Below are positions 1 to 33,693 of a DNA stretch of 33,693 nucleotides, piece after piece; positions within the stretch are counted from its first letter, which is position 1; the number at the start of each line of letters is the position of its first letter. The notes below the pieces were generated by a model. The model searched no databases, was not told where the DNA came from, and was given only the letters and a program-made list of their open reading frames with translations. Where the stretch lies: positions 1-33,693 of the IMG/VR virus record IMGVR_UViG_3300044695_003258; one strand, written 5' to 3'. The DNA comes from a virus. The translations under genes and the position numbers were made by a program.

Positions 1-15
1 GTGATGTTGAGGACG
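1..15. repeat. Left copy of 15-bp terminal direct repeat
   Basis: GTGATGTTGAGGACG at the left end is identical to the last 15 bases of the window. Joining the ends places the terminase genes directly after the small HTH gene and terminator at the right end, a sensible phage order. It could be an assembly overlap of a circular or circularly permuted molecule, or a genuine short terminal repeat. The sequence alone cannot separate these. Confidence 0.9.
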
Positions 16-75
16 CTTGCTCTTTTTTTGTGCAATCGGCAAAAAGTGCCCATAGCACACTGCACTGGTAGGGTA

Positions 76-102
76 TTGACCGGCAATATCTGCCGGTATA
101 CT
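76..102 (+). promoter_or_regulatory. Inverted repeat and possible promoter upstream of terminase
   Basis: A perfect 7-bp inverted repeat (ACCGGCA, loop ATATC, TGCCGGT, 79-97) lies just before the first gene. TTGACC at 76-81 and TATACT at 97-102 resemble -35 and -10 boxes, but the spacer is only 15 bp, so the promoter call is weak. The palindrome could instead be an operator or a terminase binding site, since lambda-like phages keep packaging signals next to the small terminase gene. Confidence 0.35.
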
Positions 103-110
103 ACTGCTTT

Positions 111-611
111 GTGGCAAATCAAAATAAAGGCTCATCGTATACCAAGGTTGCCAAGCACTTTGGTGTAAGTACCTCATCAGTGCAGTTTTGGGAAAAGCAG
201 GGGTTTGATAGGGACTGGTCTACGGAGGAGCAAGAAGAGTGGCGCAAAGCCTATACGAAGGACCGCATAGTAGAACCGCCACTGGTCAGAAAAAAACTGG
301 AGGCACTTAGCCCGGCAACATCTGCCGAGCCAGTGCTGGACTACAAAGTTGCCCGCACGCAAAAGCTCGCAAAGGAAATCGAGCGACTCTCGATCATCAT
401 TGGGAGGGAGAAAGGCGAGTTGGTGCTTGCGGCTGACATGCGCGAGACTGCGACCCGGGTGGTGAGCGTCTGGTGCTCCGAACTGGACGCACTGGTGGGC
501 GACCTGCCTGGGCAGTTGGCCGGGTTGACCGAGGCCGAAATCCAACCGAAACTCCGAAGCCGGATTGAGCTTCTCAAAGCTAACGCACGGGAAGGGTTTG
601 CCGCGCTATGA
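111..611 (+). CDS. Terminase small subunit (DNA recognition)
   Basis: This 166-residue protein has the layout of phage small terminases such as lambda Nu1. An N-terminal helix-turn-helix (about residues 10-32, with VAKHFGVSTSSVQFWEKQ) would bind the packaging site. A charged helical middle (about 82-106, with KLAKEIERLSIIIGREKGEL) suits oligomerisation, and the C-terminal helices would contact the large subunit. It starts with GTG and has no clear Shine-Dalgarno sequence. Its stop overlaps the start of the large terminase gene as ATGA, so the two are translationally coupled. The gene opens the late operon and sits at the joined genome ends, where the packaging site is expected. The role rests on motif layout and position. 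Confidence 0.85.
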   Translation: MANQNKGSSYTKVAKHFGVSTSSVQFWEKQGFDRDWSTEEQEEWRKAYTKDRIVEPPLVRKKLEALSPATSAEPVLDYKVARTQKLAKEIERLSIIIGREKGELVLAADMRETATRVVSVWCSELDALVGDLPGQLAGLTEAEIQPKLRSRIELLKANAREGFAAL

Positions 612-2386
612 ACCCAATCATAGAGGGCTCTCAATCGGGAATCATCCTAGCATATACCGGCGACCCGCTGGACTGGCTCGAGGGCAACGTGCGTTTCCCG
701 CACAGCTCCCGCTCTACTCATTTTGACCGCGGCACGGCTCCATGGTGGAACGCAGTGTTTGCTGACTTTGCCGACCCGACATGCCGACAGACATTCGTGC
801 AAGCGTGCACCGGCGCGGGAAAGAGCACCGCACTGGAGGCGCTGGTGTGCTGGGCAGTGGCGCAACAGCCTGGGCCGATGCTCTCAATTACCCAGACCGA
901 CGCGACCTCAGCCGAGTGGATGGCAACGCGGCTGATGCCGGTACTAAACGCGTGCGAGCCATTGCGCGAATTGATGCCAAATAACCGGCATTTCATTAAA
1001 AAGGATGGCATCTACTTTGCGCACATGCCGCTGATGCTGGGCGGCGCAAACACCAGCAATGCGCAGGAAAAGTCCGTGCAGGTGTTGTTTCTTGACGAGT
1101 GCTGGCAGTACAGCGACCTCATCACCCAGTTCAAAAAGCGCCTCCATGACCGTTGGAACGGCTACGCGCTGCTGACTTCGCAAAGTTACGAAGAACCTCA
1201 CCAACTAACCGAGGAATGGAGGTCTGGGGAAGAGTTCGTATGGTGTCATTCCTGCCCCGGATGCTCGGAGTGGGTCAAACCGGCGTGGACTGACATCAAA
1301 TATGAGGAGTGCAAAAATGAGAACGGCGAGTGGAACTGGGGCGCGCTCGTCAAAACCGTGCGGCATGAGTGTCCGCATTGTGGGCACGTGACGCCAGACA
1401 CGACCGCGGCACGCCGGGGACTGACACAGCGCAGCGAGTGGAGATCTGAGGGTAATGACCATGTCGAGGGCTACCGCTCCCGGCGCGTCTCGGCGCAGAG
1501 CGTTTACTGGATCCGGTGGGCCGACCTTGTCATCCAATGGTGTCAGGCTTCCGATGCTCGACATCTGGGAGTTCTCCAACCAACCAAGGACTTTCGCATG
1601 CAGCGGCTCGCAGAGCCATGGAAGCAGGAGGAAGAACTTCCCGCGCTCGAACTGGAGGCATCTGAGTATTTCGTGAACGAGTGGCAGGACGGCAGACCAA
1701 TGCCCGAGGAGGCCGCACGGGTTTTCACGGTGGACTGCCAGCAAGACCATTACTGGGGCATCGTGCGAATTTGGCTCAAAAATGGGCACTCCAGATTGCT
1801 TTGGGCTGGGAAAATCCTGACGGTAGACCAGCTCCGCGAGATCCAGACCCGGCTCAAAGTGCCTGATAAGCGCACCTTGCTGGACGCTGGAAACAGCTTT
1901 CATGGGCGCATTTACGACCTCTGTGGAAAGTTTGGTTGGACAGCATTAGTCGGGCGTGCCGAGGATCATTTCACAATTCGCGCGTCCAACGGTAAAGCAA
2001 TTCGCCGGTACTACTCCGCGCCTGATCGGGTGGTGGCACCAACAACGCGGGACGCTGCTGGAAAGCGTGTGTTCGTTACATTTTTTTATTGGGCGTCGGA
2101 TCCCATCAAAGACATCCTTGCCAACCTTCGTAACACCGGATCGCCGGTCTGGGAGTTTCCGCAAGATGCTCCGCCCGAGTATGTCCGGCATCTCAATTCC
2201 GAGCGCAAACGGGCGACCGTGGACAAGCGCACCAAGAAAACACGACTGCGGTGGACGGCGACCGGCAGGCCAAACCACATGTGGGATGCGGAGGCCATGA
2301 ATGTTTTGGCTGCCCAAATGCTTAACATTTTACCAGACATGGTAAGCGTGACACCAGAGGTTGACGAGCCTACCACAACAGAGTAG
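608..2386 (+). CDS. Terminase large subunit, GpA family
   Basis: This 592-residue packaging motor belongs by pattern to the lambda GpA family. The ATPase half has a Walker A motif TGAGKST (68-74) and a Walker B motif VLFLDE (159-164). A zinc-finger-like insertion follows, with C216/C219 and C255/C258 plus a further C213. The nuclease half begins at RVFTVDCQQD (D376) and continues with TLLDAGNS (D426) and a late NHMWDAEAM, consistent with the acidic metal-binding residues of the RNase H-like terminase nuclease. It would pump DNA into the prohead and cut concatemers. Length is normal for the family. It overlaps the small subunit by four bases. A strong terminator follows at 2442-2476. Confidence 0.95.
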   Translation: MNPIIEGSQSGIILAYTGDPLDWLEGNVRFPHSSRSTHFDRGTAPWWNAVFADFADPTCRQTFVQACTGAGKSTALEALVCWAVAQQPGPMLSITQTDATSAEWMATRLMPVLNACEPLRELMPNNRHFIKKDGIYFAHMPLMLGGANTSNAQEKSVQVLFLDECWQYSDLITQFKKRLHDRWNGYALLTSQSYEEPHQLTEEWRSGEEFVWCHSCPGCSEWVKPAWTDIKYEECKNENGEWNWGALVKTVRHECPHCGHVTPDTTAARRGLTQRSEWRSEGNDHVEGYRSRRVSAQSVYWIRWADLVIQWCQASDARHLGVLQPTKDFRMQRLAEPWKQEEELPALELEASEYFVNEWQDGRPMPEEAARVFTVDCQQDHYWGIVRIWLKNGHSRLLWAGKILTVDQLREIQTRLKVPDKRTLLDAGNSFHGRIYDLCGKFGWTALVGRAEDHFTIRASNGKAIRRYYSAPDRVVAPTTRDAAGKRVFVTFFYWASDPIKDILANLRNTGSPVWEFPQDAPPEYVRHLNSERKRATVDKRTKKTRLRWTATGRPNHMWDAEAMNVLAAQMLNILPDMVSVTPEVDEPTTTE

Positions 2387-2441
2387 ATTGGCCGCTCAAT
2401 AACAACCTCGAAAGGGGTTCTGGCAAGGACACGAAAAAACG

Positions 2442-2476
2442 GCCCGGCTCTGCGTGTGCAGATGTCCGGGCTTTTT
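2442..2476 (+). terminator. Intrinsic terminator after terminase
   Basis: A GCCCGG/CCGGGC stem (2442-2447 with 2466-2471) encloses a second CTGC/GCAG stem and is followed directly by TTTTT (2472-2476). The next gene begins 24 bases after the T-run, and a TATAAA box lies in between at 2478-2485, so a promoter may restart transcription here. The rest of the 2387-2500 gap shows nothing else clear. Confidence 0.85.
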
Positions 2477-2500
2477 GCTTATAAAAGCGCTCTTTTGTAG

Positions 2501-2767
2501 ATGGCTCCCGATACAAGACTCCTGCTCCAAGTGTTCCTCACGCGGGACGTGGCCGAGTTGCGCGCCATTGTTGCCAGCAAGTTTGACCTGGTGCTGGCGG
2601 GCAAGAGTTCTCTGATTTCCAGCTCCATCGACGGCGCCGCTTTCCAGTTCAACGTGGGCGGCACACTGTCGCCGCTGGACGTTGTCATGCTGGCGCAGCA
2701 GGCTCTAAACTACAAAGCCGCAGGCATTTCCGCGCCGGTGCGCAGGACTCAGGCGTTTTTTATATGA
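2501..2767 (+). CDS. Head-tail joining protein, gpW-like
   Basis: An 88-residue protein directly upstream of the portal gene and overlapping it as ATGA, the same place as lambda gpW. It has an N-terminal helix (RDVAELRAIVASKFDLVLAG), a central GKSS...DGAAFQFN hairpin segment, a second helix (SPLDVVMLAQQALNY) and a basic aromatic tail RRTQAFFI. This helix-hairpin-helix plus basic tail resembles gpW, which plugs the connector after DNA packaging. It is longer than lambda gpW (68 aa), and I rely on layout and position rather than clear identity. The ATG follows an AT-rich leader with no Shine-Dalgarno sequence. Confidence 0.6.
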   Translation: MAPDTRLLLQVFLTRDVAELRAIVASKFDLVLAGKSSLISSSIDGAAFQFNVGGTLSPLDVVMLAQQALNYKAAGISAPVRRTQAFFI

Positions 2768-4266
2768 GTTTTCTGGACCGCATCAAAACTTTCATGGGCG
2801 TGGGCGCGCCAAAAGTGGGCGCTAACAACGGAGGAGCCTACCGCAGGCAGCGCCTTGTGGAGGGCGGCGTGTGGGGCGAACCGTATTGGCGCAATCACAC
2901 TCAGAGCATTTCCAAAGAACTGACCGTTGGCGAATGGCGCACAGTCAATTCGGCGGCTCGCAAACTGTACTGGAACAACGGAATGGTCAATGCCGCCATC
3001 GACCAGAAGAGCATGCTGTCCGTCGGGATGGCGATGCGGCCGATTTTTACCGGCGCTGACCGTGAGTGGGGCAAGGTTGCTGAGGCCGTCCTGCTCGACT
3101 GGTATCAAATTTGCTACCTAGACGGCAAAAGCTGGTGGGAGGGCTTGCGGCTGGAGTCCACCGCAATTGATCGTGAAGGCGACCTGCTCACGATCCTGAC
3201 GACCAGCACCAGCGGCTACCCGCAACTGCAACAAGTGCCTTGGCATCAAATTGGCAGCCGTGGCGACGAGGGGCCGCTGACGACTGGCCGATACGCAGGG
3301 CTCAAAATCTACAACGGGGTGATCCTGTCAAAAACCAACCGCCCTATTGCCTATCGAGTGCTAGGCGAGGAGCCTGACGGCAGCCAAGACAGAGACGTGC
3401 CCGCACAATCCTGTATGCTCACGATGGATCCTCGCGAGGTGGATCAAGTGCGAGGAATCTCTGCGTTTGCTCCAGCCATCCGCGACTTGATGAGCCTCAA
3501 GGATTTGGGCGATGACATCCAATCGGCTTCTCGCATGGCGGCAAAGATTGGGCTGCTGGTGACCAATCAGCAGGGCATGGCCGATGCTGGCGAAGCTTTC
3601 CTAGCGCTTTCGGAAAACACAGTGCCGCAGTGTAGCCCAGGTCTGCGCATCACGCCGATGGCTGGCGGGCGCATCGAGTACCTGACCGCCAACGCTGGCG
3701 AAAGCATCAACCAGATCGACGCAAAGATTCCGACTGAGGCGCAGGACCGGCTACAGGAACGACTCATCCGCAACGCTTTGCTGGCCGCGCAATGGCCGCC
3801 GGAGTTTGGTTGGGACATGTCCAAACTAGGGGGCGCATCGGCTCGCATCGTGCTGGAGCAAGTCAACCGCATCACCTCCGAGCGACACGCTTACCTTGCG
3901 GCATTTTGCAAGCGTCGGTGCGCCTACGCGATTGCCAAGTTTGTCGAAATGGGAATGCTGCCGCCCTACACCGGCGCCGACGCTTCCAGAGGGGGCGCGT
4001 ATCAATTCCGCTTCACCGAGCCAGCCAGGTTGACCGCTGACAGCGGATACGCTTCCCGCGACGCCATCGAAGCCTATCGCGCCGGGATGCGCAGCATGAC
4101 CGACATTCTGGCTTCGGGCTCGAAAACGCTTGAGGAGCACCTTGATGAGGTGGAACGCGAAGAGCTGGAAATCAACAAACGAGTGCAGCGCTCCGGGCTT
4201 TCCCGCGATGTGTTTGGACTACTCACCCCCAACGGCACCCCGTCGACAACCGCCCCCACAGAATGA
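2764..4266 (+). CDS. Portal protein, lambda-type
   Basis: This 500-residue protein has the pattern of lambda-family portals (gpB). The N-terminus is MSFLDRIKTFMG. An early region (NSAARKLYWNNGMVNAAID) matches the usual portal wing start. The core contains VDQVRGISAFAPAIRDLMSL then LGDDIQSASRMAAKIGLLV, the family's RG-S helix region. It would form the dodecameric vertex through which DNA is packaged and ejected, docking terminase and then the joining proteins. It overlaps the gpW-like gene upstream and the S49 protease gene downstream by four bases each, so the connector and protease are made as one coupled unit. The last ~40 residues are acidic and Thr/Pro-rich. Confidence 0.92.
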   Translation: MSFLDRIKTFMGVGAPKVGANNGGAYRRQRLVEGGVWGEPYWRNHTQSISKELTVGEWRTVNSAARKLYWNNGMVNAAIDQKSMLSVGMAMRPIFTGADREWGKVAEAVLLDWYQICYLDGKSWWEGLRLESTAIDREGDLLTILTTSTSGYPQLQQVPWHQIGSRGDEGPLTTGRYAGLKIYNGVILSKTNRPIAYRVLGEEPDGSQDRDVPAQSCMLTMDPREVDQVRGISAFAPAIRDLMSLKDLGDDIQSASRMAAKIGLLVTNQQGMADAGEAFLALSENTVPQCSPGLRITPMAGGRIEYLTANAGESINQIDAKIPTEAQDRLQERLIRNALLAAQWPPEFGWDMSKLGGASARIVLEQVNRITSERHAYLAAFCKRRCAYAIAKFVEMGMLPPYTGADASRGGAYQFRFTEPARLTADSGYASRDAIEAYRAGMRSMTDILASGSKTLEEHLDEVEREELEINKRVQRSGLSRDVFGLLTPNGTPSTTAPTE

Positions 4267-5078
4267 AATTTCAGCGTGTCATCGAACAAGTTTTCTACCG
4301 CCCATGGCTGATAACCCCCGGCGGCTACGCAGCAGTGCGCCAGCTGGTTGAGGGACGTCTTGTTCGCGCCAACGGCGACGACTACGAGAAAATGGCGGGC
4401 ATGATGAACAAGCGCGAGGAGATGGAGATCGACGGCCAAGGGATCGCGCACATTTGCATTGATGGCACGCTTGCTAAGGGCATTTCCGCACTGGAAGCAT
4501 GCTGCGGCGCGTGGGATTACGAGTGGATTACCGAGGACATTGAAGAGGCCGTAGAGGCCAACGTGCGCGGGATCATGCTGGAGATTAATTCCCCCGGCGG
4601 GAACTGCACTGGCTGCTCTGAGGTGGTGGATTTGATCCAAGCGCTCAAGGTGCCGATCGTGGCCTACAGCAATGACACCGCTTGCTCTGCCGCATACAAC
4701 ATTGCCGTGAGTTGCGACCGGATCATCGGATCCGTGGGATCCACTTGGGGCAGCATCGGCACAATTATCCCATGGCTTGACCAGTCCGCCGCGTACGAGG
4801 CGCAGGGGCTGAGTTGGGAACCCATTACCAGCGGGCCGCTTAAAGGCGCTGGCATGGGGCCGTCTCTCAGTCCCGCCCAGCGCGCTAGCTTGCAGCAGCT
4901 CGTTGACGACAGCTTCGACCAGTTCAAGGGCAACGTGCTCCGCAACCGCCGCGTCGCAGACGAATACATGACCGGCGCAGCTTACCTTGCGCCACGGGCA
5001 AAGCTAGGCAACTTGATTGACGACATCGGAACAGAAGAGCTTGCATATCAAGCCCTGCTTGGTATGGTGGGCATGTAG
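4263..5078 (+). CDS. Prohead protease, S49 (SppA/gpC) family
   Basis: This 271-residue protein is a ClpP-fold serine protease like lambda gpC or SppA. It has the oxyanion-region motif EINSPGGNCTG (107-117). The probable nucleophile is S142 in DTACSAAYNIA, and the probable catalytic base is K194 in SGPLKGAGMG, the Ser-Lys dyad of this family. In lambda-like heads this enzyme removes scaffold and trims connector proteins during maturation. Here it lies between the portal and a scaffold-like gene, but unlike lambda C/Nu3 the scaffold is not an in-frame extension of the protease. A separate coiled-coil protein follows after a terminator. Confidence 0.92.
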   Translation: MKFQRVIEQVFYRPWLITPGGYAAVRQLVEGRLVRANGDDYEKMAGMMNKREEMEIDGQGIAHICIDGTLAKGISALEACCGAWDYEWITEDIEEAVEANVRGIMLEINSPGGNCTGCSEVVDLIQALKVPIVAYSNDTACSAAYNIAVSCDRIIGSVGSTWGSIGTIIPWLDQSAAYEAQGLSWEPITSGPLKGAGMGPSLSPAQRASLQQLVDDSFDQFKGNVLRNRRVADEYMTGAAYLAPRAKLGNLIDDIGTEELAYQALLGMVGM

Positions 5079-5103
5079 TGGATTAAATTCATTTGTCTCC
5101 TCT

Positions 5104-5140
5104 GCCCGCACCGAGTTTGGTTTCTCGGTGCGGGCTTTTT
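5104..5140 (+). terminator. Intrinsic terminator after protease
   Basis: A perfect 12-bp stem (GCCCGCACCGAG at 5104-5115 with CTCGGTGCGGGC at 5124-5135, 8-base loop) is followed by TTTTT. It separates the connector/protease genes from the scaffold/capsid pair. A TATACA box lies just downstream near 5143, as at the previous terminator, so a capsid promoter here is possible. Confidence 0.92.
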
Positions 5141-5163
5141 GTTATACATTTGCAGATAGGTGT

Positions 5164-5568
5164 ATGGATCTTCCTAACACCCTGACCGACGCGCTGGCCG
5201 CGCTCTCTGCCGCGCAGGCAGACGTGGCCGCGCTTAACGCATTGAGCGCCGAGCACACCGCACTGGTGGCTACTTTCGACGCGCTTAAATCCCGTACTGT
5301 GGAATTGTCCGCGGCGCTGGAACTTGCAAATGCAAACAATCTTGATCTAGCAAAAGCACTGGACGCCATGAAGGCATCCGAAGCTGACGCCTCCGCGAAG
5401 GCAAATGCCATCGTAGCAAATCTGGGAGTTGCTCCCGTCGCGATCCACTCCGAGCAGGCAACTGCCCCCAAGACTCAAGACGAGCTTTGGGCGCATTACC
5501 GCACGCTTGGATTCACGGAACGCAACGCGTTCTTCCAGGCAAACAAAAAGCAGATGCAGCTCTCTTAA
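5164..5568 (+). CDS. Putative scaffold or capsid assembly protein
   Basis: A 134-residue protein directly before the major capsid gene. The first ~95 residues are very alanine-rich with heptad-like spacing (TLTDALAALSAAQADVAALN and following) and should form a long coiled coil. The C-terminal 35 residues (DELWAHYRTLGFTERNAFF) look like a small helical hook with basic residues. A helical rod with a positive C-terminal capsid-binding hook is typical of phage scaffolds. I chose the ATG at 5164 because the longer reading frame upstream overlaps the terminator stem. A decoration protein would also fit this position, but the coiled-coil composition favours a scaffold. Confidence 0.6.
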   Translation: MDLPNTLTDALAALSAAQADVAALNALSAEHTALVATFDALKSRTVELSAALELANANNLDLAKALDAMKASEADASAKANAIVANLGVAPVAIHSEQATAPKTQDELWAHYRTLGFTERNAFFQANKKQMQLS

Positions 5569-5586
5569 CTCTAACTAAATAATCAT

Positions 5587-6468
5587 ATGTCCCTCAGTGG
5601 CAATTTCCTACAGGCTATCTCACAGCAGTCACTCCCGTACCTTACGAACGCTTTTGCGCCGTTGGCGGGAATCACATTGGACTTTTCTAGCGACGTTGCG
5701 TCCGCTGGCCAGTCTGTCACAACTCGTTTCGCCACCGTACCTTCTGTGGTTGACGTGACCAGCGTCGGGTATGCTCCCGTTGCCGGTGACACCACCGCAC
5801 GGACGATCACCCTAGACCAGCACCAGGCTGTGACGCTCGGCTTCACGGACATCGAAGTGCTTCAGTCTTCAATTAACTTTGAACGCCTTTTCCTTGCTCC
5901 TATGGTGCAGGCTTTGGGCGCCAAGGTGTTTGGCGATCTGTGGGATCTGGTTACGGCTGCGAACTTCGCGCAGACTCCTCTTTCCTCTAGTGCTGCCAAC
6001 TTTGACCGTAGCGATGTAATTGACCTCGGCGTGACGCTGACTCAGACGCTTAAGGCTCCCAAAATGGGGCGCGCGGTTTTGATGAATCCCGCCTACTACG
6101 GCGCGTTGCTCAAGACGCTGAACAGCGCGGAAATTCCTGGCATCACTTCCTTCAAGGCTGAAGGCACCGTGCCGCGTGTTTCGGGCTTTGACATTTACGA
6201 AAGCGATTTGTGCGACGTGAACAGCGAAGCGCTGGCCGGTTTTGCAATGCATTCCTCCGCGCTCATCATGGCCGCTCGCCGTGTGAACCCGGAAGCCGCT
6301 TTGCAGGACTCGATTGAAATCGCTGAAGTGGTTGTCCCTGGCCTTGGACTCCCAATTAGTTTTCGTCGTTTTTACTCGCGTGAAAGCGGAAAAACCTGTG
6401 TTTCAGTCAGTTGTATTTACGGCGTCGCAAAGGGCACCAACATGGGCGTCCGTATCGTCACCCCCTGA
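5587..6468 (+). CDS. Major capsid protein
   Basis: This 293-residue protein is placed after the protease and scaffold candidates and is followed at once by a strong terminator, as expected for the most abundant late product. The N-terminal part (about residues 30-95, with VTTRFATVPSVVDVTSVGYA and QHQAVTLGFTDIEVL) resembles the beta-rich N-arm and E-loop region of P22-coat-like HK97-fold proteins. A later segment (AVLMNPAYYGALLKTL) resembles the A-domain core. The exact capsid family is not certain. The start has an AT-rich leader (TAACTAAATAATCAT) with no Shine-Dalgarno sequence, surprising for a highly expressed gene. Confidence 0.85.
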   Translation: MSLSGNFLQAISQQSLPYLTNAFAPLAGITLDFSSDVASAGQSVTTRFATVPSVVDVTSVGYAPVAGDTTARTITLDQHQAVTLGFTDIEVLQSSINFERLFLAPMVQALGAKVFGDLWDLVTAANFAQTPLSSSAANFDRSDVIDLGVTLTQTLKAPKMGRAVLMNPAYYGALLKTLNSAEIPGITSFKAEGTVPRVSGFDIYESDLCDVNSEALAGFAMHSSALIMAARRVNPEAALQDSIEIAEVVVPGLGLPISFRRFYSRESGKTCVSVSCIYGVAKGTNMGVRIVTP

Positions 6469-6481
6469 TTCTGACAGACTC

Positions 6482-6522
6482 AAAAGCCGGGGTTCTCCTA
6501 ATCGGGAGGGCTCCGGCTTTTT
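6482..6522 (+). terminator. Intrinsic terminator after major capsid gene
   Basis: AAAAGCCGG (6482-6490) pairs with CCGGCTTTT (6513-6521), with an inner TCTCC/GGGAG stem, and ends in a T-run. The A-tract on the 5' side makes it potentially bidirectional. The next start codon is 15 bases beyond the T-run. With the terminator at 5104-5140 it brackets the scaffold/capsid pair. Confidence 0.88.
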
Positions 6523-6537
6523 ACCGATTATCCCAAA

Positions 6538-6756
6538 ATGAAAATCTCCTTAGTTCTCGAAGACCTCGGTGCAGGCCCGCAGGTAATTCTTTCCACTGGT
6601 TCCCCCGACGAGGCCCGCCGGTTTTACAAAGCGCACAACAACCCTGGGCGCGTGTATCTGGTGTGCAACCCTACGCCCGAGGGATCAAAGCTAAACAAGG
6701 GCATCCTAGATGCTCCCAAGGTAGTTTCCCGCCGCAAGGCTGAACCGCTGCTCTAA
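6538..6756 (+). CDS. Small protein after capsid, unknown
   Basis: A 72-residue protein I do not recognise. It begins MKISLVLEDLGAGPQVIL and ends with a basic RRKAEPLL tail. The middle (SPDEARRFYKAHNNPGRVYLV) predicts a short alpha/beta fold. It lies between the capsid terminator and the connector genes and overlaps the next gene as TAATG, so a head completion or assembly role is possible by position only. Confidence 0.7.
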   Translation: MKISLVLEDLGAGPQVILSTGSPDEARRFYKAHNNPGRVYLVCNPTPEGSKLNKGILDAPKVVSRRKAEPLL

Positions 6757-7058
6757 TGTCAGAATGGACCGCCATTACCGAATCCGCGATGAGCCAGGCA
6801 TTGGACTACATGCAGGCAGACACCGTGATTTACAACGGGGTCACAGTGTTTTCGGTAGCAAGTGAGAAGACTTCTGACCTGCTCGCTATGGGCGGGTTCG
6901 AGCAGCACTTTGCAGGCTCAGTCCGGCTCCTGAAAGCTGGCTTTCCTGAGCCAATTAAAGGCGCCAAGCTCACCGTGAACGGCACCGAACGGCGCATCAC
7001 GAGCTGGGACGAGGATCCTATCTCGTGGAAGCTGTACATGGAGGACATCACCCGATGA
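6756..7058 (+). CDS. Putative head-tail connector protein
   Basis: A 100-residue protein in the slot between capsid and tail tube genes, where lambda-like phages encode stoppers and adaptors (gpFII, or HK97 gp6/gp7 types). It starts with a helix (ITESAMSQALDYMQ) and then becomes beta-rich with a GAKLTVNGTERRITSWDEDP hairpin, the pattern of head-tail stopper proteins. Its stop overlaps the next start as ATGA. The role rests on position and predicted fold. Confidence 0.5.
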   Translation: MSEWTAITESAMSQALDYMQADTVIYNGVTVFSVASEKTSDLLAMGGFEQHFAGSVRLLKAGFPEPIKGAKLTVNGTERRITSWDEDPISWKLYMEDITR

Positions 7059-7435
7059 TCGACGGCGTTTTCTCCGCGGCAGTGCAGGCCGCTCTTTCGC
7101 TGGCCCTTCCGGGTGTGTACGTCGGGGAGGCGCAGGACGACCGAGCGATCCCGGCAAAGGCCGTGCTGATGGAGCTTCAAAGCGACGTGGTGGTGGGCTC
7201 TCCGCTGCAACGTGGCAACCTGACGCTGTCCGTGTGCCTACAAGCCGACGATTTCACGCGTGCCGACCAGGCTGATTTTGCTGCCGATGTGGACGCGGCC
7301 ATGCGCACCTTGGTTCTAGTTTCTGACGCCGTGCAACTTTACGGCGTTGTGGCTCAATCAACAGACAATCTCCGCGATGAGCGTCACTGGCGCACATCGT
7401 TACCCTACACTGTGGGCTTTGGCCCCAAACCTTAA
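7055..7435 (+). CDS. Putative tail terminator / completion protein
   Basis: A 126-residue protein starting at the ATG inside the upstream stop (ATGA). It has an N-terminal helix (VFSAAVQAALSLAL), a beta strand segment, then FTRADQADFAADVDAAMRTL and a C-terminal HWRTSLPYTVGFGPKP. A helix-strand-helix-strand protein of this size just before the tail tube gene is usually the tail terminator (gpU-like) that caps the tube and joins it to the head. I see no decisive motif. An internal frame starting upstream at 7025 overlaps the previous gene and is less likely. Confidence 0.5.
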   Translation: MIDGVFSAAVQAALSLALPGVYVGEAQDDRAIPAKAVLMELQSDVVVGSPLQRGNLTLSVCLQADDFTRADQADFAADVDAAMRTLVLVSDAVQLYGVVAQSTDNLRDERHWRTSLPYTVGFGPKP

Positions 7436-7441
7436 ATATCT

Positions 7442-7741
7442 ATGCCCGTATCATTTGGAGCAGTTGCATTTGGAGTTACCGCACCTAGCGGCTATTTGCA
7501 AGAGTCCACGCAGGAAACTGTTGTAGAGCTTGCAACGATCCGCGATAGCGACGGGCAAACCGTTATTGTGCAGGCCAAGCCGCGCAGCACAACAACCACC
7601 ACGGTCAAAACCAAAGGCGAAGCAGATTTGGATGTAGTGCCAGAAGGTGGCTTTAGCGGAGCCAAAATCACTGGATCAAAGGTGTCAGAAACCAACGACG
7701 ACTTCGCAACTTCTGAAACGACCTACACTCTTTTCGCTTAA
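7442..7741 (+). CDS. Putative tail tube protein, first of a pair
   Basis: A 99-residue protein rich in Thr, Ser, Val and Gly with alternating hydrophobic residues, so probably all beta. It ends with SETNDDFATSETTYTLFA. The next gene encodes a similarly sized protein with a matching segment (SKNDDFRGWSASATVY). Two adjacent small beta proteins before the chaperone cassette suggest a duplicated tube-type subunit, or a tube protein plus a cap. The leader is AT-rich (CCTTAAATATCT) with no Shine-Dalgarno sequence. Confidence 0.55.
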   Translation: MPVSFGAVAFGVTAPSGYLQESTQETVVELATIRDSDGQTVIVQAKPRSTTTTTVKTKGEADLDVVPEGGFSGAKITGSKVSETNDDFATSETTYTLFA

Positions 7742-7742
7742 T

Positions 7743-8057
7743 ATGGCTACCTTTGGAATTTCCATCATCGGCGCGTCGGGATCAATTGTTGAATCCGCAG
7801 ACGTGGAGCAAAAGGCAGAGTTCAAACAGCTTATCAGTAGCACTGGCACGCATTCTGAAGCTAAGACTTTTGACGTAACCTATTCCGTTAGCGTCAAAGG
7901 CAAAGGGGACACTTGTCCGTTTACCCCGGGATCCTCTAGCGGGATGCCGGGCGTGACAACCGGCAAAGGCATCTGGACCAACGTCACTCTTGACTCCAAA
8001 AACGACGACTTTCGTGGATGGTCCGCATCTGCAACAGTCTACAAGAACGCCCCCTAG
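7743..8057 (+). CDS. Putative tail tube protein, second of a pair
   Basis: A 104-residue beta-rich protein beginning MATFGISIIGASGSIVESAD. It shares the NDDF segment and general layout with the preceding gene product. The strong translation context (one base after the upstream stop) and position before the G/G-T cassette make it a good candidate for the major tail protein. Family membership could not be confirmed by eye. Confidence 0.55.
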   Translation: MATFGISIIGASGSIVESADVEQKAEFKQLISSTGTHSEAKTFDVTYSVSVKGKGDTCPFTPGSSSGMPGVTTGKGIWTNVTLDSKNDDFRGWSASATVYKNAP

Positions 8058-8067
8058 CAAATAAATT

Positions 8068-8493
8068 ATGCGCCTCCGATTACTTGAGGATTCCGAAGCT
8101 CCGGGAAAGAGCTTTAACACTGACATCATCGCCGCCTGGTTGACCTCGGGCGGTGCTCTCATCAAACGTGGGGGCTTTCAACACTTCGTGGATGAGGCTG
8201 GAAAGACCCACGTCCGGTGGATCGTAAATTGCGACGTACTTGCCAAGGTTGACGGCGAGGACATCGACTTTGACGAGTTTCGCAAGCGCTTTGAAAGCAT
8301 CGACTGGTGCAGTGCCAATCCCGACTCTGACATTTCGTGGATGCGCGGTTACAGGGACAACGCACGCGACTTAAAGCGCTTTGCCAGATCGGCCGCGGTT
8401 GGCATTTCCCGCGGGGACGCACGCAGTTTTGGCGTCGTCTATCCCGACAGTCCCGACTGGCTCAAAAACGAATTTCAAGCGCGCTTTGCATGA
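8068..8493 (+). CDS. Tail-region protein of unknown function
   Basis: A 141-residue protein with mixed helix and strand. Features include FVDEAGKTHVRWIVNCDVLA, an acidic stretch (KVDGEDIDFDEFRKRF), then a basic helical segment (MRGYRDNARDLKRFARSAA). It overlaps the tail chaperone gene by four bases (ATGA), so its expression is tied to tail assembly. No family recognised. Confidence 0.6.
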   Translation: MRLRLLEDSEAPGKSFNTDIIAAWLTSGGALIKRGGFQHFVDEAGKTHVRWIVNCDVLAKVDGEDIDFDEFRKRFESIDWCSANPDSDISWMRGYRDNARDLKRFARSAAVGISRGDARSFGVVYPDSPDWLKNEFQARFA

Positions 8494-8837
8494 ACCCATT
8501 TTTTATCAAAAACACCAAAGTGGGACCGCTTGAGTTGCGTCCTTGGACGATGACAACGCAGTTTGCAATTTCCGAACTGGAGTTGGCAAAACTGTCCGAC
8601 CAGCAGCAGGTCATTGCGTGTGCATGGCTGCAAAGCCGCGAACCTGAAGACGTGGAACAGGCAATCAGCGACGGCACCGCGTTAAGTGCCATTAAGGCGT
8701 TTACACGGGCTTTTCCGCTGGCACTTGCCAAGCCGGTGGCCGAATGGTGCCGAGCGCAGGCCGAGGCCGTAGAATCGGGCCGCGTGGACGTTCTGCCGCA
8801 GCCCGGCAAGACACGGGAGGACGCGCCAAAAAACTAA
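8490..8837 (+). CDS. Tail assembly chaperone, short form (gpG-like)
   Basis: A 115-residue protein, mostly helical (QFAISELELAKLSDQQQV and AIKAFTRAFPLALAKPVAEW), located two genes before the tape measure. It ends on the slippery sequence CCA AAA AAC TAA, so normal termination gives this short form, while a -1 slip gives the 188-residue long form. In lambda the two forms (G and G-T) coat the tape measure and recruit tube subunits. Assignment is by the frameshift arrangement and position. The sequence itself is not recognisably lambda G. Confidence 0.82.
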   Translation: MNPFFIKNTKVGPLELRPWTMTTQFAISELELAKLSDQQQVIACAWLQSREPEDVEQAISDGTALSAIKAFTRAFPLALAKPVAEWCRAQAEAVESGRVDVLPQPGKTREDAPKN

Positions 8838-9055
8838 CGGCGCCAGGCTGGGAGGAATCGTTCCTTTTGGTGCTGGCGCGTGAAACAGGATGGACACAAG
8901 ACCACTTGCAACGCCGGGTCCCGTTGGCGCAGCTTATGCGGATCTATCACGCCGTGATCTGGGGCAACGGTGCGTGGACCGTGCGTCGCAAGGAAGCGGC
9001 ACTGGAAAGTTTGTTTATGCCCCGCCAGCAGGAGGAGGACGAGGACGATGAGTGA
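8490..9055 (+). CDS. Tail assembly chaperone, -1 frameshift fusion (gpG-T-like)
   Basis: After AAC at 8832-8834 a -1 slip continues with CTA ACG GCG and reads 73 further codons (LTAPGWEESFLLVLARE and following) to the TGA at 9053-9055, making a 188-residue fusion. The extension ends with an acidic EEDEDDE tail whose codons also form the Shine-Dalgarno region of the next gene. The extension frame has no credible start codon of its own in the right place, which supports frameshifting as the way it is expressed. In the lambda model the T domain contacts the tube protein, and the G:G-T ratio matters for tail assembly. Confidence 0.82.
8828..8879 (+). promoter_or_regulatory. Programmed -1 ribosomal frameshift signal
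   Basis: A perfect X_XXY_YYZ heptamer, A_AAA_AAC (8828-8834), lies in the zero frame one codon before the TAA stop. Five bases later a stem begins: GCGCCAG (8840-8846) pairs with CTGGCGC (8873-8879), with an inner AGGAA/TTCCT hairpin. Heptamer, short spacer and stable downstream structure are the three standard parts of a -1 signal. Confidence 0.88.
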
Positions 9056-9800
9056 CGCAATCCGAGTGACCACCAATGCGGGTGAGTTTGGGGCGCGGTT
9101 TAACCGTTACCTGCAACGCTCAATTGCAATCACGCGCAGAACCACGCAAGAGGTGGTGGAGGAACAGGCCCGCGGACTGGTGCGCAATGCGTTTAAGTAC
9201 ACTCCGCCAATGGCTGGCCGAACCTTTGCAGCGGGTTATCGTGCGTCCAAAAAAGCAATCAGGAACTCGCTTCGTAAGGCCCTCGTGATGCGAAACGAGG
9301 CAACCATTGCAAGACAGTTGGATCGCGCCAGAACAGCAGCGCGCCGCGAACAGTTGGAGATTGTTTCCAGAGAGTTGGAAGCTTCTCCCTCGGCACTGGT
9401 GCAGTTTATCAAGCAGCACCAAAAGCCAGACAAACGCTACCCAGACAGTGCTCCAAAGCATTTTTCGACGGTAGCAAAACGCGCACAAGTGGAGTCGCTT
9501 TTGGAACGCACGATTGGAGTCACTGCTGCCGGGTGGTGCAAAGCCGCAACTCGACTTAGAATAATTTTCCCCGACTGGGTGGGACGGCTGCAAAGCAAAA
9601 ACTCTGGGACGGCAAACCTTCGCGTGAGTGGGAACATCGTGGCGTTTCGCGCCAGAAATCCAAACAAGCATACCGACTCGGCAACCATCCAGAGGGCACT
9701 TCAGCAGGCTTACGACATCCAAGCAGAGGCAATGCGGCGCCGTTTAGTGTCGGGAATCGCAGCCAGGGCAATTCGGCGCGGTGACGTTTTCTCTCGTTAA
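9048..9800 (+). CDS. Tail protein of unknown function
   Basis: A 250-residue, strongly basic protein (many Arg clusters, such as RQLDRARTAARREQL) between the chaperone and the tape measure. I start it at the ATG at 9048, which follows a strong GGAGGAGGACGAGG Shine-Dalgarno and overlaps the upstream stop by eight bases. A longer frame from 8970 would swallow that signal. The first part (GEFGARFNRYLQRSIAITRR) and the helical middle recall tail completion or minor tail proteins, but no family is recognised. Confidence 0.7.
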   Translation: MSDAIRVTTNAGEFGARFNRYLQRSIAITRRTTQEVVEEQARGLVRNAFKYTPPMAGRTFAAGYRASKKAIRNSLRKALVMRNEATIARQLDRARTAARREQLEIVSRELEASPSALVQFIKQHQKPDKRYPDSAPKHFSTVAKRAQVESLLERTIGVTAAGWCKAATRLRIIFPDWVGRLQSKNSGTANLRVSGNIVAFRARNPNKHTDSATIQRALQQAYDIQAEAMRRRLVSGIAARAIRRGDVFSR

Positions 9801-9806
9801 AAACTT

Positions 9807-11078
9807 ATGGCAAACACAATCCAGATCGGCGCAGACACCAGCGGGTTTGTCAGTGGCATTAACCGCGCTCAAACTTCAATGGCGGGGCTAGGGTCGATGA
9901 TTCAGCGAGTGGTAGGTGGAGCTGCTGTGTTTGGCGCTTTGACGTCAGCCGCAAAGGGCTTTTATTCGGCCATGGAAGCGGGCGGGGAACTGGTGGATTT
10001 GTCGGGGCAAACAGGAGTGGCTATCGACAAGCTGATGGTGCTGCAAATGGCTTTTGACCAGGCGGGAATGAAAGCCGGAGACGTGCAACCCGTGCTGGCA
10101 AAGCTGCAAAAGAACATTTCGGAAGCCGCAAGTGGAAGCGTAGAAGCCGCCGCAAAGTTTGCGCAAATGGGCGTACAAATTGAAAACATCCAAGGGCTTT
10201 CGGCCGACGAGCAATTGGCAAAAGTTGGTGAGGCAATCTCCAAGATTCAGAATCCAGCGCAACGGGCCGCAATGGCGATAGAAGTTTTCGGCAGAGGCGG
10301 CGCCAAACTTTTGTCCGTTTTTGCTGCTGGTGGCATGGCAGACGTTGAGGAAAACTTGGGCACCCAGGCCAAGCTCATGCTTGAAAACGCAGGAGTGTTT
10401 GACCGTGCATCTGATGTGCTAGGCACTGCTGGTAGCAAGGTCCGAGGATTATTCGTTGGGATGGCTGCTCAAGTCATGCCGCAGTTCACCGGGCTTATTG
10501 ACGAACTTAACAAAATTGACCTGACAGGAATTGGAGAAAGCTTGGGCGACGGGATTGCCGTAGCGCTTGAGCTTTTGGAGCGGACGTTGGAAATGATGAA
10601 GCCAGCGATCAAAGCTTCCGAGAAACTCAGCCAAACTCAATCCACCTACGGCGGCCAGGCTTTTATGGGAATGGGCGGCATGGGCGGCGCTGGCATAGCT
10701 TTAAGCGCAGCAGCCGCAGCAGCCGAAGAACCCCAGCCAACGACAAGTATTTTTGACCAGATCCGGCAGGATATCGAAAAGAAACGGGCAGAGGCGCGGA
10801 AAAAATACGCTACGCCAGAACCCGGAGAGTCTGGCGCAAGCTACCTACAAAAGGCTGGAGCAGCCAGCGGCCCAGCCGCAATGCTTGCCACTAGCGGCGC
10901 TAAGGTTGGAGCCCTTGGCGGGGCAGTATGGGGCGGAGAGGAATCTATAAACGTGCAGCGCGATCAGCTCGCAGTGCAGCAGCGCATTGCCAATTCAATC
11001 GACGCTTTCCTTAAGGCCGCAGCGCCAACGTCCAATCCTTACATTGGCAGCGTGATGCCACAGCTTGGAGTGATCTAA
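9807..11078 (+). CDS. Tape measure protein (short)
   Basis: A 423-residue protein with the N-terminal signature of tape measures: IQIGADTSGFVSGINRAQTS, a GLGSMIQRVVGGAAVFGALT hydrophobic helix, then long Ala/Gly/Gln-rich helices. The region with LSADEQLAKVGEAISKI and NPAQRAAMAIEVFGRGGAKL is typical of the conserved tape-measure core. It sits directly after the tail chaperone cassette. Tail length scales at roughly 1.5 angstrom per residue, so 423 residues implies a tail of only about 60 nm, short for a siphovirus. A C-terminal Ala/Pro/Ser-rich linker precedes a final helix. Confidence 0.88.
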   Translation: MANTIQIGADTSGFVSGINRAQTSMAGLGSMIQRVVGGAAVFGALTSAAKGFYSAMEAGGELVDLSGQTGVAIDKLMVLQMAFDQAGMKAGDVQPVLAKLQKNISEAASGSVEAAAKFAQMGVQIENIQGLSADEQLAKVGEAISKIQNPAQRAAMAIEVFGRGGAKLLSVFAAGGMADVEENLGTQAKLMLENAGVFDRASDVLGTAGSKVRGLFVGMAAQVMPQFTGLIDELNKIDLTGIGESLGDGIAVALELLERTLEMMKPAIKASEKLSQTQSTYGGQAFMGMGGMGGAGIALSAAAAAAEEPQPTTSIFDQIRQDIEKKRAEARKKYATPEPGESGASYLQKAGAASGPAAMLATSGAKVGALGGAVWGGEESINVQRDQLAVQQRIANSIDAFLKAAAPTSNPYIGSVMPQLGVI

Positions 11079-11082
11079 TTTT

Positions 11083-11760
11083 ATGGCTACACAAGTAAAA
11101 ATTGAAACGTCGATGGGCATCGACAAGTGCGTCATTGAAACGGTCACAACGCAAAGCCTAGATGGCGAGATTCCAAAGAATTCCAACGCAAGAAGCTACC
11201 GGGAAGATCAGACTGATGGAGTCTACACCCTCGTCGAAGAGTTTTTGATGGAGCAAGGCACTCCTCAATTTGCTTTTGACGGAAGCATTGGCACTGAGCC
11301 TTTGGAAACGCATCCAGCTTTTAATGACGGAGGAGATTTTCAGATTTCTGATGAAATCAAAAAACAGTGGATCACCTACAAAAGAAACCCAACTGACCCA
11401 TATTTAGCAGGCAAGGGCAAAGGCACTACAACTGAAAACCCCTTAAATTTGTGGCAGCCTGCAAGGGAAGAAGATCCTAGTTTTATTGTTTTTTATACGT
11501 TCTGGAAAGCCGGGATGGAAACTTACTATGTCGGCAGAGTTACTGCTAGAGTGACGGTTTTGGAAATTGGAGCTCCTGACATGACTAATTTGGGCAAGAT
11601 TGACCAGTGGGGAGAGTGGCCCAACGGGTTCACTCCTCCTGAAGGAAGCACTTTTATTTTGTCCGGTGTTAGATCGCAACAGGAGGGCGATTCATTTAGA
11701 ACTACCTATGAATATCAGTCTTCGCCTGCTGGAACGGCTTGGAATTCTATTCTTTATTAA
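11083..11760 (+). CDS. Distal tail protein, unrecognised
   Basis: A 225-residue beta-rich protein right after the tape measure, in the position of a distal tail or baseplate protein. Segments include FQISDEIKKQWITYKRNPTD, then SFIVFYTFWKAGMETYYVGR and a closing SFRTTYEYQSSPAGTAW. Codon use is AT-richer than in the genes on either side of this block, and the leader (TCTAATTTTATG) has no Shine-Dalgarno. This gene and the next two seem to form a module acquired together. Confidence 0.6.
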   Translation: MATQVKIETSMGIDKCVIETVTTQSLDGEIPKNSNARSYREDQTDGVYTLVEEFLMEQGTPQFAFDGSIGTEPLETHPAFNDGGDFQISDEIKKQWITYKRNPTDPYLAGKGKGTTTENPLNLWQPAREEDPSFIVFYTFWKAGMETYYVGRVTARVTVLEIGAPDMTNLGKIDQWGEWPNGFTPPEGSTFILSGVRSQQEGDSFRTTYEYQSSPAGTAWNSILY

Positions 11761-12312
11761 ATGATTCCTCCCTACCAACAACGTGGGCAGCCTATATCGC
11801 CAAGCGCATTCAATGCGCTGATCGACGAAGTTAAATGCAACCAAATTACCAGTATTGTTGGAGGTAATTTTAACAGAACAATTGGAGGGACAAGCATCAA
11901 CATTCCCTCTGGCAATGCTGGAGGAGGCGGCCAAAGTGGTGGATCTGAAATTCCTTGTCCATTTGAGTGCTCGGATGTTTCGGACGAGGAAGAATTAAAG
12001 GTTGAAATTGCTTGGGGTCTTATTTGGCAAATGCTGCCGACTGGCATGTTTCCAGATAACGACCCAACTCTCAAATTAACAATTTCAAAAAACTGTTTTA
12101 TTTACAGTCGCATCACTTTTAATACAGACACTTTGCTTCCTACTGCCGTAGATTTTTCGGTAGAGTCCGAATTAAAAACGAATACAAGTACCGTGCAGTA
12201 CAATTTAATTGCGGTCGTGTTAGTTTCAACTGATGAACCTATAACGATTCGGGAAATCAAAAACATTTGTCAACAGCCTTTCCCAAGTCCTTGTGCACTT
12301 GCTAGCGCATGA
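11761..12312 (+). CDS. Tail-region protein, unrecognised
   Basis: A 183-residue protein starting on the base after the upstream stop. The N-terminal 40 residues include SPSAFNALIDEVKCNQIT, an opening common in phage tail-tip proteins. A Gly/Ser linker (NAGGGGQSGGSE) follows, then an acidic, beta-rich C-terminal domain with several Cys (CPFEC, CFIY, CQQPF, CALA). It overlaps the next gene by four bases. AT-rich like its neighbours. No family identified. Confidence 0.6.
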   Translation: MIPPYQQRGQPISPSAFNALIDEVKCNQITSIVGGNFNRTIGGTSINIPSGNAGGGGQSGGSEIPCPFECSDVSDEEELKVEIAWGLIWQMLPTGMFPDNDPTLKLTISKNCFIYSRITFNTDTLLPTAVDFSVESELKTNTSTVQYNLIAVVLVSTDEPITIREIKNICQQPFPSPCALASA

Positions 12313-13595
12313 GCCTCAATGATTTTAATCGACGAGCAAGGATAGACATTACCATTGACATTTCTGGCACTGGTGGCTTTTCTCCATTTTCTGGAGAACC
12401 ATTAAGCTGGACTTTGTCTGGAACAGTAAAGGCAACAACTCCAATTATTGACTTGACAACAAAGGAAGAAACTTGCGGGCTGCCATATGGCAGCACAAAA
12501 GAGTTTCGGAGCTTTGCAATGCTTGGCAGTACGGGCAACACATCAGGCACTGTAGACGTAATGCAGTTGCCACGCAGGCCCGGTCCGCTTCTTGGGCAAA
12601 CGCTAATTGGCACATGGACGGTTAATACCGAGCCAGTTTTAAGCCAAGGAGGAAAAGCGGATGATGTGGTGATTGAAAATGGGCATTACGTGGTGGGCTT
12701 GCCAGTAGACACAACACCAGACGATCCAATTGACATTTCGCCTGCCATTGACTTTTTAACGAGAGTTTATCCCGGCGACTTTGTGTACGTGGCGGGCAAG
12801 GCAGAATATGCTAGGTGGGTAGTTGGGCCGCAATATCGGTATCCTCAAGCTGACCGCACCTTTTCCTGGGAACCTAATACGGATCCGGTGCTAGCGTCTG
12901 GAGGAATTGCGGACGGAGAGCTGGCCTTGCCAGGGACAATTATGCTGCCCGCCGCTGACTTCTACATCGAGGACGAGGAAGATGCAGTCGATGGCATGCG
13001 CTACTTTTACGCAAACCAAGGCGTGTATTTTGACGGGCAAAAATGGCGGAAAAACTTGCCAGACCCTCGCGTTTACATTCCAGAGACTGGGATTAAAGAG
13101 TTTCGCAATGTTAATGTAACTTACATTTCGCCGCAACGGTATGAAAACCTATTTGAAAACGACCACGCCACAAAGTTATTCGTGCTTGGAAACCAAACAA
13201 TTAACGATCAAGAACCTATTAAGTTTTCAGTAACTCCTGAAGGCGGAGGAGAACCTGATGTTTCTGATTACTTTTTTAGATGGGTTTCGCCAATGGGTGG
13301 ATATGAGCCAAACATACAGCCAAGCGTTTTTGGTATTTATGATTTTGGAGATGCTTGGAGCAATTACTATTTACAAAACCTTGAATGGGTTAAAGCTAAA
13401 TTTCCAGGGCTTACAGGCGCAGCCTTTGTTTTGAAAGATTCTCTCTTGGATCCTCAAAGCACTTTTCAATTTGATATAAATTCGTTCGAAGACGGAAATG
13501 TCACCGTTAATACTCAGACAATCCAAGACCCAGATGGGAACGAATTGACAAACACTGTGACAGTCACATTGAGCGTCAAAACATCACTCGCATGA
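12309..13595 (+). CDS. Large tail-tip protein, unrecognised
   Basis: A 428-residue protein, probably all beta. It has two internal copies of a related segment: WTVNTEPVLSQGGKADD (near residues 101-117) and FSWEPNTDPVLASGGIADG (near 186-204). The C-terminal third (SDYFFRWVSPMGGYEPNIQP, then a Val/Thr-rich end) looks like an immunoglobulin-like or fibre-attachment domain. By position it could be a baseplate or tail-hub component that carries the fibres encoded downstream. It closes the AT-rich block and overlaps the next gene as ATGA. Confidence 0.6.
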   Translation: MSLNDFNRRARIDITIDISGTGGFSPFSGEPLSWTLSGTVKATTPIIDLTTKEETCGLPYGSTKEFRSFAMLGSTGNTSGTVDVMQLPRRPGPLLGQTLIGTWTVNTEPVLSQGGKADDVVIENGHYVVGLPVDTTPDDPIDISPAIDFLTRVYPGDFVYVAGKAEYARWVVGPQYRYPQADRTFSWEPNTDPVLASGGIADGELALPGTIMLPAADFYIEDEEDAVDGMRYFYANQGVYFDGQKWRKNLPDPRVYIPETGIKEFRNVNVTYISPQRYENLFENDHATKLFVLGNQTINDQEPIKFSVTPEGGGEPDVSDYFFRWVSPMGGYEPNIQPSVFGIYDFGDAWSNYYLQNLEWVKAKFPGLTGAAFVLKDSLLDPQSTFQFDINSFEDGNVTVNTQTIQDPDGNELTNTVTVTLSVKTSLA

Positions 13596-13807
13596 TCCCG
13601 CGCTGGCTAGTCGACAAACGCACTGCAATCTGTTTAAGCTGCCACCAGCGCACCGGCTGCGTGGCACGGTTTCAGATCCTGAGCGAGGCTCCCACCTGTC
13701 CGCTCAACAAACTGGCAAGCCGATCCGATGAGATCGCCGCCAAGGCATGGCCAGAGGGAGCGCAGCCAGTTTCCGGTTGCTGTGACTCGGCCAAAAATTA
13801 CTTATAA
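13592..13807 (+). CDS. Small cysteine-rich protein
   Basis: A 71-residue protein with C14, C17, C23, C36 and CC at 63-64, including CLSCHQRTGC and GCCDSAKNYL. This suggests a small zinc-binding module. Base composition returns to GC-rich here, marking the end of the AT-rich tail block. Phages often encode such proteins beside fibre genes, but the function is unknown. Confidence 0.6.
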   Translation: MIPRWLVDKRTAICLSCHQRTGCVARFQILSEAPTCPLNKLASRSDEIAAKAWPEGAQPVSGCCDSAKNYL

Positions 13808-13825
13808 AAAACGCCCTAGGTGTAC

Positions 13826-14146
13826 ATGGTTGCCGTCCAAACATCCTCAACAATCCAACGCGGGACGGACTGGGACTTTTCTTTCCAGCTTCAGGAGGAC
13901 GGCCCTTGCTCCGCGTATGCTGACCTGTCCGCATGGTTTGTCGCCGTGACGCTTAAGACCGCTGCGGGAGTGGCATTGACAACACCGAGCATCGTCCGGG
14001 CAACGCCTGAAACGGTTTCCCTCCGGCTGAGTAACACGCAGACCGCTCTTCTCTCGGCGCAGTTTGGCGCCGTGCTAACCATTAACATTCAGCGTCCCGA
14101 TGGCTGGGACATCCGCCTAATCGAGGCCCGCGTAACCATTTCCTGA
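13826..14146 (+). CDS. Small beta-rich tail-associated protein
   Basis: A 106-residue protein starting at the ATG at 13826 (MVAVQTSSTIQRGTDWDFSF). A GTG six bases upstream is also possible. The pattern of RGTDWDFSFQL, then AWFVAVTLKTAAG, then TVSLRLSNTQTALL and a closing DIRLIEARVTIS fits a small beta-sandwich common beside phage fibre genes. Stop and next start are separated by one base. Confidence 0.55.
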   Translation: MVAVQTSSTIQRGTDWDFSFQLQEDGPCSAYADLSAWFVAVTLKTAAGVALTTPSIVRATPETVSLRLSNTQTALLSAQFGAVLTINIQRPDGWDIRLIEARVTIS

Positions 14147-14147
14147 C

Positions 14148-14393
14148 ATGAGCTGCGAATCTTCCTGCGGCCCTCTCGTGGTCACTCTTCTCACCGGCGT
14201 CCCCGGCATGCCTGGCAGTATCGGCACCGTAGTGGGCGACGTGCGTATTGTTTCCGCATCTGGCGTTGACACTGCCACCGTCGTCGGGATCCGCGGCAAA
14301 CAGGTTGCCGAAACAACACCAGCAGCAGATCAAATTTACCAATTTAACGGCACCGAGTGGGTGCCAGTCAACTACACCGCAGGAACTTACTAA
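14148..14393 (+). CDS. Short collagen-like fibre-associated protein
   Basis: An 81-residue protein with a short collagen-like GVPGMPGSIG segment and a C-terminus (QIYQFNGTEWVPVNYTAGTY) typical of fibre repeat units. Its last codons (GCAGGAACTTACTAA) are identical to the last codons of the next gene, and both are followed by ATGGCATT within a few bases. This shared junction suggests tandem duplication among the fibre genes. Confidence 0.6.
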   Translation: MSCESSCGPLVVTLLTGVPGMPGSIGTVVGDVRIVSASGVDTATVVGIRGKQVAETTPAADQIYQFNGTEWVPVNYTAGTY

Positions 14394-14402
14394 AATACGA
14401 CC

Positions 14403-15374
14403 ATGGCATTTCCAATTGTTCCGATTCGCAACGCAATCACCACCTCGCAGCTTGCGCCTCTTGCTCAAAACCTCCAGTTCGGCGAGCTTGCAATCAACAG
14501 TGCAAGCGGCAAACTTTACGCCAAAGTCAATTCCGCGCTTGGAGTTGACGGAGTTATCGAGGTAAGCGGCACCGCTAACGCGTTGACTACCAATGACATT
14601 TCGCAGCTTGCTGTCTCGCTGAAGATTCCGCAGCTGACCACAGCCGGGCACATGCCGCTGGTCCAACTTAGTGGTTTGACGACAGCGCAGATGTTGCCAT
14701 CGCTGACAACATCGCCAGTGTCCGGGCTTATCCCGTTGCTCGGCATTGACGGCAAAATTCCCTCCTCAATGTTACCCGCTGGCGTTGCCGGTGCGCTGAC
14801 ATACAAGGGCGCATGGACGGTCAACACGAGCCCGGTGATCACGGCCGTAACTGCAGGTGGCGTTGCTCCTGCAACTGGCGATTATTACGTTGCCGCAACC
14901 GACGGCACTGTGGGCGGCCTTGGCAACAACATCACGCAAATTCTTGTCGGGGATATAATTGCGTGGAACGGCACAAAGTGGGACCTTATCCACGGGGCGC
15001 GAAACGAGGTGGTTTCCTTGACCGGCGTTGGCGGCACAATACTGACCCCTGTTAACGGCTCCATCACCGTCACTCCCGCCAACATCGGCGCACTCAGCAC
15101 AGCGCAGATCACCGAACTTTCCGAAGCTGGCAAAGTGCCGCAGCTGAATGCCTTGGGACAGCTTTCCACCGCGCAACTACAGATTGCGACCACCGCGCAA
15201 CTCGGGGTCCTGAGCATTGACCCGCTGTCCACCAACGGTTTGTTTATCTCGGGCGCTGGCGCCGCGAAAATTATTCCCGGGACGTCTACGGTGGTAGGCG
15301 GTGTTAAGTCCTCGGCATCCATCGAAATCGCTGTAGACGGCACCGCAACTGTCGCGAGCGCAGGAACTTACTAA
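14403..15374 (+). CDS. Tail fibre-type protein 1
   Basis: A 323-residue protein beginning MAFPIVPIRNAITTSQLAP, with an early FGELAINSASGKLYAK segment that matches the start of the next gene (MAFPIIPKKRSG and VGELAVNTATGELFLG). The middle has DGKIPSSMLPAGVAGALTYK, ATGDYYVAATDGTVGG and repeated TTAQL-type units, typical of phage fibre shafts that use SLxxNKIPssmLP-like repeats. No catalytic motif seen. It probably forms a trimer and recognises or positions the receptor-binding tips. Confidence 0.75.
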   Translation: MAFPIVPIRNAITTSQLAPLAQNLQFGELAINSASGKLYAKVNSALGVDGVIEVSGTANALTTNDISQLAVSLKIPQLTTAGHMPLVQLSGLTTAQMLPSLTTSPVSGLIPLLGIDGKIPSSMLPAGVAGALTYKGAWTVNTSPVITAVTAGGVAPATGDYYVAATDGTVGGLGNNITQILVGDIIAWNGTKWDLIHGARNEVVSLTGVGGTILTPVNGSITVTPANIGALSTAQITELSEAGKVPQLNALGQLSTAQLQIATTAQLGVLSIDPLSTNGLFISGAGAAKIIPGTSTVVGGVKSSASIEIAVDGTATVASAGTY

Positions 15375-15377
15375 GCC

Positions 15378-17033
15378 ATGGCATTCCCGATTATCCCGAA
15401 AAAGAGGAGCGGGGCGACGGGCTCGCCGACCTCGCTGACCGTTGGGGAGCTTGCCGTCAACACCGCCACCGGAGAGTTATTCCTGGGCGGTGATTCCGCG
15501 GTGCTCCTGCTTAACCCGCCGACGGCAGCGGGCACTACGGCAACCGAGCGCACAGGCGACGGTACAACCACGGCGTTTACTTTCACGGGCTACAACGGCA
15601 CGGCCGACGGCGGCTACCTGGTGAGCGTGGGAGGCATCGACCAGCCGCCCAGCAAGTACGCAGTGAGCAGCACCGCAGGCGGGACTATTACGTTTGTGGA
15701 GGCTCCGACGGCGGGGGAACTTATTAGCATCCGGGCGCTCGTTGCTAGCGGTGGCGGTGGCGGTGGATCGGGAACAATCACCAGCATTACGGCAGGCGCC
15801 GGGCTTGACGGGGGGACGATTACGGACTCCGGCACGATCTCAATGCCAGACGTGGGCACGCCACAAACCGCAGTCGGAGGCGGGCTTGTGATCCCGGTGA
15901 TTAGCACCGATGCGCAAGGGCGTGTTACTGCGCTGACTACAGCGGCTAACCCTGCTCTGACGACCACTCAGATCGCAGGGCTATCGACGACGGCACCCGC
16001 TGCGTTGTCAATGTCCGCAGTGGTGGGCTTGTCTACATTTGCCGCCCGTGCGGATCATCAACATGAGTTTCCAACGGCCGCCCAAGTTGGCGCGCTGGGA
16101 GCAACTGCAACCGCTAGCGGCGACCTTGCAGGCGCTTATCCTGCGCCAACTTTGGCAGCCATCACGACCGCGCAGAGCAATGTGGGGAGCAGCACGCAGA
16201 TACCCGTCATAAGCATTGACGCCAAGGGCAGAGTAACAAGCTTGTCCTCTGTAACAGCAGCAGTCTCCTATTCCGCAGATGCCTTAATTGTTGCAGGGGG
16301 CGGGGGCGGCGGAAGCCAAGTTAGCGCAGTTGCTAATGCAGGCGGCGGCGGAGCTGGCGGACTTTTAGCAGTGCCTGTTACCTTCACCGGGGGAGTATCT
16401 TATGCCATTACAGTAGGGGCTGGAGGGGCAGTTGATACAAATGGATCAAACTCTTTGATTGGAGTTTTGAGTACCAGTGTTGGCGGCGGCAAAGGTGGTG
16501 GATTATCATCTGGAGCTGCTGGAGGCAACGGGGGATCGGGAGGAGGCGGCACATCTAGTGGCACTATTGGGGCGGGCGGATCAGGCACTACAGGACAAGG
16601 CTTTGCTGGCGGGCAAGGGTCCAATAGTGGCAGCTTTATCGGTGGTGGTGGCGGCGGTGCTGGTGCAGCCGGGACAAGTGGCATTGCAGGGGGGAATGGT
16701 GGGGCTGGAACATCAAATTCATTTTCAGGAACTGCTGCATTTTACGGCGGCGGCGGCGGCGGCGGTGGAAACGCTGGAGTCTTTGGCGCCGGAGGAAATG
16801 GCGGCGGCGGCAGGGGCGGAACTAATATTGCAGGATCGGCAGTTGCTGGCACTGCAAACACTGGCGGCGGCGGCGGCGGCAGCGCTGCGAGCTCAATTCC
16901 TGCGGCTCCGGGAGGATCTGGGATTGTAATTATTAAATATGCGGGATCTCAACGTGGCACAGGCGGCACTGTTACAACGGCTGGTGGCAATACAATTCAC
17001 ACATTTTTAACTTCGGGAACTTTTATTGCTTAA
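15378..17033 (+). CDS. Tail fibre-type protein 2 with polyglycine domain
   Basis: A 551-residue protein. Residues 1-40 are paralogous to the previous gene product. The shaft holds GGGLVIPVISTDAQGRVTAL and a second copy IPVISIDAKGRVTSL, a repeat often seen in phage fibres. From about residue 303 to the end the protein is dominated by glycine (runs of 5-8 Gly split by Ser, Ala, Asn, Thr). It closes with SGIVIIKYAG and FLTSGTFIA. Such glycine-rich domains fold as packed polyglycine helices in phage adhesins and are adaptable host-recognition tips. GGC-repeat DNA makes this stretch prone to copy-number change. Confidence 0.8.
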   Translation: MAFPIIPKKRSGATGSPTSLTVGELAVNTATGELFLGGDSAVLLLNPPTAAGTTATERTGDGTTTAFTFTGYNGTADGGYLVSVGGIDQPPSKYAVSSTAGGTITFVEAPTAGELISIRALVASGGGGGGSGTITSITAGAGLDGGTITDSGTISMPDVGTPQTAVGGGLVIPVISTDAQGRVTALTTAANPALTTTQIAGLSTTAPAALSMSAVVGLSTFAARADHQHEFPTAAQVGALGATATASGDLAGAYPAPTLAAITTAQSNVGSSTQIPVISIDAKGRVTSLSSVTAAVSYSADALIVAGGGGGGSQVSAVANAGGGGAGGLLAVPVTFTGGVSYAITVGAGGAVDTNGSNSLIGVLSTSVGGGKGGGLSSGAAGGNGGSGGGGTSSGTIGAGGSGTTGQGFAGGQGSNSGSFIGGGGGGAGAAGTSGIAGGNGGAGTSNSFSGTAAFYGGGGGGGGNAGVFGAGGNGGGGRGGTNIAGSAVAGTANTGGGGGGSAASSIPAAPGGSGIVIIKYAGSQRGTGGTVTTAGGNTIHTFLTSGTFIA

Positions 17034-17034
17034 C

Positions 17035-17400
17035 ATGGCACACTTTGCAAAAGTACTTAATGGACAAGTGGTTGAAGTGATTGTTTCGGATTTTGATTTC
17101 TTTTCTAAATTTATAGACACATCGCCAGGAACTTGGCTGCAAACCAGCTACAACACCCGTGGAGGCGTGCATTACGGGCAGGACGGGCAACCTGACGGCG
17201 GTGTGGCATTACGCGCCAACTACGCGGGCGTCGGGCACATTTATAACGCTGCCGAGGACGTTTTCCACGCTCCGCAGCCTTTCCCATCGTGGACCATTTC
17301 CGCGCCAACTTGGCTCTGGCAGCCTCCCGTGCCAATGCCGCAGGACAATAAAGCGTATACTTGGAGCGAGGCCAAACTGAACTGGATTGAACTTAACTAA
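17035..17400 (+). CDS. Conserved fibre-associated protein between two fibres
   Basis: A 121-residue protein starting at the ATG after the upstream stop (MAHFAKVLNGQVVEVIVSDF). The segments GTWLQTSYNTRGGVHYG, LRANYAGVGHIYNAAEDVFH and PQPFPSWTI match a family I know from aquatic (especially cyanobacterial) phages, where it sits beside tail fibre genes. Its role is not known. An accessory or fibre-cap function is inferred from position. It is flanked by two polyglycine fibre genes. Confidence 0.7.
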   Translation: MAHFAKVLNGQVVEVIVSDFDFFSKFIDTSPGTWLQTSYNTRGGVHYGQDGQPDGGVALRANYAGVGHIYNAAEDVFHAPQPFPSWTISAPTWLWQPPVPMPQDNKAYTWSEAKLNWIELN

Positions 17401-17402
17401 CC

Positions 17403-19070
17403 ATGCCACTCAACTCTCCAATCATTACCGGCGACGTGTCCGGCGGGTTGCATTCGACAAAAGTCGAAAAACTCCAAAACAACGCAGTGGCAGCAACGGC
17501 ACCGACCAGCGGCCAAGTGCTGACTTGGGACGGCACACAGTGGGCTCCGGCAGCCTCTACGGGCGGCGGGGGGGGTGGTGCAAACGGGCTGACTTATTAC
17601 CTCAACCATGGCACCAATGCAGACGCGCCGACAACCAACCTGCCAAACACGCCTAAACAGCTAGGCCGCAGTGCAGACGCATCGCAGACGACCGCGACGA
17701 CCGGCACGTTGACCGTAGACACATGGACGGCATTTGCCGGATTTGTCAGCGAGTCCACACCGCAGGATCCTGGCGCGTCAGACATCCCGGCTGGCCTGTG
17801 GGACCTTAACCTCTGGGTTTATGGGGTCCAAGATCCTAACCACGATAACAGTGTTCGCGCCAAGGTGTTTAAGTACGACGGCGTAAACGCTCCGACATTG
17901 CTGGCAACTTCTGCTCCTGTTGCTATCACGGAAACGTCTTCGCTGGTTGCAATTAGCGTGTTGGTGCCAGAGACCGCCATGCTGGTGACAGATCGCATCT
18001 TTGTGACCTTAGAGGCGTTTGCAACCGGCAACGGACACAGCGTCACAGCGCAGTTTGGCGACGGCACTCCTTCGCACGTCCACACTTCCCTCGGGCTAGT
18101 GGCAGGCACGGGGCTTTGGAAAAACGTGGCGGGCACGTTGCAAAGTCCGGCGAGCTTGCTGGTTGACGCAGACGTGGACGCAGCGGCGGCTATTGCGCAA
18201 AGCAAAATCAGTGGGCTGACAACTGACCTTGCTGCAAAGGCTGCAAAGACTGTTGTGGAAATTTTTACCAGCAACGGCACATGGACAAAACCTGCTGGAG
18301 CAGTTGCTGTGGATGTAGTGGTAATTTCTGCTGGTGGCGGAGGCGCATCTGGTCGTAAGGCTGGCGTTTCCTCACAGGCTTCTGGTGGGGGCGGCGGGGG
18401 CGGTGGATCGTATTCAATGCGCAATATTTCAGCTGCACTACTTGGTGCGACAGAAGCTGTTATTGTTGGGACAGGTGGGACTGGCGGCGCTGCTGTAACA
18501 GTAAATGCGACCAACGGTAACGCTGGCGCTGCTGGAGGAAATTCATCTTTTGGAAATTGGATACAAGTGTCGGGAGGTGGAGGCGCTGGGATTGTAACAA
18601 CCGCAAGTGGACCTGCTGGCGCTTCTTCAAGTGCCCGCGCCATGTTTCAAGGCGCCAACGGATCTGCGGGAGGCGCAGGGGCAGGAGTTCTTAGCAGTGG
18701 GTCAAATATAACCGTTGGCGGCGCTGGCGGCGGCGCTGGCGGCGGACTTCCAGCTTCTGCCACTGTTGGATTCACAGGAAGCGCAGGAGGAACGCAGCTT
18801 GGAAGTTGGATAACTGGTGGCACTGCCTCCGGCGGAACGATTGGAGGCAACGGTGCATCTGCTCCAAGCGTAACAGTAGGATTCACCGCTAGTGGCAGCG
18901 CAGGCGCAGGCGGCGGGTCTAGCGTTACGGGAAACGCCGGGAACGGTGGAAATGGTGGGCTTTACGGCGGCGCTGGTGGCGGCGGCGGCGCAGGACTTGA
19001 TTCCGTTGGCAATTCTGGCGCAGGCGGCAATGGAGCCAACGGAATTGTGGTTGTTACGACCTACTTCTAA
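17403..19070 (+). CDS. Tail fibre-type protein 3 with polyglycine domain
   Basis: A 555-residue protein. The N-terminus (MPLNSPIITGDVSGGLHSTK, then GQVLTWDGTQWAP) is a common fibre anchor and repeat pattern. The middle is a beta-rich domain (about 75-235). Residues from about 283 begin with EIFTSNGTWTKPAGAVAVDV, the usual opening of a glycine-rich tip domain, followed by about 250 residues of Gly-rich sequence ending NGIVVVTTYF. Together with fibre protein 2 this gives the phage two independent polyglycine adhesins. The stop overlaps the next start as TAATG. Confidence 0.8.
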   Translation: MPLNSPIITGDVSGGLHSTKVEKLQNNAVAATAPTSGQVLTWDGTQWAPAASTGGGGGGANGLTYYLNHGTNADAPTTNLPNTPKQLGRSADASQTTATTGTLTVDTWTAFAGFVSESTPQDPGASDIPAGLWDLNLWVYGVQDPNHDNSVRAKVFKYDGVNAPTLLATSAPVAITETSSLVAISVLVPETAMLVTDRIFVTLEAFATGNGHSVTAQFGDGTPSHVHTSLGLVAGTGLWKNVAGTLQSPASLLVDADVDAAAAIAQSKISGLTTDLAAKAAKTVVEIFTSNGTWTKPAGAVAVDVVVISAGGGGASGRKAGVSSQASGGGGGGGGSYSMRNISAALLGATEAVIVGTGGTGGAAVTVNATNGNAGAAGGNSSFGNWIQVSGGGGAGIVTTASGPAGASSSARAMFQGANGSAGGAGAGVLSSGSNITVGGAGGGAGGGLPASATVGFTGSAGGTQLGSWITGGTASGGTIGGNGASAPSVTVGFTASGSAGAGGGSSVTGNAGNGGNGGLYGGAGGGGGAGLDSVGNSGAGGNGANGIVVVTTYF

Positions 19071-19549
19071 TGTCTTTTCTTGCCAAACTCCTGCCTACAA
19101 TCGGCAATCTCCTAGGCGGTCCGCTGGGCGGGGCTGCCGTGGAGGCTGTTGGCAAAGCGCTCGGCATGAGCGACGCGACTGCCGACAAAGTGCAGCGTGC
19201 GCTGACCTCTGGCACCCTCACCGCCGAGCAGATTGCCGCATTGCAGGCCGCCGATATGCAGCTTAAGACCCGCATGGCCGAGCTGGGAATTGACGCTGAA
19301 AAGTTGGCAGCCGAGGACCGGGCGAGCGCTAGGGCCATGCAGACCTCCACGGGATCATGGGTGCCACCAGCGTTGGCGTGTACGCTCACCGTGTGCTACC
19401 TGGGGATCATCTGCGCGCTCCTCACGGGCGACATGAAGCTGTGGAGCGACCCAACGCTGACGCTGCTGCTGGGAGGGCTCACATCGGGCTTCACCGCAGT
19501 GTTGGGGTTTTACTTTGGCGCGGCGCACAAGCAGCAGGAACGCAAATGA
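19070..19549 (+). CDS. Holin-like membrane protein
   Basis: A 159-residue protein. The amphipathic N-terminal third contains ADKVQRALTSGTLTAEQIAA. A charged middle (KTRMAELGIDAEKLAAEDRA) is followed by two hydrophobic segments near residues 100-119 (WVPPALACTLTVCYLGIICA) and 128-150 (TLTLLLGGLTSGFTAVLGFYFG), and a charged end HKQQERK. This matches a phage protein family annotated as holins with 2-3 membrane spans, in which a helical cytoplasmic region precedes the spans. It starts the lysis region right after the fibres. Confidence 0.7.
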   Translation: MSFLAKLLPTIGNLLGGPLGGAAVEAVGKALGMSDATADKVQRALTSGTLTAEQIAALQAADMQLKTRMAELGIDAEKLAAEDRASARAMQTSTGSWVPPALACTLTVCYLGIICALLTGDMKLWSDPTLTLLLGGLTSGFTAVLGFYFGAAHKQQERK

Positions 19550-19785
19550 CTATCACCCCCGGCAACCTTTCCATGCTACTTGCCATTGCATCATCCGTTG
19601 CCCCCGGTACTTGGGCGCTTGTGGCTGGTGTTGCTGGAATAGCAGTTGGCTTTTTCGGAAAACAAATTTATGACCGTACTTCCAGTCCCGACAATTCCAG
19701 CAATGCAGGCTCGCTACCTCGGCGCAACCCCACCCGCAGGACTCGTAGTCCTATCGGCCGCAAAAAGAGTCCTCCCGCCCGCTAG
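19546..19785 (+). CDS. Small membrane protein in lysis region
   Basis: A 79-residue ORF overlapping the holin-like gene by four bases (ATGA). Residues 8-38 form a hydrophobic segment (LSMLLAIASSVAPGTWALVA and following), and the C-terminal half is Ser/Arg/Pro-rich and strongly basic. It overlaps the next ORF in another frame for 116 bases, so part of its tail may be constrained by that gene. It could be an antiholin or an inner-membrane spanin-type protein, but no coiled coil is visible. Confidence 0.5.
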   Translation: MTITPGNLSMLLAIASSVAPGTWALVAGVAGIAVGFFGKQIYDRTSSPDNSSNAGSLPRRNPTRRTRSPIGRKKSPPAR

Positions 19786-19903
19786 CATGGATGGGACGGG
19801 ACTTCCCGCCGACAAGATCATGCCGTACTCTGGTATTTATGACGCCGCCGGAAGACTCCCTCTCGTACCAGGACCAGGCACAACTTTCCTCGCACGTGTC
19901 TAA
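19670..19903 (+). CDS. Small Pro-rich protein overlapping its neighbours
   Basis: A 77-residue ORF from the ATG at 19670 (MTVLPVPTIPAMQARYLGAT), with a proline-rich body and the segment GTGLPADKIMPYSGIYDAAG. A TTG 24 bases upstream would extend it slightly. It is embedded in overlapping frames like an Rz/Rz1 pair, but it lacks the lipobox Cys expected of an outer-membrane spanin. The composition looks coding, but the function is unknown. Confidence 0.45.
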   Translation: MTVLPVPTIPAMQARYLGATPPAGLVVLSAAKRVLPPASMDGTGLPADKIMPYSGIYDAAGRLPLVPGPGTTFLARV

Positions 19904-20066
19904 TCGCCATCTGCTCGACCTCGCAACCGTTAATCTGGCAAACGTCAGCGCTTTGGCGTTGTCGTTAAGCGAGGTCGAGCAGTGGATCCGGGTGGCGGGT
20001 TGCTTGCTGGCAGCGGTTTTCACTGCGCTGAAAATCGTGGAAACAATACGCAGCCTCCGTAAATAG
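19839..20066 (+). CDS. Small protein with one C-terminal membrane span
   Basis: A 75-residue ORF starting at the ATG at 19839 (MTPPEDSLSYQDQAQLSSHV); an ATG at 19791 is an alternative. It has a helical middle (LLDLATVNLANVSALALSLS) and one hydrophobic segment (IRVAGCLLAAVFTALKIVET) followed by basic IRSLRK. Small size, one span and its place between holin and endolysin suggest a second holin, an antiholin or a lysis regulator. Confidence 0.55.
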   Translation: MTPPEDSLSYQDQAQLSSHVSNRHLLDLATVNLANVSALALSLSEVEQWIRVAGCLLAAVFTALKIVETIRSLRK

Positions 20067-20070
20067 CTGC

Positions 20071-20817
20071 ATGGCAAACATAACCCGAAGCTGGCGCAGA
20101 TTCTTGGCCGTCGGGTGTAGCCACGGGCACCACGCGGATCAGGCGCTGCTAAAAAAGGTGCTGGCGTTCAAGGCGCGTTGGAAACCAGCGGTGACAATCC
20201 ATCTGGGCGACGCAATTGACCTCGCGTGTTTGCGTGCCGGTGCGGCCGGAACCGCTGACGACGCAGTGGATCCCGAGAGCGACCTGCAAGATGGGCTTGC
20301 GTTCCTGCACCAGCTTGAGCCGCGCCTCTACTTTTTGGGAAACCACGAGGCCCGCCTGAACACACTGATGGAATCACCGCGTGCCATTGTGGCGGCACTG
20401 GCAGGTCGTGTAATGGGGCAGATCACCGACCAGGCTAAACGGATGCGCTGCGAGGTCGTGGACTATAATTTCCAGCACGGGTGGAGGCAGCTGGGAGACA
20501 CGCTTTTTGGGCACGGGTACATGGTTAATGAGCAGGCCGTACGCGATCACGCCGAGGCCGTGTGCGGCGGGACTGCTAGCAAAGTTGTGATCGCACATCT
20601 GCACCGGGTGACGCAGGCCGAGGGGCGCAACAGGGCGCATCCTACGGGGTATTGCGTGGGCTGGATGGGAGACAAAAACGCGATGGGCTACGCGGCAAAC
20701 CGGAGGGCGACAACCAGCTGGAGCCGAGGGTTTGCTTGGGGAGAATATTGCGATACAGAAACCGTTGTCTGGCTTGCCAAAGAAACACACGCCGGGGACT
20801 TCCGGCTGCCGATATGA
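20071..20817 (+). CDS. Calcineurin-like metallophosphoesterase
   Basis: A 248-residue protein with the metal-binding motifs of the calcineurin-like superfamily: GCSHGHH (15-21, replacing the common GDxH form), HLGDAID with G46-D47, LGNHEARL (89-96), FGHGY near 146-150 and AHLHRV (175-180). The first motif has Ser where Asp is usual, so one metal ligand may come from elsewhere. Phage members of this family are often DNA or RNA phosphodiesterases, but the substrate cannot be read from sequence. It lies between the lysis membrane proteins and the endolysin and overlaps the next gene as ATGA. Confidence 0.82.
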   Translation: MANITRSWRRFLAVGCSHGHHADQALLKKVLAFKARWKPAVTIHLGDAIDLACLRAGAAGTADDAVDPESDLQDGLAFLHQLEPRLYFLGNHEARLNTLMESPRAIVAALAGRVMGQITDQAKRMRCEVVDYNFQHGWRQLGDTLFGHGYMVNEQAVRDHAEAVCGGTASKVVIAHLHRVTQAEGRNRAHPTGYCVGWMGDKNAMGYAANRRATTSWSRGFAWGEYCDTETVVWLAKETHAGDFRLPI

Positions 20818-21035
20818 AAAACACACTGCTAGAGCTACTTAAGGCTGAATTGGTTGGAGAAAATCCGCCCCTGGGATGGTACTCAATCAACGACATTGCG
20901 GAAAAGCTGGGGGTAAAAAGAGGCGTTGTGGAAGCATTGGTTGTGCGCAAGGGCTGGGAATGTAAAAAATATCGTGCGCAAACCCGTGATGGAAAAACCA
21001 CTTTGACAAACCATTATCACGTTGGAAAGCTATGA
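20814..21035 (+). CDS. Small helix-turn-helix protein
   Basis: A 73-residue protein with a likely winged or MarR-like HTH: WYSINDIAEKLGVKRGVVEA (about residues 22-41), preceded by an amphipathic helix and followed by a basic strand segment (RAQTRDGKTTLTNHYHVGKL). It could regulate late or lysis genes, or assist DNA transactions. It overlaps both neighbours by four bases. Confidence 0.65.
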   Translation: MKNTLLELLKAELVGENPPLGWYSINDIAEKLGVKRGVVEALVVRKGWECKKYRAQTRDGKTTLTNHYHVGKL

Positions 21036-21256
21036 CCACAGCCGAAAAACAAGCGCACCTTGAGCGCGTAGCTGCTGACTTGGGAGAGTATTTTGATTGC
21101 GTCCAAATATTGGCGCATGACAGCGACACCGACACCTATCAGACTTTTGAGGCTGGCTCTGGCAGCCTCTACGCTCGCATGTACCAGGCACTCAGATGGT
21201 CCGAGCACCCGCAGGAATGTGAACTAATTGAGGAGGACGAAGACGATGAATCTTAG
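21032..21256 (+). CDS. Small acidic protein
   Basis: A 74-residue protein (MTTAEKQAHLERVAADLGEY and following) with a helical start, a DSDTDTYQTFEAGSGSLYAR hairpin-like middle and an acidic IEEDEDDES tail. The tail codons create the GAGGAGGACGAAGAC Shine-Dalgarno stretch of the endolysin gene, which starts before this stop. No family is recognised. Similar small proteins of unknown role occur in many phages. Confidence 0.65.
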   Translation: MTTAEKQAHLERVAADLGEYFDCVQILAHDSDTDTYQTFEAGSGSLYARMYQALRWSEHPQECELIEEDEDDES

Positions 21257-21848
21257 CGAACGTGGGATTGAGGCAATTATCCGCTGGGAAACCGGCGGCG
21301 AGGCATATTACGACCCTAACCCGGAATGGCCCGGTGAGAGCAGCGGCGTAACCATCGGCATTGGCTGGGATCTGGGTATGACTCCCGCCAGCGAGACGAC
21401 TAGGGCGTGGGCACCGCACTTGCCACCCTCGACGCTGGCCGCACTTGTGGGCGTCTCTGGGCGGCATGGCGAGGCGGCGCAGACGGTCCTGCCCTATGTT
21501 AGGCACCTGTCCATCCCTTGGGCCGCTGCAATGGCCGTATTTGAGGCGGTGACGCTGCCGACTTGGTATCTGCGGACGCTCAGGATCTACCCGCAGGCTG
21601 AGGAGCTGCCCGGGGACTGCACTGCGGCGCTGGTCTCGCTGGTGTTTAATCGAGGTTCCGCACTGTCCGGTGACCGGCGTCGTGAAATGTGCAACATCCA
21701 AGCGTTGCTCAAGACCGGCAACTTCAAAGAGATTCCCAACCAATTTCGCGAAATGGTCCGGCTATGGCCTAACAGCAAGGGACTTAGGCGCAGGAGGCAG
21801 GAAGAGGCTGATTTGTTTGAGGCTGGACTCGTGCCCGCTGGCGAGTAG
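21246..21848 (+). CDS. Endolysin (lysozyme-like muramidase)
   Basis: A 200-residue protein with the T4-lysozyme/GH24 pattern: SERGIEAIIRWETGGEAYYD (probable catalytic Glu at E15), Asp at D23, and GVTIGIGWDLG (34-44) with T36 in the third active-site position. Later conserved-looking segments are CTAALVSLVFNRGSAL and FREMVRLWPNSKGLRRRRQE, the helical C-terminal lobe. It would cut peptidoglycan after the holins open the inner membrane. There is no signal peptide, so export is probably holin-dependent. A strong Shine-Dalgarno lies in the tail of the previous gene. Confidence 0.85.
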   Translation: MNLSERGIEAIIRWETGGEAYYDPNPEWPGESSGVTIGIGWDLGMTPASETTRAWAPHLPPSTLAALVGVSGRHGEAAQTVLPYVRHLSIPWAAAMAVFEAVTLPTWYLRTLRIYPQAEELPGDCTAALVSLVFNRGSALSGDRRREMCNIQALLKTGNFKEIPNQFREMVRLWPNSKGLRRRRQEEADLFEAGLVPAGE

Positions 21849-21903
21849 ATCATTTCGTTGAGCTCACCGATATGGTGTAGCCGTTACAGTTTGCCGTATG
21901 GTG

Positions 21904-21920
21904 CGCAGGGAGAGCCTGCG
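21904..21920 (+). other. GAGAG-loop hairpin in intergenic region
   Basis: In the 152-base gap after the endolysin, CGCAGG (21904-21909) pairs with CCTGCG (21915-21920) around a GAGAG loop. The preceding bases GGTGCG resemble those before the fourth hairpin of the array at 32725-33081. A T-rich GCTTGTTTTCC stretch follows about 8 bases later, so it may also act as a weak terminator. No gene was found in this gap. Confidence 0.45.
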
Positions 21921-21966
21921 ACGGGGCTTGTTTTCCTCATGAAACAAAGGCACTTGTGACGCTAAT

Positions 21967-21994
21967 TTGACAGCCAAGCGGGTTTGGCTAAGTT
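21967..21994 (+). promoter_or_regulatory. Operator/promoter site 1
   Basis: TTGACA (21967-21972) is followed by the 18-bp near-palindrome AGCCAAGCGGGTTTGGCT (21972-21989) and TAAGTT at the -10 position (16-bp spacer, weak match). The start codon of the next gene is at 22001, so a transcript from here would be nearly leaderless. The same palindrome occurs again at 22384-22401, which supports a shared regulator. Confidence 0.6.
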
Positions 21995-22000
21995 GTAGGG

Positions 22001-22225
22001 ATGAAGCAGCCCGAAGACCCAATTAACCATCCCGCTCATTACACCGCTCACCCGTCCGGGGTAGAGTGCATCAAAATAACCGAGCACCATAACTTCTGTA
22101 TCGGCAATGCCATCAAGTACTTGTGGCGGGCAGGCCAGAAGGGAGACGCCGTGCAGGATCTGCGCAAGGCGATCTGGTACATCGAGCGCGAAATCAACCG
22201 TTTACACCAAAATGGGAGCCGATAA
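22001..22225 (+). CDS. DUF3310 protein
   Basis: A 74-residue protein matching the DUF3310 pattern found in many phages: NHPAHYTAHPSGVECIKITE, then the helix GNAIKYLWRAGQKGDAVQDL and RKAIWYIEREINRL. The family is sometimes called a nucleotide kinase-like phage protein, but its activity is not established. The gene is first after the early operator, suggesting early expression. It overlaps the next ORF by 14 bases. Confidence 0.88.
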   Translation: MKQPEDPINHPAHYTAHPSGVECIKITEHHNFCIGNAIKYLWRAGQKGDAVQDLRKAIWYIEREINRLHQNGSR

Positions 22226-22373
22226 AACACTCCGCGAGCACTGCCAAGAAATGGGAAAACTGGGCGGTGCTGCAAAATCGCAAAAAAAAGCAGAGGCAGC
22301 GCGCCGAAATGCCAGCAAGCCGCGTCCTAAAGCGCGGAAAATCAATGCTTTAAGGCGGGCTAAAAATAATTGA
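22212..22373 (+). CDS. Very basic small protein
   Basis: A 53-residue protein (MGADKTLREHCQEMGKLGGA and following) with a Lys/Arg-rich C-terminal half. It probably binds nucleic acid or a host factor. Translation appears coupled to the overlapping DUF3310 gene. No family is assigned; some phage proteins with a GKLGG segment are similarly small and basic. Confidence 0.5.
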   Translation: MGADKTLREHCQEMGKLGGAAKSQKKAEAARRNASKPRPKARKINALRRAKNN

Positions 22374-22383
22374 TAAAATAGCT

Positions 22384-22401
22384 AGCCAAGCGTGCTTGGC
22401 T
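22384..22401 (+). promoter_or_regulatory. Operator site 2, perfect 18-bp palindrome
   Basis: AGCCAAGCGTGCTTGGCT is a perfect 8-2-8 palindrome. It differs at only two positions from site 1. Both are followed by GGCTAAG and then, a few bases on, a start codon (22417 here). TAAGAT at 22405-22410 could be a -10 box, though no good -35 is visible. Confidence 0.6.
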
Positions 22402-22416
22402 GGCTAAGATGGGCCC

Positions 22417-22623
22417 ATGACAACGAAGCTCTCCATTGAACGCAACAACATCACCTCAACCATTACTCTCCGTGACAGTTGGGCATACGCCGGACTGGTA
22501 GTGGCCGAAGAGACCCTCAACAACACCACACTTTACAGCGAAATTATGAGCCCCGAGCGCGCTCAAAATTTGGCTTACGATTTGTTGGGAAGCGGATGGC
22601 GAGTGATTGAGCACAGTCTCTAG
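22417..22623 (+). CDS. Small early protein of unknown function
   Basis: A 68-residue protein, MTTKLSIERNNITSTITLRD and following, with a beta-rich first half and a helix (SPERAQNLAYDLLGSGWRVI). It is alone behind operator site 2 and probably early. The last base of its TAG stop is the first base of the hammerhead ribozyme's stem II. Confidence 0.6.
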   Translation: MTTKLSIERNNITSTITLRDSWAYAGLVVAEETLNNTTLYSEIMSPERAQNLAYDLLGSGWRVIEHSL

Positions 22624-22674
22624 GCCGAAACGCCCTCCGGGGCGTCCACCCGTAAGGCGGGTGCTGACGAGGCC
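22623..22674 (+). ncRNA. Type II hammerhead ribozyme
   Basis: The full catalytic core is present in the order of a stem II-open (type II) hammerhead. It runs: stem II strand GGCC (22623-22626), GAAA (22627-22630), stem III CGCCC/GGGCG closed by TCCG (22631-22644), then TC completing the GTC cleavage triplet (22644-22646). Stem I follows as CACCCG/CGGGTG with loop TAAGG (22647-22663), then CTGACGA (22664-22670) and the second stem II strand GGCC (22671-22674). The A15.1-U16.1 and C15.2-G16.2 pairs also fit. Self-cleavage would fall after C22646. It lies in the gap between two small early genes and would separate their messages. Established: type II hammerheads occur in phages and bacteria. Confidence 0.9.
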
Positions 22675-22704
22675 GTCAGAGTGAGACATAAACCAAAAAA
22701 CCAA

Positions 22705-22911
22705 ATGAGCACCTCACACTACTCCCGCCCATTCCAAGGGCCAACACCGCCCAACCGCCCCAAACGGACAGCCTGGTATCTTGCCGGATTTGGCGGGCTA
22801 CTGCTGGTAGACATCCTCGCACTCGGCGGCTCCCGCGACCTTGTGGAGTCACTGACGCTTGTTGGACTGACCATAATCAACCTCTGGGCACTTGACCGGT
22901 ACAGCAGATGA
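22705..22911 (+). CDS. Small two-span membrane protein
   Basis: A 68-residue protein starting at the ATG at 22705, beyond the ribozyme. A GTG at 22681 lies just after it and is less likely. A Pro-rich cytoplasmic-type start (SRPFQGPTPPNRPKR) is followed by two hydrophobic segments (WYLAGFGGLLLVDILALGG and SLTLVGLTIINLWAL). Its message would begin with the 3' product of ribozyme cleavage, with a 5'-hydroxyl end. Function unknown. Confidence 0.6.
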   Translation: MSTSHYSRPFQGPTPPNRPKRTAWYLAGFGGLLLVDILALGGSRDLVESLTLVGLTIINLWALDRYSR

Positions 22912-23486
22912 GCGGATTAATGAACGGCGCGCCGTATTACTCGGCGCCCCACCGGCATCAAAAGTGCTACATGACTCGCCTCGGCAATTTAGCCGAGGAC
23001 GTGCTCAAGCCGGAGCTGGCAGAGTTACCGGGACTGGTAGCCGCGGCAATCCGCAAGGGGCTTATCAAACGACCTGCCCCAAGCGAGACGATTCCCGCTC
23101 CGGTCGCCAAGCTTGGCCCCCTGGCAGACTGGCAGACAACGCAGTGCGAAGAGTGCGGATGCACTTTTGAGCGGAGACAGCGCAAGCATACAACCTGCAC
23201 AACCTGCCGCATTCCGATCAAGGCTTGTAAAAATTGCCAGAAAGAGTTCCGGCCAGTGGATCGCAAAAAGGTTTGCTGCTCTCGCGAGTGCAGCCAAATA
23301 ATGCAGGTCGCCAGTTTTAAGGCGCAGCATGACTACACAAAGTCACAGCCAAAAATGGCCGAGTGCATTGTTTGCCGCCAAATCAAACCAACCAGGCCGT
23401 CGGGCAGCGGAGTTGCAAAAACATGCAGCACGGAATGCTCGAAGGAATACAGGGCAATCAGAAACGCGGAGAGGAAAACCAAATGA
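22908..23486 (+). CDS. Triple zinc-ribbon protein
   Basis: A 192-residue protein with three successive Cys4-like modules: C80/C83/C97/C100, C107/C110/C123 or C124/C128, and C153/C156/C173/C177. The last two resemble small treble-clef fingers (CKNCQKEFRP, then CCSREC; CIVCRQIKPT, then CSTEC). The first 70 residues are helical. Such proteins usually bind nucleic acid or bridge to host proteins. It overlaps both neighbours by four bases and precedes the helicase-methyltransferase. Confidence 0.7.
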   Translation: MSGLMNGAPYYSAPHRHQKCYMTRLGNLAEDVLKPELAELPGLVAAAIRKGLIKRPAPSETIPAPVAKLGPLADWQTTQCEECGCTFERRQRKHTTCTTCRIPIKACKNCQKEFRPVDRKKVCCSRECSQIMQVASFKAQHDYTKSQPKMAECIVCRQIKPTRPSGSGVAKTCSTECSKEYRAIRNAERKTK

Positions 23487-25681
23487 ACTACGACGACTAT
23501 ATCATCGGCAAAAAGAAGACCGTGCGTGATGCCGGGTTTGAACCGCTGCCAATCATTGCTCCTCTGTTTGACTGGCAAGCGCACATCGTGCGGTGGGCTG
23601 TTAAAAAAGGCCGCTGCGCACTGTTTGAAGACTGCGGGCTTGGCAAGACTGCTCAACAGCTCGAATGGGCGAGCCAAGTAGTGCGGCACACTGGCGGCAG
23701 CGTGCTTATTCTCACGCCGCTTTCTGTGGCACAGCAAACGGCAAAAGAAGGCACGAAGTTTGGAATCCCGGTTTCCGTTGTCGAATCACAAGACGGCGTC
23801 ACATCACCAGGCGTCTATGTGACGAACTATGAAAAGCTGGAAAAGTTTAACGCGGATCATTTCGTGGGCGTCGTGTTGGATGAATCTTCGATTCTGAAAA
23901 ACTTCATGGGCAAAACTCGAATTGCGCTGACGAAGGCTTTTGAAAACACACCGTACAAACTCGCCTGCACCGCGACGCCAGCGCCGAATGATTACATGGA
24001 GTTTGGGCAGCATTGCGAGTTTCTAAACGCGATGCCGTCAAATGAGATGCTTTGCCGTTGGTTCATCAATGACACGATGAACTTTGGCAGCTATCGACTC
24101 AAAGGACACGCCGAGCGCGATTTTTGGGACTGGGTAGGAACCTGGGCGGCATGCGTGGCTACCCCGGAAGACCTAGGTTTTGACGGCGCAAAATACATTT
24201 TGCCGAGGCTAAACCTCCAACAAATCGTGGTTGACGTTGACGACGTTGAAGGAGCGAGCGAAGGCGAGTTGTTCCGATCGCCAGAAATGAATGCGACGAC
24301 GATTCACAAAGAAATGCGCTTTTCCTGTGCAGGTCGGGCAAAAGCCGCAGCGGCGCTAGTGCAGTCGAACGAGGAACCGTGGATTGTATGGTGCAACACA
24401 AACTACGAGGCCGACGAACTGCATCGCTTAATTCCTGAAGCAGTAGAGGTTCGGGGATCAGATGCAACTGACATGAAAACTAAAAAGCTCGACGCCTTTC
24501 AAACTGGAACCGCTCGAGTGATTATTTCCAAGCCGTCAATCTGTGGCTTTGGTCTGAACTGGCAACATTGCCGCAACATAGCGTTCGTTGGGCTTTCCTA
24601 CTCGTTTGAGGACTTCTATCAAGCGCTCCGGCGAAGCTATCGGTTTGGCCAAACTAAAGAGGTAAACGCTTACATTATAAGCGGAAAAAACGAGTCGCAA
24701 ATTATATCAACAGTGCAGTCTAAAATGGACGCTCACCGCAAAATGCAAGAGCGCATGAAATACGCTAGCAAAGCGCTTCGGAATGAAGCAGAGAAAGCCC
24801 TAAAAATGAATCAAAACATTGAAGCGTACACTGGGAAAGGTTTCACCGTGTACAACGGCGACTGTGTTCGTGTCGCCAAACAACTCGAAACCGAATCAAT
24901 CGACTTCTCAGTCTATTCTCCGCCGTTTGCCAACCTGTACATTTACTCTGACGATGTGCAAGACATGGGAAACTGTAAAAATGACGCAGAGTTTTTTGAG
25001 CAGTACAAATTCCTGATTGCTGAAAAATACCGAATCACGAAGCCTGGATGCCTCTCAGCGGTGCATTGCAAGAACCTAGTCAATTACGCCAACCGCGACG
25101 GCATGGCCGGGCTGCGGGACTTCCGGGGAGAGATCATTCGAGCGCACGTTGAGCTTGGCTGGGCATATCATTCGGAAATCACGATATGGAAAGATCCGGT
25201 CATCGAGATGCAGCGCACAAAAGCGCAAGGACTGCTTTACAAGCAGCTTCGTCAAAACTCGAAGTATACGCGAATGGGGATGGCAGAGTACCTTATCATT
25301 TTTCGCAAGTGGGGCGAAAAAATGAACGAAAACCCTGTGACTCGTACCAAGGAAGAGTTTCCGTTGGATCAGTGGCAGGAGTGGGCATCTCCAGTTTGGA
25401 TGGACATTAATCAGACGAGAGTGCTCAACGGCAGAATTGCAAGAGAGGATCAGGACGAAAAGCACATCTGCCCGTTGCAGCTCGACGTTATTGAGCGAGC
25501 CATCACGCTTTGGAGCAACAAAGGAGATCTTGTTTACTCACCGTTCACCGGCATTGGTTCAGAAGGGTACGGCGCTTTGACTCTTGGCAGGCGCTTTGTC
25601 GGATCTGAACTTAAAAAGGCGTACGCGGAACACGCCGTCACAAACCTTCGCAATATCGAAGCTCAACCAAGCCTTTTCTAA
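23483..25681 (+). CDS. SNF2-like helicase fused to a DNA methyltransferase
   Basis: A 732-residue protein. Residues 1-~440 form a superfamily 2 helicase: Walker A in FEDCGLGKTAQQ (GLGKT 52-56), DESS (133-136), TATP (163-166) and motif VI QALRRSYRFGQT (380-391). Residues ~450-732 are an amino-methyltransferase with motif IV SPPF (479-482) before motif I FTGIGS (688-693), the permuted order of the beta class (N4-cytosine or N6-adenine). I chose the ATG at 23483, which overlaps the upstream stop as ATGA; a longer frame from 23363 lies inside the zinc-ribbon gene. Fused helicase and methylase proteins occur in phages. They may remodel or mask phage DNA and block host restriction. Confidence 0.88.
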   Translation: MNYDDYIIGKKKTVRDAGFEPLPIIAPLFDWQAHIVRWAVKKGRCALFEDCGLGKTAQQLEWASQVVRHTGGSVLILTPLSVAQQTAKEGTKFGIPVSVVESQDGVTSPGVYVTNYEKLEKFNADHFVGVVLDESSILKNFMGKTRIALTKAFENTPYKLACTATPAPNDYMEFGQHCEFLNAMPSNEMLCRWFINDTMNFGSYRLKGHAERDFWDWVGTWAACVATPEDLGFDGAKYILPRLNLQQIVVDVDDVEGASEGELFRSPEMNATTIHKEMRFSCAGRAKAAAALVQSNEEPWIVWCNTNYEADELHRLIPEAVEVRGSDATDMKTKKLDAFQTGTARVIISKPSICGFGLNWQHCRNIAFVGLSYSFEDFYQALRRSYRFGQTKEVNAYIISGKNESQIISTVQSKMDAHRKMQERMKYASKALRNEAEKALKMNQNIEAYTGKGFTVYNGDCVRVAKQLETESIDFSVYSPPFANLYIYSDDVQDMGNCKNDAEFFEQYKFLIAEKYRITKPGCLSAVHCKNLVNYANRDGMAGLRDFRGEIIRAHVELGWAYHSEITIWKDPVIEMQRTKAQGLLYKQLRQNSKYTRMGMAEYLIIFRKWGEKMNENPVTRTKEEFPLDQWQEWASPVWMDINQTRVLNGRIAREDQDEKHICPLQLDVIERAITLWSNKGDLVYSPFTGIGSEGYGALTLGRRFVGSELKKAYAEHAVTNLRNIEAQPSLF

Positions 25682-26671
25682 ATGAAAATCAGACACTCAT
25701 CACTTCCCAAGCTGGCACTGTGCGGCCAGTACGAGGGCTCCCCAGGCACTAGCCCGGCGGCCGAACGCGGCGCCATGCTAGACCGCGTATTTCGCGACGC
25801 TTGGACGACCGGCGAGTTGCCGCGTGACCTCAACGACGAGGACGCCGCCGCCATCAACTGGGCGCTGGCTCAGTGCATCAATCTGGGTGGAGGCGCAGAC
25901 GGGCTCCTGACAGCCGACGCAGACTGCCGAGTGCAGACGGCGGGCTTGGAGCACACCGGCACCGTGGATGGCGTGGCAGCTCGGGCGAACTGGAGCATCG
26001 ACCTTAAGAGCGGCCAGATTTACGACTACCAGGGCCAGATGGCAGCCTACGCACTGGGGCTAATGCAGATGCGGTTTGAGCAGACTTGGACGACGCATCT
26101 GCTGTTTTGTGACCAGCGCAAACTGGTGACGCATCACTGGACGTACAAGTCCGCGTCCGACATGGTGCGCGGCATTCTTGCCAACGTCGGCACTGCACCC
26201 CGGGAAAACGACTACTGCGGGTGGTGCGCCAAGTCGCTGACCTGCCCTGCCCGTGTTGCCAGCAAGGACTCTGCATTGGTCACTGTAGCTGGGTTGGCTC
26301 CTACTGTGCAGGACGAAGCATTCCTTTCGCTGCTCAACGATCCTGACAGACTAGGCCAGTTCCTCGCAGCGTGCCAGACGCTAGAAGACTTCAGGGACGC
26401 AGCTAAAGCAAAGGCTTGTGAGTTGCTTGAAGCAGGGCAGAAAGTACCGGGCTGGCGCCTCCAGAAGCCTCGTGCGACTGAGTTTGTATCGGCTGAGCAC
26501 GTTGCCAAGGCAGTCGAGGAAAGACTGATTGGTATAGGCAATGCCATTGCAGCCTTTGGTTCACTATCAGCAAAGAAGGCTGAACAGCTCTGGAGTGTGT
26601 CAGGTCACGAAATGCCTGCTCACATTGTGTCCCGTAAGGTTGGTAAGGCTCCTCTTGTTGCTGCAAAATAG
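25682..26671 (+). CDS. Cas4/RecB-like PD-(D/E)XK nuclease
   Basis: A 329-residue protein with the PD-(D/E)XK core HTGTVDGVAA (D96) then WSIDLKSGQI (D107, K109) and YQGQMAAYALG (Q117 region). Four cysteines, C14 and C179/C182/C188 (CGWCAKSLTCPA), are placed exactly as in Cas4/AddB-type iron-sulphur nucleases: one before and three after the core. It resembles the DUF2800 phage nuclease group. It probably resects DNA ends for the RecT-like protein encoded nearby, like lambda Exo with Bet. The C-terminal ~120 residues are helical. Confidence 0.85.
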   Translation: MKIRHSSLPKLALCGQYEGSPGTSPAAERGAMLDRVFRDAWTTGELPRDLNDEDAAAINWALAQCINLGGGADGLLTADADCRVQTAGLEHTGTVDGVAARANWSIDLKSGQIYDYQGQMAAYALGLMQMRFEQTWTTHLLFCDQRKLVTHHWTYKSASDMVRGILANVGTAPRENDYCGWCAKSLTCPARVASKDSALVTVAGLAPTVQDEAFLSLLNDPDRLGQFLAACQTLEDFRDAAKAKACELLEAGQKVPGWRLQKPRATEFVSAEHVAKAVEERLIGIGNAIAAFGSLSAKKAEQLWSVSGHEMPAHIVSRKVGKAPLVAAK

Positions 26672-26672
26672 T

Positions 26673-27260
26673 ATGACAACTAAAGACATTATTAAAGACC
26701 TTCGGTATTTGTGTGAACTGCCTGCGTATATAGGCGTGTCTGAAACGATGACATTGGCAGCTAATGCTATCGAGGGACTTGGTCTGCGATTTGATAAGTG
26801 TATGCAAAAGCACAACGACACTCGCGCTGAGTTAGAGCGGCTGAAGACAGAGCTGGCTCAGGCCATCTCCGAGCGCACGCCGCACGACTACGGCATCCTG
26901 AAAGACCAACGCGACGATTACCGTGAGAGGTTAGGGGTCGCAGCTAAGGAGGTTTTTGACTTAGAGGCAAAAGTCAAACTTTTGACTACAGAACGGGACG
27001 GATATTTTTCTGAAATGGAAAGGATGCAAAGGGGATGGAACGGCGCAAATCAAGAGGTTTTGCGACTTGAAGACCACCTTGAGGACTTGAAAAAGGCCGC
27101 CATCACAAATCTCACAGCCGCTGTTGCGCTTGTCCGGCCAGAACTTTCCCGCCTTGAGATTGCGGCGCTGTTGCTGGCAAATGACCGAGCTTATGAGGGG
27201 CCAACGATGGCGCTAAAACGAGCAGACGCACTTATCGTAGCAGCGAAGGAAGCCAAATGA
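26673..27260 (+). CDS. Coiled-coil protein of unknown function
   Basis: A 195-residue protein from the ATG at 26673; the upstream in-frame extension to 26541 lies inside the nuclease gene. It contains long heptad-type stretches (TRAELERLKTELAQAISERT, then AKEVFDLEAKVKLLTTERDG, then EVLRLEDHLEDLKKA). Coiled-coil proteins of this sort in phage recombination clusters are of unknown role. It overlaps the resolvase gene as ATGA. Confidence 0.65.
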   Translation: MTTKDIIKDLRYLCELPAYIGVSETMTLAANAIEGLGLRFDKCMQKHNDTRAELERLKTELAQAISERTPHDYGILKDQRDDYRERLGVAAKEVFDLEAKVKLLTTERDGYFSEMERMQRGWNGANQEVLRLEDHLEDLKKAAITNLTAAVALVRPELSRLEIAALLLANDRAYEGPTMALKRADALIVAAKEAK

Positions 27261-27736
27261 AACAGCACTACATCGCAATTGACCCAGGCGTGGGAGGCGG
27301 CATCGCCTACATTGACACCGACGGTAGCGTCCATGCGCTGCCGATGCCCAGCACACTGCATGACATTGACACGCAGTTTCAAATTCTTGTTAGCAATTCC
27401 GATGGACCGTTTCTTCCGACCTCAATTGTGTTTTTGGAGGAACTGCCCAAGTTTGCGGGCAAGATGAGCGGCTCAAGCATGGCGACTATGTTTCGTAATT
27501 ACGGGCGCATCGAAGGCATCCTTGCCGCATACGGCGCCCGGATTGAGTACTTACCTCCCAAGAAGTGGCAGTCTATCCTTGGCTTGGGCGAGAAGAAAAC
27601 CCACGGCAACCGCTGGAAGGCGCATCTTAAAGGACGCGCTCAGGCGCTATATCCACAACTCACAGTGACGCTCAAGACCGCCGACGCACTGCTCATTTTG
27701 GAGGCGGGACTTAAACTGAAAAACAAATGCAACTAA
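27257..27736 (+). CDS. RuvC-like Holliday junction resolvase
   Basis: A 159-residue protein with the RNase H-fold resolvase pattern: YIAIDPGVGGGIAYID (D9), VFLEELPKFAG (E61/E62) and KTADALLILEAG (D143). A Gly/Lys-rich segment (LGLGEKKTHGNRWKAHLKGR) lies before the last helix, as in RuvC-type phage enzymes. It would cut branched replication or recombination intermediates before packaging. It overlaps the RecT-like gene by ten bases. Confidence 0.85.
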   Translation: MKQHYIAIDPGVGGGIAYIDTDGSVHALPMPSTLHDIDTQFQILVSNSDGPFLPTSIVFLEELPKFAGKMSGSSMATMFRNYGRIEGILAAYGARIEYLPPKKWQSILGLGEKKTHGNRWKAHLKGRAQALYPQLTVTLKTADALLILEAGLKLKNKCN

Positions 27737-28452
27737 TACCATTCGATCAAACGAAGTTGATGGCCGAAGCCATCGCCAAATCCAAACTTTTCGGCATTCA
27801 AACCGCCGAGCAAGCTCTTGCACTGGGTTTACTTTGCCAAGCTGAGGGGCGGCATCCCGCTGAGGCCGCGAGGGATTACCACATCATTAACGGGAAACCG
27901 TCTCTCAAGTCCGAGGCAATGCTGGCACGGTTCCAGCAGGCTGGGGGCCGTGTTGAGTGGCACGACTACACGCATGAGTCAGTGTCTGGTACGTTTGCCC
28001 ATCCGCAGGGCGGCAGCCTAAAGGTGAGCTGGACGATCAAGGACGCAGAGCGAGCCGGGCTGACGGGAAACTCGACGTGGAAGAAGTTTCCGAGGCAGAT
28101 GCTCAAGGCTAGGTGCATCAGCGAAGCAGTCCGTGGAATTTACCCTGGCGTGCTCTCGGGGCTCTACGCGCCGGAGGAAGTGGCAGAGTTTGGGCCGGTG
28201 ACAGTACAGACCGAGCCGGAACCGATCCAGATTGAAGCGACATCGCAACCGTTGCCGGAACCGATCCAGCGCATTAACCCGATGCAGCGGCTGCTCGCTG
28301 ACAAGTCCGACGCCGCCCGTGAAAAAGTCACTGTTGGGGCGCGAAAAAAGGGATGGATCAAAGAAAATGAGACATACCTCGACATCCCGGCAGACATTGC
28401 CGCCCAGGCATGCGCCTTTCCAGAGCGCTTTGCAGCTTCCTTCCAGATCTAA
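27727..28452 (+). CDS. RecT-like single-strand annealing protein
   Basis: A 241-residue protein with the RecT-type pattern. The early region LGLLCQAEGRHPAEAARDYH is followed by INGKPSLKSEAMLARFQQAG, then a WTIKDAERAGLTG segment and WKKFPRQMLKARCISEAVRG with YPGVLSGLYAPEEV. This NGKPSLKS, PRxML and YxxEE set is typical of the RecT family. It anneals complementary single strands in partnership with an exonuclease. The C-terminal third is a separate, Pro/Glu-rich linker plus a small helical domain. Confidence 0.8.
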   Translation: MQLIPFDQTKLMAEAIAKSKLFGIQTAEQALALGLLCQAEGRHPAEAARDYHIINGKPSLKSEAMLARFQQAGGRVEWHDYTHESVSGTFAHPQGGSLKVSWTIKDAERAGLTGNSTWKKFPRQMLKARCISEAVRGIYPGVLSGLYAPEEVAEFGPVTVQTEPEPIQIEATSQPLPEPIQRINPMQRLLADKSDAAREKVTVGARKKGWIKENETYLDIPADIAAQACAFPERFAASFQI

Positions 28453-28464
28453 CCATAACTAACC

Positions 28465-28866
28465 ATGCCATCATTAAAAATAGAATCCACAGAACAGCAG
28501 CAATCTATCGAGGCCGGAATCCATTTGGCACGCATTGAGCACGCCATTGAGGCAGTTTCCAAAGCTGGAAACGAGATGCTTCAGTTGGAGGTCAAAGTTG
28601 GACCGCTCACGTTCAAAAGCTGGGTTGTCTTTACCTCCAAGAACTCCCGCAACGTGGGCGAGTTTGCAACAGCCATTGGGAAAAAGGTCGTCGAAGGCAA
28701 GACGCTGGTAATCGAAACGGAAGACTGCATCGGCAAGATTGCCAAGGTCGAACTCGCGCCCGGTGACAGGATCAGCGAGAAGACCGGCAAGGCTTACCTT
28801 GAGATTAAGCGCTGGTTGCCAGCATCGGCCGGAACCGATCTGGAGTCCGACGAGATCCCGTTCTAA
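28465..28866 (+). CDS. Single-stranded DNA-binding-like protein
   Basis: A 133-residue protein with a beta-rich body (EMLQLEVKVGPLTFKSWVVF and following) and an acidic C-terminus TDLESDEIPF. That ending matches the DDDIPF-type tails of SSB proteins that recruit replication partners. It lacks a clear SSB OB-fold signature by eye, so it could also be a DUF669-type phage SSB. It lies between the annealing protein and helicase genes, the expected place. Confidence 0.75.
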   Translation: MPSLKIESTEQQQSIEAGIHLARIEHAIEAVSKAGNEMLQLEVKVGPLTFKSWVVFTSKNSRNVGEFATAIGKKVVEGKTLVIETEDCIGKIAKVELAPGDRISEKTGKAYLEIKRWLPASAGTDLESDEIPF

Positions 28867-28881
28867 TCTGCGAACCGGGGG

Positions 28882-28916
28882 GCGCGCATCCGATAAACGC
28901 GCAACACTTTTAGGGA
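28882..28916 (+). promoter_or_regulatory. Hairpin leader before small replication gene
   Basis: In the 55-base gap, GCGCG (28882-28886) pairs with CGCGC (28898-28902), followed directly by AACACTTTTAGGGA and a good Shine-Dalgarno (AGGGAG) six bases before the ATG at 28922. The same post-hairpin string, AACACTTTT then GGGA, recurs after hairpin 2 of the 32725-33081 array. Confidence 0.5.
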
Positions 28917-28921
28917 GACAA

Positions 28922-29134
28922 ATGAAAACCAAAAACCAAGAAGCGGAGAGGATTGCAGCAGAGCTAGAGCAGGCGCACAGGGCGCTAGTGGGCTGTGGGC
29001 AGGCGGGGATCGACGGGGACAGCATGGAGACGTGGACGCTGGCAAAGGCGGTGCAGATGTTTGAGGGGACTTTGCAGGCAGAGACGTTGTCGCCGTTTGC
29101 CCGCATGCAGCGAGACTTCGAGGCGGCGCTGTAG
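28922..29134 (+). CDS. Small protein before helicase
   Basis: A 70-residue, mainly helical protein (MKTKNQEAERIAAELEQAHR and following) with one of the clearest Shine-Dalgarno sequences in the window (AGGGAGACAA). It ends two bases before the helicase start. Function unknown. Its position suggests a helicase or replication accessory. Confidence 0.65.
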   Translation: MKTKNQEAERIAAELEQAHRALVGCGQAGIDGDSMETWTLAKAVQMFEGTLQAETLSPFARMQRDFEAAL

Positions 29135-29136
29135 CC

Positions 29137-30483
29137 ATGAGCGCAATAACGATCCCGCAGGCCGACCAGGCCGAGCGGGCGGTGCTGGGCTGTCTGCTTT
29201 TTGCGCCACAGACTGCCCTTCAGATCGTCACTAGTTGCGGGCTGCGAGCTGGTGATTTTTACGATCCACAGCTGGCTTCAATTTTTGCAGGCATTCGAGC
29301 AGCCGCAGACGAGGGCGCTAGTCTAGACCCCATCTCAGTCTTCCACCGGCTGGCGACCCAGGGCATACCCTTCGGGGCGATCTCTGACCTGTCGGCAACC
29401 ATGCCGAGCCTGCACCCGCTGCCAGACTGGTGCGCATTGGTGCAGGATGCATCCCGGCGGCGGGAACTGCTGGCAAAGCTGACACAAGCGACCCAGGCAC
29501 TCTCTACGGGAAAGCCTACGTGGGACGTTGTGGCAAGCCTAGGCGATGCGGTGACCGTAGCGGCTGCCGAGCAAGGACTAGGCGAGGTGCGGCAGACCAG
29601 TTTTACCGAACTGCTCGAATACGACACGAAGCACGACCCCAATACGGTTTTGGGTGACCGCTGGCTCTGCAAAGGCGGATCTGTGCTCATAAACGCTCAA
29701 AGTGGCATCGGGAAGAGCAGTCTGACCATGCAGCTTGCCATCGGCTGGGCGATCCCTCGGGACACTGCAATGCTTTCAACTTTTGGCGAACTGCTCACCT
29801 TTGGGATCCTGCCGGTGAAGCCGCTAAAAAGCCTCATCCTACAGGCCGAGAATGATCTCGGGGACCAGTCCGAAATCTTGCAATCGGTAGTTTGCAAGTA
29901 CGGCAAAGAAAATTGCGATGGACGCGTTCGTGCCGAACTCAACGAGAGGCTGGTCTTTTACCGCGACAACACGCACGCCGGGGCAGAGTTCTTGCGAGTC
30001 CTAGAGGCTCTAGTGATCCGGCACTCTCCTGACATCGTTTGGATTGATCCGCTGATGTGCTACCTCGGAGACGACATCTCAGACCAAGCAGTGGTGACTC
30101 AGTTTTGCAATGCACTGAATCGAATCAGTAGCAAGACCGGCGTCATCATGGCCTTGATCCATCACCTTCCAAAGCCTCGCGAGGGCACGGCTCGCACTGA
30201 CTCAGACTTGGCCTACGCTGGGTTTGGATCGAGCGCGCTGACGAACTGGGCGAGAGAGGTCGTCACATTGCAGCGTGTAGAGACACCCGAAGGCGACCCA
30301 CCGACGTGCTCACTGACCATGACTAAGCGCAGGCTGCGGGCGGGCATGATGGATTTGGAAACTAACAAGCTATCGGCGCGGATTTACATTCGACACAGCC
30401 CGAACCAAGAGCGGGACGGTATGATTTGGAAGCCATGCGCAAAGCCAATTTTAGAAGACAAGGAACCCAAAAAACGCAAATGA
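29137..30483 (+). CDS. DnaB/RepA-like replicative helicase
   Basis: A 448-residue protein. The N-terminal ~100 residues match the DnaB N-terminal domain (PQADQAERAVLGCLLFAPQT, then FYDPQLASIFAGIRAAADEG). A RecA-type ATPase follows, with Walker A AQSGIGKSS (about 187-195), VVWIDPLM-type Walker B (about 301-306, D304), then MALIHHLPKPREGTARTDSD and GSSALTNWAREVVTL, as in RepA/AAA_25 helicases. It combines a DnaB-type N-domain with a RepA-type motor and probably unwinds the phage replication fork. It overlaps the initiator-like gene as ATGA. Confidence 0.85.
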   Translation: MSAITIPQADQAERAVLGCLLFAPQTALQIVTSCGLRAGDFYDPQLASIFAGIRAAADEGASLDPISVFHRLATQGIPFGAISDLSATMPSLHPLPDWCALVQDASRRRELLAKLTQATQALSTGKPTWDVVASLGDAVTVAAAEQGLGEVRQTSFTELLEYDTKHDPNTVLGDRWLCKGGSVLINAQSGIGKSSLTMQLAIGWAIPRDTAMLSTFGELLTFGILPVKPLKSLILQAENDLGDQSEILQSVVCKYGKENCDGRVRAELNERLVFYRDNTHAGAEFLRVLEALVIRHSPDIVWIDPLMCYLGDDISDQAVVTQFCNALNRISSKTGVIMALIHHLPKPREGTARTDSDLAYAGFGSSALTNWAREVVTLQRVETPEGDPPTCSLTMTKRRLRAGMMDLETNKLSARIYIRHSPNQERDGMIWKPCAKPILEDKEPKKRK

Positions 30484-31061
30484 AACCGAGATCTGAAAAC
30501 CCAAAACAAGAAGGCACGTGGGCTTGGCAAGCACGCGAGGCGGCAAAAATTGCAGGCCGTTTTGGCCCGAATCACTACGCCGTTTATCACGCTCTGACAC
30601 ATTTTCAAAGTGCCGCTGGCATCGACCAGAAACGCCGCTTTGCGGCATCATATGAGCAGTTAGCCAGCCACATCGGATCGTCTAAAAACACCGTCTCTAG
30701 GTGCCTTCCTGACCTTGCAAAAGCCGGGTTAATCCGCATCTTTTCGGGGGCAAACGGAGCACTGAGAGCAACCCGAAATGCTTTTTGTTTGCTCTCGATT
30801 AGCAACCCCTCACAGGGTGAGCAGGTGAAACCCTCACAGGGTCACGACGTGAAACCCTCACAGGTGTGCAAGAAGAGAACAGAGAACAACTACTCCGCGC
30901 CGCCTCAAGCGGCAGCGGGAGTAGTAGAGAAAGAAGAATCCGAGCCCGCTCGCCCGCCCTTGAGGGGCGGCAGCGGCTCAAAGAACGACGAAGCCGAAAT
31001 TACCAAGCCGGAAGACATGGCACGACTGGCCAGGATGAAAGCCGCTTTGGGATTTCTCTAA
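30480..31061 (+). CDS. Replication initiator-like protein with winged helix
   Basis: A 193-residue protein with a winged-helix domain (YEQLASHIGSSKNTVSRCLP, about residues 58-77, then DLAKAGLIRIFSGANGALRA), as in the lambda O or DnaD-type N-domain. The middle has three copies of a PSQ-V-K unit (residues 110-128), encoded by the DNA iterons at 30807-30865. The C-terminal third is low-complexity and acidic, ending in a helix. In lambda, the origin iterons lie inside the O gene between the DNA-binding and helicase-contacting domains; this gene has the same layout. An alternative ATG at 30426 lies within the helicase gene. Confidence 0.75.
   Translation: MKPRSENPKQEGTWAWQAREAAKIAGRFGPNHYAVYHALTHFQSAAGIDQKRRFAASYEQLASHIGSSKNTVSRCLPDLAKAGLIRIFSGANGALRATRNAFCLLSISNPSQGEQVKPSQGHDVKPSQVCKKRTENNYSAPPQAAAGVVEKEESEPARPPLRGGSGSKNDEAEITKPEDMARLARMKAALGFL
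30807..30865 (+). repeat. Three 24-bp-spaced iterons, candidate origin
   Basis: CCCTCACAGGGT occurs at 30807-30818 and 30831-30842, and CCCTCACAGGTG at 30855-30866, exactly 24 bases apart. With its flanking A each copy contains the palindrome ACCCT/AGGGT. They lie within the initiator-like gene just after its DNA-binding domain. Downstream DNA to about 30930 is purine-rich rather than strongly AT-rich, so the melting site is not obvious. Confidence 0.6.
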
Positions 31062-31093
31062 AGTTTTGCCAACACCCAACCGACTACAGACCC

Positions 31094-31435
31094 ATGACCC
31101 TTGACCTAGCCAACATTACCAAGGCTGACGTGTACGCAGCCGCCCAAGACTTGGGGGAGCGACTCGCAAGGCAGATCGAGCTCAACCAGGCATTGCGCGC
31201 CGAGAACGCAGCACTGGCAAGCCGCCCTTGTTTAGCCTGCGACGTGGTGCACCCGGCGCTACACGAGCGCAGGCTGGATCTGGAGTCGCACTTTGAGCGG
31301 GCGTGCGAACTGCTGAACCAGGTTGACGTGGACACGCTAGGGCTGACCTACGGTTCAACTGTGGGCTTTATCCGAGACCGGCGCGAGCTTAACGCAGCCA
31401 GACGGCCAACGGAGGCGGCTAATGGCCCCGTCTAA
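31094..31435 (+). CDS. Small coiled-coil protein
   Basis: A 113-residue protein (MTLDLANITKADVYAAAQDL and following) with an extended helical stretch (LARQIELNQALRAENAALA), a CLAC pair and a second helical part (RRLDLESHFERACELLNQVD). First of the run of very small genes after the initiator. No family recognised. Confidence 0.6.
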   Translation: MTLDLANITKADVYAAAQDLGERLARQIELNQALRAENAALASRPCLACDVVHPALHERRLDLESHFERACELLNQVDVDTLGLTYGSTVGFIRDRRELNAARRPTEAANGPV

Positions 31436-31457
31436 TACCCTAACCATACAAACCAAT

Positions 31458-31622
31458 ATGACCACAGCGGAACGTATAAAAAAACTGACCTACAAGGTAT
31501 CCCACGACTGGATGCCGTACCGATACTGGACGGTGCAGGCTGAGAGTGAGATTGAGGCCCGCATGAGCGTGGCTGCAGAGTTGGAATGCGAATTGAGCGA
31601 ACTGGAGGCAAAACTGAAATGA
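31458..31622 (+). CDS. Small protein of unknown function
   Basis: A 54-residue protein starting MTTAERIKKLTYKVSHDWMP and ending in an acidic helix (AAELECELSELEAKLK). An in-frame ATG at 31422 would add 12 residues and overlap the previous gene. I prefer 31458 because the leader there is free of the upstream stop. It overlaps the next gene as ATGA. Confidence 0.55.
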   Translation: MTTAERIKKLTYKVSHDWMPYRYWTVQAESEIEARMSVAAELECELSELEAKLK

Positions 31623-31774
31623 ACCAAGAACTCGAACAAGTCTGGGACATGCTCGCTAGAGCGATGTCCATTATTGATGACCTGACCAACTTAAGACCGC
31701 CGTGCGCACGGACTCAGCATGAGATTGATGATCTGCTTGAAAACATCCGCGAACTGGAGGGGCCACAGATATGA
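31619..31774 (+). CDS. Small helical protein
   Basis: A 51-residue acidic protein (MNQELEQVWDMLARAMSIID and following), mostly helix. It overlaps its neighbours by four bases on both sides. Such tiny proteins often target host enzymes, but nothing specific can be read. Confidence 0.55.
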   Translation: MNQELEQVWDMLARAMSIIDDLTNLRPPCARTQHEIDDLLENIRELEGPQI

Positions 31775-32094
31775 CTGACGAACAAATTAACCAAGCGATT
31801 GCGGAGGCGTGCGGGTGGACTGACATTCACGACAGCGGACCGTGGCACAATCATACTTTATGGGGTTACCCGCCCATGAAACCTGGGCAAGGCGGCAACG
31901 CGTACCAATATTTACCAAACTACTGCGATGACCTCAACGCCATGCACCAGGCTGAGAAGGTGCTAACCAAAAAGCAAACCGACGAGTATATTGCACTGCT
32001 ATTTGACTCCACATACGAGGCAACACTGGCAACAGCCAGACAGCGGGCAGAGACTTTTCTGAGGACCTTTAGGAAATGGGAGGACTCAAAATGA
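31771..32094 (+). CDS. Phage ABA-sandwich-like protein
   Basis: A 107-residue protein with EQINQAIAEACGWTD at the start and LPNYCDDLNAMHQAEKVL in the middle, then a helical end (ARQRAETFLRTFRKWE). This matches a widespread phage family annotated as the ABA sandwich domain, found in many accessory regions. Its function is unknown. It overlaps the next small gene by four bases. Confidence 0.75.
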   Translation: MTDEQINQAIAEACGWTDIHDSGPWHNHTLWGYPPMKPGQGGNAYQYLPNYCDDLNAMHQAEKVLTKKQTDEYIALLFDSTYEATLATARQRAETFLRTFRKWEDSK

Positions 32095-32204
32095 GTGAGC
32101 TTGGATACTTTTTAGCTGGCGCAGTTTTTGGACTTGTAGCCGGGTGGTATCATGGGCACAATTATCAAAAAAGAAGGGCCAGAAAAGATTTTGGAAATAT
32201 TTAA
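32091..32204 (+). CDS. Tiny membrane protein
   Basis: A 37-residue protein (MSELGYFLAGAVFGLVAGWY and following) with one clear membrane span and a basic C-terminus (KRRARKDF). Too short for most gene finders. The ATG overlaps the upstream stop as ATGA, which supports translation. It could be an anchor or superinfection-type peptide, but this is guesswork. Confidence 0.5.
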   Translation: MSELGYFLAGAVFGLVAGWYHGHNYQKRRARKDFGNI

Positions 32205-32210
32205 GAAAAA

Positions 32211-32480
32211 ATGAGCATGCGTTGGGAATACGAATTGATGCGCGACATGCTAACACGCGCAAAAATATATTTAGACATTCCTACGCTTGAATGTCAAAAG
32301 ACTTGGGCAATGTTGCGCGAAGCCGTACATGTAATGACGAAATGGGATTACAAAATTAAAGACTTGGAGCTTGCGCTTAAAAAAGTTTGCGATCAGGACA
32401 AAATTGACGATGCAAAAAAAATAGCATTGGAGGCACTGGCAACTACCGAGGAATCCTCGGCAGATGGATCTATTTCGTAA
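32211..32480 (+). CDS. Small helical protein
   Basis: An 89-residue protein, helical and charged (MRWEYELMRDMLTRAKIYLD and following, with DLELALKKVCDQDKIDDAKK), AT-richer than the genome average. No family recognised. The leader (TTTAAGAAAAAATG) has no Shine-Dalgarno. Confidence 0.55.
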   Translation: MSMRWEYELMRDMLTRAKIYLDIPTLECQKTWAMLREAVHVMTKWDYKIKDLELALKKVCDQDKIDDAKKIALEALATTEESSADGSIS

Positions 32481-32495
32481 CGTCACGAAAATGAT

Positions 32496-32678
32496 ATGAC
32501 ACCAATTGAACGCCTAGAAAACCAGTTCCTGATTGAGGCTTTGAAAATGCAATTGCAGGAGGCAAAAAATCGACTGCTGAAAGCAGAGGCCAAGGCAAAA
32601 GCACTGGAAGAACAGATGCGCCGGGAAGGCTGGACGCAGGCAGACCTTGACGAAGTGCAGCCTGGTGTGCATCAGTAG
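32496..32678 (+). CDS. Small coiled-coil protein
   Basis: A 60-residue protein with a near-continuous heptad helix (ENQFLIEALKMQLQEAKNRL and following) and the ending GWTQADLDEVQPGVHQ. It is the last protein gene before the structured-RNA region at 32679-33190. Confidence 0.6.
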   Translation: MTPIERLENQFLIEALKMQLQEAKNRLLKAEAKAKALEEQMRREGWTQADLDEVQPGVHQ

Positions 32679-32724
32679 GGCACTTCCGCGACACCTGCGT
32701 GGCTTCGACATCATCGGGGCTAAA

Positions 32725-33081
32725 AGTGGTGTGACAGCCGGGAGAGACCGGCATAAACTCGGCCAGAGTGTGCGAGTTCTGCCGCACATAAAATGATAGC
32801 AGGACTGGGAACGCCCCTATACGTATCAGGCGTGACAGCTTGGAGAGACGAGCAACACTTTTGGGACGCCGAAACAGGAACGCCGCTGAGTCAAAAGGCG
32901 TGACAGCTTGGAGAGACTTGCAAACGCGACACCTGCCAACGGGTCCACCCGTTGCGCACGGACCGGGGGTGCTCGGTCGACGCAGTGGTGCGACTAGCTG
33001 GAGAGACAGCATCCTCGGCAACTGAGATGAGACGTTGTGGTGAACGCACACCAGAAGTGGCGTGACAGCCGGAGAGACGGC
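32725..33081 (+). ncRNA. Tandem array of five covarying GAGAGA-loop hairpins
   Basis: Five hairpins with constant loop GAGAGA and changing stems: GCCGG/CCGGC (32737-32752), GCTTG/CGAGC (32838-32853), GCTTG/CTTGC (32906-32921, two mismatches), GCTG/CAGC (32997-33010), GCCG/CGGC (33068-33081). Each is preceded by GGYGYGAC (plus A or TA). Three are followed by AACAC or a relative. Stem arms change together in sequence and length, which is what RNA selection produces. Spacings are 101, 68, 91 and 71 bases, and other hairpins lie between them (for example CAACGGG/CCCGTTG near 32937-32954). Reading frames differ among the copies and stops intervene, so coding does not explain the conservation. The 32679-32724 stretch before it shows nothing clear. 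Confidence 0.7.
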
Positions 33082-33087
33082 AACACA

Positions 33088-33190
33088 TTCCCAGTAGCTC
33101 AGTTGGTAGAGCAGCGCTCCCTCAAGGCTAAGGGCCAAAATGCTGGGACAAAGCGCAGGCCGTACAGTTCGAGTCTGTACCTGGGAGCCA
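33088..33190 (+). tRNA. tRNA-like element with enlarged anticodon loop
   Basis: It has a canonical D-arm (GCTC/GAGC around AGTTGGTA, 33097-33112) and T-arm with TTCGAGT loop (33168-33174) on stem GTACAG/CTGTAC. An acceptor TCCCAG/CTGGGA is followed by encoded GCCA (33187-33190), and the variable loop is AGGCC. The GCGCT/AGCGC anticodon stem (33114-33118 with 33152-33156), however, holds 33 bases instead of 7, with an inner CCCT/AGGG pairing. No removal of 26 contiguous bases restores a loop with U33. Acceptor and T stems are 6+6 bp instead of 7+5. It may be an interrupted tRNA, a degenerate tRNA or a tRNA mimic. The amino acid is not assignable. Confidence 0.5.
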
Positions 33191-33198
33191 CTTTACAA

Positions 33199-33537
33199 AT
33201 GATTGACGACGCCGATTACTCAGCAGCATGCGACGACCTAGCCGACCTCGGATTAACCGAGGATCAGATTGACGACGTGTGGCGTTGGCACAGGATCACC
33301 GCCCGACGCCATGCACAGACGGCTGGAGGCGTGGCCGTAGTGCGGCTGCTTGGCTACATTTTTGGAGGCAACAAGGGCGCGTCGATCCAGATCAGGGCAG
33401 TGGGGCTGCTGTTTGCGTTCGACCTCGAGCACCTCGCGGGCTACACGAGCCTCCAGCAGGCTGCTGATGCGATAGGGTGCAGCCAGCCAGCACTGACAAT
33501 GAGCGCCAAGGCGGCGCGAAAGGCTATAGAAAAATGA
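33199..33537 (+). CDS. Small helix-turn-helix protein before terminase
   Basis: A 112-residue protein from the ATG at 33199, eight bases after the tRNA-like element; an upstream in-frame extension would run through that element and is rejected. The N-terminus is acidic and helical (DDLADLGLTEDQIDDVWRWH). The middle is GGVAVVRLLGYIFGGNKGAS, and an HTH-like end (SLQQAADAIGCSQPALTMSA, about 86-105) follows. In the circular map it lies before the small terminase gene. It may bind the repeats at 33539-33581, or control late genes. Confidence 0.7.
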   Translation: MIDDADYSAACDDLADLGLTEDQIDDVWRWHRITARRHAQTAGGVAVVRLLGYIFGGNKGASIQIRAVGLLFAFDLEHLAGYTSLQQAADAIGCSQPALTMSAKAARKAIEK

Positions 33538-33538
33538 T

Positions 33539-33581
33539 GCTATAGACTGTGCGATAGCTTGTGCTATAGACAGTGCGATAG
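33539..33581. repeat. Two 19-bp direct repeats containing CTATAG
   Basis: GCTATAGACTGTGCGATAG (33539-33557) and GCTATAGACAGTGCGATAG (33563-33581) differ at one base and are 24 bases apart. A third partial copy, GCTATAGA, lies at 33523-33530 inside the previous gene. Repeats this regular next to the terminase genes could be small-terminase binding sites in the packaging region, or sites for the HTH protein just upstream. Confidence 0.7.
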
Positions 33582-33582
33582 A

Positions 33583-33628
33583 ACCCCGGACGCCTCTCGA
33601 CGATGCGCACCAACCGGGGTCGCTTTTT
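33583..33628 (+). terminator. Intrinsic terminator at the right end
   Basis: ACCCCGG (33583-33589) pairs with CCGGGGT (33614-33620) and is followed by CGCTTTTT. The loop is long (24 bases), so it is less compact than the terminators of the head genes. It would end transcription before the terminase operon in the circular map. Confidence 0.65.
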
Positions 33629-33693
33629 GTCTGCACCCCCCCCCCACAAGGAGTCTCCTAGGGGTCGTTTTCGTCGGGGTGATGTTGAGGACG
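33629..33693. other. Candidate packaging-end region with C-run
   Basis: The stretch has a run of ten C (33636-33645), a perfect AGGAG-T-CTCCT palindrome (33649-33659) and AGGGGTCG, then the terminal GTGATGTTGAGGACG shared with the left end. Placement directly before the small terminase gene matches cos or pac regions of lambda-like phages. No cos sequence is recognised. Confidence 0.35.
33679..33693. repeat. Right copy of 15-bp terminal direct repeat
   Basis: Identical to bases 1-15 (GTGATGTTGAGGACG). It supports a complete, circularly closed or terminally redundant genome. Nothing else distinguishes it from an assembly overlap. Confidence 0.9.

Follow-up and report, generated by a model that had tools for sequence, protein, structure and literature searches.

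Type II hammerhead ribozymes, together with clusters of them surrounding changing prophage genes, were described by Perreault et al. in 2011, who proposed that they cut phage RNA into gene-sized messages (PMC3088659). Phage hammerheads cleave in vitro and, in the case of one Agrobacterium cluster, also in E. coli; in the published type II consensus, a pseudoknot joins loop I to the 3' tail (PMC3088659). The reason for the association between phages and ribozymes has been called unknown (PMC10085705). The ribozyme analyzed here lies in an IMG/VR virus record (IMGVR_UViG_3300044695_003258), whose 33,693 nucleotides, i.e., the whole stretch of DNA under study, are referred to as the window. It is a new member of an already known kind, sharing with the published type II family (RF02276) the same core, the three stems, the open stem II, and the intergenic phage position. 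However, whereas the published consensus has a pseudoknot between loop I and the tail, the tail of the window ribozyme matches the catalytic core instead. Like the prophage clusters flanking ardA and other genes in Agrobacterium, Azorhizobium, and Clostridium (PMC3088659), it is located between changing genes; unlike those clusters, in which several copies flank the genes of one genome, the window genome harbors a single copy, and both the overlap with the stop codon and the constancy of the linker formed by ribozyme, tail, and leader were measured in the present analysis. The HHphage ribozyme of the haloviruses HF1 and HF2 (PMC3088659) is also placed a few bases 5' of a phage gene start, but it has a variant core, belongs to an archaeal virus, precedes a helicase gene, and no tail pairing has been described for it. 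The coordinates of the features of the locus are reported in Table 1.

Table 1. Features of the ribozyme locus, with positions in the window and the evidence on which each of them is based.
Feature	Position	Strand	Evidence
Upstream 68-aa gene, no assigned function	22417..22623	+	ORF list; relatives at 67-88% identity
Type II hammerhead ribozyme	22623..22674 (Rfam match to 22681)	+	RF02276; covariation of stems I/III
Predicted cleavage site between C22646 (H17) and C22647	22646..22647	+	Position relative to the conserved core
Alternative hairpin CUGACG-AGGC-CGUCAG	22664..22679	+	Minimum-energy fold; N7-tail covariation in two independent sets
Tail and A-rich leader, extending to the next start codon	22675..22704	+	Sequence; form conserved in relatives with different genes
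Downstream 68-aa gene, small membrane protein (hydrophobic segments, sequence inspection)	22705..22911	+	ORF list; 14 relatives

An earlier note on this DNA had described a complete type II hammerhead, and re-reading the sequence led to the same coordinates, core elements, three stems, and stem II-open order. The covariance-model search that the note had suggested was performed on both strands with all 4227 Rfam families; RF02276 matched with 39.0 bits (gathering score 37, E = 1e-4), and no second hammerhead was detected in the 33.7-kb window up to E = 10. Stem II consists of GGCC (22623-22626) paired with GGCC (22671-22674), and its first base, G22623, is also the last base of the upstream TAG (22621-22623), as had been claimed. 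Stem II is followed by GAA (22627-22629; the GAAA element being 22627-22630) and by stem III (ACGCCC/GGGCGU, 22630-22635 with 22640-22645), which is opened by A22630 (15.1) and carries the loop UCCG. Next come H17, i.e., C22646 at the end of GUC and, in agreement with the hammerhead core, not a G; stem I (CACCCG/CGGGUG, inside 22647-22663, loop UAAGG); and the core CUGACGA (22664-22670). Stem II is thus open, and stems I and III are closed around the core. A pseudoknot of at least 4 bp between loop I and the tail was not found by inspection, the loop UAAGG having no complement in GUCAGAGUGAGAC; relatives carrying the tail GUCCUUCGUC could form the pairing AAGG/CCUU. Since this pseudoknot is optional, being common and not universal in the published set, the assignment to type II stands. 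The window element is in all likelihood a hammerhead able to cleave.

The possibility that the motif arose by chance was rejected on the basis of the Rfam match, of a reversed-sequence control, and of the covariation of the stems. The fetched loci (1.66 Mb) contain 132 matches, among those listed, to a stem-based descriptor; after reversal of these sequences, no match was obtained. The pattern used on the viral collection fixed only stem II (GGCC) and the core, and the stretches retrieved with it, at least 120, represent the first set. In the 142 unique matches listed, stems I and III, neither of which was required by the pattern, are formed with many pair types: the pairs of stem I are canonical in 87-97% of cases vs. 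46-78% in shuffles, and the unfixed pairs 3-6 of stem III in 88-99% vs. 45-50%. A reading of the locus as a terminator was also rejected, given that the hairpins are not followed by a U run and that the terminator scan lists nothing at this site.

The window starts and ends with a 15-base perfect direct repeat (1-15 and 33679-33693), so that the 33.7-kb record probably represents a complete genome, assembled as a closed circle, despite its classification as linear in IMG/VR. No close DNA relatives were found in the phage collection; the nearest cultured phage according to the terminase is Verrucomicrobia phage P8625, whose identity of 24% is only a hint. A genome scan with an 18-base probe, intended to identify the host, retrieved 59 matches, none of which is a hammerhead according to the descriptor. 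The ORFs of the window were called by simple rules rather than by a gene finder. On the 5' side, the ribozyme is preceded by genes for a metallophosphoesterase, an endolysin, a DUF3310 protein, and a small protein; on the 3' side, it is followed by those for the small membrane protein, a protein with a weak HNH endonuclease match, a helicase-methylase (a label derived from the sequence and from weak DNA matches), and an exonuclease and, further on, for Holliday junction resolvase, RecT-like, and DnaB-like proteins, all of them on the + strand. The ribozyme is thus located near the start of the replication gene block, probably an early one, and the description of its neighbors as early genes in the earlier note is plausible. 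Neither of the two 68-aa genes belongs to a PHROGs or Pfam family, and the tail and leader contain no Shine-Dalgarno sequence. Immediately before the start of the upstream gene, at 22384-22401, there is a perfect inverted repeat, AGCCAAGC-GT-GCTTGGCT, possibly an operon leader; a similar hairpin precedes the first gene of locus L022, without a ribozyme after it.

The comparison of related phages, also suggested in the earlier note, revealed the ribozyme at the same site in all five IMG/VR relatives of the upstream gene, in four of them above the gathering score. The position of the element appears to follow a rule. In the window, the ribozyme lies in sense orientation between codirectional genes, overlaps the stop codon by 1 nt, and is separated by 30 nt from the next start codon, the median distance in the relatives being 31 nt 3' of stem II. 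In two classes of phage type II hammerheads with different stem II, the upstream stop ends from -2 to +3 nt from stem II in 102 of 131 cases in the first set (among the matches listed) and in 99 of 127 in the other class, i.e., in 201/258 overall.

Long arrays of these ribozymes were also observed. In Streptomyces phage Janus (NC_054660, 41934-49150, - strand), there are 11 type II hammerheads, 8 of which score above the gathering score, and in Streptomyces phage Puginator (PP978857, 42033-50135, - strand) there are 10, all of them above it; in both phages they are in sense orientation, separate successive genes within a single region, and are apparently unannotated. The comparison of their positions with the annotation of Janus revealed that, from gp60 to gp78, each gap longer than 45 nt holds a hammerhead. 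These cultured phages, with their roughly ten copies each, make the question of operon cutting directly testable. Metagenomic phage loci can also harbor many type II hammerheads within a few kb, as in L095 (9), L304 (10), L286 (9), and L326 (7).

The genes on the two sides of the ribozyme change much more than the ribozyme itself. Clustering by blastp assigned the genes adjacent to it in 38 loci of this clade to 15 upstream and 16 downstream families. In the 453 pairs of loci in which both neighbors are different, the identity is 84% in the ribozyme and 70% in the next 25 nt, whereas the flanks (54-57%) are at the level of shuffled sequences. The same membrane-protein gene has different upstream neighbors from one locus to another, and a single group of upstream genes is followed by several different downstream genes. 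In L014, two ribozymes flank one gene; in L022, the membrane-protein gene is located directly after the hairpin leader and the ribozyme is absent.

The reading of the locus as a type II hammerhead proposed in the earlier note was right, but a conserved tail able to sequester the core had been overlooked. The tail (22674-22679) is complementary to the core (22664-22669), and the resulting hairpin takes up core positions C3-G8 and breaks stem II, so that it cannot coexist with the active fold. The calculated energies are -31.1 kcal/mol for the locked fold vs. -29.2 kcal/mol for the active one, at the level of secondary structure and thus excluding any tertiary contacts in the active form. When the 3' end of the RNA is varied in the calculation, stem II prevails at 22678 and the locked hairpin at 22679, i.e., as soon as five tail bases have been made. 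In the first set, among the matches listed, the sequence NUCAG occurs within 8 nt of stem II in 63 of 151 ribozymes, roughly 3 being expected by chance according to our own estimate. The UCAG tail is absent in the other 88, and since many phage type II hammerheads are devoid of it, it is not required for their general function. In six loci (L002, L006, L017, L018, L020, and L148), the tail has another form, GNNCUUCGUC, and 7 bp are formed between it and GACGAGG; the sequence is different, but the predicted effect is the same as that of the NUCAG tail.

Position N7 of the hammerhead core may be any base. Nonetheless, in the first set (matches listed), none of the 63 ribozymes with the NUCAG tail has a mismatch between this position and the tail base, the pair being C-G in 50 and U-A in 13. 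In the independent stem II class, the combinations of N7 and tail base are 72 U-A, 11 C-G, 9 U-G wobbles, and 1 A-U, with 7 unpaired (93/100 pairable); this class was selected by requiring TCAG, and its counts hence concern the pairing of N7 rather than the enrichment of the tail. With the two classes pooled, including the matches listed for the first set, N7 and the tail are pairable in 153/161 ribozymes. As an example, the near-identical ribozymes of L135 or L188 and L196 differ by exactly the double change of N7 and tail. Base composition was rejected as the source of this link, because the pairing holds in every GC stratum, including the one above 58% GC (25/25), where both pair types occur. 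A second control position, located in the tail, also shows association, and the relatedness of the sequences inflates the p-values of covariation; since the latter therefore exaggerate the strength of the link, a better argument is that mismatches are nearly absent in all strata and in both stem II classes. The loop I-tail pseudoknot was rejected as the reason for UCAG, to which the common UNANG loops offer no complement; a 4-bp complementarity between loop I and tail, counted by allowing G-U pairs and starting from the third base of stem II, is equally frequent in ribozymes with (55/142) and without (51/137) the UCAG tail. Neither the core-tail hairpin nor the abutment on the stop codon was found described in the searchable literature, outside of which most subscription papers lie, and the hairpin is provisionally regarded as new as far as this search extends. 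Taken together, it is probable that a large class of phage hammerheads bears a selected, built-in lock, whose tail covaries with N7 and sequesters the core, and which might work as a ratchet once the cut has been made or, alternatively, as a gate controlling the cut, phage operons being divided by irreversible or self-limiting cuts.

The position of the cleavage site relative to the core is established hammerhead chemistry. An active ribozyme would cut the message after 22646, 23 nt beyond the stop of the upstream gene, as the earlier note had correctly placed it, and cutting the message is very likely the job of the ribozyme. Since stems III and I are both closed, each message would retain a hairpin where it was cut, the upstream one a GC-rich hairpin at its 3' end and the downstream one another hairpin at its 5'-hydroxyl end, and the two halves would be kept together only by the 4 bp of stem II. 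The freed core CUGACG would then probably pair with its own tail CGUCAG and dismantle stem II, releasing the products, blocking religation, and making the cut irreversible. The hairpin formed in this way would be the second one before the A-rich leader of the downstream gene; the fold predicted for the 3' product indeed has exactly two hairpins, with an open leader after them. Ribozyme, tail, and leader would thus represent a fixed linker, providing the next gene with the same clean 5' leader whatever upstream gene is swapped in.

RiboJ-type synthetic insulators consist of a hammerhead and a hairpin in the 5' leader and were engineered from an unrelated hammerhead. The likeness to these insulators, which were used in PMC7536230, resides in the fact that a cut and the following hairpin fix the 5' leader of the downstream gene; in the phage, however, the second hairpin is made from the core of the ribozyme itself, presumably after cutting. 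The abutment on the stop codon, the constancy of the linker, and the hairpin made from the core suggest that the roles of the element might be to make the cut irreversible, to protect the ends, and to standardize the leader, and nature would thereby offer a design for an RNA cutter working in one direction only. The present analysis documents the anatomy of the ribozyme, its conservation amid shuffled genes, its abutment on stop codons, and the core-tail covariation; cleavage in the cell, the order of the events, stabilization, and insulation are what we infer. The idea, advanced in the earlier note and, for phage hammerheads in general, already by Perreault et al., that self-cleavage separates or stabilizes transcripts is consistent with the position of the element in hundreds of relatives. 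The whole mechanism, i.e., cutting followed by refolding, is considered on balance the probable one.

The same tail might instead serve as an off-switch or timer, the message being cut only before the tail is transcribed or when polymerase pausing, a protein, a small molecule, or a ribosome holds the tail off the core, while uncut messages would be locked as longer RNAs. The flip of the calculated fold within a single nucleotide suggests that the hairpin could pre-empt cleavage, and the locked fold, which is selected, excludes the catalytic core; on the other hand, a fast hammerhead would cut before the hairpin forms, or compete with it, and nothing resembling a trigger or a ligand-binding site is seen. 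Without a trigger, it is harder to explain why a conserved ribozyme should stand next to a hairpin that only inhibits it; for this reason, refolding after the cut was judged likelier than the off-switch, which appears unlikely. A somewhat lower probability is assigned to plain constitutive processing as proposed in 2011, with the pairing of the tail representing merely one more 5' hairpin without any role in cutting or in the fate of the products. Many phage hammerheads do occupy the same position without a UCAG tail, and cleavage has been shown for the prophage clusters (PMC3088659); this explanation, however, does not account for an N7-tail covariation with very few mismatches that holds in two stem II classes and in all GC strata, and the conservation of a tail that sequesters the core implies that constitutive cutting should not simply be taken for granted.

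It might also be argued that the element matters mainly as DNA, i.e., as a short identical junction block for recombination or cassette exchange, with the ribozyme being carried along. The many gene families joined by near-identical linkers would fit this idea, as would the RecT-like protein encoded by the phage and the changes in identity located within the ribozyme or the leader (L012 vs. L024, L002 vs. L006). Yet the covariation of the stems and of the core-tail hairpin extends to sequences whose divergence precludes recombination, pointing to selection on RNA pairing, and the orientation of the element and its distance from the stop and start codons are fixed, which makes this explanation very improbable. 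The least credible possibility is that of a non-cleaving relic or decoy supplying only stable hairpins: the locked fold is slightly favored in the calculation, but the core is invariant while stems and loops vary. Cutting followed by refolding is hence the reading preferred here.

Two other RNA features were observed close to the 3' end of the window. The sequence at 33584-33620 (+) resembles the abiF RNA (RF03085, 35.9 bits vs. a gathering score of 37) and is conserved in related genomes (G009:15825-15861, G015:524-566, and G017:657-688), whereas an abiF gene was seen next to it neither in the window nor in G009. AbiF RNA regulates the AbiF toxin system (PMC12373285), and the phage element could accordingly be a decoy antitoxin, or else only a terminator look-alike followed by a T run. 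A tRNA gene is located at 33089-33186 (+; RF00005, 32.2 bits vs. 29); it is missed by ARAGORN because its anticodon loop is about 33 nt long, as if it contained an intron-like insert of about 26 nt.
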